From: Sulfuriflexus mobilis
Lineage (GTDB): Bacteria; Pseudomonadota; Gammaproteobacteria; AKS1
Reading direction: 5' to 3'
Length of the DNA stretch: 64,000 bases
Assembly: GCF_003967195.1 (NCBI RefSeq)
Contig: NZ_AP018725.1
Location: 248,001 to 312,000, forward strand
Under the pieces are notes generated by a model that searched no databases, was not told the DNA's origin, and saw only the letters and a program-made list of their open reading frames with translations. The translations under genes and the position numbers were made by a program. Shown here piece by piece: positions 1-64,000 of the stretch. Within the stretch, counting starts at the first letter, position 1, and every line of letters starts with the position of its first letter.

Positions 1-1
1 C

Positions 2-1462
2 GGTGATGCGGTCATTGGCCTGACTCGCGGCACGATCGCCTATTTGTCTCGTGAAGAGTTGCAGGGCGTGATCGCCCATGAGTTCAGCCATATCCTGCAC
101 GGTGATATGCGCCTGAATATCCGTTTAATCGGTATCCTGCACGGTATCCTGCTTCTTGGTTTAATCGGCTATTACATCTTACGATCCGTGCGAGGCCGAT
201 CGAATAAGAATACGGGCCCCATTCTCGGTTTGGGCCTGGGCCTGCTGGTCATCGGTTATAGCGGCACATTTTTTGGCAACCTGATCAAGGCCTCGGTCAG
301 TCGCCAGCGTGAATTTCTCGCCGATGCCTCGGCGGTCCAGTTTACGCGAAACAATACGGGCATTGCCGGCGCGCTGAAAAAGATTGGGGGTTATGCACCG
401 GGGTCGGCACTGGAAACTCCGGAGGCCCCGACCATGAGTCACGCCTATTTCAGTAATGGTGTGAGTTCATTCATGCAATCGATGTTTGCCACGCACCCGC
501 CACTCGATGTGCGTATCAAACGCATCGATCCTCACTGGGATGGTGTGTTTGTGCCAGTAACCCATGAGGTCGCGGAGACGGAATCGGCAACAGGCCAGAC
601 AGCCGCGGCATCGCGGGCAGAGGCGAGGAAGACTGCGGTCACGGGCGTCGTTATCGCCTCACAGATACTGGAGCATGTCGGTCAGACCGGCCCGGCGCAA
701 CTTGACTATGCGGCATCGTTACTGGATGAGCTGCCAAAGGCTATTCATGAGATGGTGCATGAGCCTTATGGTGCGCGTGCCGTGATTTATTGCCTGGTGA
801 TGACGACACAGCCGGCTATTCAGGCCAGACAGCTTCAGCAACTTGAGGCGTTTGCTGACACGGGTATCTTTGAACTAGTGAGTCAATGGCTTGCTACGGT
901 GAAGGCGCTGGATATCAAATTTCGCTTGCCGCTGATTGACATGGCGCTGCCCTCACTGCGCCAGTTGTCTGCTGCACAATATCAATTGTTTAAGAAAAAT
1001 CTGTTGTTGCTCATGCAGGCCGACCGGCGCATTGACCTGTTCGAATGGTCACTACAGAAAATTCTCTTCCATCATCTCGATGCGGAATTCGGCCGACCGG
1101 GTAAGCGGGTGGCGAAATTCGGTTCCTTAAAAGCCGTTAAGGAAGACATTGATATGCTCATGAGCATGCTGGTTTATGCATGTGTGCAGGATAAGACACA
1201 GGTGAAAGCGGCCCTTGCGAGTGCTGAAGAGGAACTGCAGGCAGGCAAGCTGGTGTTGTTACCCCGCCAACAGATCAATATTGATAATCTTGGTGCGGCG
1301 GTCGATCAGCTGGCCTTGCTGAAACCGTTAATAAAACCTCGTCTGTTGAAGGCCTGTCTGGCGGTTATTACACAGGACCAGAACTATTCCCCCAACGAAA
1401 TGGAGCTCATGCGGGCGATTGCCGATGTGCTGGACTGCCCCTTGCCGCCCTACCTGGGCTAA
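2..1462 (+). CDS. M48-family zinc metalloprotease, 5' end missing
   Basis: The reading frame is already open at base 2 and has no start in the window, so the N-terminus lies upstream. An HEFSH zinc/catalytic motif (bases 77-91) is followed by a hydrophobic hairpin and an REFLAD segment whose Glu (base 311) should be the third zinc ligand, as in HtpX/Ste24-type M48 peptidases. After the protease domain comes a helical C-terminal region of about 280 residues rich in Leu and Ala that I cannot assign; one segment (ADRRIDLFEW) recalls TerB-like helical domains, but this is only resemblance. Probably an inner-membrane quality-control protease. It ends 79 bases before the convergent GST gene. Confidence 0.88.
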   Translation, partial: GDAVIGLTRGTIAYLSREELQGVIAHEFSHILHGDMRLNIRLIGILHGILLLGLIGYYILRSVRGRSNKNTGPILGLGLGLLVIGYSGTFFGNLIKASVSRQREFLADASAVQFTRNNTGIAGALKKIGGYAPGSALETPEAPTMSHAYFSNGVSSFMQSMFATHPPLDVRIKRIDPHWDGVFVPVTHEVAETESATGQTAAASRAEARKTAVTGVVIASQILEHVGQTGPAQLDYAASLLDELPKAIHEMVHEPYGARAVIYCLVMTTQPAIQARQLQQLEAFADTGIFELVSQWLATVKALDIKFRLPLIDMALPSLRQLSAAQYQLFKKNLLLLMQADRRIDLFEWSLQKILFHHLDAEFGRPGKRVAKFGSLKAVKEDIDMLMSMLVYACVQDKTQVKAALASAEEELQAGKLVLLPRQQINIDNLGAAVDQLALLKPLIKPRLLKACLAVITQDQNYSPNEMELMRAIADVLDCPLPPYLG

Positions 1463-1492
1463 GTGGTTTCTTCAGGCGTGGCGGGCCCACTT

Positions 1493-1527
1493 AAAAAAGG
1501 TCGGGCCGTGGGAGGTCGGTCCCGACC
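1493..1527 (-). terminator. Rho-independent terminator of the GST gene
   Basis: GGTCGGG (1499-1505) and CCCGACC (1521-1527) form a 7-bp stem with a 15-base loop. Read on the minus strand the stem is followed by six T (1493-1498), just downstream of the GST stop. Confidence 0.6.
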
Positions 1528-1540
1528 AAAAACACGCCGA

Positions 1541-2164
1541 TCAGGCGGCCAGTTTGGGTGTCTCTGCCCAGGCGGGGATCGCATCGAGACGTTTTAACCA
1601 GGCGCGGATGTTTGGATAGGCGTGATAGGGCACCTCGGCGGCATCGAGGAAGTCGCCCGTAGAGGCGACGGAGAAATCCGCCAGGCTGAGCCGGTCGCCG
1701 GTGATGAAGGCCTTGTCAGCCAGTTGTTGTTCCAACACGTTGGCGAACTGATAAAAGTCCTGTTTTGCCTGGTCGAGTTTGGCCTGGTCGGGTTCACCGA
1801 GCTCCATCAGGGTCTTGAGGACATTCTCAAAGACGAAGGTCCCTACCGCGCGGTTATAGTGTGCCTGTTCCCAGTTCTGCCAGCGGTGAATGTCAGCCCG
1901 AATGCGGTGGTCGGCGGGGTAGAGCTCATTGGCCGGGCCGATGGCGGCGAGGTATTGCATGATGGCATTCGACTCCCACAGGCGCAGGTTGCCGTCTTCA
2001 AGTACCGGTACCATGCCATTCGGGTTCAGGGCCTGAAATTCTGGGGTATTCAGTTCCCCCGCGAAGAAATCCAGCTCGCAGATCTGCACGTCGAGTCCCA
2101 GCTGGTTAATGACGGCGTGCACCTTGCGGCAGTTCGGTGAGCCGTTAACGGTATAGAAATTCAT
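1541..2164 (-). CDS. Glutathione S-transferase family protein
   Basis: A 207-residue protein of the usual cytosolic GST size. The N-terminal thioredoxin-fold half begins with SPNCRKV (residues 9-15; Cys12 sits where the catalytic Ser/Cys lies in GSTs), followed by the cis-Pro segment NPNGMVPVLED (about 48-58) and the glutathione gamma-glutamyl-binding ESNAI (about 64-68). The C-terminal half is all-helical with the LSLADFSVAS motif. It would conjugate or reduce electrophiles with glutathione; the substrate cannot be told. It is divergent from the HxlR regulator at 2287, with a tandem dyad between them, so control by that regulator is likely. ATG start at 2164 preceded by a purine-rich GGAGAG. 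Confidence 0.93.
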   Translation of the reverse strand: MNFYTVNGSPNCRKVHAVINQLGLDVQICELDFFAGELNTPEFQALNPNGMVPVLEDGNLRLWESNAIMQYLAAIGPANELYPADHRIRADIHRWQNWEQAHYNRAVGTFVFENVLKTLMELGEPDQAKLDQAKQDFYQFANVLEQQLADKAFITGDRLSLADFSVASTGDFLDAAEVPYHAYPNIRAWLKRLDAIPAWAETPKLAA

Positions 2165-2199
2165 GGGCTTCTCTCCTTAGTAAGCGTTTTTTTTATCGA

Positions 2200-2264
2200 G
2201 TGACTTTCAAAGCACAAGTCACTATCTGGGAATCTAGCCTAGTAACTTTTAAAATGCAAGTGAT
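2200..2264. promoter_or_regulatory. Tandem dyad operator between gst and hxlR
   Basis: Two similar 23-base palindromic units are repeated 42 bases apart. The first has arms GTGACT (2200-2205) and AGTCAC (2217-2222); the second has GTAACT (2242-2247) and AGTGAT (2259-2264), with a similar A/C-rich core. Spacing of four helical turns would put both on one face of the DNA. HxlR-type regulators are known to bind such AGTnAC dyads near their own genes; binding here is inference. Confidence 0.6.
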
Positions 2265-2286
2265 GATTTGTGCTATGGTTGAGGGC

Positions 2287-2670
2287 ATGAAAAAGCCCCA
2301 ACAAAGCGTGCCCGGACAAGACTGCCTGCGCTCCCTGTGCCCGCTATCCAGCGTGCTGGATATCCTGGGCGACAAGTGGACTCTCCTGGTGGTGCGGGAC
2401 ATGCTGTTCCTGCGCAAACGCCTGTATAAGGAGCTGGCGGACTCGGCGGAAAACATACCGACCAATATCCTTGCCGACCGGCTCAAGCGCCTGGAGGCGG
2501 CGGCGATCATCGAAAAACACCCGTACCAGGACAGGCCGGTGCGTTATGCCTACACGTTGACGGAGAAGGGTGAGGCCCTGCGGCCGCTACTGATTGAGCT
2601 GGCAAAATGGGGTAACGCGTATATCCCCGGCACCATCGTCCCGCCGGAAGGTTTCATGGAGGGGAAGTAG
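2287..2670 (+). CDS. HxlR-family winged-helix transcriptional regulator
   Basis: I place the start at ATG 2287 (MKKPQQS), giving 127 residues, the family's usual length; the longer open frame from 2200 would run through the operator. The conserved HxlR opening CPLSSVLDILGDKWTLLVVRDM is present (split here: Cys then WTLLVVRD), followed by the recognition region NIPTNILADRLKRLE and the wing YQDRPVRYAYTLTEKG. Members sense electrophiles or oxidants, often through the conserved N-terminal Cys, and regulate a neighbouring detoxification gene, here the divergent GST. Convergent with the LpxR-like gene 16 bases downstream. Confidence 0.92.
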   Translation: MKKPQQSVPGQDCLRSLCPLSSVLDILGDKWTLLVVRDMLFLRKRLYKELADSAENIPTNILADRLKRLEAAAIIEKHPYQDRPVRYAYTLTEKGEALRPLLIELAKWGNAYIPGTIVPPEGFMEGK

Positions 2671-2685
2671 CCGTGCTGGCGGGGT

Positions 2686-3720
2686 TTAATAGCGCAGCAT
2701 GAAAGAGACGTTGCCCCAGAGATGGTTGCGGTCTGCGTTGCCCACATTGAGCTCACTGGTCTTACCATTGATTGAGAAGGTCACCTGCACCGGTTTGTAA
2801 CTCAGGGTCAGGCCCACGCCGGCGTCATGCACCACATGGCGAAGGTCACTATTGTTGAAGGTAACATCACTGTCGCGAAACTGGCCCTGCAATAATGCAT
2901 CATAGGCAACGGCGCGTGCACGGTAGGCGGCCCACAGGTACCACTCATCGCCACTCAGTGAGGGCAGGAAGTTGCCGCGGTTGATCGGGTCGTAGGGCAG
3001 GGTCCAGACGGGGCTGCTGATATGACCACCACGCAGAGACAGGCCAATGCTGGCATTGGTCTGATAGCCGAGGCTGGCACTACCTGTACCGGTGAGGTCC
3101 CAGTGGCCTGGTGCCCCGGTGAGTCGTTCGGCATAGGCAAGCCGAAGCCCTAGCGTTGCCTCACCACCGTTTGAGATCTGGTGGCTCCAGCCCTTGGGGT
3201 CAACCGGTTGGGTGTCGTTGGCGAGATTACGCCAGGCCCGGTGCAGTCCCTGTTGTACCTCGCGGGCGATGCCGGTGCCGAGTACGCCAATACGCATGTC
3301 GATCCCAAGGGCACTGTCCTCGTCGGCATAGACACGCTTGTTACTTAAATAGATCAACGAGGCATAAGGGCGATCATCCGGCAGGGGGGTACTGGCGGAG
3401 AGGTTATCGGGGGTATAGTTGACGCTTCCGAGCATAAAACTGCGTTCGGTGAAGGCCCCCTCGGCGTGTAGACCGAGCTGCTGTCCCGTCCACCTTACGA
3501 GTCGATCCATCGGGTAGAGGCCTTCCCCCTGCCAGAAGAATTCAACGGCGATGCCGGTGGTGTAATCGCGGTCCTGATTGAGGCCGAGGGTGAACAGGTC
3601 CTGGTCAAAATAAAAGGCCACGCCGCGGTCGTGAACCGGTTGTGCCATGCCTGTTGTGTGCGTGAGCAGCAATCCCGCACTGAAGAGGCAGGTTAACAGG
3701 TGACGAAAAAACAAGTTCAT
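2686..3720 (-). CDS. LpxR-like outer-membrane protein (DUF2219)
   Basis: A 344-residue protein with a signal peptide (cleavage expected near GMAQ-PV) and a predicted beta-barrel of alternating segments ending in the aromatic residue pattern SFMLRY typical of outer-membrane proteins. Family motifs seen: FDQDLF with DRDYTTGI near the N-terminus, DDRPYASLIYL in the middle, and WSHQISNGGE. LpxR enzymes remove the 3' acyloxyacyl group of lipid A in the outer leaflet. The catalytic Asn-Asp pair of the characterised enzyme seems to be Gln-Asp here, so deacylase activity is uncertain. Monocistronic; roughly 250 bases without a recognised gene follow on its 5' side. Confidence 0.78.
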   Translation of the reverse strand: MNLFFRHLLTCLFSAGLLLTHTTGMAQPVHDRGVAFYFDQDLFTLGLNQDRDYTTGIAVEFFWQGEGLYPMDRLVRWTGQQLGLHAEGAFTERSFMLGSVNYTPDNLSASTPLPDDRPYASLIYLSNKRVYADEDSALGIDMRIGVLGTGIAREVQQGLHRAWRNLANDTQPVDPKGWSHQISNGGEATLGLRLAYAERLTGAPGHWDLTGTGSASLGYQTNASIGLSLRGGHISSPVWTLPYDPINRGNFLPSLSGDEWYLWAAYRARAVAYDALLQGQFRDSDVTFNNSDLRHVVHDAGVGLTLSYKPVQVTFSINGKTSELNVGNADRNHLWGNVSFMLRY

Positions 3721-3972
3721 GGTATTCCTTTACGCACAGGATTAAGAGCCAGAATCAGTTTTGCTAATATTTTAATTAGAGTAAGTAAATAAGGCATAAA
3801 AGGCCAGAGAAAAGGGCCTGGTGCATACGCCCGTTTTAGATTAATCAGGTATTGAATGAACCTGGCTCAAGCATACAAAACATCACGGATCGTATATGCT
3901 TTGTGCAAGGCAGAAAGAAATTGTGCGATGCGGGCACCCTGGTTGAATGCTTACATTGCGGTGACCATTTGA

Positions 3973-4362
3973 ATGAAGAATACGGTATGGAAGGAACGGG
4001 TAACCGCATTAAAGAAGAATACCTATGCGTTGTATCTTGCCTCGCAAGATACCCGGGTGCCGATTCTGGCAAAAGTGCTTATTGGCCTCGTGGTCGCTTA
4101 TGCCCTGAGTCCTATTGACTTAATACCGGATTTTATTCCGGTGATAGGTTACCTGGATGATTTGATTTTATTGCCACTGGGCATTCTTTTGGCTATTCGG
4201 TTTATTCCCCGAGAGGTGTGGCGGGAATGCCAGGCCGTGGCAGCGGCGAAAATATGTGATATGCCGCACAGTCGCAGGGCCGCTGTTATTATTATCATTA
4301 TCTGGGTCTTGGCAATTAGTGGTTTCATATTCTGGCTGTGGGGCGTTATTCAACGGGAGTAA
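3973..4362 (+). CDS. DUF1232 (YkvA-like) membrane protein
   Basis: A 129-residue protein with the DUF1232 core ILAKVLIGLVVAYALSP followed by IDLIPDFIPVIGYLDD, the signature of the family, and an additional C-terminal transmembrane helix (about 100-122) before a short RE tail. The function of the family is not known; members are small inner-membrane proteins often linked to envelope stress. The gene is followed after seven bases by a secreted hypothetical protein, so the two are probably cotranscribed. The segment upstream (3852-3972) is open in the +3 direction with a Cys-x2-Cys stretch but I see no support for a gene there. Confidence 0.85.
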   Translation: MKNTVWKERVTALKKNTYALYLASQDTRVPILAKVLIGLVVAYALSPIDLIPDFIPVIGYLDDLILLPLGILLAIRFIPREVWRECQAVAAAKICDMPHSRRAAVIIIIIWVLAISGFIFWLWGVIQRE

Positions 4363-4369
4363 GGTACGA

Positions 4370-4882
4370 ATGAATAAAATATTGGGTCTTATCGTATTGT
4401 TAATGGCTTCGCTTGTGCAGGCCGCACCGCTACAGGATGTGCAATTTGACGATATCGCGTTTAAACATGCCTGGGAAAATAAAGAGAGCATTATTACGAA
4501 CGAATATGTTGAAGAAGGCCAGACACTGGATAACTGGCAGCACCTGCTTGCCTACCGTCAGTATCCTGGTCATGACGAGCCCGCTGAGGTCATCAGGCAA
4601 TATTTGACCCAGATTAAACCAACACAAAAACCCGCAGTCTATAAACGCGATGAAAGTAGCAAGGATATCATACTGGTATTTCTTGTTGAGGCAGATGATA
4701 AAAGCCATCTGGAATTTAATATCCATCGGTTTGTAGCGGAAGACGGCATCGTGCGTTCTTATCAGTTTGCGGCACGAAATTTCAAACGCAAACTATCGGC
4801 GCTTGGGGATGAGATTTCAGAAAAAAAATCAAAATGGATAGGCCTCGTAGGAAGGCTCAGGGCAGCGGATTTTACTCATTAA
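4370..4882 (+). CDS. Secreted hypothetical protein
   Basis: I do not recognise this 170-residue protein. ATG 4370 gives a clear signal peptide (MNKILGLIVLLMASLVQA, cleavage before AP), which decides the start over the longer open frame from 4256. The mature part is charged, with a short Trp-rich segment (DNWQHLLAYRQYPG) and a beta-rich middle, and no cysteines. A periplasmic location is expected. It starts seven bases after the DUF1232 gene. Confidence 0.72.
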   Translation: MNKILGLIVLLMASLVQAAPLQDVQFDDIAFKHAWENKESIITNEYVEEGQTLDNWQHLLAYRQYPGHDEPAEVIRQYLTQIKPTQKPAVYKRDESSKDIILVFLVEADDKSHLEFNIHRFVAEDGIVRSYQFAARNFKRKLSALGDEISEKKSKWIGLVGRLRAADFTH

Positions 4883-5026
4883 GTCCAGGCCGTCACCCCG
4901 TTCTGGTTTTACCTGTTATAAAGGCAGAGGAAGGTATAAGTTCATAGCGCCTATCTGGTAAAATAGCGCCATATTCCTTATCCCCGGATTTTCACCGCTC
5001 CGGGCGAACCTGTATCGAGGCAGAGT

Positions 5027-5236
5027 ATGAGCGTAAAAGATAGTAACGGCACGGAACTCAACGACGGTGATGCCGTGCAGGTGATCAAGGACCTGAAGGT
5101 CAAGGGTTCGTCAACGACCCTGAAGCGGGGCACGGTGATCAAGAATATCCGCCTGACCTCAACGGATGATGAGGTTGAGTGTCGCATGGGCAAAAGCACC
5201 ATTGTGCTGAAAACCTGTTTTATGAAAAAGGCCTGA
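5027..5236 (+). CDS. PhnA-domain protein lacking the zinc ribbon (YjdM-like)
   Basis: The 69 residues match the C-terminal domain of the YjdM/PhnA family: DSNGTELNDGDAVQVIKDLKVKG then KRGTVIKNIRLTSTDDEVEC. Full-length members are about 110 residues and begin with a Cys4 zinc ribbon, which is absent here; the start ATG 5027 is well placed (upstream GGCAGAG) and the frame has no cysteines further upstream. PhnA was named from the phosphonate operon but has no proven role in phosphonate breakdown. It is a stand-alone SH3-like domain whose role is not known. Confidence 0.82.
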   Translation: MSVKDSNGTELNDGDAVQVIKDLKVKGSSTTLKRGTVIKNIRLTSTDDEVECRMGKSTIVLKTCFMKKA

Positions 5237-5288
5237 GCGGCGGGATAAACGCGCCGCGCTGATACACTTTCTCCTTTATTCTATTCGC

Positions 5289-5627
5289 ATGCTGACATTT
5301 ACTGACCCCCCGCAGGACTGGGACACTGCCGCCCTCGCACCGACACTAAAGCGCTGGCTTGAGGCGCTGGCGCCGGGGAGTCTGCCCCTGCATAAGGGGG
5401 TGAGCCAGGCGGGCCTTGTTGATGACCAGGCGATCACGGCGATGGTGCTTAACTGTCGTGACGACAGCGAGGGGGCGGTTGAGGCCAAGGTCGGGGTGTT
5501 TTTCACCGAGGTCGTCATCAATTGCGGCTGTGGTGATGAACCGATGCCCGTCAATGCCTATTGTGAGCTGCTGATCAGTATTGATAAGGTGAGCGCCGAG
5601 GCGACGATTGTCGTGGTGACTGACTGA
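5289..5627 (+). CDS. Hypothetical protein upstream of rsmD
   Basis: A 112-residue acidic protein that I do not recognise. It has a possible compact fold with a Cys-rich GCGDEPMPVNAYCEL segment (residues about 78-92) and alternating beta-strands, and no signal peptide or membrane helix. The stop at 5625-5627 lies one base before the rsmD start codon, so it is translationally linked to rsmD. Codon use is like that of the neighbours, so I regard it as real; function unknown. Confidence 0.7.
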   Translation: MLTFTDPPQDWDTAALAPTLKRWLEALAPGSLPLHKGVSQAGLVDDQAITAMVLNCRDDSEGAVEAKVGVFFTEVVINCGCGDEPMPVNAYCELLISIDKVSAEATIVVVTD

Positions 5628-5628
5628 C

Positions 5629-6189
5629 ATGGCCAGACCGAGTAACACCCTGCGTATCATTGGCGGTGAACTACGTGGCCGCAAGTTAAGCTTTCCCGAT
5701 GCGAAGGGCCTGCGGCCGACACCGGACCGCGTGCGTGAGACCCTGTTCAACTGGCTGCAGGCGCAGGTCTATGGCGCGCGTTGCCTGGACCTGTTTGCCG
5801 GCAGCGGCGCGTTGGGGCTGGAGGCCTTGTCGCGCGGAGCGGCCGAGGTCGTGTTTGTCGAGCGCGACGGGCGCGTGTTGCAAAAGCTGCGCGAGAACTT
5901 GCTGCTGCTTGGGCAGGAGAATGGGCGTTGTATACAGGCCAGTGCCGAACAGTTTCTGCGTGGCGCGGCCGAGCCGTTTGATATCGTTTTTCTCGACCCG
6001 CCGTTTCAGACAGATGAGCTCGCCGGATTGTGCGCGAGCCTCGAGGCCGGTGGCTGGTTACGCGAGGGTTTTCGTCTCTATATGGAACGGCCACAACGCC
6101 TGGCCATGCCCCCGTTACCCGCGGGCTGGCAGGTGCTGCGCGAGACCCGGGCCGGCGAATCACGGGCCTGCCTGATCGGCCGTGGCTGA
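5629..6189 (+). CDS. rsmD: 16S rRNA (guanine966-N2)-methyltransferase
   Basis: 186 residues, the normal RsmD length. It opens with RIIGGELRGRKL and RPTPDRVRETLFNWL, has the SAM-binding loop DLFAGSGALGLEALSRGA (about 54-71) and the catalytic DPPF (123-126). RsmD methylates N2 of G966 in 16S rRNA of the small subunit. It follows a small hypothetical gene with a one-base gap and precedes coaD by 31 bases, a common gammaproteobacterial arrangement (rsmD-coaD-ferredoxin). Confidence 0.96.
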   Translation: MARPSNTLRIIGGELRGRKLSFPDAKGLRPTPDRVRETLFNWLQAQVYGARCLDLFAGSGALGLEALSRGAAEVVFVERDGRVLQKLRENLLLLGQENGRCIQASAEQFLRGAAEPFDIVFLDPPFQTDELAGLCASLEAGGWLREGFRLYMERPQRLAMPPLPAGWQVLRETRAGESRACLIGRG

Positions 6190-6211
6190 CAGCCTTGCGC
6201 GGGCATGGTAG

Positions 6212-6700
<489 letters not shown>

Positions 6701-6716
6701 TATAGGCGTCCGCTAA

Positions 6717-7010
<294 letters not shown>

Positions 7011-7046
7011 CGTCTCTGCCGGCTGCGCTGGCGCGGCGCATGTGAT

Positions 7047-7074
7047 AAAAAGGTCCCTTACCGGGGCCTTTTTT
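7047..7074 (+). terminator. Intrinsic terminator after the ferredoxin gene
   Basis: AAAAAGG-T-CCC (7047-7057) pairs with GGGGCCTTTTTT (7063-7074) across a short TTACC loop; one G-T pair. The A-run and T-run make it effective in both directions. It lies between yfhL and ggt and shows that the ggt start must be downstream of 7074. Confidence 0.85.
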
Positions 7075-7089
7075 ATGTGTCATATAAAT

Positions 7090-8757
7090 ATGCGTATTTT
7101 CTCTCTTAGCCTGTTCCTTTTTATTGCGCTCAGCAACCAGCCGCTGTGGGCAGAGGTTCAGCATGCCGCCGGTATCGCCACGGCCCACCCGGCGGCGACG
7201 CAGGCGGGGCACGAGACCCTCGTTGCCGGCGGCAATGCCTTTGATGCCGCGGTCACGGTGAGTGCCGTGCTGGCTGTGGTCGAACCCTACAGTTCGGGCA
7301 TCGGCGGCGGTGGTTTCTGGTTGTTGCACCGGGCGCGGGATGGTTTCCAGGTCATGATCGATGGCCGCGAAACGGCACCGGGCCGTGCGCACCGCGATCT
7401 CTATTTAGATGCACAGGGCCAGGTCCGGCCCGGGGCCTCGGTCGACGGGCCACTGGCGGCGGCTATCCCCGGCGTGCCAGCCGCGCTGGCGCTGTTGGCA
7501 CGTGATTACGGGCGCCTGCCCCTGGACCAGTCACTGGCCGCGGCGATCCGCATCGCCCGTGAGGGCTTTGCGGTTGAGGCCTACTACCAACGCATGGCCG
7601 GTTTTCGCCTCCAGGCCCTGCGTGCCTCGCCCGAGGCGGCGCGCATCTTCCTGCTGAACAACGAGGTGCCGCCGCTAGGGCATGTTATTAAACAACCCGA
7701 ACTTGCCGCTACGCTCGCCTTGCTGGCGGCGCAGGGTGCGCCGGGTTTTTATACCGGCCGTTATGCGCAGCAGCTGGTGACCGGTGTGCGCGATGCCGGC
7801 GGTATCTGGCGACTGGAAGATCTGGCGCGTTACCAGGCCGTGTCTCGTCAGCCGTTACGCATGACCTACCGGGGTGCGACCATCACCTCGGTGGCACCGC
7901 CGTCATCGGGTGGCGTGGCGATGGCGACGATCTTTAACCAGCTGAGCCTCAAAGAGGCCGCTGTACACAGTGAGGCCGATCAGGTTCATGTGCTGGCAGA
8001 GGCCATGCGCCGCGCCTATCGCGATCGTGCCGAGTACCTTGGTGATGCCGATATCATCAGTGTGCCGGTTTCGCGTTTGGTGGGCATGGTCCATGCGAAA
8101 CAGATTAGTGCCAATCTTGATATGGATACGGCGACACCGAGCAGTGAGTTACCTGGGGTGGTGGTCGATGCGGGTAAGGGCACCGACACCACGCACTTTT
8201 CTATTCTTGATAGTGAAGGCAATCGTGTAGCCGCCACCCTGAGTGTCAACTATCCGTTTGGCAGTGGTTTTGTTGTACCGGGTACGGGGGTATTGCTCAA
8301 TGATGAAATGGATGATTTTTCGGCCAAGCCGGGTGTACCGAATGTGTATGGTCTGGTGGGCGCCGAGGCGAATGCCATTGCACCTTATAAGCGACCGCTC
8401 TCGAGCATGTCTCCGACCTTTGTCGAAGATACACGCGGTCTGGCGATTATCGGCACACCGGGTGGCAGTCGTATCATCACCATGGTCCTGCATGGCATCA
8501 TGGCCTATATAAACGGTGGCGACGCCGAGGCCATTGTCAGTAAGCGCCGTTATCACCACCAGTACCTGCCGGATCATATTCAGTACGAACGCGGTGCCTT
8601 TGATGAGGCCCTGGCCAGTGAGCTGCAATTGCGCGGGCATGCGTTAAGTGAGCGTGATGACTTTGGTAACATGCAGGTCGTGACCTGGCAGCGCGCGGGC
8701 AATCAGGTGAGTGCGGCAAGTGATCCGCGTGGCATCGGTAGTGCGCAGGTAAGATAA
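7090..8757 (+). CDS. ggt: Gamma-glutamyltransferase
   Basis: ATG 7090 gives 555 residues with a signal peptide (MRIFSLSLFLFIALSNQPLWA-EV); an upstream open stretch from 7042 is excluded because it spans the terminator. The large-subunit part has GGNAFDAAVTVSAVLAVVEPYSSGIGGGGF and the glutamate-binding Arg in DGRETAP. The autocleavage site is GTDTTHFS, where the second Thr of TTH becomes the N-terminal nucleophile of the small subunit, followed by LNDEMDDFS and the GGSRI loop. The periplasmic enzyme hydrolyses or transfers the gamma-glutamyl group of glutathione. Single gene after a terminator; glutathione synthase is at 60 kb. Confidence 0.95.
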   Translation: MRIFSLSLFLFIALSNQPLWAEVQHAAGIATAHPAATQAGHETLVAGGNAFDAAVTVSAVLAVVEPYSSGIGGGGFWLLHRARDGFQVMIDGRETAPGRAHRDLYLDAQGQVRPGASVDGPLAAAIPGVPAALALLARDYGRLPLDQSLAAAIRIAREGFAVEAYYQRMAGFRLQALRASPEAARIFLLNNEVPPLGHVIKQPELAATLALLAAQGAPGFYTGRYAQQLVTGVRDAGGIWRLEDLARYQAVSRQPLRMTYRGATITSVAPPSSGGVAMATIFNQLSLKEAAVHSEADQVHVLAEAMRRAYRDRAEYLGDADIISVPVSRLVGMVHAKQISANLDMDTATPSSELPGVVVDAGKGTDTTHFSILDSEGNRVAATLSVNYPFGSGFVVPGTGVLLNDEMDDFSAKPGVPNVYGLVGAEANAIAPYKRPLSSMSPTFVEDTRGLAIIGTPGGSRIITMVLHGIMAYINGGDAEAIVSKRRYHHQYLPDHIQYERGAFDEALASELQLRGHALSERDDFGNMQVVTWQRAGNQVSAASDPRGIGSAQVR

Positions 8758-8783
8758 GATAATAACAACATGACGAATCTTCA

Positions 8784-9287
8784 ATGTTAATGCATGAGTT
8801 GCTGGCCTCCATGCCTCAGCGGGGCAGGGTGGAATGGATAGGCCTGCGTCCGGACAAGCGCGCGGCGCTGACTATCGTCGAGCGTGTCGAGGCCCTGGAA
8901 AACCGCGGCCTGGCCGGTGATCACCGTAGCCAGCGTGAAGGCGGCAAGCGACAGGTTACACTCATCCAGGCCGAGCACCTGCCGATGCTGGCGGCGCTCA
9001 CGGGACACGAACAGATCCCGCCCGAGTGGTTACGGCGGAATATTGTTGTATCGGGTATTAATCTGTTCGCGCTGCGCGATCGGCGCTTTCTCATGGGAGA
9101 TGTCATTCTGGAAGGCACCGGTACCTGCCCACCCTGTTCGAGGATGGAAAAGACGCTCGGTGCCGGTGGCTACAATGCCATGCGCGGGCACGGGGGCATT
9201 ACTGTCCAGGTGGTGAGTGGTGGTGAGATACACATCGGTGCAGAGGTGCGTTTACTGGAGGCTCAGGCACAGGCCGTGTCGTTATAG
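8784..9287 (+). CDS. MOSC-domain protein
   Basis: 167 residues forming a single MOSC domain: GLRPDKRA and GLAGDHRSQREGGKRQVTLIQAEHL in the N-terminal half and the conserved Cys region GTCPPCSRMEK (about 111-121). MOSC proteins carry or deliver molybdenum cofactor and sulfur to substrates through the conserved Cys; small stand-alone members are thought to act in reduction of N-hydroxylated compounds. Start not certain (ATG 8784 or 8790, both without a good ribosome site). The last 25 bases overlap the 3' end of the convergent diguanylate cyclase gene. Confidence 0.88.
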   Translation: MLMHELLASMPQRGRVEWIGLRPDKRAALTIVERVEALENRGLAGDHRSQREGGKRQVTLIQAEHLPMLAALTGHEQIPPEWLRRNIVVSGINLFALRDRRFLMGDVILEGTGTCPPCSRMEKTLGAGGYNAMRGHGGITVQVVSGGEIHIGAEVRLLEAQAQAVSL

Positions 9288-10963
9288 ACTTCGACGACGC
9301 GGTTACGACCGCCATTTTTCGCTTCATACATGGCCTCATCGGTAAGGCGCATGAGGTTTTCATAATCTCTGATGCTGCCTGCCTTCGCATAGAGCACACC
9401 GATACTAACGGTAACGCTGATGCGTTGTTCCTGCCAGTATATCCCTGATTGCTCGACTGCGGTGCGAATGTCCTGTGCGCGTTTGCGGCCAATCTCAGGC
9501 TCGCAGTTCATTTGCACAACAAATTCGTCGCCACCGTAACGCGCGGTCAGGTCACCAGGGCGCATAATGGTTTTCAGCAGGTTGGCGATGTGGGAAAGTA
9601 CCGTATCCCCTGCGGCATGACCATAATTGTCATTAATGGGTTTGAAGTTATCGATATCGATTAACATCAGACACATTTGTGCCTCGTCGTTCGGGATCGT
9701 CTCGATACTTTCACGTAACAGGGTTTCAAAGTGGCGGCGGTTCGACAAGGTAGTGAGGTGATCTTCCTGGGCCAGCAAGGTGAGATGTGTATTGGCGTCA
9801 CGTAGCTGGCTGGTGGCATCATACACCTTGCATTGCAGACTTTCGTTTAATTCGTTAATCGTAGCGTGTGATTGTTGCAGACCACCGACGAGCTCATCCA
9901 GGGCGCCGCGAAGTTGACGTATTTCGCGTGGGGCAAACTCGGACAGATTAGGCAGTTCGCCTTTGAAACCATTCTTGACCAACGTCAGTGCAGAAACAGC
10001 CAGTTGATTTATGGGGCGGGTGATCCACAACACCAGAGTCACCGCCAGTGCCACGCTCAATACTAAACCAAAAAGTCCCCAGCGGTAATTTTCTACGAGC
10101 AGGCTGGCTACCTGTGCCTCAATCTCGTGTTTGGGTTGCGGCACCATGATGCCCCAGCCGAATTCCGGCACCGAGGTATAACCGGCGACCATGCCCTGTT
10201 TGATAAACGGTGAATAAAACTCGGTAACACCGGTTTCCCCTGCCATCATCTTCTTCACGACCGGCAAGTGTGAGAGGTCGCGCATCTCCGTCATCCATTC
10301 GGGGTTCGGGTGGGCAATGACATGGCCGGCTTTATCAACAATGGCAGAGTGCCCGTTGATACCAAATTTTATCTGGCGACGCAGTTGATCGATCAATTCG
10401 ATACTGAGCTCGCCGATGAGTACGGCACGGATTTTTCCCGCTGCATTAAGGACGGCTTCAGAGACGATCAGTGTTGGCCTGCCATCAATCGGGCTGGGCT
10501 GGATGTTCGAGATACTGGGCTTGCCACTATCGCGCGTGTTGATGAAAAATTTTTCACTGCCGAAATTGTTTCCATGGCCATCACCGGTAATAACGTTGCC
10601 ATCCAGGCCGATGAGGCTGAGGCGGCGAAAGCCGTGTGCATGTAAAAGGGTATTGCTGTAACCCTTCAAGGACGCTGGCTTGAGTTCGGTATCATGCTGA
10701 ATCGAGGTGGCTACCAGTTTCAGCATGGACATGTGGTCATGGATGTAGATGTGGATCGGTGAGGCCAGGTTTTCGGCGAGCAGGCGGTGTTTTTCGTTGA
10801 TCTCACGCCAGGCATTGTCCCAGGCATTCTGGTAGAGCTTGGCGCTGAGCACGCCGATGGGGATCACCGCAACGAGAATCAGGCCAACCAGTAACAGGCG
10901 GTAAACCGGCTGCGAAAGGCAATACCAGAGAAACTTTTTACAGATGTGTCGTGGGTATTCCAT
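9263..10963 (-). CDS. Membrane diguanylate cyclase with CACHE sensor
   Basis: 566 residues. A first transmembrane helix (about 18-40) leads to a periplasmic dCACHE-like sensor (about 45-290), a second helix (about 296-316), a HAMP segment beginning at ITRPINQLA, a coiled coil, and a C-terminal GGDEF domain. The active-site RYGGDEF is intact and is preceded by RPGD, the RxxD inhibitory I-site at the normal spacing of five residues. It should make c-di-GMP from two GTP in response to a small periplasmic ligand, and be feedback-inhibited. Monocistronic. Two more c-di-GMP-related genes lie within 10 kb. Confidence 0.93.
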   Translation of the reverse strand: MEYPRHICKKFLWYCLSQPVYRLLLVGLILVAVIPIGVLSAKLYQNAWDNAWREINEKHRLLAENLASPIHIYIHDHMSMLKLVATSIQHDTELKPASLKGYSNTLLHAHGFRRLSLIGLDGNVITGDGHGNNFGSEKFFINTRDSGKPSISNIQPSPIDGRPTLIVSEAVLNAAGKIRAVLIGELSIELIDQLRRQIKFGINGHSAIVDKAGHVIAHPNPEWMTEMRDLSHLPVVKKMMAGETGVTEFYSPFIKQGMVAGYTSVPEFGWGIMVPQPKHEIEAQVASLLVENYRWGLFGLVLSVALAVTLVLWITRPINQLAVSALTLVKNGFKGELPNLSEFAPREIRQLRGALDELVGGLQQSHATINELNESLQCKVYDATSQLRDANTHLTLLAQEDHLTTLSNRRHFETLLRESIETIPNDEAQMCLMLIDIDNFKPINDNYGHAAGDTVLSHIANLLKTIMRPGDLTARYGGDEFVVQMNCEPEIGRKRAQDIRTAVEQSGIYWQEQRISVTVSIGVLYAKAGSIRDYENLMRLTDEAMYEAKNGGRNRVVEVYNDTACA

Positions 10964-11071
10964 ACAAGCGACTAAATGATTATATTTTGTTGTTTTAGTT
11001 TTTAGACTCTAGACTACTATTTTATCCACCGCCATAACTAAAACATTAATAAAATTATGGGAATAGTCGTC

Positions 11072-11095
11072 CCCGGGGCGATGGTTCGCCCCGGG
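11072..11095 (-). terminator. Strong hairpin just after mutM
   Basis: A perfect 10-bp GC-rich stem, CCCGGGGCGA (11072-11081) with TCGCCCCGGG (11086-11095), and a four-base loop. It begins three bases after the mutM stop. No run of T follows on the minus strand, so it may be a weak or factor-assisted terminator. Confidence 0.5.
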
Positions 11096-11098
11096 CAA

Positions 11099-11917
11099 TT
11101 ATGGGCGCTGGCAGGCGGGACAAAAATAGCTGGCCCGCTGGCCGATGACGACCTGGCGGATAGGGGTGCCGCATACACGACAGGCCTCGCCCTCGCGGCC
11201 ATAGACCTTGAGCCGTTGTTTGAAGTAGCCGGGTTTGCCGTCGCTCTGGGTAAAGTCACGCAGGGTCGTGCCGCCCTGTTTGATGGCGCTGCGGATCACG
11301 GTCTTGATCGCCTTGAGCAGTTTTTCATAGGCCAGTTGCGTCACCCGCCCCGCCGGCCGGCGCGGGTGGATACCGGCCATGAACAGGGCCTCGCTGGCAT
11401 AGATGTTGCCGACACCCACGACGATGTGACTATTCATAATGAATGACTTGATGGCGACGCGGCGTTTACGCGAGGCCCGCCACAGGGTGTCGAGGTCAAA
11501 GTCACGTGACAGCGGTTCGGGCCCGAGTGCGGCGAGCAGTGGGTGTTGTAACGGCGCCGCCGTGGTCCAGTGGATGCTGCCAAAACGGCGCGGGTCATGC
11601 AGGCGCAGGCACTGGCCGGAATCGAAGACGATATCGACATGGTCGTGTTTGCGCGGCAGGGTCTCGGCGTCGGTAATGCTCAGGCTGCCTGACATACCCA
11701 GGTGCATGATCAAACAACCGGCAGCGGTATGAATAAGGATGTATTTGCCACGCCGGTCGACCTGCTCGATACGCAGGCCGGTCAGTGTCCGCTGTAGTTG
11801 AGCCGGGACTGGCCAGCGCAGGTTCCTGTTGCGCACAATAACCTTTGTCACCGTTCGCCCTTCGATATGCGGGGCGATGCCACGACAGGTGGTTTCAACT
11901 TCGGGTAATTCAGGCAT
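11099..11917 (-). CDS. mutM: Formamidopyrimidine-DNA glycosylase
   Basis: The start must be ATG 11917, because the enzyme needs Pro directly after Met: the product begins PELPEVETTCRGI, with Pro as the Schiff-base nucleophile and Glu next but one. 272 residues, normal for MutM. The helix-two-turn-helix region has ASEALFMAGIHPRRPAGR, and the C-terminal zinc finger is CRVCG...FCPACQ. It removes 8-oxoguanine and ring-opened purines from DNA and nicks the strand. It follows the DUF4340 gene by 14 bases, so it may be read through from the ABC exporter operon. Confidence 0.97.
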   Translation of the reverse strand: MPELPEVETTCRGIAPHIEGRTVTKVIVRNRNLRWPVPAQLQRTLTGLRIEQVDRRGKYILIHTAAGCLIMHLGMSGSLSITDAETLPRKHDHVDIVFDSGQCLRLHDPRRFGSIHWTTAAPLQHPLLAALGPEPLSRDFDLDTLWRASRKRRVAIKSFIMNSHIVVGVGNIYASEALFMAGIHPRRPAGRVTQLAYEKLLKAIKTVIRSAIKQGGTTLRDFTQSDGKPGYFKQRLKVYGREGEACRVCGTPIRQVVIGQRASYFCPACQRP

Positions 11918-11931
11918 AAGCAATACGGCTG

Positions 11932-12792
11932 TTAATACTGTTTCATTGCCTCTGCGTTTGGCAGGGCAAACAGGGCCTCGGCCGCTTGCAGCGAGAGATG
12001 GTATTGCAGGCCGAGGTCACGGCGGATGAAGACGACCTCGTCTTTACTGCGCAGGACCTCGAAGAGCAGATTGCTGCCATCGGCAAGCACAATGCGAATA
12101 TGTTCATCACTGGCCTGCGTGCCGGCCTTGCTGACACGGCTGGCACGCAGGCGTTGCCAGTTTTCAATATAGGCATTCAGCGTGTCAGCAGAGGGATTGT
12201 CATGTGTCGTTGTTGTCAGCAACCAGCTGCCATCATGTTGTTTTTCATACTGGCGGTCAGCCAGCATGAGGCGGGTGATGCGCTGGGTGTCGCTGAATAA
12301 ACGCGGTGAAACAAACGACGGGGCACTGGTGCGCAGCTGGTGATAAAAAAGATCGGTGATCAGGTGGATGTCATTATCCGGTGATAATACATAACGGCGC
12401 CTGTTGATGTCTTCGAGGCCGCCGAACTGAAACAGGCTGTCATTGAGTTTGATCCGCGCCAGCACCGGAGCCAGCCCGTAGTTATCCAGAGGGCGACCTT
12501 CTGCGGCAAAACGCGTGTAACTGGTGGCGGCGGGCAGTTTCAGTAAGGCATTCACTCGCGTCTCATCGGCTGCCACGGAATAGGGCGCGAGCATATACCA
12601 GTGGCCATTACGTCGTTGCAGCTGAATGTCCTGCAAGCCATCACGCTGGATATGTATGCGGTCGATATCGTCGGCTTGCAGGGAGGAAAGCCGGTTGCTG
12701 CTGTCTTGTTGCTGGCCGGGTTCCCATATCACCAGGCTGGCGAGTCCCAGCACGAACAGCAGTAATGCCAGGTTGAGGAGATTACGTGACAT
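11932..12792 (-). CDS. DUF4340-domain membrane-anchored protein
   Basis: ATG 12792 gives 286 residues and a single N-terminal transmembrane helix (LLNLALLLFVLGLASLVIW), so the protein is anchored in the inner membrane with a large periplasmic part. The repeated beta-strand pattern with DDIDRIHIQRDG and WYMLAPYSVAADETRVNALL fits DUF4340, a domain almost always encoded next to GldG-type ABC auxiliary proteins. It starts five bases after the gldG-like gene, and the four genes from 15898 down to here form one operon. The function of DUF4340 is not known. Confidence 0.85.
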   Translation of the reverse strand: MSRNLLNLALLLFVLGLASLVIWEPGQQQDSSNRLSSLQADDIDRIHIQRDGLQDIQLQRRNGHWYMLAPYSVAADETRVNALLKLPAATSYTRFAAEGRPLDNYGLAPVLARIKLNDSLFQFGGLEDINRRRYVLSPDNDIHLITDLFYHQLRTSAPSFVSPRLFSDTQRITRLMLADRQYEKQHDGSWLLTTTTHDNPSADTLNAYIENWQRLRASRVSKAGTQASDEHIRIVLADGSNLLFEVLRSKDEVVFIRRDLGLQYHLSLQAAEALFALPNAEAMKQY

Positions 12793-12797
12793 CGTGC

Positions 12798-14168
12798 TCA
12801 GGCCTGGCGTCGCCGCCACCAGATCCACAGGCCGGCGGCCAGCAGACCGAGGGGCAGGACAAACAGGAAGCCGATGCCGATCAGCCCGGCGGCGAAAGGA
12901 GACAGTTCCAGTTTCAGATCGCCAGCGGTCTTGGCCGGAATATCTATGAAGTTTTCATCGCCGACGAGCCAGTTGACAAGGTTCAGGCCAAGGTCGAGGT
13001 TGCCGGCATTGCCGAGATAGGCATTGGAGACAAAGTCACCATCACCGATAACAATGGCGCGTTGTTCACTACCACTGTTATCGGCATCAGCGCCGAGATT
13101 ACGGGTCAGGATCAGGCCGATATTTAATGGCCCGGGGATATCCTCACCGGCATTGAGTTCGAGTTCGCCCTTCAGTTCAGAGGTTTCTGACCAGCTGTTG
13201 GCGGCCGAGGTCAAAAAGGGATCGGCCTGCCAGTCACTGCCCTCGACAAGCTCGATGCCAGTGGCCTGCGGAAACAGGGTGATGCTGTCAAAGTTTGCGG
13301 TTATGGCCTGGCTGCCGTATTCCGTAATGATCGTAAAGCGCGGGTCCTGGATGCCGAGCGATAGTGAGGTTGGGTCGACAATGATGCCGGGCTGAAATTC
13401 GATACCGAGTTGTTCGGCGAGGCCACCCAGACCATGTAACTCACCGGGGTCGGCCAGCCATAGCAGGTTACCACCCTTGGCCAGGTAGTTGCTGATAATG
13501 GAAAACTCGCCGGGCAACAGATTGACCTGCGGGCTGGCGATGACCAGTATCGAGGTGTTGTCGGGCAGTCGCGGGTTGTTGGCGAGGTTAATGCCCTGGA
13601 TGTTGAGACCTTTGTTTTGCAACTGTGTGGCCCAGTCGCCGAGGTCGTGGTTGGCGCGGCCGCGTGGGTTACGTTCGCCATGCCCCTCGAGGAAGACGAT
13701 ATAACGTTCGCTGCTGCGGGCGACACGTTGCAGGGCATTGGTCAGGGATTGCTCGGTGAGGTTTTGCAGGTTTTCGCTGCGTTCACCATAACGGATGACG
13801 AGTTCGCCCTCGACGCGGATGCCGAGGTCACGGGTCATCTGCGGTTCAGTGTCCGGGTTGATGAAACGCAGGCTGATCGCCTCATTATGTTTTTGGTAAC
13901 GGCTGACAATCTCGGTAATGCGTTTCGTCAGGGTGGCCGATTGCGGGTCATTACGTACAAAGGCCGTGATCTCGATCGGGCCATCAATGGTCTTGAGTAA
14001 TTCGGTGCTCGACGCAGACAGGCTATTGCGGGCATCGGCGGTCCAGTCGGTGCTGATAGCGTAACGGTTGCTTAGCCAGGCGAGCAGGCCGACGATGCCA
14101 AGAAACAGGGCTACAAAAATAATATTTTGCAGACGCACCTGCATGCGGGATTTTTTTGTTACTTGCAT
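12798..14168 (-). CDS. GldG-like ABC exporter auxiliary protein
   Basis: 456 residues with an N-terminal transmembrane helix (about 13-33), a large extracytoplasmic domain and a C-terminal helix followed by the WIWWRRRQA tail. The extracytoplasmic domain matches the ABC-type uncharacterised transport auxiliary (GldG) family: DGPIEITAFVRND, RYQKHNEAISLRFINPD, IVFLEGHGERNP and GGNLLWLADPGE. In Bacteroidota GldG works with GldF and GldA in gliding; in proteobacteria the related operon is of unknown function. Located directly after the permease gene. Confidence 0.87.
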   Translation of the reverse strand: MQVTKKSRMQVRLQNIIFVALFLGIVGLLAWLSNRYAISTDWTADARNSLSASSTELLKTIDGPIEITAFVRNDPQSATLTKRITEIVSRYQKHNEAISLRFINPDTEPQMTRDLGIRVEGELVIRYGERSENLQNLTEQSLTNALQRVARSSERYIVFLEGHGERNPRGRANHDLGDWATQLQNKGLNIQGINLANNPRLPDNTSILVIASPQVNLLPGEFSIISNYLAKGGNLLWLADPGELHGLGGLAEQLGIEFQPGIIVDPTSLSLGIQDPRFTIITEYGSQAITANFDSITLFPQATGIELVEGSDWQADPFLTSAANSWSETSELKGELELNAGEDIPGPLNIGLILTRNLGADADNSGSEQRAIVIGDGDFVSNAYLGNAGNLDLGLNLVNWLVGDENFIDIPAKTAGDLKLELSPFAAGLIGIGFLFVLPLGLLAAGLWIWWRRRQA

Positions 14169-14180
14169 TGTAATCTGTCC

Positions 14181-14942
14181 CTAGTGCTGCAAACGGTGGG
14201 CGTCGAGTTGGCGTATGCTCATGATCAGGGCAGTGCCGATCAGTAACAGATAGTAAAGCAGGTCAACGCTATTGACGGCGCCACGGGTAAACGACTCAAA
14301 GTGCTCACGGATGGAAAGATAACTGAACAGGCCACTGACCTTATCGGTCTGTCCGGCCTTGCCCGCCCAGTCGATGATCCATAACAACAGCAACAGGCCG
14401 AAGCTGCTCATCGCGGCGATCAGCGGTTGCGCGGTCAGTGAAGACATAAACAGACCAACGGCGGCAAAACTGGCCACGAGCAGGCCAAGGCCGAGCATGG
14501 CGGCGGCGAGCAGGCCGAGGTCGAGGCTGCCACCGATGAGCAGCGACAGAGGCATAAGCAGGAACATGCCGAGCATAATGGCGAAGAAGGTCATCAGGCC
14601 AAGGTATTTGCCGAGGACGATCTCGGTCATCGACAGGGGCGCGGAGAACAACAGGCTGATGGTCTGGCTACGGCGTTCCTCGCTGATGAGACGCATGCTC
14701 AGCAGTGGTGTGACCAGCAATAGCAGAAAGGCGGCGGTGTCGAGGATCGGTACGGCGACGATACTGGTTATGCCCGGTGCGCCTTCAATGGCGGCCAGCC
14801 TGGGCTGAAGCTGAAGGAAGGATTCAATCTGGACGAGGAACAACCAGGCCATGATGAATTGCAACACGGCGAGTATTGCCCAGGCCAGTGGCGAGAGGAA
14901 CAGGCTGCGCAGTTCGCGCATGGCAATATGCAGGATCATCAT
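14181..14942 (-). CDS. ABC-2 type permease (GldF-like)
   Basis: The likely start is ATG 14942 (253 residues), overlapping the last bases of the ATPase gene in the usual translational coupling; the open frame continues further upstream but only inside the ATPase gene. Six hydrophobic helices are visible, starting with AWAILAVLQFIMAWLFLV, and the cytoplasmic LISEERRSQTISLLFSAPLS loop is the ABC-2 exporter coupling segment. It would form the membrane channel for the neighbouring ATPase. Substrate unknown. Confidence 0.92.
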   Translation of the reverse strand: MMILHIAMRELRSLFLSPLAWAILAVLQFIMAWLFLVQIESFLQLQPRLAAIEGAPGITSIVAVPILDTAAFLLLLVTPLLSMRLISEERRSQTISLLFSAPLSMTEIVLGKYLGLMTFFAIMLGMFLLMPLSLLIGGSLDLGLLAAAMLGLGLLVASFAAVGLFMSSLTAQPLIAAMSSFGLLLLLWIIDWAGKAGQTDKVSGLFSYLSIREHFESFTRGAVNSVDLLYYLLLIGTALIMSIRQLDAHRLQH

Positions 14943-15898
14943 GCCGCCTTCTCCTTGTTGCTGCCCTCGTTGCAGGTGATATCGATAAATACCTGCTCCA
15001 GTGAGCGGCTCTGTGGGCTGAGTTCGACCAGGCCCCAATCTTTCTCAACGGCCTGACGGGCAAAGTCGGCCGCGTCGAAGCTAGTATCACAGAACAACAG
15101 AAAGTGCTGTGTGTCGATGGTCTCAATTCGTTCAATCCCCGGGATGGCCTGCAGGCCATCGAGCGGGGGTGGTCGCTGCAGGCCGACACGGAAGCCACTT
15201 CGTTGCTGGCGCGCATCGAGCCCGGCGAGGCTGTCGGCAAGGGCGATCCGCCCACGGTTGATGATCAATACGCGGTCGCAGGTGCTTTGCACCTCCGGCA
15301 GGATATGTGTGGAGAGGATGACGCTGTGGTCCTGGCCGAGTTCGCGGATCAGGGCGCGGATCTCGCGGATCTGGATCGGGTCGAGGCCGACCGTAGGTTC
15401 ATCGAGGATGACGACCTCGGGGGTATGGATAATCGCCTGGGCGATACCGACGCGCTGTTGGTAACCCTTGGAGAGATTACCGATCAGGCGTTTGCCTACC
15501 TCGGTCAGGCCGCAGCGTTGCCGGGCACGGTCGACGGCCCGGGCCACATCCGCTTTCGGGATACGGTTGAGTCGGGCGCAATACTCGAGGTATTCGATGA
15601 CGGTCAACTCACGGTACAGCGGCGGCTGCTCCGGTAGATAACCGAGGGCGGCCTTGGCCGCCTGTGGCGCATCGAGGATATCGTGGCCATTGATCAGTAC
15701 CCGCCCGGCACTCGGTGCCAGGTTGCCGCTGATGATCTGCATGGTCGTGGATTTGCCGGCGCCGTTGGGGCCCAGAAACCCCAGGACCTCGCCGCGCCGC
15801 AGACTGAAACTGACATCCTGCACGGCATGTAAGGGGCCATAGTGGCGGTGCAGGTGTTCAACGTGAATCAGGGTATCCCCAAGCATAACATTAATCAT
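14939..15898 (-). CDS. ABC exporter ATPase (GldA-like)
   Basis: 319 residues. Walker A GPNGAGKST, Q-loop YLPEQPPLYRELT, signature LSKGYQQRVGIAQA, Walker B VVILDEPTVGLDP and the switch His in STHILPE are all present, so the ATPase should be active. A C-terminal 80-residue extension is typical of ABC-2 exporter ATPases. Start is 15898 or the second Met at 15886. First gene of the four-gene operon ATPase-permease-GldG-DUF4340; the 131-base gap to the divergent gene at 16030 holds the promoters. Confidence 0.94.
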   Translation of the reverse strand: MINVMLGDTLIHVEHLHRHYGPLHAVQDVSFSLRRGEVLGFLGPNGAGKSTTMQIISGNLAPSAGRVLINGHDILDAPQAAKAALGYLPEQPPLYRELTVIEYLEYCARLNRIPKADVARAVDRARQRCGLTEVGKRLIGNLSKGYQQRVGIAQAIIHTPEVVILDEPTVGLDPIQIREIRALIRELGQDHSVILSTHILPEVQSTCDRVLIINRGRIALADSLAGLDARQQRSGFRVGLQRPPPLDGLQAIPGIERIETIDTQHFLLFCDTSFDAADFARQAVEKDWGLVELSPQSRSLEQVFIDITCNEGSNKEKAA

Positions 15899-16029
15899 CT
15901 TGTTGTATTTAATTAATCGTATTGTACAGGGTTATAATATAAAGGTATTTCCTGCCTAACCGATACATTTAGTAGGTGACATCTTTAAACGGCCATTCCC
16001 GCGGATTATAACACGGCAGTACTTATTCT

Positions 16030-17097
16030 ATGGTTACAGATTATTTTAAGGCCTATGCATTTGACGATGCCCGTCGACAGGCCTTGTTAGACCTGCTCGA
16101 GTTGACCGAGGCCGATCACCATTGCGCGCAAATTTTACAACAATTTATTCTAAGGCCGCATGCGGAAAAGATCATTGATGATTTTTATGCCTACATGCTC
16201 AAGTTCCCGGCATACAGGCAAATTATCCCTGAAAAGAAAATCGCCGCGCTGAAATCGACCCAGGCGAATTACCTGCAGAGTTTCGGGGTAGCCTTTGAGA
16301 CCATTGGTTATTTCAGTCATCGCTTGATGGTGGGTGCGGCGCATAAATGGGTGGGCCTGACGCTGGGCCTGTACCAGTGTGCCTACCGTGCGTTACAGCA
16401 ATTCATGCTCGATGCCATTCCGGAAGGTTTTGAAGAAGAGGGCATTAGCGGGCAACAGCTGCGTACCTTTATCCATAAAATGGTCAGCCTCGACATGACC
16501 CTGGCGATCGAGGCCTACCATAGCGCACAGCTGATGGACCTGGAAGAATCCCTGCATGAGTTGCGTGATGAGGGGGAGCATCTGCGGCAGAGGGTGATCA
16601 CCGATAGCCTGACCGGGCTGGCGACACGTGAATATGCCTTGCGCGAGCTGCAGCAGCATCTGGAACGCTATAATGGTCGCGGCGACATCTGCCTGATCAT
16701 GGCCGATATCGACTACTTCAAAAAGGTCAATGACACCCACGGGCATATGGCCGGTGACGAGGTCTTGCGTGAGGTGAGTCTTTCCCTGCAGGCCGCGGTC
16801 AGAGGTTTTGATACCGTCAGCCGTTATGGTGGCGAGGAGTTTCTGATCGTCCTGAGCCAGGCGAGCCCGAAGGTGGCGCGACAGGTGGCAGAGCGTATCC
16901 GTCAGCGGGTCAATGAGACCGTCATTGAGTTTGCAGGCAGTAAGTTATCTGTCACTATTAGTCAGGGAATTGCGGTGGCCCATGCCGGGGACACCGGCGC
17001 GGCATTACTCCACCGGGCAGACCAGGCCTTGTATCTTGCCAAGGAGCAGGGGCGGGATCGATTCGTGATGGACGAGGATGATGTTACTAGGCGTTGA
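16030..17097 (+). CDS. Globin-coupled diguanylate cyclase
   Basis: 355 residues in two domains. Residues 1-160 look like a globin-coupled sensor: FYAYMLKFP, and His97 in FSHRLMVGAAHKWVGL with the downstream Tyr at the position of the proximal haem ligand region (H-x9-W-x8-Y). Residues about 190-350 form a GGDEF domain with RYGGEEF and the RGFD inhibitory site five residues before. By family knowledge (DosC and relatives) it binds O2 at haem and makes c-di-GMP in an oxygen-dependent way. Its last 20 bases overlap the start of the hydantoinase gene. No membrane helix, so cytosolic. Confidence 0.9.
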   Translation: MVTDYFKAYAFDDARRQALLDLLELTEADHHCAQILQQFILRPHAEKIIDDFYAYMLKFPAYRQIIPEKKIAALKSTQANYLQSFGVAFETIGYFSHRLMVGAAHKWVGLTLGLYQCAYRALQQFMLDAIPEGFEEEGISGQQLRTFIHKMVSLDMTLAIEAYHSAQLMDLEESLHELRDEGEHLRQRVITDSLTGLATREYALRELQQHLERYNGRGDICLIMADIDYFKKVNDTHGHMAGDEVLREVSLSLQAAVRGFDTVSRYGGEEFLIVLSQASPKVARQVAERIRQRVNETVIEFAGSKLSVTISQGIAVAHAGDTGAALLHRADQALYLAKEQGRDRFVMDEDDVTRR

Positions 17098-19036
17098 TAC
17101 CGGCGGTACCTTCACAGATTTTGTCGTACTTGATGATCGGGGGTTGAGGGTTCATAAGGTCCTCTCCACCCCACAGGCCCCCGAGCAGGCCATTTTACAG
17201 GGCATGTGTGAACTGGGGCTGGTGTTTGCGGACAGCTTGCAAGTTGTGCACGGCTCGACCGTCGCGACCAATGCGGTGCTCGAGGGCAAGGGGGTGCGCA
17301 CGGCCTATATCGGCAACCGCGGCCTGGCCGATGTGCTGACCATTGGTCGTCAGGCGCGACGTGAACTGTATAACCTGCAACCGGTGGCCAGTGGCCTGCC
17401 CGTTGAGCGGGGCCTGTGCCTGGAGACCGGTGGTCGCCTGGGTGCAGACGGTGAAACCCTGCAGGCCCTCAGCGAAGAAGACCTTGCACAGTTGCGCCGG
17501 CAACTGGAGCAGCTGGCCCCCGAGGCGGTGGCCATCAACCTGTTATTTTCCTTTCTTGATGATGCGGCCGAACGGGCCATTGAGGCGATCGTGCCGCCGA
17601 CGATGTTTGTCTCACGTTCATCGAATATCCTCCCTGAGTATCGCGAATACGAACGTGGTATGACGACCTGGTTGAATGCCTACGTGGGACCGTTGGTGCA
17701 GGGCTACCTGACACGTCTGCAGGCGGGGATCGCGCCGTCCGCGTTGTCGGTTATGCAAAGCTCCGGTGGCACCATCGACGCCGCACAGGCCGGAGAGCAG
17801 GCGGTGCACCTGTTACTCTCCGGTCCGGCAGGCGGTTTGGCCGGGGCACGTTACATGGGACTGGCCTGCGGCCAGGAACACCTGCTGACCTTTGACATGG
17901 GCGGTACCTCCACCGACGTAGCCCTCATCGATGGTGAGTTGCGCCTGACCAGCCAGGGTGAGATCGCCGGCTACCCCGTTTCAGTACCGATGGTCGATAT
18001 GCATACGATAGGGGCCGGGGGCGGTTCCCTTGCCAGTGTCGATGCCGGCGGCCTGCTTCAGGTCGGCCCGGAATCGGCCGGTGCGACACCGGGTCCGGCC
18101 TGTTATGGTCAGGGTGGCCGACGTGCCACTGTCACCGATGCCAATCTGGTACTCGGGCGCCTGCGTGCCGAGGCCTTTCTGGGCGGGGGTATGTGTCTCG
18201 ATATCGCTGCCGCCCGTGAGGCCCTGGCGGTGATCGCCGAAGGCCTGGCCTGCACCGTCGAAGCCGCGGCGGAGGGGGTCTTACGCGTGGCCAATGAGCA
18301 TATGGCACGGGCGTTGCGCGTGATCTCGGTACAACGGGGTGTCGACCCACAGGATTTTAGCCTAATGTCGTTTGGCGGCGCCGGGGGGCTGCATGTCTGT
18401 GCCCTGGCCGAGGCCCTGGGTATGCGCGAGGCGATTGTGCCGGTGCACGGCGGTGTACTGTCGGCCTTTGGCATGCTCGCCGCCCCGCGAGCCAGGCAAT
18501 TATCGCGTACCGTTAACGGCGCCTTTGCTGCTGTTGCCGCCACGGTCATCGATGCCCACATCGAGGAGCTGGCCGCCCAGGGCAGGCGAGCACTGATGGC
18601 CGAGGGTGTGGAGGCCGCCAGTCTGCACACCGAGAGTGCCGTGGACCTGTGTTATCGCGGTCAGTCGTATACCTTCACGATTGCCTGGCAGGGGCATGTG
18701 CAATCCAGCGCGGCCTTTCACCAGGCGCATGCCGAACGTTACGGCCATCAACTGGATTTGCCACTGGAACTGGTTAACGTCCGCGTCAATCTACAGGCCC
18801 CGGCGCCGCAGCCCGTTCTGTCATGTGTCGGGACGGGGCAACCGGCACAGGCAGAGAGTCACGTTGAGGTTTTTGCCCAGCCACAGCCGGTCCCCGTGTA
18901 TGCCCGCGAGGCGCTGATAACAGGGCAGCGCCTGGTTGGCCCGGCATTGATCACAGAGACGGTGTCGACGACCTGGTTAGCGGCGGGTTGGCAAGCCTGC
19001 CTGCATGCCTCGGGGAGTTTGTTACTGAGCCGCTAG
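17078..19036 (+). CDS. Hydantoinase/5-oxoprolinase A-subunit family protein
   Basis: 652 residues of the HyuA family: the ATP-binding opening LLGVDTGGTFTDFV, VHGSTVATNAVLEGKG, then the C-terminal half with LLTFDMGGTSTDVALI and MVDMHTIGAGGGS. These proteins form ATP-dependent amidohydrolases for hydantoins, 5-oxoproline or, in acetone carboxylase relatives, ketones, normally together with a HyuB subunit. No hyuB is found in this window, so it may act alone or with a partner elsewhere. The start overlaps the globin-coupled cyclase gene and the last four bases overlap the convergent EAL-HDOD gene. Start 17078 or 17081. Confidence 0.9.
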   Translation: MMLLGVDTGGTFTDFVVLDDRGLRVHKVLSTPQAPEQAILQGMCELGLVFADSLQVVHGSTVATNAVLEGKGVRTAYIGNRGLADVLTIGRQARRELYNLQPVASGLPVERGLCLETGGRLGADGETLQALSEEDLAQLRRQLEQLAPEAVAINLLFSFLDDAAERAIEAIVPPTMFVSRSSNILPEYREYERGMTTWLNAYVGPLVQGYLTRLQAGIAPSALSVMQSSGGTIDAAQAGEQAVHLLLSGPAGGLAGARYMGLACGQEHLLTFDMGGTSTDVALIDGELRLTSQGEIAGYPVSVPMVDMHTIGAGGGSLASVDAGGLLQVGPESAGATPGPACYGQGGRRATVTDANLVLGRLRAEAFLGGGMCLDIAAAREALAVIAEGLACTVEAAAEGVLRVANEHMARALRVISVQRGVDPQDFSLMSFGGAGGLHVCALAEALGMREAIVPVHGGVLSAFGMLAAPRARQLSRTVNGAFAAVAATVIDAHIEELAAQGRRALMAEGVEAASLHTESAVDLCYRGQSYTFTIAWQGHVQSSAAFHQAHAERYGHQLDLPLELVNVRVNLQAPAPQPVLSCVGTGQPAQAESHVEVFAQPQPVPVYAREALITGQRLVGPALITETVSTTWLAAGWQACLHASGSLLLSR

Positions 19037-20262
19037 TGAGCGATTTCAGCAATGATTGAGCCTGACCACTCGAGTGCATCGAGGTAGCCCTGGCGTATAA
19101 GTGCCTTATCGATAGTATACTGGTCAATCTCCTGCCACTGGCCCTCTTCATACTGGGTGACAAGGTTGAGAAGTTCACCGAGTTTACCCTCACGGGCAAG
19201 CAGGGCCTTGATGACCTCGTCATCCAGCGGTAGTTGTGTGACGAGGTCGGCCAGGGATTTGTCGAGTAATACATCAAGCATGGAAAACAGCCCTACGGTG
19301 AAGGCAGCATCTTCATTAATACCCAGGGCGGGGGCGAGTCGTTCACACATCTTTGCCCGGGTCAGGGAGATAGTAATGAGTTCGGGCGGCTTGTCATCGA
19401 CCATGGATAAGCCAATCACGGTTACCCAGCTTTTTAATGGCTTGAGACCGAGAATGAGCAGGGCCTTTTTGATGGAATCGACCGTGGATTGCATGCTGTA
19501 GTAGGAAGAATTGATGATACGCAACAGTTTGTAACTGATGGCGACATCACGACTGATGATCTGTTCGAGTTCATGCATGTCACAGTCAGGGGACTGCAGC
19601 TTGGCGATCATCTCGAGCAGGGCCAGTCGGTTGGCGGGCAGTTGCTTACCGCTCACCACGTGTGGTTTACAGAAGTAATAGCCCTGGTAATAGTCAAAAC
19701 CGAGTTCTTTGCACATTTCGTACTCTTCTTCAGTTTCGATCTTCTCGGCCAACAATTGCACATCAAGTTTTTTGAATATCGTGACGTGTCTTTTCAGCGT
19801 TTCAGTATCCAGCACCATCAGGTCAATTTTGATTATGTCGGCCAGCGGTAACAGGGCACGGTTTTTTTCGTTCAGGACAAAATCATCCAGCGCAATGGTG
19901 AAGCCTTGTGCAGAGAGTTGCTTGATGGCGGCGATGAGTTTGTCATCGACCTCAACATCTTCCAGTACCTCGAGGACAATCTTTTCGGACTGTAACGGCA
20001 AGGGGATGTCGCCGAGCAGAAAATCACGTGTCAGGTTAATAAAAGTATAGCGATGATTGCTGATATGCTCGAGACCGATCTCGAGGAAGGTATTGATAAT
20101 CACCTGCGAAGTAGCATGGTTGCCGTCAATGACATTGGCGGTGGTGGTATGGCCGCTGCGAAACAGCAATTCATAGCCATAGACATTCAGTGACTGGTCA
20201 AAGATTGGCTGGCGCCCAACGTAGACCTCGTTACTGTTGGCATTGTCTGCTGGTGTTGACAT
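19033..20262 (-). CDS. EAL-HDOD signalling protein
   Basis: 409 residues. The N-terminal half is a YuxH-type EAL domain: VGRQPIFDQSLNVYGYELLFR, but the metal and catalytic motifs are degraded (ALDDF without the usual FGTG, IKID present, EKIE present), so phosphodiesterase activity is unlikely. The C-terminal half is HDOD (EQIISRDVAISYKLLRIINSSYY, KKALLILGLKPLKSWVTVIGL). The combination is a common proteobacterial signalling protein, CdgJ-like, often tied to motility and pili. It overlaps hyuA by four bases on the opposite strand. Confidence 0.92.
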   Translation of the reverse strand: MSTPADNANSNEVYVGRQPIFDQSLNVYGYELLFRSGHTTTANVIDGNHATSQVIINTFLEIGLEHISNHRYTFINLTRDFLLGDIPLPLQSEKIVLEVLEDVEVDDKLIAAIKQLSAQGFTIALDDFVLNEKNRALLPLADIIKIDLMVLDTETLKRHVTIFKKLDVQLLAEKIETEEEYEMCKELGFDYYQGYYFCKPHVVSGKQLPANRLALLEMIAKLQSPDCDMHELEQIISRDVAISYKLLRIINSSYYSMQSTVDSIKKALLILGLKPLKSWVTVIGLSMVDDKPPELITISLTRAKMCERLAPALGINEDAAFTVGLFSMLDVLLDKSLADLVTQLPLDDEVIKALLAREGKLGELLNLVTQYEEGQWQEIDQYTIDKALIRQGYLDALEWSGSIIAEIAH

Positions 20263-20344
20263 ACCCGATAGTAGTTCCTGAAAAACCTCTTCTCCGTACG
20301 AGTGTATCGGACGCGCAGGGGATAAACATTAATAAAACTTTCTT

Positions 20345-20767
20345 TTATCCTTTGCTGCGCAGGTAGTCGGAAAGGATCGTGGCGTGATCAAAGGCCAGTG
20401 GCCCGGGCCAGTCGCCGGGCAAGAAGACGCCGACTTGCCGGGCATCGTCCTCGGCGCGGGGGGTGCCACGGGCCTCGGCAATATACACGGCACTGACGGT
20501 ATGTCCACGTGGGTCGCGCGAGGGCTCGGAATAACAGCCGAGTAGGCGGCTGAGTTGGACATCCAGACAGGTCTCCTCGCGAGCCTCGCGCACGGCGGCC
20601 TGCTCCAGGGTTTCACCGACATCGACAAAGCCCCCCGGCAGAGCCCAGCCAGAGGGTGGAAAGCGTCGTTCAATCAGTACGATAGGGCGGCCGGGACGGT
20701 CGGCCAATTCGATGATGATATCGACCGTCAATAAGGGGGTAACCGGTGCTGGCATGGATTTCCTCAT
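20345..20767 (-). CDS. Nudix hydrolase
   Basis: 140 residues. The Nudix box is nearly complete: G-x5-E-x7-R-E-A-R-E-E in [20 protein letters not shown]; the expected Gly two residues after EE is Cys. The acidic residues that hold the metal are all present. The N-terminal [18 protein letters not shown] and C-terminal [15 protein letters not shown] suggest an ADP-ribose or nucleotide-sugar pyrophosphatase, but substrate cannot be assigned. Short monocistronic unit. Confidence 0.92.
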
Positions 20768-20880
20768 TATTCAGGGGTTTTCTTTTGCAAATTCGGCCCG
20801 ATATACCCTATTAACAAGCCGCTGGGTTACAATATAACGCATATCTGTACTCGCCAGGCTATCAACAGGGGCCAGCTCTT

Positions 20881-22074
20881 ATGTTTAATGGATTTCTCGA
20901 TTTATCGGTGTGGGGCTATATTGCCACTGCACTCATTCTTACCCATATTACCATCGCCAGTGTCACCATCTTTCTGCACCGCCACCAGGCGCACCGTGCG
21001 GTAGAACTGCACCCGGTGGTGAGTCACTTTTTCCGTTTCTGGTTGTGGATGACCACGAGTATGGTCACCAAGGAATGGGTGGCGGTGCACCGCAAGCACC
21101 ACGCCAAGTGCGAAACCGAGAAGGACCCACATAGTCCGCAGGTCATGGGCATCGACAAGGTCTTGTGGCAGGGTGCCGAATTGTACCGTGCCGAGTCTAA
21201 CAAACAGGACACCCTCGACGCCTATGGTCACAATACCCCGGATGACTGGCTTGAGCGTAATCTTTATAGTGGTCGCACCAACAAACTGGGTATCGCCCTG
21301 ATGTTGCTCATCAATCTGGCCCTGTTCGGTCCTGTCGGCCTGACCATCTGGGCCGTGCAGATGCTGTGGATACCGTTCTGGGCTGCTGGTGTGATCAACG
21401 GTATTGGCCACTACTGGGGTTACCGCGACTTCGAGGTCAGCGATGCCTCCACTAATATCGTGCCGTTCGGCATCATCATCGGTGGTGAAGAGCTACATAA
21501 CAACCATCATGCCTTTGGCAGCTCGGCGAAATTTTCGGTGAAGTGGTGGGAGTTTGATATCGGCTGGATGTACATCAGTATCCTCTCCATGCTTGGCTTG
21601 GCCAAGGTCAAGAAGCTCGCACCGAGACCCGTTATTGATCACAGTAAGCCGGCTATAGATAAAGACACGGTGATGGCGCTGGTGACCAATCGTTTTCAGG
21701 TCATGTCCAATTATGCCCGCGAGGTTATGAAGCAGGTTTACAAAGAAGAAGTACGTAAGGTTAGCGATAGTGTTTTACGTCGTCAGCTCAAGCGCGCGCG
21801 TAAGTTCCTGACGCGTAATGAGGCATTGATTGACGACACGGCTAAATTGCGTCTGCAGTTTGTTTTGTCACAGAACAAGGCATTGGATACAGCGTATGAA
21901 TACAAGCAACGCCTGCTGGACATCTGGGCCAGCACCACGGCCAGTCAGGAACAGTTACTCCGCGACATTCAGGAATGGTGTCGCCAGGCAGAGGCTACCG
22001 GGATTAAATCCCTGCAGGAGTTTGCCAGGAGTCTGAAGAGTTATTCTCTTGCACCGCAGATGGTTCCGGCGTAG
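20881..22074 (+). CDS. Fatty acid (acyl-CoA type delta-9) desaturase
   Basis: 397 residues. The three His clusters of membrane desaturases are present: HRHQAHR (about 33-39), HRKHH (about 71-75) and HNNHH (about 204-208), separated by two hydrophobic hairpins. The C-terminal about 140 residues form an unusual highly charged helical tail (YKEEVRKVSDSVLRRQLKRARKF... and later), beyond the normal catalytic core. The enzyme would introduce a cis double bond into membrane acyl chains using O2 and a di-iron centre. ATG start 20881; a strong terminator follows. Confidence 0.93.
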   Translation: MFNGFLDLSVWGYIATALILTHITIASVTIFLHRHQAHRAVELHPVVSHFFRFWLWMTTSMVTKEWVAVHRKHHAKCETEKDPHSPQVMGIDKVLWQGAELYRAESNKQDTLDAYGHNTPDDWLERNLYSGRTNKLGIALMLLINLALFGPVGLTIWAVQMLWIPFWAAGVINGIGHYWGYRDFEVSDASTNIVPFGIIIGGEELHNNHHAFGSSAKFSVKWWEFDIGWMYISILSMLGLAKVKKLAPRPVIDHSKPAIDKDTVMALVTNRFQVMSNYAREVMKQVYKEEVRKVSDSVLRRQLKRARKFLTRNEALIDDTAKLRLQFVLSQNKALDTAYEYKQRLLDIWASTTASQEQLLRDIQEWCRQAEATGIKSLQEFARSLKSYSLAPQMVPA

Positions 22075-22092
22075 CGGTTGTTAGTGTTGTGT

Positions 22093-22121
22093 AAAAAAGC
22101 CCGGCTATGCCGGGCTTTTTT
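22093..22121 (+). terminator. Intrinsic terminator after the desaturase gene
   Basis: Perfect 7-bp stem GCCCGGC (22099-22105) / GCCGGGC (22109-22115), three-base loop, followed by six T and preceded by six A, so active in both directions. The same stem sequence is used again at 22949-22963 for rpmG. Confidence 0.95.
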
Positions 22122-22146
22122 ATGCCCTATCCCTGAAAAGGGAGTT

Positions 22147-22934
22147 CCTTCTCCCCGAGGGAGAAGGTTAGGATGAGGGAACAATAGGGTTTTTTGATTT
22201 ATTCTTCTCAGCTTTAAGAGCTTTTAATATTCTTAAGAACAATTGTTCCTTACACGCCCACTGGGCGCGTGTCACTTTTCTTTACTTGTCTAAAGAAAAG
22301 TAACCAAAAGAAAAGACACCCGAATTCCCCGCCCTTTGGGTTCCCTGTGCTTCTCGACGAAGCGGGCGCTCCGCAACTCGGGCTGTGCTCCGCACTAATC
22401 GCCCTCAAACAGTGCTCGCTATGATCCCGCTTCGTCTGCGATGCTCGGCGGGGTATAACGGGATCCAAACCCACTTGCCTCAAGCATTGGGCGCTGAATT
22501 GGCACTTTTACCTTAGAACCCCTTTGGGCTTCATTAGGCATTTCCTACGCTTCGCTACGGTCATCCCCTTCGATGCAGCCGAGCCGCGCAGGAAATTTCC
22601 GGATGATCACGCGCAGTCGACCCCGTTTGTAGGCGCGACCGGAACGAAGTGAAGGTTGCATTAGGCCGTTAAGCAAACGGGCGGAGTTCTGCGCGTGCCG
22701 GAAATATCCTGAGCAGCGAGGGAATTCTTTTGTTCAGTGATAACTGAACAAAAGAACAAATCGCGGGGCGTGCTTTCTTTGGTTATCTTTCTTTGCACGA
22801 GCAAAGAAAGTAACTCGCGCGTGGTAAGCACGAAAAGAACAACTGCTTTTAAAAACTTAAAAGCTCTTAAAAAAGAACACCAAAAGAAAAACCACCCCTC
22901 TCCCTCAAGGGGAGAGGGAACTCAAAATGAGGGA
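22147..22934. repeat. Gene-free repeat region with ~100-bp imperfect terminal inverted repeats
   Basis: About 790 bases without a credible gene. A left arm (about 22209-22322) and a right arm (about 22770-22870) are imperfect inverted copies; each arm holds its own hairpin, at 22275-22300 (CTTTTCTTTA ... TAAAGAAAAG) and 22785-22810 (CTTTCTTTGC ... GCAAAGAAAG). Outside the arms a second repeat of the form CTCCC-loop-GGGAG followed by GATGAGGGA or AATGAGGGA occurs in the same orientation at 22149-22186 and 22896-22934. The middle is rich in GC with many short dyads (for example around 22350-22450). It looks like a non-autonomous mobile or REP-like composite element. Short open frames here are products of the repeat. 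Confidence 0.6.
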
Positions 22935-22935
22935 C

Positions 22936-22966
22936 AAAAAACAAGAAACCCGGCGATGCCGGGCTT
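22936..22966 (-). terminator. Intrinsic terminator of rpmB-rpmG
   Basis: Stem CCCGGC (22949-22954) / GCCGGG (22958-22963) with a three-base loop; on the minus strand it is followed by TTTCTTGTTTTTT. It lies 28 bases past the rpmG stop. Confidence 0.85.
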
Positions 22967-22993
22967 CTCGAAATCAATAACAAGTAACAAAGA

Positions 22994-23152
22994 TTATTTA
23001 ATCTTCGCTTCCTTATACATGACATGTTTGCGTACAACCGGGTCGTACTTCTTGATTTCCATCTTTTCAGGCATGGTGCGCTTGTTCTTGTCAGTTGTGT
23101 AGAAGTGACCGGTGCCTGCACTGGAAACGAGCTTAATCTTATCGCGTGCCAT
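22994..23152 (-). CDS. rpmG: 50S ribosomal protein L33
   Basis: A 52-residue reading frame, short but complete: [20 protein letters not shown] followed by [20 protein letters not shown] and [12 protein letters not shown]. This is the standard Cys-free gammaproteobacterial L33, a component of the large ribosomal subunit near the E site. It starts 11 bases after rpmB, with which it forms the usual rpmB-rpmG operon, and ends before a clear terminator. Confidence 0.98.
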
Positions 23153-23163
23153 GATAGTGCTCC

Positions 23164-23400
23164 TTAAACCTTTTCGCCGCGGCTGCGCATGTCAACCAAG
23201 ACGGTATCGATACCTTTCTTGTCGATGATGCGCATACCCTTTGATGAGACACGCAGGCGTACCCAGCGGTTTTCGCTGTCGACCCAGAAACGGTGGGTGT
23301 GAAGATTCGGCAGGAAACGACGACGCGTGTGGTTCTTCGCGTGCGAGACGTTGTTACCCGACATTGGGCGCTTGCCGGTTACCTGGCATACTCTGGACAT
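23164..23400 (-). CDS. rpmB: 50S ribosomal protein L28
   Basis: 78 residues, exactly the usual length, from ATG 23400: [20 protein letters not shown] then [20 protein letters not shown] and a C-terminal RSRGEKV. L28 is a large-subunit protein. First gene of rpmB-rpmG. The 180 bases between rpmB and radC hold the promoter region; I see no gene there. Confidence 0.98.
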
Positions 23401-23580
23401 TGCTAAAGCCTCCAAAAAAATTCTATAGTTCGCGCGCCAAGCCGATACGGAACACGCGAAACGAGCCGCACTTTATACCAGAACGTCTGGCCTGCCGCAA
23501 CACTGGGAAATCTTGACGATCGGCCGGAAAAGCCAATGATATCACTATAAATCAGTATGTTATATAGAGAATGGCGGGCT

Positions 23581-24267
23581 TCAGAAAGATCGCTGAAGTT
23601 GCCCGTGCTCGGCAAATGACCACGGTTCGCCGTCGCCGACGATGAAATGGTCGAGCACGCGGACCTCGATAAGCATAAGTGCCTCGACCAGACGCTCGGT
23701 AATGGCCTTGTCGGCACGGCTGGGTTCGGCGATGCCGGAGGGGTGATTATGGGCGAGGATCACGGCGGCGGCCTTATGGGCAAGGGCCTGCTGCACGACC
23801 TCGCGCGGGTGCACACTGGCGCCATCAATGGTGCCGAGAAACAGCTCTTCACAGGCGATCAGGCGGTGGCGGGTATCCAGGAACAGGCAGGCAAAGACCT
23901 CGCGGTGCCGGTCCCGCAGGCGGGCAGAGAGGTAGGCGCGGACCGCAGCGGGGTCACCGAAGGCGGTATCCCGTTCGAGGCTTTCCTGAAGGTGACGGCG
24001 GCCGAGTTCGAGCACGGCCTGCAGTTGTACGTACTTGGCCGGGCCGAGGCCGGGGCCTTCACAAAAGCTCGCCTGGTCGGCATCAAGCAGGGCGCGCAGG
24101 CCACCGAAACGGCTGAGCAGGTCGCGGGCGAGGTCCACGGCGGTCTTGCCCTGCATGCCTGTGCGCAGGAAGATGGCCAGTAGTTCAGCGTCGGAGAGGG
24201 CCTGTGGCCCGCGGTCGAGGAGTTTTTCACGCGGTCGCTCGGCGAGCGGCCAGTTACAAATGGTCAT
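23581..24267 (-). CDS. radC: RadC/JAB-domain protein (UPF0758)
   Basis: 228 residues. N-terminal helix-hairpin-helix region ([20 protein letters not shown], and [19 protein letters not shown]), followed by a JAB1/MPN metalloprotease-like domain with the JAMM motif [14 protein letters not shown]. RadC was once linked to DNA repair but its biochemical activity is not known; related proteins are JAMM-fold hydrolases. The radC-rpmB-rpmG arrangement divergent from coaBC is conserved in gammaproteobacteria. Confidence 0.96.
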
Positions 24268-24375
24268 ACATGCCTCCCTGGCAGCATTCGTCCCTGACGG
24301 CTCAGTCTACGCAGGAAGTTCCCCATGCTCAATAGGGAGTGAGTGGGCACTTATCTGCTAGAATCCCCCATTCTT

Positions 24376-25587
24376 ATGAGTAGTCTTACCAACAAGCGCA
24401 TCGTCCTTGGCGTGACCGGCAGCATTGCCGCCTACAAGAGCGCCGACCTGGTCCGTCGCCTGCGCGAGGCCGGCGCCGAGGTACGTGTGATCATGACCGC
24501 GGGCGGGCGCGAGTTTATTACCCCGCTGACCCTGCAGGCCGTCTCCGGTCAACCCGTGCATAGCGACCTGCTTGATGTCGACGCCGAGGCCGGCATGGGG
24601 CATATCACCCTGGCGAAGTGGGCCGACCTGGTGCTGATCGCCCCGGCCAGTGCCGATTGTCTGGCGCGGTTGGTGCAGGGCCGCGGTGATGACCTGCTCG
24701 GCGCCGTGTGCCTGGCGAGTAACGCGCCCCTGGCGGTGGCGCCGGCCATGAATCAGGCCATGTGGGCGGATGCGGCCACGCAAGGCAATGTCAAAAGTCT
24801 GCGCGGCCGTGGTGTACACATATTTGGGCCGGGAGAGGGCGAGCAGGCCTGTGGCGATATCGGTGCCGGTCGCATGCTCGAACCGGCCGAGCTGGTCAAT
24901 GAGAGCATGGCCCTGTTCGTTACCGGTAGCCTGGCCGGTCTGCGTGTGCTGATCACGGCCGGGCCGACCCGTGAACCGATTGACCCGATGCGCTATATCA
25001 GTAATCGCAGCAGTGGACGCATGGGTTATGCCATGGCCGAGGCCTGTGTCGAGGCCGGTGCGCGCGTGACCCTGGTCAGTGGCCCGGTCTGTCTGCCGAG
25101 CCCGGAGCGGCTGACCCGCATAGATATCGAGACGGCGGCGGAGATGCTGGCGGCCGTCGAAAGTCGGCTGGCAGAGTGCGATATATTTATCAGCGCCGCG
25201 GCGGTGGCCGATTATCGGCCGGCACAGACGGCAGTACAAAAACTAAAAAAGTCAGAGGCGTCCTTCAGCCTTGAACTTGTGCGCACCGGCGACGTGCTGG
25301 CGCGGGTTGCGGCGCGGGAGGTGGCGCCGTTCACCGTCGGTTTTGCCGCCGAGACCGAAAACCTGAGCGACAATGCGCGCGGCAAGTTACAGGCCAAGGC
25401 CCTGGATATGATCGCCGCGAATATCATTGGCAAGGATGGGGATGGCGCGCCGCTCGGCGTGGAGAGCGAAGACAATGCCCTGAGCGTTTTCTGGCAAGGT
25501 GGCGGGCAGGAGCTGCCCAAGGCACACAAATCACAATTGGCACGGCAACTCGTTGCCCTAATCGGACAGAGGTACCATGAAAAGTAA
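24376..25587 (+). CDS. coaBC: Phosphopantothenoylcysteine decarboxylase/synthetase
   Basis: ATG 24376 gives 403 residues, the normal length of the bifunctional enzyme. CoaC half: [20 protein letters not shown], active-site His in [29 protein letters not shown] and the PAMN substrate loop. CoaB half: [18 protein letters not shown] then [13 protein letters not shown], and KLKKSE near the C-terminus. It makes 4'-phosphopantetheine for CoA from phosphopantothenate and cysteine in two steps. It overlaps dut by 11 bases. Partner CoaD is at 6.2 kb. Confidence 0.97.
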
Positions 25588-26035
25588 AATTCAGTTAAAG
25601 ATTCTCGACCCACGTATCGGTAATGAATTTCCTATCCCGGGTTACGCCACCGAAGGGTCGGCCGGCATGGACCTGCGCGCCTGCGTAGACGGCGCGGTTG
25701 AACTGGCCGCCGGTGATACCTATCTGGTGCCAACCGGCATGGCCATCCATGTCGCCGACCCGGCTTATGCCGCAGTGTTGTTGCCGCGTTCCGGTCTTGG
25801 TCACAAGCACGGTGTGGTGCTGGGCAACCTGGTTGGCCTGATCGATTCCGATTACCAGGGCCAGCTGTTTGTTTCCTGCTGGAACCGCGGTAAGGCGTCG
25901 TTCACGATTAATCCGGGTGAACGTATTGCACAAATGGTCATCGTGCCGGTCGTGCAGGCCGAGTTTGAGATCGTCGAAGAGTTTGACAGTAGTGAACGTG
26001 GTGCCGGGGGTTTCGGCCATACCGGTCGCCACTAG
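25577..26035 (+). CDS. dut: dUTP diphosphatase
   Basis: 152 residues with all five dUTPase motifs in order: [43 protein letters not shown] and the C-terminal arm [10 protein letters not shown] that closes over the substrate. A homotrimeric cytosolic enzyme that hydrolyses dUTP to dUMP and keeps uracil out of DNA. The ribosome site GAGG lies inside the end of coaBC, with which it overlaps. Confidence 0.98.
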
Positions 26036-26055
26036 GGAAAGGGATTGTTCCACTA

Positions 26056-28470
26056 ATGCACTTGCCTGCGTTTACATCGAGGAAGAAGAAAAATGCCAGG
26101 CTGAATCTGCGCCGGCATTTGTTACCGGGAGCCCTTATACTGTTTTCACTGGCGACCCTGGTGTATGTCTACCAGTCGGACTGGCGGCCGCCGGAGCAAC
26201 CTGACCTGACGGCGACGTATCGTGCCGAGGCGCAGCAGTATGCGGCGTCCTTTGCCGATAGCTTGCAAGGTCTAAATCAGCGGCTCGATGCATTGGCCGC
26301 ACAGCCGGGGCTCGCTGAACAACTCGCGGGTCAGGAGAGTGTCTTACTGACCGAGGCCGATGCACTATTACCCGGGTTGCTGAGCCTGCGCCTGATCGCC
26401 CCACGCACCACGCAGATTACGGATCATGCCCGGCCAACGCTGAGTTATGCCTGCTTTGACCTCGTCGCAGATTCTTCCAAGCCAGATAAAGTCGTCCCCA
26501 TTGAGGCCCACCTGTACGGTGCCGATGTTCAGCATATCGATTTTGTCCGCCCGATACGTAATGAAGAAGGCGAGTGGGTCGGCGGCCTGTTGGCGAGTTT
26601 CAGTATCACCCTGTTATCGGCGTCGATGCCGGCCGTCAGCGAAGGTAAAGGTTATTTTGAGTTGCAGCAGGCGGGTCAACCCCTGGCCCGGGCCGGGGGG
26701 CATGCCGAGCGTGGACTTGATCCCTATACCTCGGCGGTGCATGGCAGTCGCTGGCGCATGGCCTACTGGCCGGCGACACGCGAGCTGGAACAGGCGGTTG
26801 ATTATGCCGGCCAGCGTCTGCTGGCGGTGGGTGTAATTGCACTGATGATTTTTGTCTCGGCGCTGCTACTCGCATTTCGCAACGGGCGACACAGTAAGCC
26901 TATGCCTGATGATAAGAATGAAGTGGCGATGCCTGCCGAGAAACACGAAGAGGATACTGTTTCTCTCACCAGTTCAATCCTGGCAGAAGAGATTGGCAGT
27001 GATGTGTTGTTTCAAAGCACGGACGGTTTATTGGTTGTCGATGAGGAGGCTGCAATGGTTGGTGGTGATGACGTTCAGACTGAGGCAGGCAGCAAGCTCG
27101 ATGCCTCCATTTTCAAGGCCTATGACATCCGTGGCATTGTCGACAAGACCCTGACGGAAGAGGTCGTGTACAACGTCGGTCGGGCATTCGGTAGTGAGGC
27201 ACGTGCCCAGGGTGAGACAAAAGTTCTGGTGGCGCGTGACGGGCGTAACTCCGGACCGGCCTTGCTGGCACGGCTGAGCGATGGCCTGCGTGCGGCGGGT
27301 ATCGATGTCATCAGTATCGGCATGGTGCCGACACCGGTGTTGTATTTCGCCGCGCAAACCCTTGGCACGGGTTCGGGCATCATGGTTACGGGTAGCCATA
27401 ACCCGCCCGACTATAATGGTCTGAAGATGGTGATCGCCGGTAATACCCTGGCCTCGGAAGAGATCCAGGCCCTGCGTCAGCGTATCGAGACAAATGATTT
27501 CGACAACGGTGCAGGCAGTTTCATGGAACAGGATGTACTTGAACAATACATCAAACGCATCAGCGGTGATGTCATGCTGCTGAAGCGATTCAAGGTGGTG
27601 GTCGATTGTGGTAATGGTGCCGCCGGCGTCGCCGCACCACAGTTGCTGAAAGAACTGGGTTGTGATGTCGTTGAGTTGTATTGCGAGGTGGATGGAAACT
27701 TCCCAAATCATCATCCCGACCCGAGTCGTCCGGAAAACCTCAAGGATTTGATCGCGGCGGTGAAGGAACAGCAGGCCGACCTGGGCCTGGCCTTTGATGG
27801 TGACGGTGACCGCATCGGCGTGGTGACCCGCGAGGGCAAGATCATCTGGCCGGACCGGACCATGATGCTGTATGCCATGGACATCCTTGCCCGCAATCCG
27901 GGTGCCGAGATCATCTTTGACGTCAAGTGTTCGCGCAAGCTGGCCGAGGTGATCCGTGAACATGGTGGTGTGGCCACCATGTGGCAAACCGGCCATTCAT
28001 TGATTAAACGCAAGATGAAGGAGAGCGGCGCCTTGCTGGCCGGTGAGATGAGTGGACATATCTTTTTCAAGGAACGCTGGTACGGTTTTGATGATGGTCT
28101 GTATTCTGCCGCGCGCCTGGTCGAATTGTTGGGCCCGATGACCGCAGATAAGACTGTCGCCGAGGTCTTTGATGCCTTGCCGGACAGTGTGAATACACCG
28201 GAAATCAATATCAGCATGGCCGAGGGCCAGCACCATGCCTACATGGAAAAATTTGTGGCCCAGGCGAGTTTCGAGGATGCCGAGATTACGACCATAGACG
28301 GCGTACGTGTCGATTTTGCCGATGGCTGGGGGCTGGTGCGTGCCTCGAACACAACCCCGGTACTGGTATTACGTTTTGAGGCCGACAGCGAAGAGGCCCT
28401 GGAACGGATTAAGAAAATTTTCCGTGAGCAGATGCGGGCCGTTGAGCCGGGCATTAACCTGTCATTCTGA
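26056..28470 (+). CDS. algC: Phosphomannomutase/phosphoglucomutase with N-terminal membrane sensor-like region
   Basis: 804 residues. The C-terminal about 455 residues are a complete alpha-D-phosphohexomutase: FKAYDIRGIVD, catalytic Ser in TGSHNPPDYNG, metal loop DGDGDRIG, sugar-binding GEMSGHIFFKE and phosphate-binding RASNTTPVLVLRFEAD. The N-terminal about 340 residues have a transmembrane helix (about 23-40), an extracytoplasmic sensor-like domain, a second helix (about 255-275) and a linker. Long AlgC forms of this type exist in Pseudomonas, where the enzyme makes mannose-1-P and glucose-1-P for exopolysaccharide and LPS. The N-terminal domain would bind the enzyme to the inner membrane. 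Confidence 0.93.
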   Translation: MHLPAFTSRKKKNARLNLRRHLLPGALILFSLATLVYVYQSDWRPPEQPDLTATYRAEAQQYAASFADSLQGLNQRLDALAAQPGLAEQLAGQESVLLTEADALLPGLLSLRLIAPRTTQITDHARPTLSYACFDLVADSSKPDKVVPIEAHLYGADVQHIDFVRPIRNEEGEWVGGLLASFSITLLSASMPAVSEGKGYFELQQAGQPLARAGGHAERGLDPYTSAVHGSRWRMAYWPATRELEQAVDYAGQRLLAVGVIALMIFVSALLLAFRNGRHSKPMPDDKNEVAMPAEKHEEDTVSLTSSILAEEIGSDVLFQSTDGLLVVDEEAAMVGGDDVQTEAGSKLDASIFKAYDIRGIVDKTLTEEVVYNVGRAFGSEARAQGETKVLVARDGRNSGPALLARLSDGLRAAGIDVISIGMVPTPVLYFAAQTLGTGSGIMVTGSHNPPDYNGLKMVIAGNTLASEEIQALRQRIETNDFDNGAGSFMEQDVLEQYIKRISGDVMLLKRFKVVVDCGNGAAGVAAPQLLKELGCDVVELYCEVDGNFPNHHPDPSRPENLKDLIAAVKEQQADLGLAFDGDGDRIGVVTREGKIIWPDRTMMLYAMDILARNPGAEIIFDVKCSRKLAEVIREHGGVATMWQTGHSLIKRKMKESGALLAGEMSGHIFFKERWYGFDDGLYSAARLVELLGPMTADKTVAEVFDALPDSVNTPEINISMAEGQHHAYMEKFVAQASFEDAEITTIDGVRVDFADGWGLVRASNTTPVLVLRFEADSEEALERIKKIFREQMRAVEPGINLSF

Positions 28471-28493
28471 ATAAACGGCGTTATACTGCATAA

Positions 28494-29423
<930 letters not shown>

Positions 29424-29443
29424 TAGATAAAAAAGGAACAGCC

Positions 29444-30046
29444 ATGTCGCCACGTGCAGACAAACAGGAACGCGGTACGCGTCGCCAGGCCATCCTTGAG
29501 GCACTGGCGCGGGAACTTGAAGAAAAACCCGGCGAGCGTATCACTACGGCACAGCTCGCGCGCGCGGTTGGGGTCTCCGAGGCGGCACTCTATCGTCACT
29601 TCCCGAGTAAGGCGAAGATGTTTGAGGGCTTGATCGAATTTGTCGAGGATACGATCTTCTCACTCGCCAATCGTATCCTTGCCGAAGAAAAGGAAGCCGT
29701 CACGCGTTGTGAAAAACTCTGCCTGTTATTGCTCGGCTTCGCCGAAAAGAATCCGGGTATGACGCGCCTGCTGGCCGGTGATGCCTTGACCGGTGAACAT
29801 GCCCGCCTGCGCCTGCGTGTCAGTCAGTTCTATGATCGGATTGAAACCCAGCTCAAACAAATCCTGCGCGAGGCACGTCTGCATGGTCAGGTGATGAGCG
29901 ATGCCCAGGTGCAGACACGTTCCTCGCTATTGCTGGCCCTTGTGGAAGGCCGCCTGCAACAGTTTGTGCGGAGTGGTTTTGAGCGTTCGCCGCTGGCACA
30001 GTGGCCGGCGCAATGGGCGAGCCTCGATTGTGTCTTGCGGGATTAG
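29444..30046 (+). CDS. slmA: Nucleoid occlusion factor SlmA
   Basis: 200 residues, TetR fold. The N-terminal DNA-binding region is RRQAILEALARELEEKPGER and ITTAQLARAVGVSEAALYRH followed by FPSKAKMFEGLIEF, the characteristic SlmA recognition helix. SlmA binds specific chromosomal sites and blocks FtsZ assembly over the nucleoid. Good ribosome site AAGGA 12 bases before ATG 29444. Its stop is three bases from the convergent DUF4124 gene. Confidence 0.95.
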   Translation: MSPRADKQERGTRRQAILEALARELEEKPGERITTAQLARAVGVSEAALYRHFPSKAKMFEGLIEFVEDTIFSLANRILAEEKEAVTRCEKLCLLLLGFAEKNPGMTRLLAGDALTGEHARLRLRVSQFYDRIETQLKQILREARLHGQVMSDAQVQTRSSLLLALVEGRLQQFVRSGFERSPLAQWPAQWASLDCVLRD

Positions 30047-30049
30047 CGC

Positions 30050-30685
30050 CTACTGCACGCGGCGCTGGGGGCGCAGCTGGCGGTAGCGTTTTACATCGGC
30101 CTCAAACTGTTGGTAGATATTGTCTTTTTCGCCCTGCTTGTTGCTGACAAAGGCCTCGTATTGCTCGAGCTGAACCAGGGCCTGCTGGATATCCTTGCCG
30201 AGTTTCTCGGGGACCGGTTTACCGGCACGCTCGAGGTTGGCGGCCTGTTTGCGTAACTGGTTGAGGCGTTCTTCCGCCGCTTTCATGCTGCGATTGGTCA
30301 GGAGGATTTCCGTTTTAATGGACGTGATCTTACCGTCGCGGGCCATGACGATCTCGTCTTCGCTGGCGAAGGTATCCAGTAAGACACGGTCATGCGCGGC
30401 CTGTTCCTCGGCAAGGCGAGCCTTCTCTTCCTCAATAAGTTTGAGGCGGGCCTCCTCGGCGAGTTCTGCCTCGGTCCTGGCGCGCTCATGGTGCTTTATA
30501 CGGGTACCTTGCTTGCTGATCTCATCATAACCCTGCTGGGCGTATTCGGGTGGCACGGCATTGCCACACTCACGAATGCCTTCGGCGTTGGTCCAGCATT
30601 TGATCTTGGCCAGGGCCGCGCCGGGGCTCAGGCCGAGGCCAAGCAGCAGGGGAAATATCAGTGTAAAGCGCTTGGTTTTTGTCAC
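30050..30685 (-). CDS. Secreted coiled-coil protein with DUF4124-like N-terminus
   Basis: 211 residues with a signal peptide (cleaved near GAALA-KI). The mature start KIKCWTNAEGIRECGNAVPPEY matches the small DUF4124 fold, with two Cys (likely disulfide). The rest is a long charged coiled coil (about 70-200) of Glu, Arg, Lys and Ala. Periplasmic or cell-surface; the function is not known. It faces slmA on the other strand. Confidence 0.8.
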   Translation of the reverse strand: MTKTKRFTLIFPLLLGLGLSPGAALAKIKCWTNAEGIRECGNAVPPEYAQQGYDEISKQGTRIKHHERARTEAELAEEARLKLIEEEKARLAEEQAAHDRVLLDTFASEDEIVMARDGKITSIKTEILLTNRSMKAAEERLNQLRKQAANLERAGKPVPEKLGKDIQQALVQLEQYEAFVSNKQGEKDNIYQQFEADVKRYRQLRPQRRVQ

Positions 30686-30810
30686 GATAGCTACCTGTTA
30701 GCGTAGAGGGTTACTGTAAAAAGAGTATAGCCAGCCCGTTTCTATTAGTCATTATGTAGCGGCGGAAGTTCGTCTGCCATGAACAAGGTCACAGTGAGAG
30801 CCGATTTACC

Positions 30811-31560
30811 ATGCTTGATCAATTGTTATTATTCGTCATTTCGCTGCTGGCGAATATCTTTTCCGCCTTTGCCGGTGGCGGCGCGGGGCTGATCCAGCTA
30901 CCGGCGTTGATTTTTCTCGGCCTGCCGTTTGCCGTGGCACTGGCCACGCACAAGGTCGCCAGTGTCGCCCTCGGTGTCGGCGCGACCATTCGCCATGCCC
31001 GTGAAGATGCCCTCGAGCGGCGCTTTGCCCTGTTCATGCTCGCCGCGGGACTGCCTGGTGTGGTGCTTGGGGCGAGCCTGATCCTGCAGGTGCCGGACCG
31101 TGCCGCGCAGGTGGCCCTTGGCCTTCTCACCGCCGGACTGGGCCTGTATTCGTGGTTAAAGAACGACCTGGGCCTGAATCATGCGCCGAGCCACCGCGAT
31201 ACCCGAGGGTTTATTATTGGTGCTGGGGTGTTGTTCATTATCGGTGTGCTCAACGGTTCGCTGACCTCAGGCACGGGGCTGTTCGTGACCCTGTGGCTGG
31301 TACGCTGGTTCGGCCTCGACTACAAGCGCGCCGTGGCCTATACGCTGATCCTGGTTGGCATGTTCTGGAACGGCCTGGGGGCTCTGACGCTCGGCCTGCT
31401 CGGAGATATCCGCTGGGACTGGTTGCCGGTGCTGTTGCTGGGTTCACTGCTGGGCGGTTATATCGGTGCGCACCTGGCGATCGTCAAGGGTAATCGCTGG
31501 ATCAAGCGCGTCTACGAGGTCATTACCCTGTTGATTGGCATCAAGCTGATTCTTGGGTAA
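30811..31560 (+). CDS. TauE/SafE-family (TSUP) sulfite exporter-like permease
   Basis: 249 residues with about eight hydrophobic helices. The TSUP repeats are visible: ANIFSAFAGGGAGLIQLPAL in the first half and the second G-rich segment GVLNGSLTSGTGLFVTLWLVRW. Members move sulfur-containing anions such as sulfite, sulfoacetate or thiosulfate, but substrate cannot be assigned. Stands alone between DUF4124 and pyrE; ATG start after GTGAGAGCC. Confidence 0.88.
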   Translation: MLDQLLLFVISLLANIFSAFAGGGAGLIQLPALIFLGLPFAVALATHKVASVALGVGATIRHAREDALERRFALFMLAAGLPGVVLGASLILQVPDRAAQVALGLLTAGLGLYSWLKNDLGLNHAPSHRDTRGFIIGAGVLFIIGVLNGSLTSGTGLFVTLWLVRWFGLDYKRAVAYTLILVGMFWNGLGALTLGLLGDIRWDWLPVLLLGSLLGGYIGAHLAIVKGNRWIKRVYEVITLLIGIKLILG

Positions 31561-31665
31561 GACAGGTACCGGAATTATCGATACTTTCGTGTTATTAACG
31601 CAAAGGTCGCAACTAGGGAAATAGAAAACCCTGCCTTGGTAAACGCTTACCGTACCTGCCCAGGC

Positions 31666-32316
31666 TCAGGCTTTCGGGCCGTACTTGGCACGGTAGGCGC
31701 GGATACGCTCGAGGTCTTCGGCCAGTTGCGGTTTGTCTTCGAGGTAGGTGATGAGGTCGTCGAGCGTGACAATACTGGCAACCTTGATACCGTGACGCTT
31801 TTCTACGGCCTGGATGGCGGTCAGTTCACTGCCTCGGCCACGCTCCATGCGGTCCAGTGAGATTGCCACACCGGCCGGGGTGGCACGCGCGGCACGGATA
31901 ATTTCCACGGACTCATCGACGGACATTCCCGATGAGATCACATCATCAATGATCAAGACACGACCCTTGAGCTTGGCGCCGACGGTGATACCGCCCTCGG
32001 CATGGTCCTTGGCCTCCTTGCGGTTGAAGACGTAAGGCACGTTGCGCTGGTGGTGGTCATAGAGGGCGACGCTGGCGGTGGCGACGAGCGGAATACCCTT
32101 GTAGGCCGGGCCGAAGATGCAGTCATATTCGATGCCGCTTTGCTCGATCGACTCGGCATAGTAGCGACCGAGGCGGGCGAGGCTCTCGCCGGTATTGAAC
32201 AGCCCGCTGTTGAAGAAGTACGGGCTCAGGCGGCCGGACTTGAGGGTAAACTCGCCGAAGCAAAGCACGCCGGTGGCGATGGCGAAATCGAGAAATTCGT
32301 GCTGATATTCTTTCAT
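31666..32316 (-). CDS. pyrE: Orotate phosphoribosyltransferase
   Basis: 216 residues. [23 protein letters not shown], the flexible-loop [13 protein letters not shown] and the PRPP motif [12 protein letters not shown] are all present. It joins orotate to PRPP to give OMP in pyrimidine synthesis. Divergent from exonuclease III, in the position and orientation it has relative to crc in Pseudomonas. Other pyrimidine genes (pyrB, pyrC', pyrR, pyrK) are at 52-56 kb. Confidence 0.97.
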
Positions 32317-32390
32317 GGTTGTAATGCCGTGTCCGTCTGTGGAATGCTATGGCGCGTTATCATACACGCTGAATGGGAAGGTTGGAACGC

Positions 32391-33158
32391 ATGCGCATTA
32401 TTACCGCGAACGTCAACGGCATCCGTGCCGCCGAAAAGAAGGGCTTTTTTGACTGGATGAAGCGTCAGCGCGCCGATGTCATCTGCCTGCAGGAGACCAA
32501 GGCCCAGGAGCACCAGCTCGAGGCCAATGACTATCATCCGAAGGGCTATCACAGCTATTTCTTTGATGCCGAGAAAAAGGGCTATAGCGGTGTCGCCCTG
32601 TATTGCAGGCAGGAGCCGGATGCCGTACGCACCGGCCTGGGCTGGGACCACTGTGATACCGAGGGCCGCTGGATCGAGGCCGATTTTGGCAATATCACGG
32701 TAGTTTCCCTGTACCTGCCTTCCGGTTCAACGAGTGAGGAACGCCACGCCAACAAGCTCGATTTTATGGACAAGCTGCGCGCTGAGATGAAAAAGATGCG
32801 CCGCCGTAAGCGCGAATATGTGATCACGGGCGATTTTAATACCGTGCACAAGGAGATCGACATCAGAAACTTCAAGAGCAACCGCAAGAACTCGGGTTGT
32901 ACGGATGAGGAACGCCAGTGGATGGACGATGTGCTGAACAAGGATGGCTGGGTCGATGCCTTCCGCGAGGTGGTAAAGGGTCCGGACCAATACACCTGGT
33001 GGTCAAACCGCGGTAATGCCCGCGCCAACAATGTCGGCTGGCGCATCGATTATCAGCTGGTCACGCCCGGGCTGGGCGACAAGGTGAAAAAGGCCAGTGT
33101 CTATAAAGAGAAGTGGTTCTCCGACCATGCGCCGTTGACAATTGATTATGATATCTAG
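32391..33158 (+). CDS. xthA: Exodeoxyribonuclease III (at the crc locus)
   Basis: ATG 32391 gives 255 residues. All exonuclease III active-site parts are intact: Asn in ANVNGI, Glu in CLQETK, ITGDFNTVHKEIDI with the Asp/Asn pair, GWRIDYQLVT and the terminal SDHAP with Asp-His. It removes nucleotides at AP sites and 3' ends. Position next to pyrE and sequences like QYTWWSNRG and NVGWRIDYQL are very close to Pseudomonas Crc, the catalytically dead carbon-repression protein from the same family. Here the active site is retained, so I call a nuclease. Confidence 0.93.
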   Translation: MRIITANVNGIRAAEKKGFFDWMKRQRADVICLQETKAQEHQLEANDYHPKGYHSYFFDAEKKGYSGVALYCRQEPDAVRTGLGWDHCDTEGRWIEADFGNITVVSLYLPSGSTSEERHANKLDFMDKLRAEMKKMRRRKREYVITGDFNTVHKEIDIRNFKSNRKNSGCTDEERQWMDDVLNKDGWVDAFREVVKGPDQYTWWSNRGNARANNVGWRIDYQLVTPGLGDKVKKASVYKEKWFSDHAPLTIDYDI

Positions 33159-33297
33159 TAACGAGTTCGCGCATTCATTTTCCTTTTTTCGCCACCGCGC
33201 GCCACGAGGTCATATGTGATGCAACCGTCCTTTTGATAAGTTGTTTCTACCAGTATTCTTGGACGCGGCTTCACCTCAGGCGTCTTGTCGGCGTGCA

Positions 33298-33383
33298 AGC
33301 TAACGCTTCACACTACCGTCAGCAACAAAGCGAGCGAGGAACGAGCGGCGCTTTTTCTGTTCGAGCGCATGTGATGGTTAGGT
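33298..33383 (-). repeat. attC-like recombination site after the methyltransferase cassette
   Basis: On the plus strand it opens with AGCTAAC (33298-33304) and closes with GTTAGGT (33377-33383), i.e. R' and R'' boxes of an attC read on the minus strand; R'' fits GTTRRRY exactly. The stop of the methyltransferase (33378-33380) is inside R''. Between the boxes the arms are imperfectly complementary. Length 86 bases, within the attC range. Confidence 0.6.
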
Positions 33384-34013
33384 TTCTTTGTTCTTTGGTA
33401 TTCTAATGAAGTGGTAATACATAAATTTTTGTTCTTTATTGGCTGGAGTAATATGCACTTCGCTTTTCACCTCTATTAACTTAAACTCTTCCCCCAACTC
33501 CGCTGTAAGTTTCTCTACATCATATTGCACGATATCGAGCCCACTACATTTTTCCGGTCCACCGATTGAAAATGCTGCAATGATGAGATGCCCGCCTGAC
33601 CTTAGTGCATTTTTTAATGCCTTGACGTAGGCTTTTCTATCGGATTTATCCGTTAGGAAATGAAACACAGCTCGATCATGCCAAAGTGAGAACTGATGTC
33701 TGGCATTAAATTGGGTTATATCAATTTCGTACCATTCAACGTGCCGTGCAAAATCGCCAAGCCTTTTTTTGGCACAGGAAAGTGCTTCCTTAGAAATATC
33801 TAAAACAGCCAAATTTGTGAAACCTTCCTTGCACAGGTGATCTACCAGCACTGAGGCACCACCCCCAACATCAATGATTGGCTCACCACTAGCGACCTGT
33901 GTGCCACGGATAAGCTCCAATGATAGAGATGGTTCCTTTTGGTACCAGCTCACATCTAAAGGGGATTTTTGTTGGTAGACGCTTTCCCAATGCGCTTTTT
34001 TGTCAAACACCAT
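33378..34013 (-). CDS. Class I SAM-dependent methyltransferase (cassette gene)
   Basis: 211 residues. Motif I is IIDVGGGASVLVDHL, followed by an acidic end of strand 2 (LAVLDISKEAL) and motif IV-like LWHDRAVFHFLTD; the opening HWESVYQQKSPLDVSWYQKEP is common in small-molecule methyltransferases of the thiopurine/tellurite type. The substrate is not known. It is AT-rich compared with its core neighbours and its stop lies in an attC-like box, so it reads as an integron-type gene cassette. Single gene. Confidence 0.88.
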   Translation of the reverse strand: MVFDKKAHWESVYQQKSPLDVSWYQKEPSLSLELIRGTQVASGEPIIDVGGGASVLVDHLCKEGFTNLAVLDISKEALSCAKKRLGDFARHVEWYEIDITQFNARHQFSLWHDRAVFHFLTDKSDRKAYVKALKNALRSGGHLIIAAFSIGGPEKCSGLDIVQYDVEKLTAELGEEFKLIEVKSEVHITPANKEQKFMYYHFIRIPKNKET

Positions 34014-34039
34014 GCGAAATCTCTAGTTTTAAAACCTAG

Positions 34040-34099
34040 GCATAATGACTTTTCGCGAAGGACGCCGATCCAGTTGAACAATTTTTAATGTCGTCACCT
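34040..34099 (-). repeat. Degenerate attC-like site after the globin gene
   Basis: About 60 bases between the globin stop and the methyltransferase start. The minus-strand outer part ends TTATGCC like many R' boxes (plus strand GCATAAT 34040-34046), and the arm TTCAACTGGATCGGCG is very similar to the one in the site at 34498-34561. The R'' box (plus GTCACCT) is degraded. Confidence 0.45.
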
Positions 34100-34469
34100 A
34101 ATCCTCAACAATGTCGTTTTTTAAACTCAAAATAAATGCAACAACGTCATCACATTCCTGTTTAGGAACATTTAATGCGACCATAGTATCACCCGCATGC
34201 CCCAAAAACACTGCCCAGTCACCTTCACTTATTTTCATGCCCTCATGTGATAATTTCATGTCCCGGCCAGTATAGTAAACTGGCCCACCTGCGTTTGAAC
34301 ATAAATAATCAATTAACAATTGTTTCTCTCTTTTGATGCCGTCATTACCTCTGTTCTGCCAGAAGCGGCCCAGTTGAGAATCTGATTGTAATCGTGGCAA
34401 TAAATCATCGATAAAACCGGTGATGCCATCGTAACCGCCTAAACGTTCGTAAAGTGTTTTCTCAGTCAT
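34098..34469 (-). CDS. Group 1 truncated haemoglobin (cassette gene)
   Basis: 123 residues. TLYERLGGYDGITGFIDDLL, the CD/E region with Phe-Trp, and the proximal haem ligand in MKLSHEGMKISEGDW are diagnostic of TrHb. Group 1 and 2 members bind O2 and NO and often detoxify NO. AT-rich, single gene, and bounded by attC-like palindromes on both sides, so part of the same cassette-like run as its neighbours. Confidence 0.88.
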   Translation of the reverse strand: MTEKTLYERLGGYDGITGFIDDLLPRLQSDSQLGRFWQNRGNDGIKREKQLLIDYLCSNAGGPVYYTGRDMKLSHEGMKISEGDWAVFLGHAGDTMVALNVPKQECDDVVAFILSLKNDIVED

Positions 34470-34497
34470 TGGATTTTCTCTGTGATTTATTTAATAG

Positions 34498-34561
34498 GTG
34501 TGACGTCAAGTTAACTGGGGTTCGCGATTTTTCGCCGATCTAGTTTAACGCCTTGTTGTGC
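34498..34561 (-). repeat. attC-like site after the cytochrome gene
   Basis: Starts three bases after the cytochrome stop. Inner arms: GTTAACT (34510-34516) pairs with AGTTTAAC (34541-34548) leaving one unpaired A; TTCGCGA pairs with TCGCCGA leaving one unpaired base. Extra unpaired bases on one strand are the hallmark of attC folding. The outer box on the cytochrome side is GTTGTGC, two mismatches from GTTRRRY. Confidence 0.6.
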
Positions 34562-34564
34562 GTT

Positions 34565-35074
34565 TTAGTGCTCATGCATATCAGTCATTTTTTCTGGGGC
34601 GAGTGCTGGAAACTTATGTACTGCGTATTGAGTATGGCAGCTAACACAGCTTTCACTTAGTTTTGAAAAATAAAAACCGACTAATTCCGGCTTTTTATTT
34701 TTGGCCGCTTGATTTAGCATGCCGGACAAATAATGAAATTCTTGATCTAGCTTTATGAATGATTCAGGGAGAGAAGTATGTAGTTCTTTTACTTGTTCGT
34801 CAGTAAGGCTTTGCTTCAAAATATAGCTGTTTTTCATTTTATGAGAAATATTTTCAATCTCACTCCAGTTTCCAGTGACATAAGCTGGAATTACAGACAT
34901 CATTCCATTTTGTAATGCTAGCATTTCTTTCGTTAGCAGCTCGCGCAATTCAGGTGAAAGAGACTCTATACCAGAAATATCCTTTTTTGTTTCATGACTG
35001 TGCAAGTCTTCCCCATAACTTAACGAAGACAATAATGCTAAAGAGAGAAAGACAATACTAACTGCTAATTTCAT
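34565..35074 (-). CDS. Secreted c-type cytochrome-like protein (cassette gene)
   Basis: 169 residues with a signal peptide (cleavage near SLSYG-ED). It is helical and has one haem c site, CVSCH, in the C-terminal third followed by TQYAVHKFPAL. The layout (four helices, C-terminal CxxCH) resembles cytochrome c' or c556-type monohaem proteins. A periplasmic electron carrier or gas binder is inferred. AT-rich, single gene, flanked by attC-like palindromes. Confidence 0.8.
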   Translation of the reverse strand: MKLAVSIVFLSLALLSSLSYGEDLHSHETKKDISGIESLSPELRELLTKEMLALQNGMMSVIPAYVTGNWSEIENISHKMKNSYILKQSLTDEQVKELHTSLPESFIKLDQEFHYLSGMLNQAAKNKKPELVGFYFSKLSESCVSCHTQYAVHKFPALAPEKMTDMHEH

Positions 35075-35095
35075 AAATAATTCCGTTGTTAGTTT

Positions 35096-35165
35096 TTTGG
35101 TGCAAAATCGTTAAAGCTGTGGGGCGCGAGCTGCGAAACGTCCTATACGAGGACCTTGTGTGCAC
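35096..35165 (-). repeat. Possible degenerate attC-like site upstream of the cytochrome gene
   Basis: Just upstream of the cytochrome start. GTGCAAAATCGTTAAAGC on the left recalls a GTGCATAACG box, and CTTGTGTGC lies at the right; a small perfect hairpin GTCCT/AGGAC is in the middle. Weak by itself; supported mainly by its place in the series. Confidence 0.3.
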
Positions 35166-35223
35166 AACCATTGTTATCAAATACAATCATGAGTAAAAGG
35201 TTGATACACGACACTAATTGCTT

Positions 35224-35931
35224 TTAGCACCAACTGGCTTGGTTATCGGCCTTGTCGAGGACTTCTCTGACATTGGCCTCGAGGATGCGGTAGCCGAGGT
35301 TACCATAGAGTTTTTGCCGACCCTCATTGAGCAGGTAGGACGGCGAACCCTCAATGCGGTATTCATCGCGCAGTTCGATATCGCGCATGAGGGCGGCCAT
35401 GGCCTGGCCGTTATCCAGCAGCTCTTCGATGGCGGCGGTGGGCAGTCCACCTTCCTCGGCGATGGCGAGTAATTCAGAGCGGGTATCGATGCGCCGATTA
35501 TCGCGGAAAAAGGCCAGGCGTAATTGCCAGGCGGTTTCTTCAAAGCGTGTGCGGTCCTGGCAATCGCTTAAGCACTCACTGGAAATTTCGCCTTGCTGTT
35601 CGAGTAGTTGCACGGCCTTGAGGAACTGGTGGGCGGGTGCCGAGCTGCACGGTGCTTGTTCACACCAGAGTGCCTCATGGACCTCGACGTGCGGGAAGTC
35701 GACGCAGACCTTATGAATATGCTTGCCAAAGCCGATGAATCCCCCCTTGTCCTGCCAGCCCTCACTGATGCGGTGTTCGGTGTGACCGAATACGGGAATA
35801 AAGTGATGCTGGAGCGTGATTTGCTGGTTAAAGGCATGGCGCAGTTCATCAAGGCGTATCTGGGCCACGTAGGCCCAGATACATAAGACATCGGAAAAGT
35901 AATCAATGCGAACGCTTCTGGTTTTAGTCAT
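35224..35931 (-). CDS. DsbA-family (FrnE-like) thioredoxin-fold protein with a single active-site Cys
   Basis: 235 residues with the DsbA/FrnE fold: the opening RIDYFSDVLCIWAYVAQIRLDEL has only one Cys at the place of the CxxC motif (Cys-Ile-Trp-Ala), and the cis-Pro region is GSPSYLLN. The insert domain is helical. Related proteins include 2-hydroxychromene-2-carboxylate isomerase-type enzymes that use glutathione instead of redox CxxC. GC-richer than the cassettes beside it, so it belongs to the core chromosome. Followed after three bases by a DUF2892 gene on its 5' side. Confidence 0.85.
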   Translation of the reverse strand: MTKTRSVRIDYFSDVLCIWAYVAQIRLDELRHAFNQQITLQHHFIPVFGHTEHRISEGWQDKGGFIGFGKHIHKVCVDFPHVEVHEALWCEQAPCSSAPAHQFLKAVQLLEQQGEISSECLSDCQDRTRFEETAWQLRLAFFRDNRRIDTRSELLAIAEEGGLPTAAIEELLDNGQAMAALMRDIELRDEYRIEGSPSYLLNEGRQKLYGNLGYRILEANVREVLDKADNQASWC

Positions 35932-35934
35932 TGT

Positions 35935-36141
35935 TTAGGAAGGCTTGGTTTTAAACAGCTTGTTGGAAAACAGGATCCCCGGACAAATCCCCGTGATCGC
36001 CGCCAGCAGCAGGAATATCGCCGGGATGTAGAGGACCCAGCTGGCAACCGCGAAACCGGTGTGCCAGATCCCGGCCCAGATGACGGCACTGATAACAAAC
36101 AGGAAAAAACGTATCGGTGCACCGACCTTTTGAATAGTCAT
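35935..36141 (-). CDS. DUF2892 small membrane protein
   Basis: 68 residues with two transmembrane helices and the family pattern GAPIRFFLFVISAVIW, ITGICPGILFSNKLF (a CP motif after the second helix). DUF2892 proteins are often joined to rhodanese domains (YgaP), but this one stands alone. It is just upstream of, and probably cotranscribed with, the DsbA-like gene. Confidence 0.85.
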   Translation of the reverse strand: MTIQKVGAPIRFFLFVISAVIWAGIWHTGFAVASWVLYIPAIFLLLAAITGICPGILFSNKLFKTKPS

Positions 36142-36239
36142 ATCTCACTCCTTTCATCCTGAATGGACACAAGGGTGAGTATAGCCGCTTATGCATGCTA
36201 AAGTAGGCGGCAGATAACAAGAATCGCCCGGAGAACCCC

Positions 36240-37616
36240 TTGTCTGCACAGCCTCCTCTGCATAGCTGGCGCGAAGCCCTGCTGGTCTACACCCGCCCGC
36301 GTGTGATCGGCATGCTGTTTCTCGGCTTCTCCGCCGGCCTGCCGTTCCTGCTCGTATTTTCAACACTCTCTGCCTGGCTGACCGTGGCCGATGTCAGCCG
36401 CGCGACCATCGGTTTTTTTAGCTGGATAGGCATTACCTATTCCATCAAGGTGGTCTGGGCACCGGTGATCGATCGCCTGCCATTCCCCGTGCTGACCAAA
36501 CATTTTGGCAAGCGCCGGGGCTGGATGCTGGCCGCACAGATTGGTATCGCCGGCGGCCTTTTTGGTATGGCCCTGACCGACCCGCGAGCGGACCTGACCG
36601 TGATGGCCCTGTTTGGCCTGCTCGTCGCCTTCAGTTCCGCGACCCAGGACGTCGCCCTGGATGCCTATCGCATCGAGGCCATCGATAAGGAATACCAGGG
36701 CGCGATGGCGGCCATGTATATCCTTGGTTATCGAATAGCCTTGCTGGTGGCGGGTGCCGGTGCACTATATATAGCGAATTTCACGGATTGGTCCCTGACC
36801 TACGTAGTCATGGCCATGCTCACCAGTGTCGGCATGCTGACGGTGTTGATTATCCGTGAGCCGGCGCATAAGATTTCCGCGGCCACGCGCGAACAAGAGT
36901 CACATATAGCCGAGCTGATTCTTCATGCCAGCCACCTGCCATCCCGCCTGCAACGCTTGCAGGCCTGGTTCAGCAGTGCGGTGGTCAGCCCGTTTGTTGA
37001 TTTTATTTCGCGCTACGGCAAGCTGGCCCTGGTCATATTATTTTTTGTCGGCGTCTACCGTATCTCGGATATCACCATGGGTGTGATGGCCAATCCCTTC
37101 TATCTTGACCTTGGTTTCAGCATGATTGACATCGCCAATATTTCCAAGGTGTTTGGCTTCTTTATGACAATTGCCGGTGCCGCGACGGGTGGCATCCTTG
37201 TGGTGCGCTATGGTATCCACAGGCCGCTCATCCTTGGTGCCGTGCTCGTCGCCGTGACCAATTTATTGTTTGCCTACATGGCGACACTCGGCCCTGACAA
37301 GCTCTGGCTGGCGATCGTCATCAGCGCCGATAATTTCTCCGGTGGTCTGGCAGTGGCGGCCTTTATCGCCTATTTATCCAGCCTCACCAATGCAGCGTAT
37401 ACCGCCACGCAATATGCCCTGTTCAGTTCGCTGATGACCCTGCCGGCGAAGGTCCTCGGCGGCTTCTCGGGGGTGATCGTCGAAGGCTACGGGTATGAAT
37501 GGTTCTTCAGTTATGCCGCGCTGCTCGGTGTGCCGGCGATCGTCGTTGCGATTTACCTGACCGTTAGCCCGGCGGCACGACAACTGCAAACCGAGGCCAA
37601 TGGCAAGAAGGTCTAA
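36240..37616 (+). CDS. AmpG-like MFS transporter
   Basis: 458 residues with twelve hydrophobic segments. It starts at TTG 36240, supported by GGAG seven bases upstream and by the family's usual opening (LLVYTRPRVIGMLFLGFSAG, LPFLLVFSTLSAWLT). The cytoplasmic motif PVLTKHFGKRRGW matches the AmpG/MFS loop. AmpG imports muropeptides from the periplasm, but other members of the family are known, so substrate is not certain. Divergent from the small DUF2892 gene. Confidence 0.88.
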   Translation: MSAQPPLHSWREALLVYTRPRVIGMLFLGFSAGLPFLLVFSTLSAWLTVADVSRATIGFFSWIGITYSIKVVWAPVIDRLPFPVLTKHFGKRRGWMLAAQIGIAGGLFGMALTDPRADLTVMALFGLLVAFSSATQDVALDAYRIEAIDKEYQGAMAAMYILGYRIALLVAGAGALYIANFTDWSLTYVVMAMLTSVGMLTVLIIREPAHKISAATREQESHIAELILHASHLPSRLQRLQAWFSSAVVSPFVDFISRYGKLALVILFFVGVYRISDITMGVMANPFYLDLGFSMIDIANISKVFGFFMTIAGAATGGILVVRYGIHRPLILGAVLVAVTNLLFAYMATLGPDKLWLAIVISADNFSGGLAVAAFIAYLSSLTNAAYTATQYALFSSLMTLPAKVLGGFSGVIVEGYGYEWFFSYAALLGVPAIVVAIYLTVSPAARQLQTEANGKKV

Positions 37617-37638
37617 GTTGCTTAGCGTACAGTGAGGT

Positions 37639-37871
37639 TTACGCCTTACCCTGTCCCCGCCCGGCGCGTTTCATCTTGATGACCCGAAGTAATAAACGGA
37701 ACTCGAACACCATGAGCAGGGTGCCGATGGCGATCAGCACCGTGGCGAAGTCCTTGTTACCCAGTAAGGGGTGGATACCGAACCGTCCTTGAGGAAACCA
37801 AAAAACCCCAGGCCAAGAAAGACTGCGGCCAGGGTAGAGATGATGCTGAGCATAATCTGATTTTGTAACAT
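37639..37871 (-). pseudogene. Frameshifted small two-helix membrane protein gene
   Basis: ATG 37871 opens MLQNQIMLSIISTLAAVFLG and LGFFGFLKDGSV (one helix). From there the frame stops early, but a second frame continues in register as HPLLGNKDFATVLIAIGTLL, then MVFEFRLLLRVIKMKRAG, to a stop at 37639. The two parts make one sensible 76-residue, two-helix protein if one base is added near 37780. So this is a gene broken by an indel, or a sequencing error. The function is unknown. Confidence 0.6.
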
Positions 37872-37902
37872 TGTAATGGCGCCGTTAAATGTTTTTTAGG
37901 CC

Positions 37903-38088
37903 TTACTTTTTCTCGCCAAAGACCCGGTAGCCAATGATCGCCCCTGCCACGAAACCTATTGGCGTCATGACGAAAATACTAATGTTTGGTATTTGTGGTT
38001 CAAGTAACCAAATCTCGATTCGTACCGATATCATCCAGAAGAAGTAGGCAAACACCACACCAGCGATAATACTGAACAGGATTCTCAT
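37903..38088 (-). CDS. Small two-helix membrane protein
   Basis: 61 residues: helix 1 (about 3-21, ILFSIIAGVVFAYFFWMIS), a short linker with Pro, helix 2 (about 40-56) and a KK end. GAGG lies six bases upstream of ATG 38088. Not recognised; paralogous in layout to the broken gene at 37639. Function unknown. Confidence 0.5.
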   Translation of the reverse strand: MRILFSIIAGVVFAYFFWMISVRIEIWLLEPQIPNISIFVMTPIGFVAGAIIGYRVFGEKK

Positions 38089-38167
38089 ACAAATACCTCG
38101 CTTAAAGGCGAATAGATACTAAGCAGGTTCAAGAACCGGGCATTGGACGCGACAAAAAAGCGGAGGT

Positions 38168-38770
38168 CTACTTCCGCTTAAACCGATAAATCGCAATCTC
38201 ACCCAACAAATTCGGCAACAACCGCATCCCCAGACCGGCCTTATGGGATCGGTCCACCACGGTGCGTTCAATAATATGAATGCCGTTATTCCGGCACAGG
38301 TGCTCAAAGTCGGTCAGCGTGCAGAGGTGAATATTCGGCGTGTTGTACCACTCGCTGGGCAGGATTTTGGTCACCGGCATGTGCCCACCAAAGGCCAATT
38401 GCAGGCGTGAGCTAATATGACCAAAGTTGGGAAAGGTGACAATGCCCTCATGACCGACGCGCAACATTTCATTAAGTAGCCGATCGGGGTGCTTGACGGC
38501 CTGCAGCGCCTGGGTCATGACAACAAAATCAAACGGCGCGCCTTCAAAGTCAGAGAGGCCTTCATCGAGGTCGGCCTGGATAACATTCACACCACTTTGT
38601 ATACACTGGACGATGTTATCGATATCAATCTCAAGACCATAGCCCTTGACCTTAAGGGTGTCATTCAGGTGCTTGAGCAGGGTGCCATCACCACAGCCAA
38701 GATCCATGACGCGACTACCGGGGGTGATCCACTCACTGATGATCTGCAGGTCGGGACGCAGTTCGCTCAT
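38168..38770 (-). CDS. metW: Methionine biosynthesis protein MetW
   Basis: 200 residues. SAM-binding motif I is [34 protein letters not shown] and the closing [12 protein letters not shown] with [16 protein letters not shown] are family hallmarks. MetW is a methyltransferase-like protein always coupled with MetX and needed for its acyltransferase function in several proteobacteria. Overlaps metX by four bases (ATGA-type coupling). Confidence 0.96.
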
Positions 38771-39915
38771 GCGGAGACCTCCTTCACCCGCTGGCTCATC
38801 CAGGCGCCGAAGACATCGAGGTAATGCTGAATGGGCAGCAAAAAGGCATCATGGCCATGAGGGGCCTCGATATCGGCATAGCTGACATTGTGATTGTTGT
38901 TACGCAGCGCACGCACGATCTCGCGCGAACGTTCCGGGGCAAAACGCCAGTCGCTGCTGAATGAAATCACCAGGAAGTTTGCCCGCGCATGTGACAGGGC
39001 CTTGCTCAGGTCATGGTCATAGTCGGCGGCAGGGTCAAAGTAGTCGAGGGCCTTGGTCATGAGCAGGTAGGTGTTGGCATCGAAACGGTCGACGAAGCTC
39101 TGGCCCTGATAGCGCAGGTAACTCTCGACCTGAAACTCGACATCGAAGCCATAGTTGATACGTCCTTCGCGGAGTTCACGGCCAAACTTTTCGCGCATCG
39201 CATCATCGGAAAGATACGTAATGTGTCCGAGCATACGCGCGAGCATCAGGCCCCGGCGCGGCACCACGCCGTGTTCGCTGTAGCGACCTTCATGGAACTC
39301 GGGGTCGGTCATAATGGCCTGACGCGAAACCTCGTTAAAACCGATATTCTGCGCGGTCAATTTTGGTGCCGAGGCGATGACGGCGGCATTCCTGATGCGG
39401 TCAGGGTAATCGATACTCCATTGCAGCACCTGCATACCACCGAGGCTGCCGCCGATCACGGCTTGCCAGCTGTCGATGCCGAGCCGGTCGGCGAGCAGGG
39501 CCTGGCTCTTTACCCAGTCTTTGACGGTGACGATGGGAAAGTCCGGGCCGTAGGTCTTGCCAGTGGCCGGGTTGATACTGGTTGGCCCGGAACTGCCCTT
39601 GCAGCCACCGAGATTATTCAGACTGACGACATAAAAGTGATTTGTGTCGATGACCTTGCCGGGGCCGATACAGGCATCCCACCAGCCGGGTTTGCGATCT
39701 TCCATGCTGTGGTAACCGGCGGCATGGTGGTCCGAGGACAGGGCATGGCAGATCAGGATGGCGTTCGATTTATCGGCATTGGCTTCGCCGTAGGTCTCGT
39801 AGATGAGGTCGTATTGCGGCAGCGTGCGACCACAGACCAGCGCCAGCGGGGCATCGAAATGCATCGTCTGCGGGCTGATTATGCCAACGGAGTCTTCCGG
39901 GATGCGATCAGGCAT
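38767..39915 (-). CDS. metX: Homoserine O-acyltransferase (MetX, probably O-succinyltransferase)
   Basis: 382 residues, alpha/beta-hydrolase fold. Oxyanion region [16 protein letters not shown], nucleophile elbow GGSLGGMQ, then the catalytic Asp ([11 protein letters not shown]) and His (PHGHDAFL). Pseudomonas MetX with the same GSSGP type of loop is reported as a homoserine O-succinyltransferase, so I expect succinyl-CoA, but this cannot be proved from sequence. First step of methionine synthesis from homoserine. The start codon is not preceded by a ribosome site but by a long hairpin. Confidence 0.93.
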
Positions 39916-39918
39916 GGG

Positions 39919-39969
39919 GCGCTTTAAACTCTGCGAAGTACTTCATACGCAGAGTCTAAAGACAGCGCC
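39919..39969 (-). promoter_or_regulatory. Long hairpin directly upstream of the metX start
   Basis: ACTCTGCG (39928-39935) pairs with CGCAGAGT (39948-39955) in a perfect 8-bp stem, extended by TTTA/TAAA and GGCGC/GCGCC outside, with one or two mismatches. The loop has the palindrome GAAGTACTTC. The base of the hairpin is three bases before ATG 39915. It has no T-tail. It may sequester the metX start or be an attenuator. Confidence 0.45.
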
Positions 39970-39986
39970 GCGTGGTAGCAAGCCTG

Positions 39987-41966
39987 TCAGGAGGCGTCGG
40001 CGGCAGCGGCGCTATCTTCGTCACTCGATAGCGGTGCAACAAACGGCCTTTTGACCACCTCGAGCATCAGATTGATGGCCGATAACTGGCCTTCGAGTGA
40101 CTGCAATTCCTTTTCCAGTTCCTCGATCTTGCCTTCCAGGGTGTCACGCGACTCGCTGATGCGGCGCAGGGTCTCCAGGCGCTTCTCAATGGCCTGTTTG
40201 TGTTCCTTGACCTGGGCGGTGATAGGCCCGATGACCTCTTTGGACCAGCGGCTGGCCTCCTGGTTAGCGTTGAAGAAGATATTGCGTGCCTTGCTGACCA
40301 TGGAGATAAAGAACTTCTTCACCACGAAGCCCTGCTCACTCATTGTTGTTACCGGGCTCTTGCGGAACAACTCGGCCTCGCGGTAGAGCAGGTCGAGTTC
40401 CTTCTTGAAACGATCAGTGGTGAACAGCTTTGGTTTCATATCCTTGAAACCGTGCTCCTTGTGGAACTTGTGATAGATCGCACGTACCAGTTTGTGGATC
40501 TCGAGTGCCTGTGTCGAGGCATTGTCCATAGTCTGGGTTACGTTATCAAAGAAGGACTTCATGCCGCCCTTCATCCCGGCGGTGGTCCAGCTGCCTGTCA
40601 TGTCCTTGCGGGTCTGCGCCACGAGCTTGTCGAGGGTGGTCAGGTCGAGTTGCTCAAGCAGCTTGGCGGCATAATTGCCCATGATGCGTTTGCTGGTGCT
40701 CAGGTTCTCGACGTTCTTGTTGTAAACAATCTGCTCCTCGCGGGTCTTTTTCAGCAGGTGCATAATGACGTCGGCATTCTTACCGCAAAGGGTCTGCAAT
40801 TCAGCATGTTGTTTGTTGGTCTGATCGACACGCGCCTGCAGGGTGGTGCGGTCATTCTCGATCATGGCACCGATCTCGGCGATGATGTTCTCGCTGATGA
40901 TATGGTGTTTCTCGGGCAAAATATCACGGCTCAGGGCATGTTCGAGTGCCGGCAGGCCACTGTTGTTGAGTAGCACATCATCCTCCTTGACGCGCGCCAG
41001 CAGGCCTTTCTGCGCCGAGACAGGGAAAATATTGTCACGATCAATGCGGAGTTCTTCAGCGGTTTTCCTGCACTGGCTCTCGATACTGTCGTGGATTGCC
41101 TTGGGTTCCTTGAGCTCGTCCCAGAGTGTGTCGATCTTGTTCATCACCACCAACAGGCCCTTGTTGTGGCTGAGGCGGTAGGTATTGATATGGTGATGCC
41201 ACATGTCCATGTCAGACTTGGTGACGCCGGTATCGGCACCAATCAAAAACAGCACCGCCTGTGCATTCGGCAGCATGTTCAGGGTCAGTTCCGGCTCGCT
41301 GCCAATAGCGTTCAACCCCGGGGTATCGAGCACGACCAGGCCCTGTTCCAGCATCGGGTGCGGGAAGTTGATCATGGCGTGACGCCAGCGCGGGATTTCG
41401 ATGTGCGTGGTGGTAATGTCCTGCGATTCGAGATGCGCATACTGTTGCTCATCATAGAGACCGAGTTCCCTGGCACGCTCAACGCTGACACGCTTGGTAC
41501 GCGTGACCTCAGAGAAGGCCTCGGCGAGACTGTCGGCGGAATCGATATCGAGGTTGATGTTGGTCCACTCGATCTCATCCTGCTTTAATTCGGCAATGCT
41601 CTTTTCATCCAGGCGGGTTTCAATGGGCAACAGGCGGATATAGGGACGCTCGGCGCTGCTATCGTAAAACAGTTCGGTTGGGCACATGGTGGTGCGGCCG
41701 GCCTGTGAGGGCAGCAGGCGGCGCTTGTACTGCGAAAAGAACAGGGTATTGATAAGCTCAGTCTTGCCACGTGAGACTTCGGCGACAAAGGCAATCGTGA
41801 TCCTGTCTGACTTCAGGGCCTCGAGGGTTTCGTAGATGCGCAGATCATTTTCCGGCGCGCTCAGGCCGTTGTCTTCCAGCCATGCCTGGTAATTGCCGAT
41901 CTCGCGGATCAGGTCGTTTTTCCATTTTGCGTAGGCCTCGACCTGCTGCATTAACTCATTATTCAT
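39987..41966 (-). CDS. Dynamin-like GTPase family protein
   Basis: Start ATG 41966 is preferred (GAGG nine bases upstream), giving 659 residues; the open frame reaches 42056. GTPase motifs: G1 AEVSRGKTEL, G2 TTMCPT, G3 DTPGLNAIG, G4 NKID. The rest is helical, with coiled coils toward the C-terminus (residues about 590-640, EKRLETLRRISESRDTLEGK). Members act on membranes (fission, repair or chromosome-related in bacteria). Monocistronic, in front of metX in the same direction. Confidence 0.85.
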   Translation of the reverse strand: MNNELMQQVEAYAKWKNDLIREIGNYQAWLEDNGLSAPENDLRIYETLEALKSDRITIAFVAEVSRGKTELINTLFFSQYKRRLLPSQAGRTTMCPTELFYDSSAERPYIRLLPIETRLDEKSIAELKQDEIEWTNINLDIDSADSLAEAFSEVTRTKRVSVERARELGLYDEQQYAHLESQDITTTHIEIPRWRHAMINFPHPMLEQGLVVLDTPGLNAIGSEPELTLNMLPNAQAVLFLIGADTGVTKSDMDMWHHHINTYRLSHNKGLLVVMNKIDTLWDELKEPKAIHDSIESQCRKTAEELRIDRDNIFPVSAQKGLLARVKEDDVLLNNSGLPALEHALSRDILPEKHHIISENIIAEIGAMIENDRTTLQARVDQTNKQHAELQTLCGKNADVIMHLLKKTREEQIVYNKNVENLSTSKRIMGNYAAKLLEQLDLTTLDKLVAQTRKDMTGSWTTAGMKGGMKSFFDNVTQTMDNASTQALEIHKLVRAIYHKFHKEHGFKDMKPKLFTTDRFKKELDLLYREAELFRKSPVTTMSEQGFVVKKFFISMVSKARNIFFNANQEASRWSKEVIGPITAQVKEHKQAIEKRLETLRRISESRDTLEGKIEELEKELQSLEGQLSAINLMLEVVKRPFVAPLSSDEDSAAAADAS

Positions 41967-42157
41967 GGCAAAACATTCCTCGACCCCGGCGTGGGGGTGT
42001 AAAAACCCATCTTCAGGGTAAAGTTCCGGATGGTGGGATTCCGTGAAGCCGGTCACGTTTTTTTATTGATTCTATATACTTTACTTATAGACCCTGTGGA
42101 AAAAAAATCAGGTATGTTTTTGGTATCGGTAGCAACTCTATGAAACTTGAATGTTTT

Positions 42158-42451
42158 TTACTCATTCCCACGGGTCACTCCCGGCGGGAGTTGTCGTGGC
42201 GCGCGGATGCGCAGGCGCTTGTTGCGTTGGCTGTCGCCGCTCTCCAGCATGACCTGTTGCGGGGCAACACCACAGGTCTTGGCAAGAAATTTGCGCAACA
42301 GGCCATTGGCCTTGCCCTCGACCGGCGGCGCGGTGAGGCGGATCTTCAGGCGGCCGTCTTGTTCGCCGATGATTTCATCACGACTGGCCCGCGGCTGCAG
42401 GCGCACCAGCAGGATCAGGTCTTCTCCCTGCCAGCGGTAGAAGGTGTCCAT
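42158..42451 (-). CDS. yggU: DUF167 protein (YggU family)
   Basis: 97 residues: ILLVRLQPRASRDEIIGEQD then GRLKIRLTAPPVEGKANGLL and KFLAKTCGVAPQQVML, the family signature. The function is unknown. It follows yggT by eight bases; yggT-yggU-proC-yggS is a conserved cluster. Confidence 0.95.
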   Translation of the reverse strand: MDTFYRWQGEDLILLVRLQPRASRDEIIGEQDGRLKIRLTAPPVEGKANGLLRKFLAKTCGVAPQQVMLESGDSQRNKRLRIRAPRQLPPGVTRGNE

Positions 42452-42459
42452 GAGAGTGC

Positions 42460-43077
42460 CTAGTAGAAGACGATCCGTGCCAGGCCGACGGGGAAGCCGA
42501 GTTTTACGGTCAGGCCGATGAGCGGCGGCATGAGCAGCATGCGTAGGATATAGATGCCCAGGATCACGGCCATGGGTGAGAGGTCCATGCCACCGATCGG
42601 TGGGATCAGCCGACGAGCCGGGCGCATCAGGGGTTCGGTGAGGTTGGCGATCACGGAGGCGACGGGGTTGTAGGTACCGGGGTTGATCCAGCTCAGCAGC
42701 GCGAGGATAAAGATGCCGAACAGGTAGACATATAAAAGGAGCGAGACCAGCTTGGTGATGCTGGCCATGAGCAGGCCGGGAATGCTCAGGCCATCACCGA
42801 AAGCACCGCTGAAAAGGCCGAGCAGCAGCAGCGCCACACACTGTAGGGCGAACAACAGCACCAGCGAGGCATTATCGATGCCACCCCAGCCGGGGATCAG
42901 GCGGCGAAGCGGTCGCAGGGCCGGGTTGGTGACCTTGACGATAAATTGCGAGATAGGATTGTAGAAATCGGCGCGCACGGTCTGTAGCAAAAAACGCAGC
43001 ATGACAACGAGTATGTACAGGCCAAACAGGGTATCAATGAGGAAGATAATCGGTGCGGCGAGGTAACCATTACCCAT
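42460..43077 (-). CDS. yggT: YggT-family membrane protein
   Basis: 205 residues with two YGGT repeats, each a pair of hydrophobic helices, with NPISQFIVKVTNPALRPLRR in the first and NPVASVIANLTEPLMRPARR in the second. YggT is an inner-membrane protein of unknown precise role, linked to division and osmotic stress. Overlaps proC by one base. Confidence 0.95.
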   Translation of the reverse strand: MGNGYLAAPIIFLIDTLFGLYILVVMLRFLLQTVRADFYNPISQFIVKVTNPALRPLRRLIPGWGGIDNASLVLLFALQCVALLLLGLFSGAFGDGLSIPGLLMASITKLVSLLLYVYLFGIFILALLSWINPGTYNPVASVIANLTEPLMRPARRLIPPIGGMDLSPMAVILGIYILRMLLMPPLIGLTVKLGFPVGLARIVFY

Positions 43078-43904
43078 TATTTTGCCCCCAGTTGGTCGGC
43101 CAGTTCGGCAGCGCGGTCATTGGCGGACTGCAGTGCCTCGATAAACAGCGCCTCGAGCCCGCCCTCGCGCAGCACGGACAAGGCGCGTTCGGTGGTGCCG
43201 CCCGGCGAGGTGACGCGTTCGCGCAGGATGGCCGGGTCTTCGCTGGATTCGAGGGCCAGTTTGGCGGCGCCGAAGGCGGTCTGGATAGCCAGCAAGCGGG
43301 CCGCATCGGCCTCAAGGCCGAGGGCCTTGCCGGCGCTCGCCATCACCTCCATGACATAGAAAAAGTAGGCCGGGCCACTGCCGGAGAGGGCGGTGACCGC
43401 GTCAAGCTGGGCCTCATTCCCCAGCCACAGGGTGATACCGACTGCCCGCATGATGGATTCGGCCAGTTCGTGCTGACTGGCGCTGACCTGTGCATTGGCA
43501 TACAGGCCGGTGGCCCCGCTCTGCACCATTGCCGGGGTATTCGGCATGGAACGGACTATCGCCGTATTGCCTCCCAGCCAGCGATCGATGTCGCTACTGC
43601 GGATGCCGGCGGCGATGGAAATGATCAAGGGTTGCTGTTGTTGCACGGCCTCGGCCATGGCACTGCAGATCTCGTGCAGGGCCTGGGGCTTGGTGGCCAG
43701 TACCACGGCCTGGGCCTTGGCAACGGCCGCAGAGTTATCGGTCTCAGTATGGATACCGTAGCGGCTGGCGAGAGCCGCACGTTTGTCGGCATCGGGCTCG
43801 GCGACGTGGATACAATCGGCGGCGTAACCATCAGCAATCAGGCCACCGATAATGCTGGCGGCCATGTTACCGCCACCGATGAAGGCAATATGAGATGTAG
43901 TCAT
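43077..43904 (-). CDS. proC: Pyrroline-5-carboxylate reductase
   Basis: 275 residues. Rossmann opening IAFIGGGNMAASIIGGLI, then VVLATKPQ, RSMPNTPAMVQSGATGL, and the helical C-terminal part with ALSGSGPAYFFYVMEVMA and TSPGGTTERALSVLREGG. Reduces pyrroline-5-carboxylate to proline with NAD(P)H. Divergent boundaries: a small repeat element lies on its 5' side before yggS. Confidence 0.98.
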   Translation of the reverse strand: MTTSHIAFIGGGNMAASIIGGLIADGYAADCIHVAEPDADKRAALASRYGIHTETDNSAAVAKAQAVVLATKPQALHEICSAMAEAVQQQQPLIISIAAGIRSSDIDRWLGGNTAIVRSMPNTPAMVQSGATGLYANAQVSASQHELAESIMRAVGITLWLGNEAQLDAVTALSGSGPAYFFYVMEVMASAGKALGLEADAARLLAIQTAFGAAKLALESSEDPAILRERVTSPGGTTERALSVLREGGLEALFIEALQSANDRAAELADQLGAK

Positions 43905-43977
43905 AGGGGCAAGATAATGCCAGTTAAGGTTTTATACAAGGCCGGGTTGTTGGGACTATTTTGAGTTTCGAGCTGGG

Positions 43978-44200
43978 AACGCAGAGGGCGCAGAGGGCGC
44001 AGAGGCGCAGAGAGCGCAAAGGATCTATAAAAGGGCATTTCCCGATGGATTCAACTTGTCGAGTAGAGGGTTATAAATACGGGGATTTCTTTTCCTGTCA
44101 GGTGAGGGTAAGAGGAAAACACTGTGATTTTCAGTTAAAAATAGAGAACAGCAGATTTTTAATCGATATTTCTTCGCGACCTTTGCGACTCTGCGCTAAT
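43978..44200. repeat. Short inverted-repeat (MITE-like) element between yggS and proC
   Basis: This 223-base unit fills most of the roughly 300-base gap. The left end has a run of nearly tandem GGCGCAGA units (43981-44015) ending GCGCAAAGG; the right end (44180-44200) has CCTTTGCGACTCTGCGC, the inverted partner. The middle is AT-rich and holds no gene. Elements of the GCGCAGAG/CTCTGCGC type are spread in many environmental genomes. Confidence 0.6.
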
Positions 44201-44210
44201 AACTCAGGAG

Positions 44211-44897
44211 TCAGGTACTTCTTGTTCCGAAAATGGCTGTGCCGATACGCACCAGGGTGCTGCCCTCGGCGATCGCGGCCTCAAGATCATCGCTCATGCC
44301 CATAGACAGGGTGTCCAGTTCAAAGCCCTCGGCAATCAGCTGTTGCTGGCACGCGTACAGGGCGCGAAAGGCCGCGCGCTGTATCGCGACATCATCGCTG
44401 GCGGCGGGGATGGCCATCAGGCCACGCAGGCGCAGGTTCGGCAGCGTGGCAATGGCCCTGGCGAGCGGCAGCACCTCATCCGGGCTGACGCCGGCCTTGC
44501 TGGCCTCCTGACTGATATTGACCTGCAGGCAGATATTTAAGGGGGCGGCACCCGGTGGGCGTTGCTCATTGAGGCGGCGGGCGATCTTTACCCGTTCCAC
44601 GGTGTGCACCCAGTCAAAGTGCTGGGCAATATCGCGGCTCTTGTTCGACTGGATCGCACCGATAAAGTGCCACTCCAGGTCCAGGTCGGCCAGTGCGGCG
44701 ATTTTCGGCAGGGCATCCTGCAGGTAATTCTCGCCAAAGGCCCGTTGCCCCGCCGCGTGGGCCTGGCGGATATCCTCGGCCGGGCGGGTCTTGCTCACCG
44801 CGAGTAACTGCACGGAGTCTGGATTGCGGTCACTGCGCTGGGCGGCCTGCTCAATGCGTTGTTTAACGGCCAGCAGCCGGGATGTGATGTCGGTCAT
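44211..44897 (-). CDS. yggS: YggS-type pyridoxal-phosphate homeostasis protein
   Basis: 228 residues, alanine-racemase-like TIM barrel: the PLP Lys in LLAVSKTRPAEDIRQAHAAG, FGENYLQ, WHFIGAIQSNK, the VN-ISQEASKAG segment and the closing LSMGMSDDLEAAIAEGSTLV. Controls the level of free PLP. Divergent from pilT, as in Pseudomonas. Confidence 0.97.
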   Translation of the reverse strand: MTDITSRLLAVKQRIEQAAQRSDRNPDSVQLLAVSKTRPAEDIRQAHAAGQRAFGENYLQDALPKIAALADLDLEWHFIGAIQSNKSRDIAQHFDWVHTVERVKIARRLNEQRPPGAAPLNICLQVNISQEASKAGVSPDEVLPLARAIATLPNLRLRGLMAIPAASDDVAIQRAAFRALYACQQQLIAEGFELDTLSMGMSDDLEAAIAEGSTLVRIGTAIFGTRST

Positions 44898-45027
44898 ACC
44901 AAAATCTGCGGTTAGGCTATACTGTAGAAAAAATTGACCGAACCGATAAGGAACTGTCGGCCTGTAGTATATACGATACGATTAACAATATTTTCTGCAT
45001 AACGAGAAAGTCCCCCGGGAGGATTCA

Positions 45028-46065
45028 ATGGATATTGCTGAACTACTTGCCTTCGGTGTGAAGAACAACGCCTCGGACCTGCACCTGTCCGCCGGCCTGC
45101 CACCGATGATTCGTGTCGATGGTGACATTCGTCGTATTAACGTGCCAGCACTGGATCATAAGCAAGTACACAGTCTCATTTACGACATCATGAACGACAA
45201 ACAGCGTAAGGACTTCGAAGAATTTTTCGAGACCGACTTCTCGTTTGAAATTCCAGGCCTGGCGCGTTTCCGCGTCAATGCCTTTAACCATAACCGTGGC
45301 GCGGGTGCGGTGTTTCGTACCATTCCCTCGCGTATCCTGTCGCTGGAAGAACTCGGTGCGCCAGCGGTGTTTAAGGAGATCTCCGATGTGCCGCGTGGCA
45401 TTGTGCTCGTCACCGGCCCGACCGGTTCCGGCAAGTCGACCACACTGGCCGCCATGGTCGACTACAAGAACGATAACGAGTTTGGGCACATTCTTACGGT
45501 TGAAGACCCGATCGAATTTGTTCACGAGAGTAAGAAGTGCCTGGTCAACCAGCGTGAGGTGCACCGCGATACACTGGGTTTTAATGAGGCGCTACGTTCG
45601 GCCTTGCGTGAAGACCCGGATATTATCCTCGTTGGCGAAATGCGTGACCTGGAAACTATTCGCCTGGCCCTGTCTGCGGCGGAAACCGGGCACCTTGTAT
45701 TCGGTACCCTGCATACCAGTTCTGCCGCCAAGACCATCGACCGTATTATCGACGTGTTCCCGGCCGCAGAAAAAGATATGGTGCGTTCGATGTTGTCAGA
45801 ATCCCTGCGCGCAGTTATTGCCCAGACCCTGCTGAAAAAGATTGGCGGTGGCCGTATTGCTGCGCACGAGATCATGATCGGCAATCCGGCGATTCGTAAC
45901 CTCATTCGAGAAAACAAGGTCGCGCAGATGTACTCCGCCATCCAGACCGGCCAGGCCGTCGGCATGCAGACCCTCGATCAGTGTCTGAAAGACCTGGTCG
46001 CCAAGGGTCAGATCACGGTACAGGATGCACGTATGCGTGCGGTAAACAAGGAACAGTTTTCGTAA
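45028..46065 (+). CDS. pilT: Type IV pilus retraction ATPase PilT
   Basis: 345 residues. The opening LLAFGVKNNASDLHLSAGLP is diagnostic. Walker A GPTGSGKSTTLAAM, the Asp box EDPIEFVH, Walker B ALREDPDIILVGEMRD, the His box GHLVFGTLHTSSAAKTI, and the C-terminal AIRNLIRENK. It drives pilus depolymerisation in twitching. ATG 45028 follows GGGAGGATTCA. Followed by pilU after 44 bases. Confidence 0.98.
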   Translation: MDIAELLAFGVKNNASDLHLSAGLPPMIRVDGDIRRINVPALDHKQVHSLIYDIMNDKQRKDFEEFFETDFSFEIPGLARFRVNAFNHNRGAGAVFRTIPSRILSLEELGAPAVFKEISDVPRGIVLVTGPTGSGKSTTLAAMVDYKNDNEFGHILTVEDPIEFVHESKKCLVNQREVHRDTLGFNEALRSALREDPDIILVGEMRDLETIRLALSAAETGHLVFGTLHTSSAAKTIDRIIDVFPAAEKDMVRSMLSESLRAVIAQTLLKKIGGGRIAAHEIMIGNPAIRNLIRENKVAQMYSAIQTGQAVGMQTLDQCLKDLVAKGQITVQDARMRAVNKEQFS

Positions 46066-46109
46066 GCGGATTGTTCCACACGATATTCTGAAAACTAAGG
46101 TATACAGGC

Positions 46110-47261
46110 ATGGATTTTGATTCGCTGCTCAAACTCATGGTACAGAAAAACGCATCTGACCTGTTCATCACCGCCGGTATGGCCCCGTCGCTGAAGGTCA
46201 ACGGCAAGATCACGCCGGTGACCAAGAACACCTTGACCCCGGGCCAGGCCATGGAAGTGGTAGAGGGGATCATGAGTGAGGCACAAAAGAAAGAGTTTCA
46301 CGATACCCATGAGTGTAATTTCGCGATCTCGGCCTCCGGTATAGGACGCTTCCGCGTCAGTGCCTTTATCCAGCGTAACCATGCCGGCATGGTACTGCGA
46401 AAGATCGAAACCAAGATCCCTTCACTGGAAGAGCTGCGTCTGCCGGCGATCATCAAGAACCTCGCCATGGTCAAGCGTGGTTTGGTATTGTTCGTCGGTG
46501 GTACGGGCACCGGTAAGTCGACCTCGCTGGCGGCGATGATCGGCTACCGTAACAAGAACACGACCGGGCATATCATCAGTATCGAAGATCCGATCGAATA
46601 CATTCATCAGCATGATGGCTGCATCATCACCCAGCGTGAAGTCGGCCTGGATACCGATTCATTTGAAACGGCACTGAAGAATACCCTGCGTCAGGCACCG
46701 GATGTCATCCTCATTGGTGAGATCCGGACCCGCGAAACGATGGAGCACGCGATCACCTTCGCCGAGACCGGTCACCTCTGCCTGGCGACCCTGCACGCCA
46801 ACAACGCCAACCAGGCGCTGGACCGTATTATTAACTTCTTCCCGGAAGACCGTCGTAACCAGTTGCTCATGGACCTGTCACTGAACCTGAAGGGTATTAT
46901 TGCCCAGCAATTGATCCCGACCCCGGATGGCAAGGGCCGTCGCGCTGCGATCGAGGTGCTGATCAATACACCGCTTGCCGCCGACATTATTCGCAAGGGT
47001 GCGGTACACGAATTGAAGGAACTCATGCGCAAGTCCAACCAGCTGGGTATGAGGACCTTCGACCAGGCGTTGTATGAACTGTATACGGCCGGTGAAATCA
47101 CTTACGAAGATGCCATTCACGCTGCCGACTCAGCCAACGAACTGCGTTTGATGATCAAGCTCGGCGACAAGGCGGCTGCCGAAAACATGGAATCGGCCGT
47201 TGAGGGTATGACCCTGATGGAAGAAGATGACAATAGCCCCGGGGGCGGGCTGTCATTCTAG
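46110..47261 (+). CDS. pilU: Type IV pilus retraction ATPase PilU
   Basis: 383 residues. LLKLMVQKNASDLFITAGMAPS opening, Walker A GGTGTGKSTSLAAM, IEDPIEYIHQHDG, Walker B QAPDVILIGEIRT, and the Asn-rich ANNANQALDRIINFFPED that sets PilU apart from PilT. The acidic C-terminal tail (LMEEDDNSPGGGLSF) is typical. Works with PilT to retract pili under load. Same operon as pilT. Confidence 0.97.
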   Translation: MDFDSLLKLMVQKNASDLFITAGMAPSLKVNGKITPVTKNTLTPGQAMEVVEGIMSEAQKKEFHDTHECNFAISASGIGRFRVSAFIQRNHAGMVLRKIETKIPSLEELRLPAIIKNLAMVKRGLVLFVGGTGTGKSTSLAAMIGYRNKNTTGHIISIEDPIEYIHQHDGCIITQREVGLDTDSFETALKNTLRQAPDVILIGEIRTRETMEHAITFAETGHLCLATLHANNANQALDRIINFFPEDRRNQLLMDLSLNLKGIIAQQLIPTPDGKGRRAAIEVLINTPLAADIIRKGAVHELKELMRKSNQLGMRTFDQALYELYTAGEITYEDAIHAADSANELRLMIKLGDKAAAENMESAVEGMTLMEEDDNSPGGGLSF

Positions 47262-47340
47262 TTTGCTGACGCGAAGTGACACGGGTGACTTAGGGCTGCC
47301 AGATTAAAAAGACGATTATCGATCACTGTTTCATCATGAG

Positions 47341-47757
47341 TTAGTTTTTCACAATTAACGACGATGCAAGCGTATTGAGTGCAGCAATGGTTTCGGCGGA
47401 GAAGTCCTGAGAAATCTTGTCTTCCACCAATGCAACCTCGCTTTTGGCCAGGGTCAGCCGGTTCAGGCCGGACTCAGTCAGCTTGATGTAAAAAGAGCGC
47501 TTGTCATTTGGGTTATTAATGCTTTCAACAATCCGCGCCTTAAGGAGGTTGTTGACTAACACACTCATGGTGGCGCGCGTGACATTCAAATGCCGACTCA
47601 GGTCCGAAACCGTAATTTTTCCGGAGCACTCCAGGAAGAGCATGGTACGAAACTGCGGCAGGCGCAATCCGGAATACATCAACGCCAGATTCAGTTTCCT
47701 CTCAAATGTCTGAGTGGCTTCCAAAAGCTCGATAACGCGCAAAGACTCCATAATCAT
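47341..47757 (-). CDS. MarR-family transcriptional regulator
   Basis: 138 residues from 47757 (or Met at 47751). Winged-helix region: ITVSDLSRHLNVTRATMSVL then VNNLLKARIVESINNPNDKRSF, with the Asp-Lys-Arg wing of MarR. Ligand unknown. It is divergent from the DsrE-family gene at 47912, with an AT-rich gap, so it may regulate that gene. Confidence 0.88.
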   Translation of the reverse strand: MIMESLRVIELLEATQTFERKLNLALMYSGLRLPQFRTMLFLECSGKITVSDLSRHLNVTRATMSVLVNNLLKARIVESINNPNDKRSFYIKLTESGLNRLTLAKSEVALVEDKISQDFSAETIAALNTLASSLIVKN

Positions 47758-47911
47758 GCCATCTTTTTGTAACTAGTTAGTTAGGCTAACAATCAAAAAA
47801 CATATTCACTATATTACCTTATTTTAATACTCTTTAAACAGGTCGGCGGATTGATATATCCCGCCATTAATGAATATAAAACAGAACCAGCCTGATTATA
47901 GGAGAGATACG

Positions 47912-48481
47912 ATGAGTGCAGTAATTGGAAGTAATGCCCTGGCAGAGGTTTCACTCGAAAATAAGATAACAGACCTGGAAGCCCAGGTGAAAGAGCTTAA
48001 GCACAGGATGCCCGGAGATAAAGTCTCAATAATCGTCTTATCAGGCGATTTTGATAAAGCCATGGCGGCATTTATGATGGCCAATGGCGCGATAGGTATG
48101 GGCATGGAAGTCACCATGTTTTTTACCTTTTGGGGATGCTCGGTGATCAAAAAAGGGCGAAAGCTAAAAGGTAAAAAATTCACACATAAACTGATCAATA
48201 TGATGCTGCCTGCAAACAGCAAGGATCTGGCGCCTTCACAAATGTCTTTTGGCGGCATTGGCCGAAAAATGTTTAACTACATGATGAAGGGTCAAATGTC
48301 TTCACTGGAAGAACAAATTGAGATCGCAGTAGAAGCCGGGGTGACTTTTCAGGTGTGCTCTCCGTCACTGGGTATGATGGGCTTTGATGAAGATGAATGG
48401 GCCGTACCCGTTGATATTTGTGGGGTTGCGGCCATGTATGAAGTCGCCTTGAATGCGCGGACGGCCTATTTTATATCCTAG
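47912..48481 (+). CDS. DsrE/DsrF-family sulfur-relay-like protein
   Basis: ATG 47912, with GGAGAG upstream, gives 189 residues; a longer in-frame start at 47870 has no ribosome site. VSIIVLSGDFDKAMAAFMMANGAIG and VTMFFTFWGCSV, where the Cys is in the place of the active Cys of DsrE3-like proteins, and a second Cys in VTFQVCSPSLGMMGF. Such proteins carry sulfur on Cys and often work with TusA and rhodaneses in sulfur oxidation. No partner is found nearby. A perfect hairpin follows 35 bases after the stop. Confidence 0.88.
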   Translation: MSAVIGSNALAEVSLENKITDLEAQVKELKHRMPGDKVSIIVLSGDFDKAMAAFMMANGAIGMGMEVTMFFTFWGCSVIKKGRKLKGKKFTHKLINMMLPANSKDLAPSQMSFGGIGRKMFNYMMKGQMSSLEEQIEIAVEAGVTFQVCSPSLGMMGFDEDEWAVPVDICGVAAMYEVALNARTAYFIS

Positions 48482-48515
48482 TGATCAAAATGGCAGGCAT
48501 GAAATTCCAAGGGGC

Positions 48516-48553
48516 CAGTAGCACATATAAAATTGCATTTCTATGTGCTACTG
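48516..48553 (+). other. Perfect 12-bp stem-loop downstream of the DsrE gene
   Basis: CAGTAGCACATA (48516-48527) pairs with TATGTGCTACTG (48542-48553), loop 14 bases. No T-run follows. A second stem CTCCTGGC/GCCAGGAG is at 48600-48631, followed by a T-rich stretch; either could end transcription or protect the mRNA. Confidence 0.45.
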
Positions 48554-48639
48554 CGACCTCGATTTTCGCTGTTATGACGTTTAATGGATTCTGAATGATC
48601 TCCTGGCACTTATAATCACCCTCGCCAGGAGTGATATCC

Positions 48640-49137
48640 TTATTTTATAAGCCTCAACAGATCTGCCCATAATTGCGCAAAGTCATCCCCCTTAAGGGAA
48701 ATAAGGATGGCACCACATACCATGAGCACTGCGCCTGCAAACGTTCGCCATGTCAGCATTTCTGAAAGAAAAACTGAGGCGAGAATAATAACAAAGACGA
48801 TACTCAGGCGATCGATAGCCACCACAGCGGAAACCATGCCATCGCGAAGGGCGAGAAAATAAAAAAGCCATGATAGCGCACCGGCAATACCCGCCAATAC
48901 CAGCAGCCCCCATTCCTTTCCGCTAAGGTCGATGACGGTGAAATTGTGAAATTTACCCAATCCCCAGGCAAGCACCAGAAGAAAGGCCGCCATGATGATT
49001 GAGCGTAGCGTGGTTGCTAGCGTCGGATCGACTTCACGGAGTCCAAGTTTTGCAAAAATAGCAACGAGTGCGGCCGTGAATGCAGACAGGAAGGCATAAA
49101 CAATCCACATATTTTTATTCTCCGGCTTTATATTCAT
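48640..49137 (-). CDS. Half-size EamA/DMT-family transporter
   Basis: 165 residues, five hydrophobic helices and one EamA domain (FLSAFTAALVAIFAKLGLRE, and ALSWLFYFLALRDG with AIDRLSIVFVIILASVFLSE). Most EamA exporters have two such domains; single-domain forms work as dimers like EmrE relatives. Substrate unknown. Single gene. Confidence 0.87.
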   Translation of the reverse strand: MNIKPENKNMWIVYAFLSAFTAALVAIFAKLGLREVDPTLATTLRSIIMAAFLLVLAWGLGKFHNFTVIDLSGKEWGLLVLAGIAGALSWLFYFLALRDGMVSAVVAIDRLSIVFVIILASVFLSEMLTWRTFAGAVLMVCGAILISLKGDDFAQLWADLLRLIK

Positions 49138-49232
49138 AGGAGTTTATTCTTGTGAGTAGGTGGGCGGCTAGCGACGAAGCCCATCACAGTGATGATACGT
49201 AGGATATATTGTAGGCATATATTCATCTGGCA

Positions 49233-50201
49233 TTAACCACCGAATGCAGTAAAACTCAGGCCGATATAAACACCGTAGCCAGACAGGAGTATGCCACCCT
49301 CCAGACGGCTTAGGCGCCGCCCCGTATACAAGAATAATAACAGGATCAGAGACGCCCCCAGCATGACCCATTGGTCGAATTGCAGAATTCTTGCGTGGAC
49401 GGGGAGTGGTTGCAGCAGGGCGGAGATACCCAGAATCCCCAACAGATTAAAGATATTGCTACCCAGCACGTTGCCAACGGCTACATCGGCATGCCGACGT
49501 AATGCCGCGATCACCGAAATGGTAAGTTCCGGCAGAGAGGTACCCACGGCTACCAGGGTCAGGCCAATTACGGCCTCGGAAACGCCAAGCTGTTCGGCAA
49601 TCCCGACGGCCCCCATGAGTAGCACCTGCGAGCCCACAATTAACAGCAATAGCCCCGTTAGCACGGTCGTAACCGTCCATGTTACGGATTTTGGCAGGGC
49701 GGTAAGTTCTTTGGCTTCGGCCTTGTGTAGTTCTGCAGAAGGTGCGGCATGATAGCGTTCGCTCCAATAGGCCCATACCAGGTAAGCCACCAGGGCCATC
49801 AAGAACATCACGGCGTCGGCGGGACCCAGCGTGCCGCCCCCGATCAGGACCAGAAACATGAACAATATGCTCGCCGCAACCATCGTCACAGCGTCCCGGC
49901 GTAATGCCAGCGGTTTGACTGCCATCGGTGTGATCAGCGCACATATTCCAAGAATCAGCAAAATATTGCCGATATTACTACCGACGACATTGCCAATAGC
50001 AATATCCGGCCGCTGGCTTACTGCGGCATCGACAGAAACCACCAACTCCGGCGCCGACGTGCCGAAGCCTACGATAACGATACCACTTAGCAATGGCGAT
50101 ACACCGAGGCGCCTGGCAGCCGTCAAGGCACCCCGGATCAATGCTTCACCGCCAACGGTAAGCAAGGCCACCCCGAGTACCAAAAACAGAAGATTTATCA
50201 C
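49233..50201 (-). CDS. Calcium/sodium antiporter (YrbG-like CaCA family)
   Basis: 322 residues, ten helices in two inverted repeats. The alpha motifs are visible: VIVGFGTSAPELVVSVDAA and then NVVGSNIGNILLILG in repeat one; TLVAVGTSLPELTISVIAAL and NVLGSNIFNLLGILG in repeat two. Exchanges Ca2+ or K+ for Na+/H+. Single gene. Confidence 0.95.
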   Translation of the reverse strand: MINLLFLVLGVALLTVGGEALIRGALTAARRLGVSPLLSGIVIVGFGTSAPELVVSVDAAVSQRPDIAIGNVVGSNIGNILLILGICALITPMAVKPLALRRDAVTMVAASILFMFLVLIGGGTLGPADAVMFLMALVAYLVWAYWSERYHAAPSAELHKAEAKELTALPKSVTWTVTTVLTGLLLLIVGSQVLLMGAVGIAEQLGVSEAVIGLTLVAVGTSLPELTISVIAALRRHADVAVGNVLGSNIFNLLGILGISALLQPLPVHARILQFDQWVMLGASLILLLFLYTGRRLSRLEGGILLSGYGVYIGLSFTAFGG

Positions 50202-50298
50202 GGTTCAGGGCCTCCGGGCATAGGGATGGGAGTCTTGATAGAGAACATGTCTTGTTTTGTCTCCACAGGTGCCGGGTTTTTGTAGGCTGACTACCTAA

Positions 50299-50721
50299 TT
50301 ATATAGTATTCTTTTTTGCGTCAAGCCTGGCATCAAATTTTTCTTTATTGATAATGAATCGCTCATGCCGGCCCCTGGAGATCAGGTCGATGCCATCATG
50401 GGCCTCCACGTCAAAAACAAGTTTTCTGCCTTCGACTGCAATCAAGACAACGCTAGCCGTGACCTCAAGGCCCGGTGGTGTTGCCGCTTCGTGGCTCACA
50501 TCAATGTGCGTGCCAACGGTTTGCTCTTGTGGCCAGTCGAGATGCGGCTTAATGGCCTTGATGCAGGCCCATTCGAGGAAACCAACCAGGAAGCCGGTAG
50601 CAAAGACTTCAGGCATGGCCATGAACTCGTCTGACTCCGGATAGAGCGCCGGAACAGTTTTCGACGACGGGACAATGAATCGGTGCTCGTATCGGATACC
50701 GGGTTTCAGGGATTCTCTCAT
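50299..50721 (-). CDS. FlK-like hotdog thioesterase
   Basis: ATG 50721 with GGAGAG just upstream is favoured; an in-frame GTG lies 12 bases earlier. 140 residues, single hotdog fold: the opening KPGIRYEHRFIVPSSKTVPA is that of fluoroacetyl-CoA-thioesterase-type proteins, followed by VFATGFLVGFLEWACIKAIK and HIDVSHEAATPPGLEVTA. Likely an acyl-CoA thioesterase; substrate unknown. GC content like the core. It abuts the cassette-like run to its right. Confidence 0.82.
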   Translation of the reverse strand: MRESLKPGIRYEHRFIVPSSKTVPALYPESDEFMAMPEVFATGFLVGFLEWACIKAIKPHLDWPQEQTVGTHIDVSHEAATPPGLEVTASVVLIAVEGRKLVFDVEAHDGIDLISRGRHERFIINKEKFDARLDAKKNTI

Positions 50722-50773
50722 CGATCTCTCCACTGGCGAGAAAAATGTTCCTCAAGAAGTGCTTGTTAGCATT

Positions 50774-51277
50774 TTATGTGCGGCGCAATACTTGCTGGAC
50801 AAAAGGCCACTTTTTTTCTGTATAGGTCTCTCGGTCTTCCTTATATGAAGTTGCCAGTTTTCTTTTTAAGTTTGCATACTGCGTTGCAATTATTTTATCT
50901 GAACGCAAAATATCACGAAATTTAATACGCGCTTTCCACAAAGGGCTTTCAAAAGGTATTAAGTGGAGGTGATGTGTTCTAAAAGCATCTGATGGTTTAC
51001 AAAACCAATGCATTACATCCGTTTTATACGGCCAATATTCGTAACCATGTTCTACCAAGGTTTCAATTGCCGGTTTAGATCCTTCAAGGGACTTTACACC
51101 AAACATTACATCAATTACCGGTTTGGCAACCATATCCGGTACTGCTGTGCTGCCTACGTGTTCAATACCGCCGAAGTTCCACTCCCCTACAATGGCTATT
51201 AAATGGTTTTTTTCGATCTCGAATCTTTCAGGCCATGAAGGATCATACTTTTCTAAAATTACTGATGCTCGTTTCAT
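50774..51277 (-). CDS. GrpB/UPF0157-family protein (cassette gene)
   Basis: 167 residues: ILEKYDPSWPERFEIEKNHL, then GIEHVGSTAVPDMVAKPVID and HHLHLIPFESPLWKARIKFRD, the GrpB family (nucleotidyltransferase-like fold). The enzyme function is not known. AT-rich. Two bases after its stop the minus strand reads TGCTAACAAGC (box at 50765-50771), like the R'' start of an attC; the remainder of that site is not visible. GrpB genes are common in integron cassettes. Confidence 0.88.
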   Translation of the reverse strand: MKRASVILEKYDPSWPERFEIEKNHLIAIVGEWNFGGIEHVGSTAVPDMVAKPVIDVMFGVKSLEGSKPAIETLVEHGYEYWPYKTDVMHWFCKPSDAFRTHHLHLIPFESPLWKARIKFRDILRSDKIIATQYANLKRKLATSYKEDRETYTEKKWPFVQQVLRRT

Positions 51278-51465
51278 ATGATGCCATTTCCTTGGAATGC
51301 TACGCGCCCACGTAATGGACTTATTTGAAGAGCCAGTGGAAAACCAGCTACTCTTGATGCGTTTGTTAAGCTTAATAGTGATACTTCACGAGAGAGAAAT
51401 TGTTTCTAATATTACAAACAATTTCTCTCTCGTACCTATTTCTATTATACGTGAACGTTCCTATG
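51278..51465. other. Palindromic gap between GrpB and ABM genes with a perfect 17-bp hairpin
   Basis: In this 188-base gap CGAGAGAGAAATTGTTT (51389-51405) pairs perfectly with its complement (51416-51432) around a ten-base loop. Outside it, CACGTA at about 51310 pairs with TACGTG near 51449 and GCTA with TAGC at the ends, so the gap folds into one long imperfect hairpin. Its right edge is GTTAGCC (51465-51471), holding the ABM stop codon. It may be a long attC-like site with an inserted hairpin. Confidence 0.45.
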
Positions 51466-51747
51466 TTAGCCGGCACCATTAGTCTTGTAATGCTTTTCTA
51501 GTCTTGACGAAACCTTGCCCCACTCGGTACTGCTAACACGCTGCTGATGTAACTTGAATGCACCTTGAGAAGTAAACTCTTCGTATACATTAAATCGATT
51601 CTTATTCTCATGATCCTGAGATACTTCAAAGACTAAGCAGCCTTCTTCCCGCCGGGTTAATTGAATGTGATTCGCAAGCTCTCTCTTTACAGCAGCGAGG
51701 TCAGAATCAGCCACAAGAACATATCCTTCCAGAATAACTTTCGACAA
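51466..51747 (-). CDS. ABM-domain monooxygenase-like protein (cassette gene)
   Basis: 93 residues, one ABM (antibiotic biosynthesis monooxygenase) ferredoxin-like fold: ILEGYVLVADSDLAAVKREL, REEGCLVFEVSQDHENKNRF and the conserved NVYEEFTSQGAFKLHQQ. YgiN-type relatives are small quinol or aromatic monooxygenases acting as dimers without cofactors. AT-rich, with the stop codon inside a GGCTAAC box. The start lies 18 bases from the attC at 51766-51828, the usual place for a cassette gene. Confidence 0.87.
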   Translation of the reverse strand: MSKVILEGYVLVADSDLAAVKRELANHIQLTRREEGCLVFEVSQDHENKNRFNVYEEFTSQGAFKLHQQRVSSTEWGKVSSRLEKHYKTNGAG

Positions 51748-51765
51748 CTCTGACTCCTTTTAGAT

Positions 51766-51828
51766 GTATAACGTAAAGTTGAGGGGCGCGCTGCTTTTGG
51801 CGCGTCCCTCTCGAACCCCGTGTTAGGC
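51766..51828 (-). repeat. Well-formed attC site
   Basis: The best attC in the window. Boxes on the plus strand: GTATAAC (51766-51772) and GTTAGGC (51822-51828), the latter a perfect GTTRRRY. Inner arms GTTGAGGGG-CGCGC and GCGCG-CCCTC-GAAC (51779-51816) pair with two or three unpaired bases on one side and a short loop, the feature an integrase recognises in single-stranded DNA. The stop codon of the membrane-protein gene (51823-51825) lies in the R'' box. Confidence 0.8.
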
Positions 51829-52194
51829 GCGCGCATTTCGCGACACCCACCAAGCAATAGGTAGCAAAAGAGCCAACGCACCGCCTTGGAGTATTGGAGT
51901 CATTAACACAGCGATAGCTCCCTGTGCATCTCGGTGCCAGAAAATGACATCCGCCAAAAATAAAATGCCCCCAATGGTCACTATGACTGCGACAACATAC
52001 CAATGAAAAGATGCTGTTCCTTTACGCTGCAAGATTAATAGTGCTACGCAAATAATTACATAAGGGAGGATTAGCCAGACTGCGAAAAACACAAACGCAC
52101 CAGTACTGGTCGGTTTAAGTGCGCTCACAAAAAAGATGGTAGTACACGCAGCAACGGCCATTAGGATGAAGGTAGTATGCGCTATCCATTTCAT
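51823..52194 (-). CDS. Four-helix membrane protein (cassette gene)
   Basis: 123 residues with four hydrophobic segments (about 7-28, 34-53, 66-85, 93-114) and few charges. I do not recognise it. It is AT-rich, one gene per unit, flanked by an attC downstream and an R'-like box upstream (GCCTAAC, 52220-52226, 25 bases before the start). So it forms a complete cassette. Function unknown. Confidence 0.78.
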   Translation of the reverse strand: MKWIAHTTFILMAVAACTTIFFVSALKPTSTGAFVFFAVWLILPYVIICVALLILQRKGTASFHWYVVAVIVTIGGILFLADVIFWHRDAQGAIAVLMTPILQGGALALLLPIAWWVSRNARA

Positions 52195-52219
52195 GGTGAG
52201 TGGCTCATTCCTCCATAGC

Positions 52220-52356
52220 GCCTAACTATAATTAGAAGGCCTAAAACGCCCCTTTCAAATAGACCTTTTGGGTTCTGATAAAAACAGACTTTACTATAAT
52301 CAATGGATTAATGTTTTTTATAGGGCCTTTTTTAATAAAAATTAGTGCTGGTTAGT
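52220..52356 (-). repeat. Long attC-like site at the right end of the cassette run
   Basis: Plus strand: GCCTAAC (52220-52226) on the left and GTTAGTC (52350-52356) on the right. Inside, AAGGCCTAAAAC (about 52237-52248) pairs imperfectly with GTTTTTTATAGGGCCTT (about 52313-52329). 137 bases, like long VCR-type attC sites. A stop codon lies in the right box, ending a short remnant frame. Confidence 0.45.
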
Positions 52357-52438
52357 CGACCTCTCCCCAGAGGGCAGGATCGAGCATCGCCCAGTGGCGC
52401 GGCAAAATCAATAGCAGGGTGGGGATCTGATTGATGAT
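52352..52438 (-). pseudogene. 3' remnant of a cassette gene
   Basis: A 28-codon open stretch ends QIPTLLLILPRHWAMLD then PALWGEVD and a stop inside the attC-like box at 52350. It has an upstream in-frame stop at 52439 and no start codon. Its place before the attC-like site suggests it is the last part of a lost cassette gene. Not recognised. Confidence 0.3.
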
Positions 52439-52442
52439 TTAG

Positions 52443-52479
52443 GAATGATGATTGATGAATAAAAGATCGATCATCATTC
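52443..52479. other. Stem-loop after pyrK
   Basis: GAATGATGATTGAT (52443-52456) pairs with ATCGATCATCATTC (52466-52479), one G-T pair, loop nine bases. It lies eight bases after the pyrK stop and may end the pyr operon, although no T-run follows. Confidence 0.5.
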
Positions 52480-52486
52480 ATTAATC

Positions 52487-53359
52487 TTAAAAGACGCTTC
52501 TAGCGTCAAACACCGGCCCGTCGACACAGACGCGTTTCATGGCGGGGCCGTTTTCTGTCTCAACCTTGACTACGCAACCGGCGCAACCGCCGACCGCGCA
52601 GGCCATGAATTCTTCGAGCGAGACCTGGCAGGGCAGGTCGTATTCGGCGGCGAGTTTGGCAACGGCCTCGAGCATCGGGTGTGGGCCGCAGGAAAAGATT
52701 TCTACCTGGTTTCTTTCTTCTTCGCTCAGCGCATCGAGCCAGATGCGGGCGAGGTCGGTAACGTAACCTTCATAACAACCTGGGTAGCCTTGCAGGCTCG
52801 CCAGCCGGCAGATGACGCCCCAGTCTTCCATGAGTGGCATGCTGCCAATGACCTCGGCGGGCAGGCCGGGGATCATGTGTTGCGAGGGCTGGACCTTGAA
52901 CGGAAAGGGCACTTCCGAACCGAGGATGACAAACGGTTCGTGATCGGTGTTGCGCAGGCTGTCGGCGATGAAGACCATCGGCGGCATGCCGACGCCACCC
53001 CCGATCAACAGTGGTCGCTTGCGCTCGGCGCTTGGCGCAAACGGACGGCCGATGGGACCCATGACACTGACGGTCTCACCGACCTTGCGTTCTGCGAGCA
53101 GGCGGGTGCCGTGGCCGAGGGCCTTATACAGCAGGTCGACATAACCGTTGCTGGCATCGACGCGCATGATCGAGATCGGTCGACGCATCGGCAACAGTTC
53201 GGCACAGCGAATGTGGACAAAACTGCCCGCCTCGGCACTGGCGGCGATCTTCGGTGCCTGCAGGCGCAGGATGTATTGATCACCGGCAAAGGCATCGTGC
53301 GAGAGGATCACGGCATCTTCAGTGAAAATCGTGTTGCGGTGTGGTTCGAGGTTACTCAT
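52487..53359 (-). CDS. pyrK: Dihydroorotate dehydrogenase electron transfer subunit (PyrK-like)
   Basis: 290 residues: ferredoxin-reductase-like FAD domain (MRRPISIMR), NAD domain (LLIGGGVGMPPMVFIADSL) and a C-terminal [2Fe-2S] site CAVGGCAGCVVK with a later Cys in KRVCVDGPVF. In type 1B dihydroorotate dehydrogenases PyrK passes electrons from PyrD to NAD+. The PyrD partner is not in the window. Last gene of the long gshB-to-pyrK run, nine bases after pyrC'. Confidence 0.88.
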   Translation of the reverse strand: MSNLEPHRNTIFTEDAVILSHDAFAGDQYILRLQAPKIAASAEAGSFVHIRCAELLPMRRPISIMRVDASNGYVDLLYKALGHGTRLLAERKVGETVSVMGPIGRPFAPSAERKRPLLIGGGVGMPPMVFIADSLRNTDHEPFVILGSEVPFPFKVQPSQHMIPGLPAEVIGSMPLMEDWGVICRLASLQGYPGCYEGYVTDLARIWLDALSEEERNQVEIFSCGPHPMLEAVAKLAAEYDLPCQVSLEEFMACAVGGCAGCVVKVETENGPAMKRVCVDGPVFDARSVF

Positions 53360-53368
53360 AAGCGTGGG

Positions 53369-54655
53369 TCATTCTTTGCGGGTATCAAACACGAGCCGGC
53401 CACCGACGAGTGTCTGCGTGGCGCGGGCCGGCATTTCCCAGCCCTTGAAGGGGGTGTTGAGGCCGCGACTATACATGCTCTCGGCGCTGACAAACCAGCT
53501 GGCCTGCGGGTCAAGGATACAGACATCGGCCGGTGCGCCGGTATTCAGGCGACCACTCTTCAGGCCGAGGATATCCGCCGGGCTGACGGTGACCTTGGCG
53601 AGTGCCTCACTGAGTGACAGCACGCCCTCATTGGCGAGGCGCACCACCAGCGGCAAGAGGGTGTCGAGGCCGGACAGGCCGGGTGCCGTCTCGGCGAACG
53701 GGGCCTGCTTGGCGTCCGGTTCGTGCGGTTGGTGGTCGGAACAGATGGCGTCGAGTGTGCCACGGTTGAGGCCGTCGCGCAGGCCGTCGCGATCACGTTC
53801 ACTGCGCAGCGGCGGGATCAGGTGACAGGCACTGTCGAAGTCGCGGATATCGACCTCGGTTAAATATAAATGGTGTACGGCGACATCACAGGTTACCGCC
53901 AGGCCATCGTGACGGGCGCGGGCGATCATGTTCAGGGCGCGTGAGGTCGAGAGGCGACAAAAGTGGGCGCGGACGCCGGTCTGTTCAATCAGCTCGAGGT
54001 CGCGGGCCACCGCCACGGTCTCGGCGGCCTCGGGGATGCCGGGCAGGCCGAGGCGGGTCGCCAGCGGGCCTTCATGGACACAGCCGTGACCGCTCAGGGT
54101 CGGGTCATTGGCGTGAATGAATACGGTCATGTCGTGTGTGGCCGCATACTCCAGGGCGCGACGCAGGACGAGGCTATTGGTCAGCGGTCGTTTGGCGTTA
54201 CTCAGACCGATAACACCGGCGCCCTTGAGGGCGTACATTTCACTGAGCTGTTCACCGGCCAGGCCGAGGGTCAGGGCACCAAGTGGCAACACCATGGCCC
54301 GCGCCGATTGTTTGGCCTGGTGCAGGATGAGTTCCACCACCGCCTCGGTATCGACAATCGGGTCGGTATCCGGGGGACAGACCACCGAGGTGATGCCGTT
54401 GGCCACGGCGGCGGCCGTCTCGCTGGCGATGGTGCCCTTGTGTTCCTGACCGGGCTCACGCAGATGCACGGCCAGATCGATCAGACCGGGGCAGACAATC
54501 TTGTTCGTCGCGTCGATGACCGTCTCGGCCTTGAAGCCCTTGGGGGCCTTGCCGACACCGGCGACGACACCCTCGGCGAGATAGAGGTCGGTCACTGCGT
54601 CGATGCCATTGGCCGGGTCGATGAGGCGGCCGCCCTGAATATGAATCGGGCTCAT
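53369..54655 (-). CDS. pyrX: Inactive dihydroorotase-like protein PyrC' (PyrX)
   Basis: 428 residues of dihydroorotase fold but missing zinc ligands: the usual HxH is Ala-Val-His in [10 protein letters not shown], the later His of the HxxH segment is Arg in AHFCRLST, and the active-site Glu after His is Asn in HANDPTL. Only SDHQPH near the C-terminus is normal. This is the pattern of Pseudomonas PyrC', the noncatalytic subunit needed for assembly of aspartate transcarbamoylase with PyrB. It overlaps pyrB by four bases, also as in Pseudomonas. A real dihydroorotase must be elsewhere. Confidence 0.88.
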
Positions 54656-55668
54656 GCCTCGGCCTTTGCATCGGCGCGGCTGCGCATGGCCATCGACATG
54701 GCCGCCATGCGGATGGCGATACCGTTACTGACTTGTTGCAGGATCACCGAGTGTTTGCCATCGGCGACGGCCGAGTCCATTTCCACGCCACGGTTAATCG
54801 GGCCGGGGTGCATGACCATGACATCGGGTCTGGCCAGCGCGATGCGCGCCTCGGTCAGGCCGTAGAGCTGGAAGTATTCCTGTTCGCTGGGGATAAAGGC
54901 ACCGTGCATGCGCTCGCGTTGCAGGCGCAGCATGATGATGACATCGACATCACGGATGCCCTCTTCAAGATTCTGGTAGATCTGCACGCCGAGCCTCTCC
55001 ATGCCGGCCGGGATCAGGGTGCGCGGCGCGACCACACGTAGCTCACCGACACCGAGGGTATTCAGGGCATGGATCTGTGAGCGCGCCACCCGTGAATGCC
55101 GGAGGTCGCCGACGATGGCGACGCGCAGGGCCGAGAAGTCCGGCTTGTGCTGGCGGATGGTGAACATGTCGAGCATGGCTTGGGTCGGGTGCTCGTGGCT
55201 GCCGTCGCCGGCATTGATAACACTGATGTGTGGTTCGACCTTGCTGGCGATGAACTGCGCGGCACCGCTGCTGGAGTGGCGGACGACGAACATGTCGGTG
55301 TGCATGGCCTCGAGGTTTCGCAGCATGTCGAGCAGGGTTTCGCCCTTGCTGGAGCTGGAGGCGCTGATGTTGATGTTGAGCACGTCGGCGGAGAGGCGCT
55401 TGGCGGCCAGCTCGAAGGTAGTGCGGGTGCGTGTGCTCGGTTCGAAAAACAGGTTACAGATAGTGCGGCCACGCAGCAGCGGGACCTTTTTTACGTCTTG
55501 GGCGGTGACACTGACAAACGACTCGGCGATATCGAGCATTTCGGTGAGGATGGTCTTGGGCAGACCTTCGATGGCGATGAAATGACGGAGCCGGCCGTTG
55601 CTGTCGATCTGGATCGTTCGCGGCCGTTTTATCGGGGCAGTGGACGAGTGAGTGCTGCGCGTTGTCAT
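54652..55668 (-). CDS. pyrB: Aspartate carbamoyltransferase catalytic subunit
   Basis: 338 residues from ATG 55668 (a GTG nine bases earlier is possible). Carbamoyl-phosphate site [12 protein letters not shown], then [28 protein letters not shown] and the closing [13 protein letters not shown]. An N-terminal extension of about 25 residues before [10 protein letters not shown] is typical for class A ATCases that bind PyrC'. Carries out the first committed step of pyrimidine synthesis. Confidence 0.96.
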
Positions 55669-55695
55669 TAAGGGCACATTATTGCAGATTCTTTT

Positions 55696-56205
55696 CTACT
55701 TTGCCTCAAAAATTGTCAGGCTCAACGGATCGGGACCGTTGAGTTTTATCTGCTCCCCCTCGGTGAGCTTGATATTGAGTGCGGCGACATCGGCACAGAT
55801 CGGCAGCTCGCGGCCATCGCGCTCGACCAGCACGGCCAGCCAGATCGAGGCCGGGCGACCGTAATCGAACAGCTCGTTCATGGCGGCGCGGATAGTGCGC
55901 CCGGTGTGCAGTACGTCATCGACCAGGATCAGGTGGCGGTCGGCAATCGAGAAGGGCAGTGCCGAGGGTTTGACCTGCGGGTTCATGCCGACGCGGGTAA
56001 AGTCATCGCGGTAAAAGGAGATGTCCAGTGTGCCGAGGGCTTCATCCAGACCGAGTTGCCGGTGCAGGTGTTCGGCGATCCAGACCCCTCCGGTGTGGAT
56101 ACCGATCATGAGCGGCTTGCTGATCTCGGCCTCGGCCAGTTGTTCGCGCAGGGCCTCGCCCATCGCGTGGATATGTTGTGTTACGTCTTCGTTAACGGTT
56201 CTCAT
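55696..56205 (-). CDS. pyrR: PyrR bifunctional regulator/uracil phosphoribosyltransferase
   Basis: 169 residues with the PRPP-binding motif [16 protein letters not shown] and opening [12 protein letters not shown]. In Gram-positives PyrR controls pyr attenuation; in Pseudomonas it sits upstream of pyrB as here and influences expression. Overlaps ruvX by four bases; the 27-base space before pyrB is too short for an attenuator. Confidence 0.94.
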
Positions 56206-56609
56206 TGCATCCCCTGTTCATCCAGCCAGGCCTGCAGGATCAGGCGGGCCGCCTCGCGGTCTATGGCCGCCTTGTCCTGTCCACTGCCGAGGTTATGTTC
56301 GGCCTCAGCCGAGCTGAGGCGTTCATCGGCTTCGTAAACGGGCAGATTGTAGCGCGCTTTCAGCTGGCGGCCGAATTTCCGTGCGGTCTTGGTCATTTCC
56401 TGCTCGGTGCCGTCCATGTGCACGGGCACGCCGACGACCAGGCCATCGGGTTGCCACTCACGGATGAGTTTGTCGATGCCGTCCCAGTCAGGCTTGTTTT
56501 GGCGTGCATTGAGGGTGGTGAGGGCCGAGGCCGTCCCGGTCAGGGTCTGGCCGACCGCGACACCGGTGCGCAGGCGACCGTAATCAAAGCCGAGCAGGGT
56601 TTGCGGCAT
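56202..56609 (-). CDS. ruvX: Putative pre-16S rRNA nuclease/Holliday junction resolvase-like RuvX
   Basis: 135 residues, RNase H fold: [16 protein letters not shown], then [33 protein letters not shown] and [18 protein letters not shown], with catalytic Asp in DYG, Glu in DERLSS and Asp in KAAIDREAA. YqgF is a nuclease involved in maturing 16S rRNA 5' ends. Between yqgE and pyrR, as in most gammaproteobacteria. Confidence 0.96.
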
Positions 56610-57172
56610 CAGGCGTGGCCGACCTCGTCAGAGAGGGTATTCAGGTCAATGCCGAGCGAGGCGGCCGCTGCAGTCCAGCGGTTTTCGATCGGGGTGCCGA
56701 AGATGATGGCTATGTCGGCCGGGCAGGTCAGCCAGGCATTCTCGGCGAGTTCCTGTTCGAGCTGGCCGGGCGCCCAACCCGCATAACCGAGGGCCACCAG
56801 GGTCTGTTCTGGGCCCTTGCCGTCATGCAGGGCCTGCAGGATATCACGCGAGGTGGTGACACCGACCTCGTCGGTGACGGCAAGCATGGAGTCCCACTGG
56901 CCGAGCGGGCAATGCAGGACAAAGCCGCGCTCGGGCTGCACCGGGCCACCCATATAAACGGGTTGATGACCGGTTTGTTCGTCGGCGTCATGCATCTCCA
57001 TGTGTTCGAGGACCTCGCCCAGCTCGATATCCAGCGGCTGGTTGATAATGATGCCCATCGCTCCCTGCTCGTTGTGCTCGCAGATGTAGGTCACACTGTG
57101 AAAAAAATTCGGGTCTTCCAGCGCCGGCATGGCGATGAGAAAGTGGTTATTCAGATAATCCGTATCAGGCAT
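56609..57172 (-). CDS. yqgE: YqgE/AlgH family protein
   Basis: 187 residues: YLNNHFLIAMPALEDPNFFH, then GAMGIIINQPLDIELGEVLE, and VYMGGPVQPERGFVLH. Fold known, function not; AlgH in Pseudomonas was linked to alginate control. One-base overlap with ruvX. Confidence 0.96.
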   Translation of the reverse strand: MPDTDYLNNHFLIAMPALEDPNFFHSVTYICEHNEQGAMGIIINQPLDIELGEVLEHMEMHDADEQTGHQPVYMGGPVQPERGFVLHCPLGQWDSMLAVTDEVGVTTSRDILQALHDGKGPEQTLVALGYAGWAPGQLEQELAENAWLTCPADIAIIFGTPIENRWTAAAASLGIDLNTLSDEVGHA

Positions 57173-57215
57173 ATTTCAAGTATCAGCCACCCGGCGATGA
57201 CTGGCAAGCTGACTT

Positions 57216-58112
57216 TTAGCGCGAGGTCAGGCGATTGCCACGCTGGAAGATCCAGGTGCGGGTGATGTGCAACAGGTCGGTCTCGGCGCGGATAGCGTCG
57301 GTGAAGGGTGCATAGGGGGCAGCCAGGCGGACGATACGGCGGGCGGCATCATCGAGCACACGGTTCCCCGATGAGTTGTCCAGGCTCATGCTGTGGATAC
57401 TGCCATCAGGGCGCAGCACTACAGTGAGTACTAACTTACCTGTAAGCTTGCGCCGGCTGGCCTCTTCCGGATAGTTGATGCGGCCGATGCGTTCGACCTT
57501 TTGCCGCCAGGCGTCCATATAGGCGGCGTACTTGTGTTCACGGGTACTGGCGTTAATAAATTTCTTGCGCGTCTGTTTCTGGTTGGCGAGTTTTTGTTGT
57601 TCGTACTCGGCACTGGCGCTGGCGATCTGCAGGCTGCGGGCGATGAGCTGGCTCGCGGTCGGCGTCTGGGTCTGTTGGCGGGTCGACTGCGGTCGGGTCG
57701 CCGAGTGTTTGCTGGCCTTATCGGTGGTCATCACGGCCTGCTGGCGGGTCTGCGGGCTTTGTTGGCGTGGCAGAACGGCCGGGCTACTGTCGGGGGCAGT
57801 ACCGAGATTTTTGTGCGGGGTGGCGACCTGTTGCTGGCGCGGGGCTACCGGCCGATCGGTTTCAGGTGTGTTGCCACTGCCCTGCTGGTTGGCCTGGGCA
57901 AGGAACTGGGCATCCTCTGCCGGTTTATCACTCCTGGACTGCACCAGGGTGATTTCCATGGTTTGCACCAGCTCGGGTTTTTTCAGCAGGTCACTACTGA
58001 AGGTGATGCCGAGGATGATCAGGGCATGCAGGACCACGGCAAAGAACAGGGTCAGGCCGAGCCGGTCGAACGGCGTAATCATCGGGCTGGAGAGGGGGGC
58101 GGTCTGGTTCAT
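57216..58112 (-). CDS. tonB: TonB-family protein (TonB3-like)
   Basis: 298 residues: an N-terminal transmembrane helix (about 19-37) with the FDRLGLTLFFAVVLHALIIL motif, a long Gln/Thr/Pro-rich periplasmic linker, and a TonB C-terminal domain (INYPEEASRRKLTGKLVLTV, then VLRPDGSIHSMSLDNSSG). No exbB/exbD nearby. In Pseudomonas the TonB at this exact place (between gshB and yqgE) is TonB3, needed for normal pilus assembly and twitching; the pilGHIJ genes are near here too, so that role is likely, by synteny. Confidence 0.9.
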   Translation of the reverse strand: MNQTAPLSSPMITPFDRLGLTLFFAVVLHALIILGITFSSDLLKKPELVQTMEITLVQSRSDKPAEDAQFLAQANQQGSGNTPETDRPVAPRQQQVATPHKNLGTAPDSSPAVLPRQQSPQTRQQAVMTTDKASKHSATRPQSTRQQTQTPTASQLIARSLQIASASAEYEQQKLANQKQTRKKFINASTREHKYAAYMDAWRQKVERIGRINYPEEASRRKLTGKLVLTVVLRPDGSIHSMSLDNSSGNRVLDDAARRIVRLAAPYAPFTDAIRAETDLLHITRTWIFQRGNRLTSR

Positions 58113-58642
58113 GTTGATCGTACTGCTTGTGTCCGTTGCATAACCTTGAGCGTGATTATACCGCCGATGACGCCAGACAACAGGGCTGCACTGAGTAATA
58201 CCGGTAATAGGGCGAATAGGGCCGGGTGAGGCATGAACAGGTAATAGGCGGCAAAGAACTGTCCGCTGGTGTGGGCCAGCGCGGCGAGACAGGCATGGCC
58301 GACCGGGCCGAAGGGGCGGCCGGGCAGGTGGATACTGACAGCGAGGACGGCGAGGCTGGCCAGGGCACCGCTCAGGGCCAGGAGGAAGGTTGGCGATAAA
58401 AAGGTGCCGAGCAAGAGGCTGCCACCGAGCACACGCAACAGGCTTACCCAGGCGGCCATGCGCCAGCCATAGGTGAGTAATACATACAGCGTGATGATAT
58501 TCGCCAGGCCGGGTTTGATACCCGGCAGAGGCGAGGGCAGGGCGCTCTCGGCGATGTGGATGACGATCGCCAGCGCCGCAAAACCGGCAATGAGCCGGTC
58601 TTGCGGTTGGGTTTGCAGAGAGATTGCCGGGGCCGCGGTCAT
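58109..58642 (-). CDS. Gx-transporter family membrane protein
   Basis: 177 residues with five to six hydrophobic helices. LPSPLPGIKPGLANIITLYVL and the repeated GALASL/GVIGGI segments match the Gx transporter family (heptaprenyl diphosphate synthase component I-like). These proteins are found with NusG domain II and ApbE genes in extracytosolic flavoprotein clusters. Overlaps tonB by four bases. Confidence 0.86.
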   Translation of the reverse strand: MTAAPAISLQTQPQDRLIAGFAALAIVIHIAESALPSPLPGIKPGLANIITLYVLLTYGWRMAAWVSLLRVLGGSLLLGTFLSPTFLLALSGALASLAVLAVSIHLPGRPFGPVGHACLAALAHTSGQFFAAYYLFMPHPALFALLPVLLSAALLSGVIGGIITLKVMQRTQAVRST

Positions 58643-58644
58643 AG

Positions 58645-59016
58645 TTAGAAGTTTATCGCATCAAAGTCATTGTCGTGGCCGGCCAGTTGCACACTGAGGC
58701 GATTGGGCAGGCAGGCCACGGTCTCGCCGCCATAGTGGATCCAGCCGCTATGGATACACAGTTTGTTGCTGCAGGGGGAGTCGGTGAAACGCAGGCGGCC
58801 ACCGGCCACCTGCAGATGACTCTCGCCGATCGCCCCTTGCACCGAGAGGTATTGATCCCGCTGCAGTTCGATGTGCTGCTGGTGACCGGTGTGATCCGTG
58901 ATGATGGCGACCTGGGCGGTGCCGGCTGAAAAGTGCTGGCTGAACAGGTAACCGAGCAGGACCAGGCTGCTGAGAATGAGCAGGCCATCGGCGACGGTTA
59001 GCAGGCGCTTAGGCAT
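58645..59016 (-). CDS. NusG domain II-containing protein
   Basis: 123 residues: one N-terminal helix (about 8-26), then a beta-rich domain. The end is VAGGRLRFTDSPCSNKLCIH then SGWIHYGGETVACLPNRLSV, where the two-Cys block and CLPNRL are the hallmarks of the NusG_II (DUF1312) family. Membrane-anchored and periplasmic. Linked to Rnf/ApbE systems, biochemical role not known. Confidence 0.88.
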   Translation of the reverse strand: MPKRLLTVADGLLILSSLVLLGYLFSQHFSAGTAQVAIITDHTGHQQHIELQRDQYLSVQGAIGESHLQVAGGRLRFTDSPCSNKLCIHSGWIHYGGETVACLPNRLSVQLAGHDNDFDAINF

Positions 59017-59020
59017 GGGC

Positions 59021-60088
59021 CTACAGCTCCTCGCTGAGGAGGACCTCAGGCGTGTATTTGAACTGCAGGCGTTGCTGCATGGCGGGGTTCATATGCACAC
59101 GCCCGCCCTTATCGATCAGCATGACGTATTTAATGCCCATGCGTTTGGCGATACGGTGCCAGTCCTTCGGCCCGGCGATAAACAGTGCCGTGGCCGCGGC
59201 ATCGGCCGTGGCGCCATCCGGGTGGATGACGGTGACCGAGCGCACCTGGTCGGCCGGGTAGCCGTTGCGCGGGTCGATGATGTGGTGGTAACGCCTGCCC
59301 TCGTATTCAAAGAAGCGTTCGTAATCCCCCGAGGTAAAGACGCTTTCATCCCCTTCAATCTCCAGCGAGGCGAATACGCCCTCCTTGCGCGGATGCCGAA
59401 TACCTACCCGCCAGGGGCGTTGCCCGTGTCTGCCTATCGCGCGCAGGTCGCCGCCGGCGTTGATAATGGCGTTCTCGACGCCGAGTTCGCGCAGATGGTT
59501 GATGGCCACGTCCACGGCATAACCCTTGGCAAAGCCGCCGAAGTCCAGTTGTAACTGCGGATTTAAGCCGCGCATGTTGAGGCCGTCAATGACAATGTCA
59601 TCCATCGACGGTGGCTGGCGCAGCCATTGCGCGATCTCGTCCGGCGTGGGGGGCGGGGCATGTTCATCGCGGCTGTCGGTCTGGAAGCCCCAGAGATTTA
59701 TCAGCTGGCCAATGGCCGGATTGAACAGACCCTCGCTCTGTGCAGAGAGGGTTTGTGCCTGGGTGATGAGGGGTAATATGGAGGGTGCCAGCGAGAAGGG
59801 CACGCCGGTTTTGAGCAGGCCATTAATGCGTGCCAGGGCATTCGGCTGCCAGGCGTGCCAGGTCTGGTGCATATAGGTAAAGTCATCCAGCATGGCGGTG
59901 TAGGCGGTTTGTGCCTGGGCCTCGTCAACCCCGACCAGGGTCACATTGACGAGGGTGCCGAAGGTATAAACGGTTTCATTGAATTCCCGCGCCGTGGGTT
60001 GGCGTTCGCAGCCCGACAGGCTGAGCAACAGGGCGAGAACCAGCAGACCGGAACAAAGGCCAAAACGAAAATAACGTTTTCCGGTCAT
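59021..60088 (-). CDS. apbE: FAD:protein FMN transferase (ApbE)
   Basis: 355 residues. A lipoprotein signal with LLSLSGC lipobox places it on the periplasmic side of the membrane. LDFGGFAKGYAVDVAINHLR, INAGGDLRAIG, and the closing ADAAATALFIAGPKDW are ApbE motifs. It attaches FMN to Thr/Ser of target proteins such as NqrB/C, RnfG/D and other extracytosolic flavoproteins. No target protein is in the window. Overlaps gshB by four bases. Confidence 0.95.
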   Translation of the reverse strand: MTGKRYFRFGLCSGLLVLALLLSLSGCERQPTAREFNETVYTFGTLVNVTLVGVDEAQAQTAYTAMLDDFTYMHQTWHAWQPNALARINGLLKTGVPFSLAPSILPLITQAQTLSAQSEGLFNPAIGQLINLWGFQTDSRDEHAPPPTPDEIAQWLRQPPSMDDIVIDGLNMRGLNPQLQLDFGGFAKGYAVDVAINHLRELGVENAIINAGGDLRAIGRHGQRPWRVGIRHPRKEGVFASLEIEGDESVFTSGDYERFFEYEGRRYHHIIDPRNGYPADQVRSVTVIHPDGATADAAATALFIAGPKDWHRIAKRMGIKYVMLIDKGGRVHMNPAMQQRLQFKYTPEVLLSEEL

Positions 60089-61086
60089 GAGAGTTTTTTC
60101 TCAATGACATCGAGTAGCTGGGCGCTGATATTCAGGTCGTAGAGGGCGTCGAGTTCACGGATACAGGTCGGGCTGGTGCTGTTGATCTCGGTCAGGTAAT
60201 CACCGATGACATCGATGCCAACGAAAACCAGACCGAGCTCGCGACACACCGGGCCGACCCGGGCACAGATCTCCCGGTCGCGGGCACTGAGCTCGACACC
60301 CTCGCCACGGCCGCCGGCGGCCAGGTTGCCGCGGGTTTCGCCCTTGGTGGGGATGCGTGCCAGGGCATAGGGCACGGGTTCGCCATCAATGAGCAGGATG
60401 CGTTTATCACCGGCGCTGATCTCCGGCACAAAGCGTTGCGCCATGATGTAGTGACTGCCGTTGCCGGTCAGGGTCTCGATAATGACATTGGTGTTCGGAT
60501 CGCCCTCGCGGATGCGGAAGATCGAGGCCCCGCCCATCTCACCGAGCGGTTTGAGGATGATGTCACCCTGCGCGGCGAGAAAGGCGCGCAGCGCATCCGC
60601 GCGGCGTGTCACCTGTGAGGGCGGCATGCAGTCAGGGAAGCGGGCGGCAAACAGTTTCTCGTTGGCGTTGCGAATACTCTCCGGGCGATTGACCACGAGT
60701 ACCCCCTCGGCCTGTGCGGCTTCCAGGATGTAGGTGCTATAGATATACTCCATGTCGAAAGGGGGATCCTTGCGCATGAGGATGACATCGAGCTCGGCCA
60801 GGGGCGTTTCCTCATGGTCGCCGAGGCGATACCAGTCGTCGGCATCCCCGTTTAGCTCGAGCTTACGCAGTCGTCCCAAGGCGCGACCATCACGCAGGGA
60901 CAGGTCTTCAAGTTCCAGATAATCAATATGCCAGCCCCGTGCCTGTGCCTCGAGTAACATGGCCAGGGTACTGTCCTTGGCGACCTTGATGCCGCCGATG
61001 GGGTCCATGACGACGCCCAGACGAATGGGTCTGGCCGGAACAGGGTTGGTTGAAATAGGCTTGTTAGGGTCGGGCATGTCGTTCAT
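60085..61086 (-). CDS. gshB: Glutathione synthase
   Basis: 333 residues: LGVVMDPIGGIKVAKDSTLAM at the start, RKDPPFDMEYIYSTYILE, KPLGEMGGASIFRI of the ATP-grasp lid, and FVGIDVIGDYLTEINSTSPT with the Mg-binding Asn near the end. Ligates gamma-glutamylcysteine and glycine. First gene of the long minus-strand run and divergent from pilG. N-terminal about 20 residues are extra; ATG 61086 or a later Met (61077). Confidence 0.97.
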   Translation of the reverse strand: MNDMPDPNKPISTNPVPARPIRLGVVMDPIGGIKVAKDSTLAMLLEAQARGWHIDYLELEDLSLRDGRALGRLRKLELNGDADDWYRLGDHEETPLAELDVILMRKDPPFDMEYIYSTYILEAAQAEGVLVVNRPESIRNANEKLFAARFPDCMPPSQVTRRADALRAFLAAQGDIILKPLGEMGGASIFRIREGDPNTNVIIETLTGNGSHYIMAQRFVPEISAGDKRILLIDGEPVPYALARIPTKGETRGNLAAGGRGEGVELSARDREICARVGPVCRELGLVFVGIDVIGDYLTEINSTSPTCIRELDALYDLNISAQLLDVIEKKLS

Positions 61087-61403
61087 CGCTATTTTAGTAC
61101 GGCGTAAGGCCGCCCTCCATGTTAGCGTATTGCGCCGGGCTTGGCATCGACCAGACCGCCTTTGTCCGGGGGCTGGACGACGGCGCGGTAAACGTCTTTA
61201 ATTGTGTGTGGAATAGGGTCAGGCCCCGTGGCCCAGAAAAGGGCGGCCAAGCCCACAAAAATGGCCATATGATAGGCATAAAGAGCGAAAATACATATTA
61301 TTTGCAATAACTTATAGATACTTCCTAAAAATTGTGTTAAATGTTAAAAATAATGTCTATTGTTTGTATAACAGCAGGCAATCCGTAAGAAACAGGAGTG
61401 AGA
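61087..61403. other. Gap between gshB and pilG
   Basis: 317 bases holding both promoters. An open minus-strand frame (61122-61307; TTG start, or ATG 61268) could encode a small protein with one hydrophobic segment (MAIFVGLAALFWATG), but no ribosome site or family was recognised, so I do not call it. The right half is AT-rich. Nothing else is seen. Confidence 0.4.
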
Positions 61404-61811
61404 GTGGCCGAAACCAAAACTAATGAGGGGTACGAGGGGCTAAATGTCATGGTGATTGATGACAGCAAGACTATCCGACGTACTGCCGAGACCCTGCTGA
61501 AAAAGGCCGGCTGTGAGGTTATTACCGCCACCGACGGCTTCGAGGCCCTGGCCAAGATCGCCGATCACCGCCCGGACATCATTTTTGTCGATATCATGAT
61601 GCCGCGCCTGGACGGTTACCAGACCTGCGCGCTTATAAAGAATAACCAGAATTTCAAGGCCACCCCGGTGATCATGTTGTCGAGCAAGGACGGCTTGTTC
61701 GACAAGGCCCGGGGCCGTATCGTCGGTTCTGAGCAGTACCTGACCAAGCCTTTTACCAAGGACGAATTGCTGGGCGCGATCACCCGGCACGTTATTGAGG
61801 CACGCGCATAA
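61404..61811 (+). CDS. pilG: Twitching-motility response regulator PilG
   Basis: GTG 61404 is preferred over GTG 61398 because AGGAG (61394-61398) then has good spacing; 135 residues. CheY-like receiver: VMVIDDSKTIRRTAETLLKK, phosphorylation Asp in IIFVDIMMPRLDGYQT, PVIMLSSKDG and the Lys in YLTKPFTKDEL. With PilH it is the output of the Chp (Pil-Chp) system that acts on pilus extension. First gene of pilGHIJ. Confidence 0.95.
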   Translation: MAETKTNEGYEGLNVMVIDDSKTIRRTAETLLKKAGCEVITATDGFEALAKIADHRPDIIFVDIMMPRLDGYQTCALIKNNQNFKATPVIMLSSKDGLFDKARGRIVGSEQYLTKPFTKDELLGAITRHVIEARA

Positions 61812-61871
61812 TTATTTTGCTCGCCACTAGTGTTTGGCGAACAGCGAAAGTTGAGTAAGGAGAACAACCGA

Positions 61872-62237
61872 ATGGCACGCATATTGATAGTGGATGACTC
61901 ACCTACCGAGATCCATGTCCTGAAGACGATGTTGGAAAAGCATGGTTTTGAAACCTTTTCTGCCGAGACGGGTGAGAAGGGGGTGGAGGCGACCGTGGCC
62001 GAAAAACCGGACCTGGTGCTGATGGATATCGTCATGCCAGGTATGAATGGTTTTCAGGCAACACGCCAGATTTCCAGCAATGATGCGACCAGGGATATCC
62101 CGGTCATCATTGTCACCACCAAGGATCAGGAGACCGACCGTGTCTGGGGTTTGCGCCAGGGAGCCAAAGACTACCTGACCAAGCCGGTTGATGAAAAAAT
62201 GTTAATTGAGAAGATTAACGCCCTGTTGGCCGGTTAA
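61872..62237 (+). CDS. pilH: Twitching-motility response regulator PilH
   Basis: 121 residues from ATG 61872 (AAGGAG upstream); receiver domain ILIVDDSPTEIHVLKTMLEK, Asp in LVLMDIVMPGMNGFQA, PVIIVTTKDQETDRVWG and the Lys in YLTKPVDEKML. PilH acts as a counterpart to PilG in the Chp system. Confidence 0.95.
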   Translation: MARILIVDDSPTEIHVLKTMLEKHGFETFSAETGEKGVEATVAEKPDLVLMDIVMPGMNGFQATRQISSNDATRDIPVIIVTTKDQETDRVWGLRQGAKDYLTKPVDEKMLIEKINALLAG

Positions 62238-62248
62238 TATAGATAATC

Positions 62249-62794
62249 ATGAATGCCGCGGCGAAAAAAGACCCTGTTGCCCTGTTAAGGGAACTGGAGC
62301 GTCGTAGTCTTGAACATGCAACAGGACTGCCGCAGCAGGAAGAACTGAAAAGCACCTCATTGGCCATTGGTTTCCGGATTGGTAACTTGAAAATGGTGAC
62401 GCCGGTGAATGAGGTTGCTGAGTTACTGACTTACCCGTCGATGTCCCGTGTGCCGGGTACCAAAACCTGGGTGAGGGGTATCGCCAATGTACGCGGTAAC
62501 CTGTTGCCGGTTATGGACCTGCAGGATTATCTGACCAAACAGCCCAGCCCGCTGACGGCACAGAGCCGGGTGCTGGTGGTGAATCACGGCGGGGTCTTCT
62601 CAGGCCTGCTGGTAGATGAAGTGCTTGGCCTGAAACATTTTCTGGATGAAGAGCGCAAGAGCAAATTACCCGATGTCGATAACTTTATAAAAAGTTACCT
62701 CGCTGGCGCTTATCAACAGGATGATCAGGAATGGGGAATATTCAGTATGCATGTGTTGGCGAAAAGCCCGCTATTTTTACAAGTTGCAGTGTAA
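62249..62794 (+). CDS. pilI: Chp-system CheW-like adaptor PilI
   Basis: 181 residues, one CheW domain: FRIGNLKMVTPVNEVAELLT, SRVPGTKTWVRGIANVRGNL and LLVDEVLGLKHFLDEERKSK. It connects the PilJ receptor to the ChpA kinase. 11 bases after pilH. Confidence 0.95.
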   Translation: MNAAAKKDPVALLRELERRSLEHATGLPQQEELKSTSLAIGFRIGNLKMVTPVNEVAELLTYPSMSRVPGTKTWVRGIANVRGNLLPVMDLQDYLTKQPSPLTAQSRVLVVNHGGVFSGLLVDEVLGLKHFLDEERKSKLPDVDNFIKSYLAGAYQQDDQEWGIFSMHVLAKSPLFLQVAV

Positions 62795-62877
62795 GTCAGG
62801 TTAACTGCCGGCCCTCATCAACGATACCGGGGGTTTGATAATAATAATGCAGTTACCGGAGTTCAGGAGATAACAAG

Positions 62878-64000
62878 ATGAAGAACGTCAAGAACGTGTT
62901 GGATTTTAGCAAACTGAAGGCCTACAAGCTCACTGCCCTGGCGGTAGGCATCGGCATTTCATTTGTGTTGATGGCAGGCTTTCTCGGTTATAACACTACG
63001 CAAACCAGTTACGATGCCAAGTATCTGACGAATGCCGGTGAGCAGCGTGTGTTATCACAAACGATGTCGCGTTTCGCGATCGAGGCCTCACAGGGTGATG
63101 AGAATTCCTTTGCGCAACTGCAACAACTGCGCAATGAATTTGAAACGAGCTTTAATACCCTGAGCCTTGGTGACCAGATAACAGGCTTCGGCAAGTCACC
63201 GGAGAGCGTTAGTATGCAGCTCGATGCGGTAGGCAGTACCTGGGCCGAGTATCGTGACAACATCGATGCCATCCTGCAACGTAAGGATGCCATCCTCTCC
63301 CTGGGGCAGTCGGTACAGGCCATTTCCGATAACATTCCCAACCTGCTGGCCCTGTCTGATGAGGTGGTGGGCATCCTGATTGAAACCGGTGCCGCGCCAC
63401 AGCAAATTTATATTGCCAGCCGCCAGCTCATGTTAACCCAGCGTATTGCCAACAACGTTACCCGCGTGGTGCAGGGTGGTCAGGGTGCCGCCACTGCCGC
63501 CGACCGTTTTGGTCGCGATACCGCCCTGTTTGGACGTGTGCACCGTGGCATGCTGAAAGGGGATCGACGCCTGCGTATCGTTCAGGTTGATGACCCGGAT
63601 GCACGTGACAAGTTGACCGAGGTGGGTGAGGTGCTGAAGGTTATCACCGACCTGGTCGGTAAGGTCCTTGAGGCCTCGCCGGAATTGTTCCTCGTCCATG
63701 ATGCCGCCGATCAGGCCTCTCTCAAATCCGGTGTATTACTGGGTAACCTGACAACGCTGATTGATGACTATAACGCCTACATCGCTGGTCGCATTACACC
63801 GGTTGCCGGTGGTCTGTTCGGTATTCTTACACTGGTGTTGTCTGGCCTGTTTGTCTTCCTGTATACGCAGGATGCGAAGAGTCGCCAGGCGGCTGCAGAG
63901 GCCACGACCCGACGCAACCAGGAAGCGATTATGCGCTTGCTGAATGAAATGGCTGACCTCGCCGACGGTGACCTGACCGTGCAGGCGACAGTGACCGAAG
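62878..64000 (+). CDS. pilJ: Twitching-motility methyl-accepting chemoreceptor PilJ (3' end beyond window)
   Basis: The frame is open from ATG 62878 (CAGGAGA upstream) to the window end, 374 codons. One N-terminal transmembrane helix (about 19-40, ALAVGIGISFVLMAGFLGY), a periplasmic domain with two PilJ-type repeats (AGEQRVLSQTMSRFAIEASQ, and later ASRQLMLTQRIANNV with its Gln-Arg-Ile motif), a second helix (about 306-328), then a HAMP start. The signalling domain lies outside the window. PilJ is the receptor of the Pil-Chp system. Confidence 0.93.
   Translation, partial: MKNVKNVLDFSKLKAYKLTALAVGIGISFVLMAGFLGYNTTQTSYDAKYLTNAGEQRVLSQTMSRFAIEASQGDENSFAQLQQLRNEFETSFNTLSLGDQITGFGKSPESVSMQLDAVGSTWAEYRDNIDAILQRKDAILSLGQSVQAISDNIPNLLALSDEVVGILIETGAAPQQIYIASRQLMLTQRIANNVTRVVQGGQGAATAADRFGRDTALFGRVHRGMLKGDRRLRIVQVDDPDARDKLTEVGEVLKVITDLVGKVLEASPELFLVHDAADQASLKSGVLLGNLTTLIDDYNAYIAGRITPVAGGLFGILTLVLSGLFVFLYTQDAKSRQAAAEATTRRNQEAIMRLLNEMADLADGDLTVQATVTE

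Follow-up and report, generated by a model that had tools for sequence, protein, structure and literature searches.

We analysed a 64,000-nucleotide stretch (hereafter the window) of the Sulfuriflexus mobilis genome, which is 3.11 Mb long in a single contig. Three single genes, all on the minus strand, lie here between a pyrK-type electron-transfer subunit gene (52487–53359, minus strand; PF10418) and a FlK-type thioesterase gene (50299–50733, minus strand; PF22636, E = 6e-31). From the pyrK side these are an ORF for a small protein without a Pfam match, a putative four-helix membrane protein in the earlier note (cassette 1, 51823–52194), a gene with an antibiotic-biosynthesis-monooxygenase (ABM) domain (cassette 2, 51466–51747; PF03992, E = 1.2e-11), and a gene of the GrpB family (cassette 3, 50774–51277; PF04229, E = 1.5e-44). 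The flanking pyrK has its nearest match in the named genome collection in Sulfuriflexus sp. RS_11_44, at 80% identity. The cassette stretch has a GC content of 0.42, compared with 0.56 for the whole window, and the end of each gene falls within or next to a box: GCCTAAC (51828–51822, which contains the stop codon of cassette 1), GGCTAAC (51471–51465), and TGCTAAC (50771–50765), the last two each one base off RYYYAAC. The earlier note, which had described AT-rich, same-strand single genes ending at such boxes, was thus accurate on the layout. An Rfam scan of the window at gathering thresholds gave no matches.

Boxes alone proved to be unsuitable as evidence for cassettes: across the genome the strict pattern RYYYAAC-N40-70-GTTRRRY occurs 41 times, compared with 70 in a reversed control. 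Since the pattern is no commoner than in the control, we built a covariance model of attC from 21 training sites with the window left out, namely 20 attC from other arrays of the same genome plus the class 1 aadA1 site, which matches R100-type plasmids exactly at 59 of 60 bases. Run on the window and the genome, as the earlier note had proposed, this model matches 51766–51828 on the minus strand, behind cassette 1, with 30.4 bits (E = 3e-6 in 2.3 kb; E = 0.004 genome-wide), and it gives no match at E = 1 in 20 random 20-kb stretches (400 kb) of the same genome. The site folds into paired arms with unpaired bases on one arm, as had been noted. The perfect GTTRRRY also attributed to it does not hold in the orientation of the cassettes: this plus-strand motif is the R″ box (GCCTAAC) on the minus strand, and the R′ box (GTTATAC) is one base off consensus. 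The site is a real attC, and the sole intact one of the window array, in which the model finds no further attC.

The sites after the ABM and GrpB genes are attC relics. The first (51298–51471, minus strand), putatively assigned to cassette 2 from its boxes, has no model match; besides the R″-like GGCTAAC it has a second R″-like box, GCTTAAC (51371–51365), and an R′-like remnant, GTAGC, near 51300, ahead of GrpB. The second is the R″-like TGCTAAC (50765–50771, minus strand) at the end of the array, which is followed by neither a hairpin nor an R′. Cassette 1 runs from G^TT to R″, from GTTAGGC at 52226 to GCCTAAC at 51822, and cassettes 2 and 3 show these limits only in part.

The array is headed, on its pyrK side, by a sequence with homology to other att sites (52220–52345, minus strand), with the core CTAATTATA^GTTAGGC and the crossover G^TTAGGC at 52226. 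We compared window positions 52205–52365 (minus strand) with the rest of the genome. The closest copy, at 659 kb, is also integrase-less and is 91% identical over 119 bp; a copy at 2.30 Mb, located between the intI of a complete integron (integron 2) and its cassettes, is 72% identical; a third, at 1.469 Mb, is 82% identical over 55 bp; and there is a weak match at 1.975 Mb. Toward the cassettes, the homology between the window and the 659-kb copy extends no further than the GTT crossover, the cassette boundary where an integrase cuts. On the other side, the other copies cease to match ∼120 nt upstream of the crossover; against the 659-kb copy, the identity of the window drops from 85% to 35% at −120. 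The intI genes of the two complete integrons start at −136 and −138, so the orphan unit keeps most of the intI-attI spacer and nothing of intI. The core resembles the L and R boxes of attI1 (CCCTAAA ... GTTRRRY; PMC12901181). As this sequence is homologous to an intI-adjacent att site and the homology ends at the crossover, we identify 52220–52345 as an attI heading the cassette array.

We also built an attI model from eight such sites (type A), which scores 71.1 bits at 52223–52280; since the window is in the training set this score is not independent, whereas the BLAST matches are. The window attI shows decay. The remains of its hairpin arms (52237–52274, minus strand) fold no better than shuffled sequence (z-score 0.17), whereas the hairpin is strong in the copies beside intI; z-scores are −3.9 to −5.0 for integron 1, integron 2, the orphan 659-kb copy, and a copy in the congener G003 (contig C16). 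These values come from folding each sequence by itself, as the attI copies fall in two registers one base apart, which impairs a covariation analysis. No consensus promoter (candidate Pc) passed a scan of 51200–52500.

The window attI is one of many in this genome. The model matches seven type A sites: two with intI (integron 1 at 237.9 kb, integron 2 at 2.300 Mb) and five orphans, at 300.2 (the window), 659, 1469, 1975, and 2152.5 kb. Three further array heads (type B; 179, 1406, and 2367 kb) share homology with the attI next to intI in the congener G001, and three (type C; 475, 898, and 908 kb) have a common sequence with no known intI partner. The total is 13 attI platforms of three sequence types, with intI at two and 11 orphans. 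All 13 precede attC on the same strand, 12 of them at distances of 0.15–1.05 kb; for the platform at 2152.5 kb the attC, at most 0.5 kb away, is interrupted by an IS110-like gene. Because types B and C came from comparisons between arrays, their position at the head is partly built in; genome-wide searches with both answer this, giving no match of significant E value away from array heads. The window array has the same orientation and order as the 12 other platforms. Outside this genome, the attI model has matches in each of the three congeners, among them the intI-less G002, but in none of 16 outgroup genomes. These data suggest that the gene-capture system of this genome was once spread over many places.

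Two further sites deserve mention. A match of 19.9 bits (E = 0.16) at L158 18738–18798, ∼130 bp from a palindrome, is possibly a further decayed attI. In the intI-less congener G002 (contig C110; L124 1501–2150), an attI-like site has been kept and is followed by an R″-like box and, on the opposite strand, an apparent toxin-antitoxin pair.

The position of the array beside the pyr operon, in a core region, is as first described. In other gammaproteobacteria pyrK faces pilU, the two being 47 bp apart in one genome (L014) and separated by other genes in two more (L012 and L013). At pyrK, none of these three genomes, which are the congeners G001, G002, and G003, has an attI or cassettes, indicating that the insertion is specific to the Sulfuriflexus mobilis lineage.

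The earlier note had called the run of cassettes integrase-less. For the window this is correct: there is no intI in it, adjacent to the attI or elsewhere, and tblastn with four integrases found no relics of intI at any of the 11 orphan attI sites. The genome as a whole does have intI, in two copies outside the window (TIGR02249 matches), one of them 62 kb from the window array, although both are apparently inactivated. Each carries the same 50-bp insert (96% identical) directly before the codon of the catalytic tyrosine, between the codon of TT(M/Q)(I/M) and the tyrosine codon of YTHVM (L007 10848–10897 and L010 950–999, or 236.85 and 2300.95 kb on G000 C1). The insert shifts the tyrosine out of frame, and the TIGR02249 match ends at 297 of 315 positions in both genes; the intI of the congeners, which are without the insert, reach 314 (G003) and 315 (G001). 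It is therefore probable that neither integrase of this genome is active. Among the four genomes of the genus, all of which have orphan attI, uninterrupted integrases thus occur in two congeners, and G002 has no intI at all.

The insert itself is predicted to fold into two small hairpins. The two IntI proteins are only 62% identical, yet the insert lies at the same codon boundary in both. There is no third copy in 630 kb of the same genome, and neither viral contigs (exact 20-mer search) nor plasmids contain it. We considered a translational bypass and dropped it on inspection, as no pair of take-off and landing codons matches. The insert may reflect targeted insertion or gene conversion.

Some cassette sequences occur on both kinds of platform. 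A cassette without an ORF (cassette Z) is identical at 257 of 257 positions in two places, behind the integron 1 attI and behind the orphan attI at 659 kb, each time joined at the crossover to a different attI sequence. The 659-kb array has another copy in its interior, and the cassette preceding that copy ends in ACACCTAATTATAG^TTGGAT, in which an R″ and an attI L box are fused. In addition, the first cassette behind the 898-kb orphan shares with the integron 2 array a stretch of 725 bp at 95% identity. That intI-linked and orphan platforms have cassettes in common indicates, from sequence identity, that cassettes have moved between them. Among the other arrays compared we found no copies of the window cassettes.

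The fused end near 661.28 kb (G000 C1; L107 ∼7270–7290) is of the delta-attI type, an attI end replacing the attC ahead of the cassette Z copy. A separate kind of rearrangement involves an IS3-type element with two ORFs, whose copies at L008 ∼2165–3480 and L009 ∼13030–14345 are 99.7% identical over 1313 bp; it has split one attC in each of the two complete integrons.

It is almost certain, on these sequence comparisons, that the window holds a genuine integron array with an attI at its head. The array is without intI alone and is otherwise an integron array, so the earlier assignment of the layout to integron cassettes stands, on both the held-out attC and the attI. Chance boxes next to three unrelated, horizontally acquired genes would be a highly improbable explanation. 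Two of the three attC are not recognized by our model, and GrpB and ABM are widespread families, but the E values of the attC genome-wide and of the attI match (the latter 2e-41), together with the orientation and order common to 12 other platforms, contradict a reading without integrons. Only slightly less improbable is that an integrase inserted the cassettes at a fortuitous chromosomal site (attG), independently of any attI. Insertions of this kind are on record for E. coli (Loot et al. 2024, as cited in PMC12444791 and PMC12901181), but identities of 91% and 72% to two attI over ∼120 bp go far beyond a short chance site and contradict this origin for the window locus. The type C heads could be of the attG kind.

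We think it reasonably probable that the locus is a remnant integron platform, one of the 11 orphans: an attI and, behind it, three cassettes that all point the same way, with no intI, loaded most likely in trans and later frozen. An integron integrase would have inserted the cassettes at the G^TT of the window attI, the enzyme most likely coming from one of the two intI loci or their ancestor. The array would now be immobile; its attI hairpin has decayed, and one of its three attC survives. Loading in trans at dispersed platforms fits both the lack of intI relics and the end point common to two of the copies. Each orphan could, however, once have had an intI of its own, and current function would be doubtful since both present intI genes look inactive. 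Ordinary decay, in which complete integrons were acquired at several places, received cassettes in cis, and then lost intI by deletion, is a less likely but serious alternative. Loss of intI has been proposed as an origin of CALINs (PMC8618304, citing Cury et al.), which are treated as degraded integrons by IntegronFinder 2 (PMC9024848). Within the genus intI appears prone to loss, being absent in G002 and interrupted in G000, and the homology break at −120 is near the intI starts, so that a deletion in the window would reach to ∼16 nt from the start codon. Ordinary decay is opposed by the absence of any intI fragment upstream of all 11 orphans and by the end point common to the window and 659-kb copies, which independent deletions would not predict; a single deletion, if the platform was then copied, would predict it. 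More tentatively, attI may multiply in the genus as integrase-free units of ∼120–140 bp, with one or two integrases serving many sites as a distributed integron.

The earlier note had classed the locus as a CALIN. It resembles one in having cassettes and attC in a core region with no intI nearby, but it differs in that an attI heads the array, one attC alone exceeds the model threshold (the IntegronFinder 2 default for reporting is two; PMC9024848), and the genome has intI. In the CALIN of the Shewanella prophage M16-3 (PMC9892861), similarly, an attI heads an integrase-less array and a complete integron with the same attI is present in the same genome; unlike here, there is one array, in a prophage, rather than 11 with three attI types beside core genes. 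The dispersed CALINs of Xanthomonas (PMC12444791) are likewise integrase-less arrays at several chromosomal loci, with an often inactive intI at one locus and mobilization proposed in trans; the accessible part of that report mentions no attI at the dispersed arrays. The 659-kb cassette with an attI end in place of attC resembles the delta-attI cassettes of mobile integrons (PMC12901181), although it is chromosomal and its attI sequence is that of its own genus. Chromosome-wide dispersed CALINs (PMC12444791) and a single CALIN with its own attI (PMC9892861) are thus already known. What is new is the number of orphan platforms and the presence of attI: our literature search, which covered few subscription papers, found no report of many orphan attI in one genome.

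Nearly every integrase-less array of the Sulfuriflexus mobilis genome has its own attI. Such arrays are usually recorded through attC only, attI being poorly conserved and seldom searched for. If the same is true elsewhere, many CALINs would be platforms that lie dormant or are served in trans, rather than random insertions, and there would be more places for cassette docking, and perhaps expression, than have been counted.

The degenerate attC of cassette 2 also contains a 46-bp palindrome (51388–51433) with 23-nt arms that are 96% complementary. It belongs to a family (GGGGTCAGAGCAC...TTTTCTCTAATAT... and relatives) with further copies at L008 ∼4360–4420, L108 ∼4970–5030 and ∼5950–6010, and L111 ∼2430–2490 and ∼4745–4805. 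In about five of seven copies the palindrome lies inside or right beside an attC or attI, and array regions totalling 111 kb contain its core six times, compared with once in 400 kb of random sequence. These palindromes may be a hairpin element that prefers att sites.
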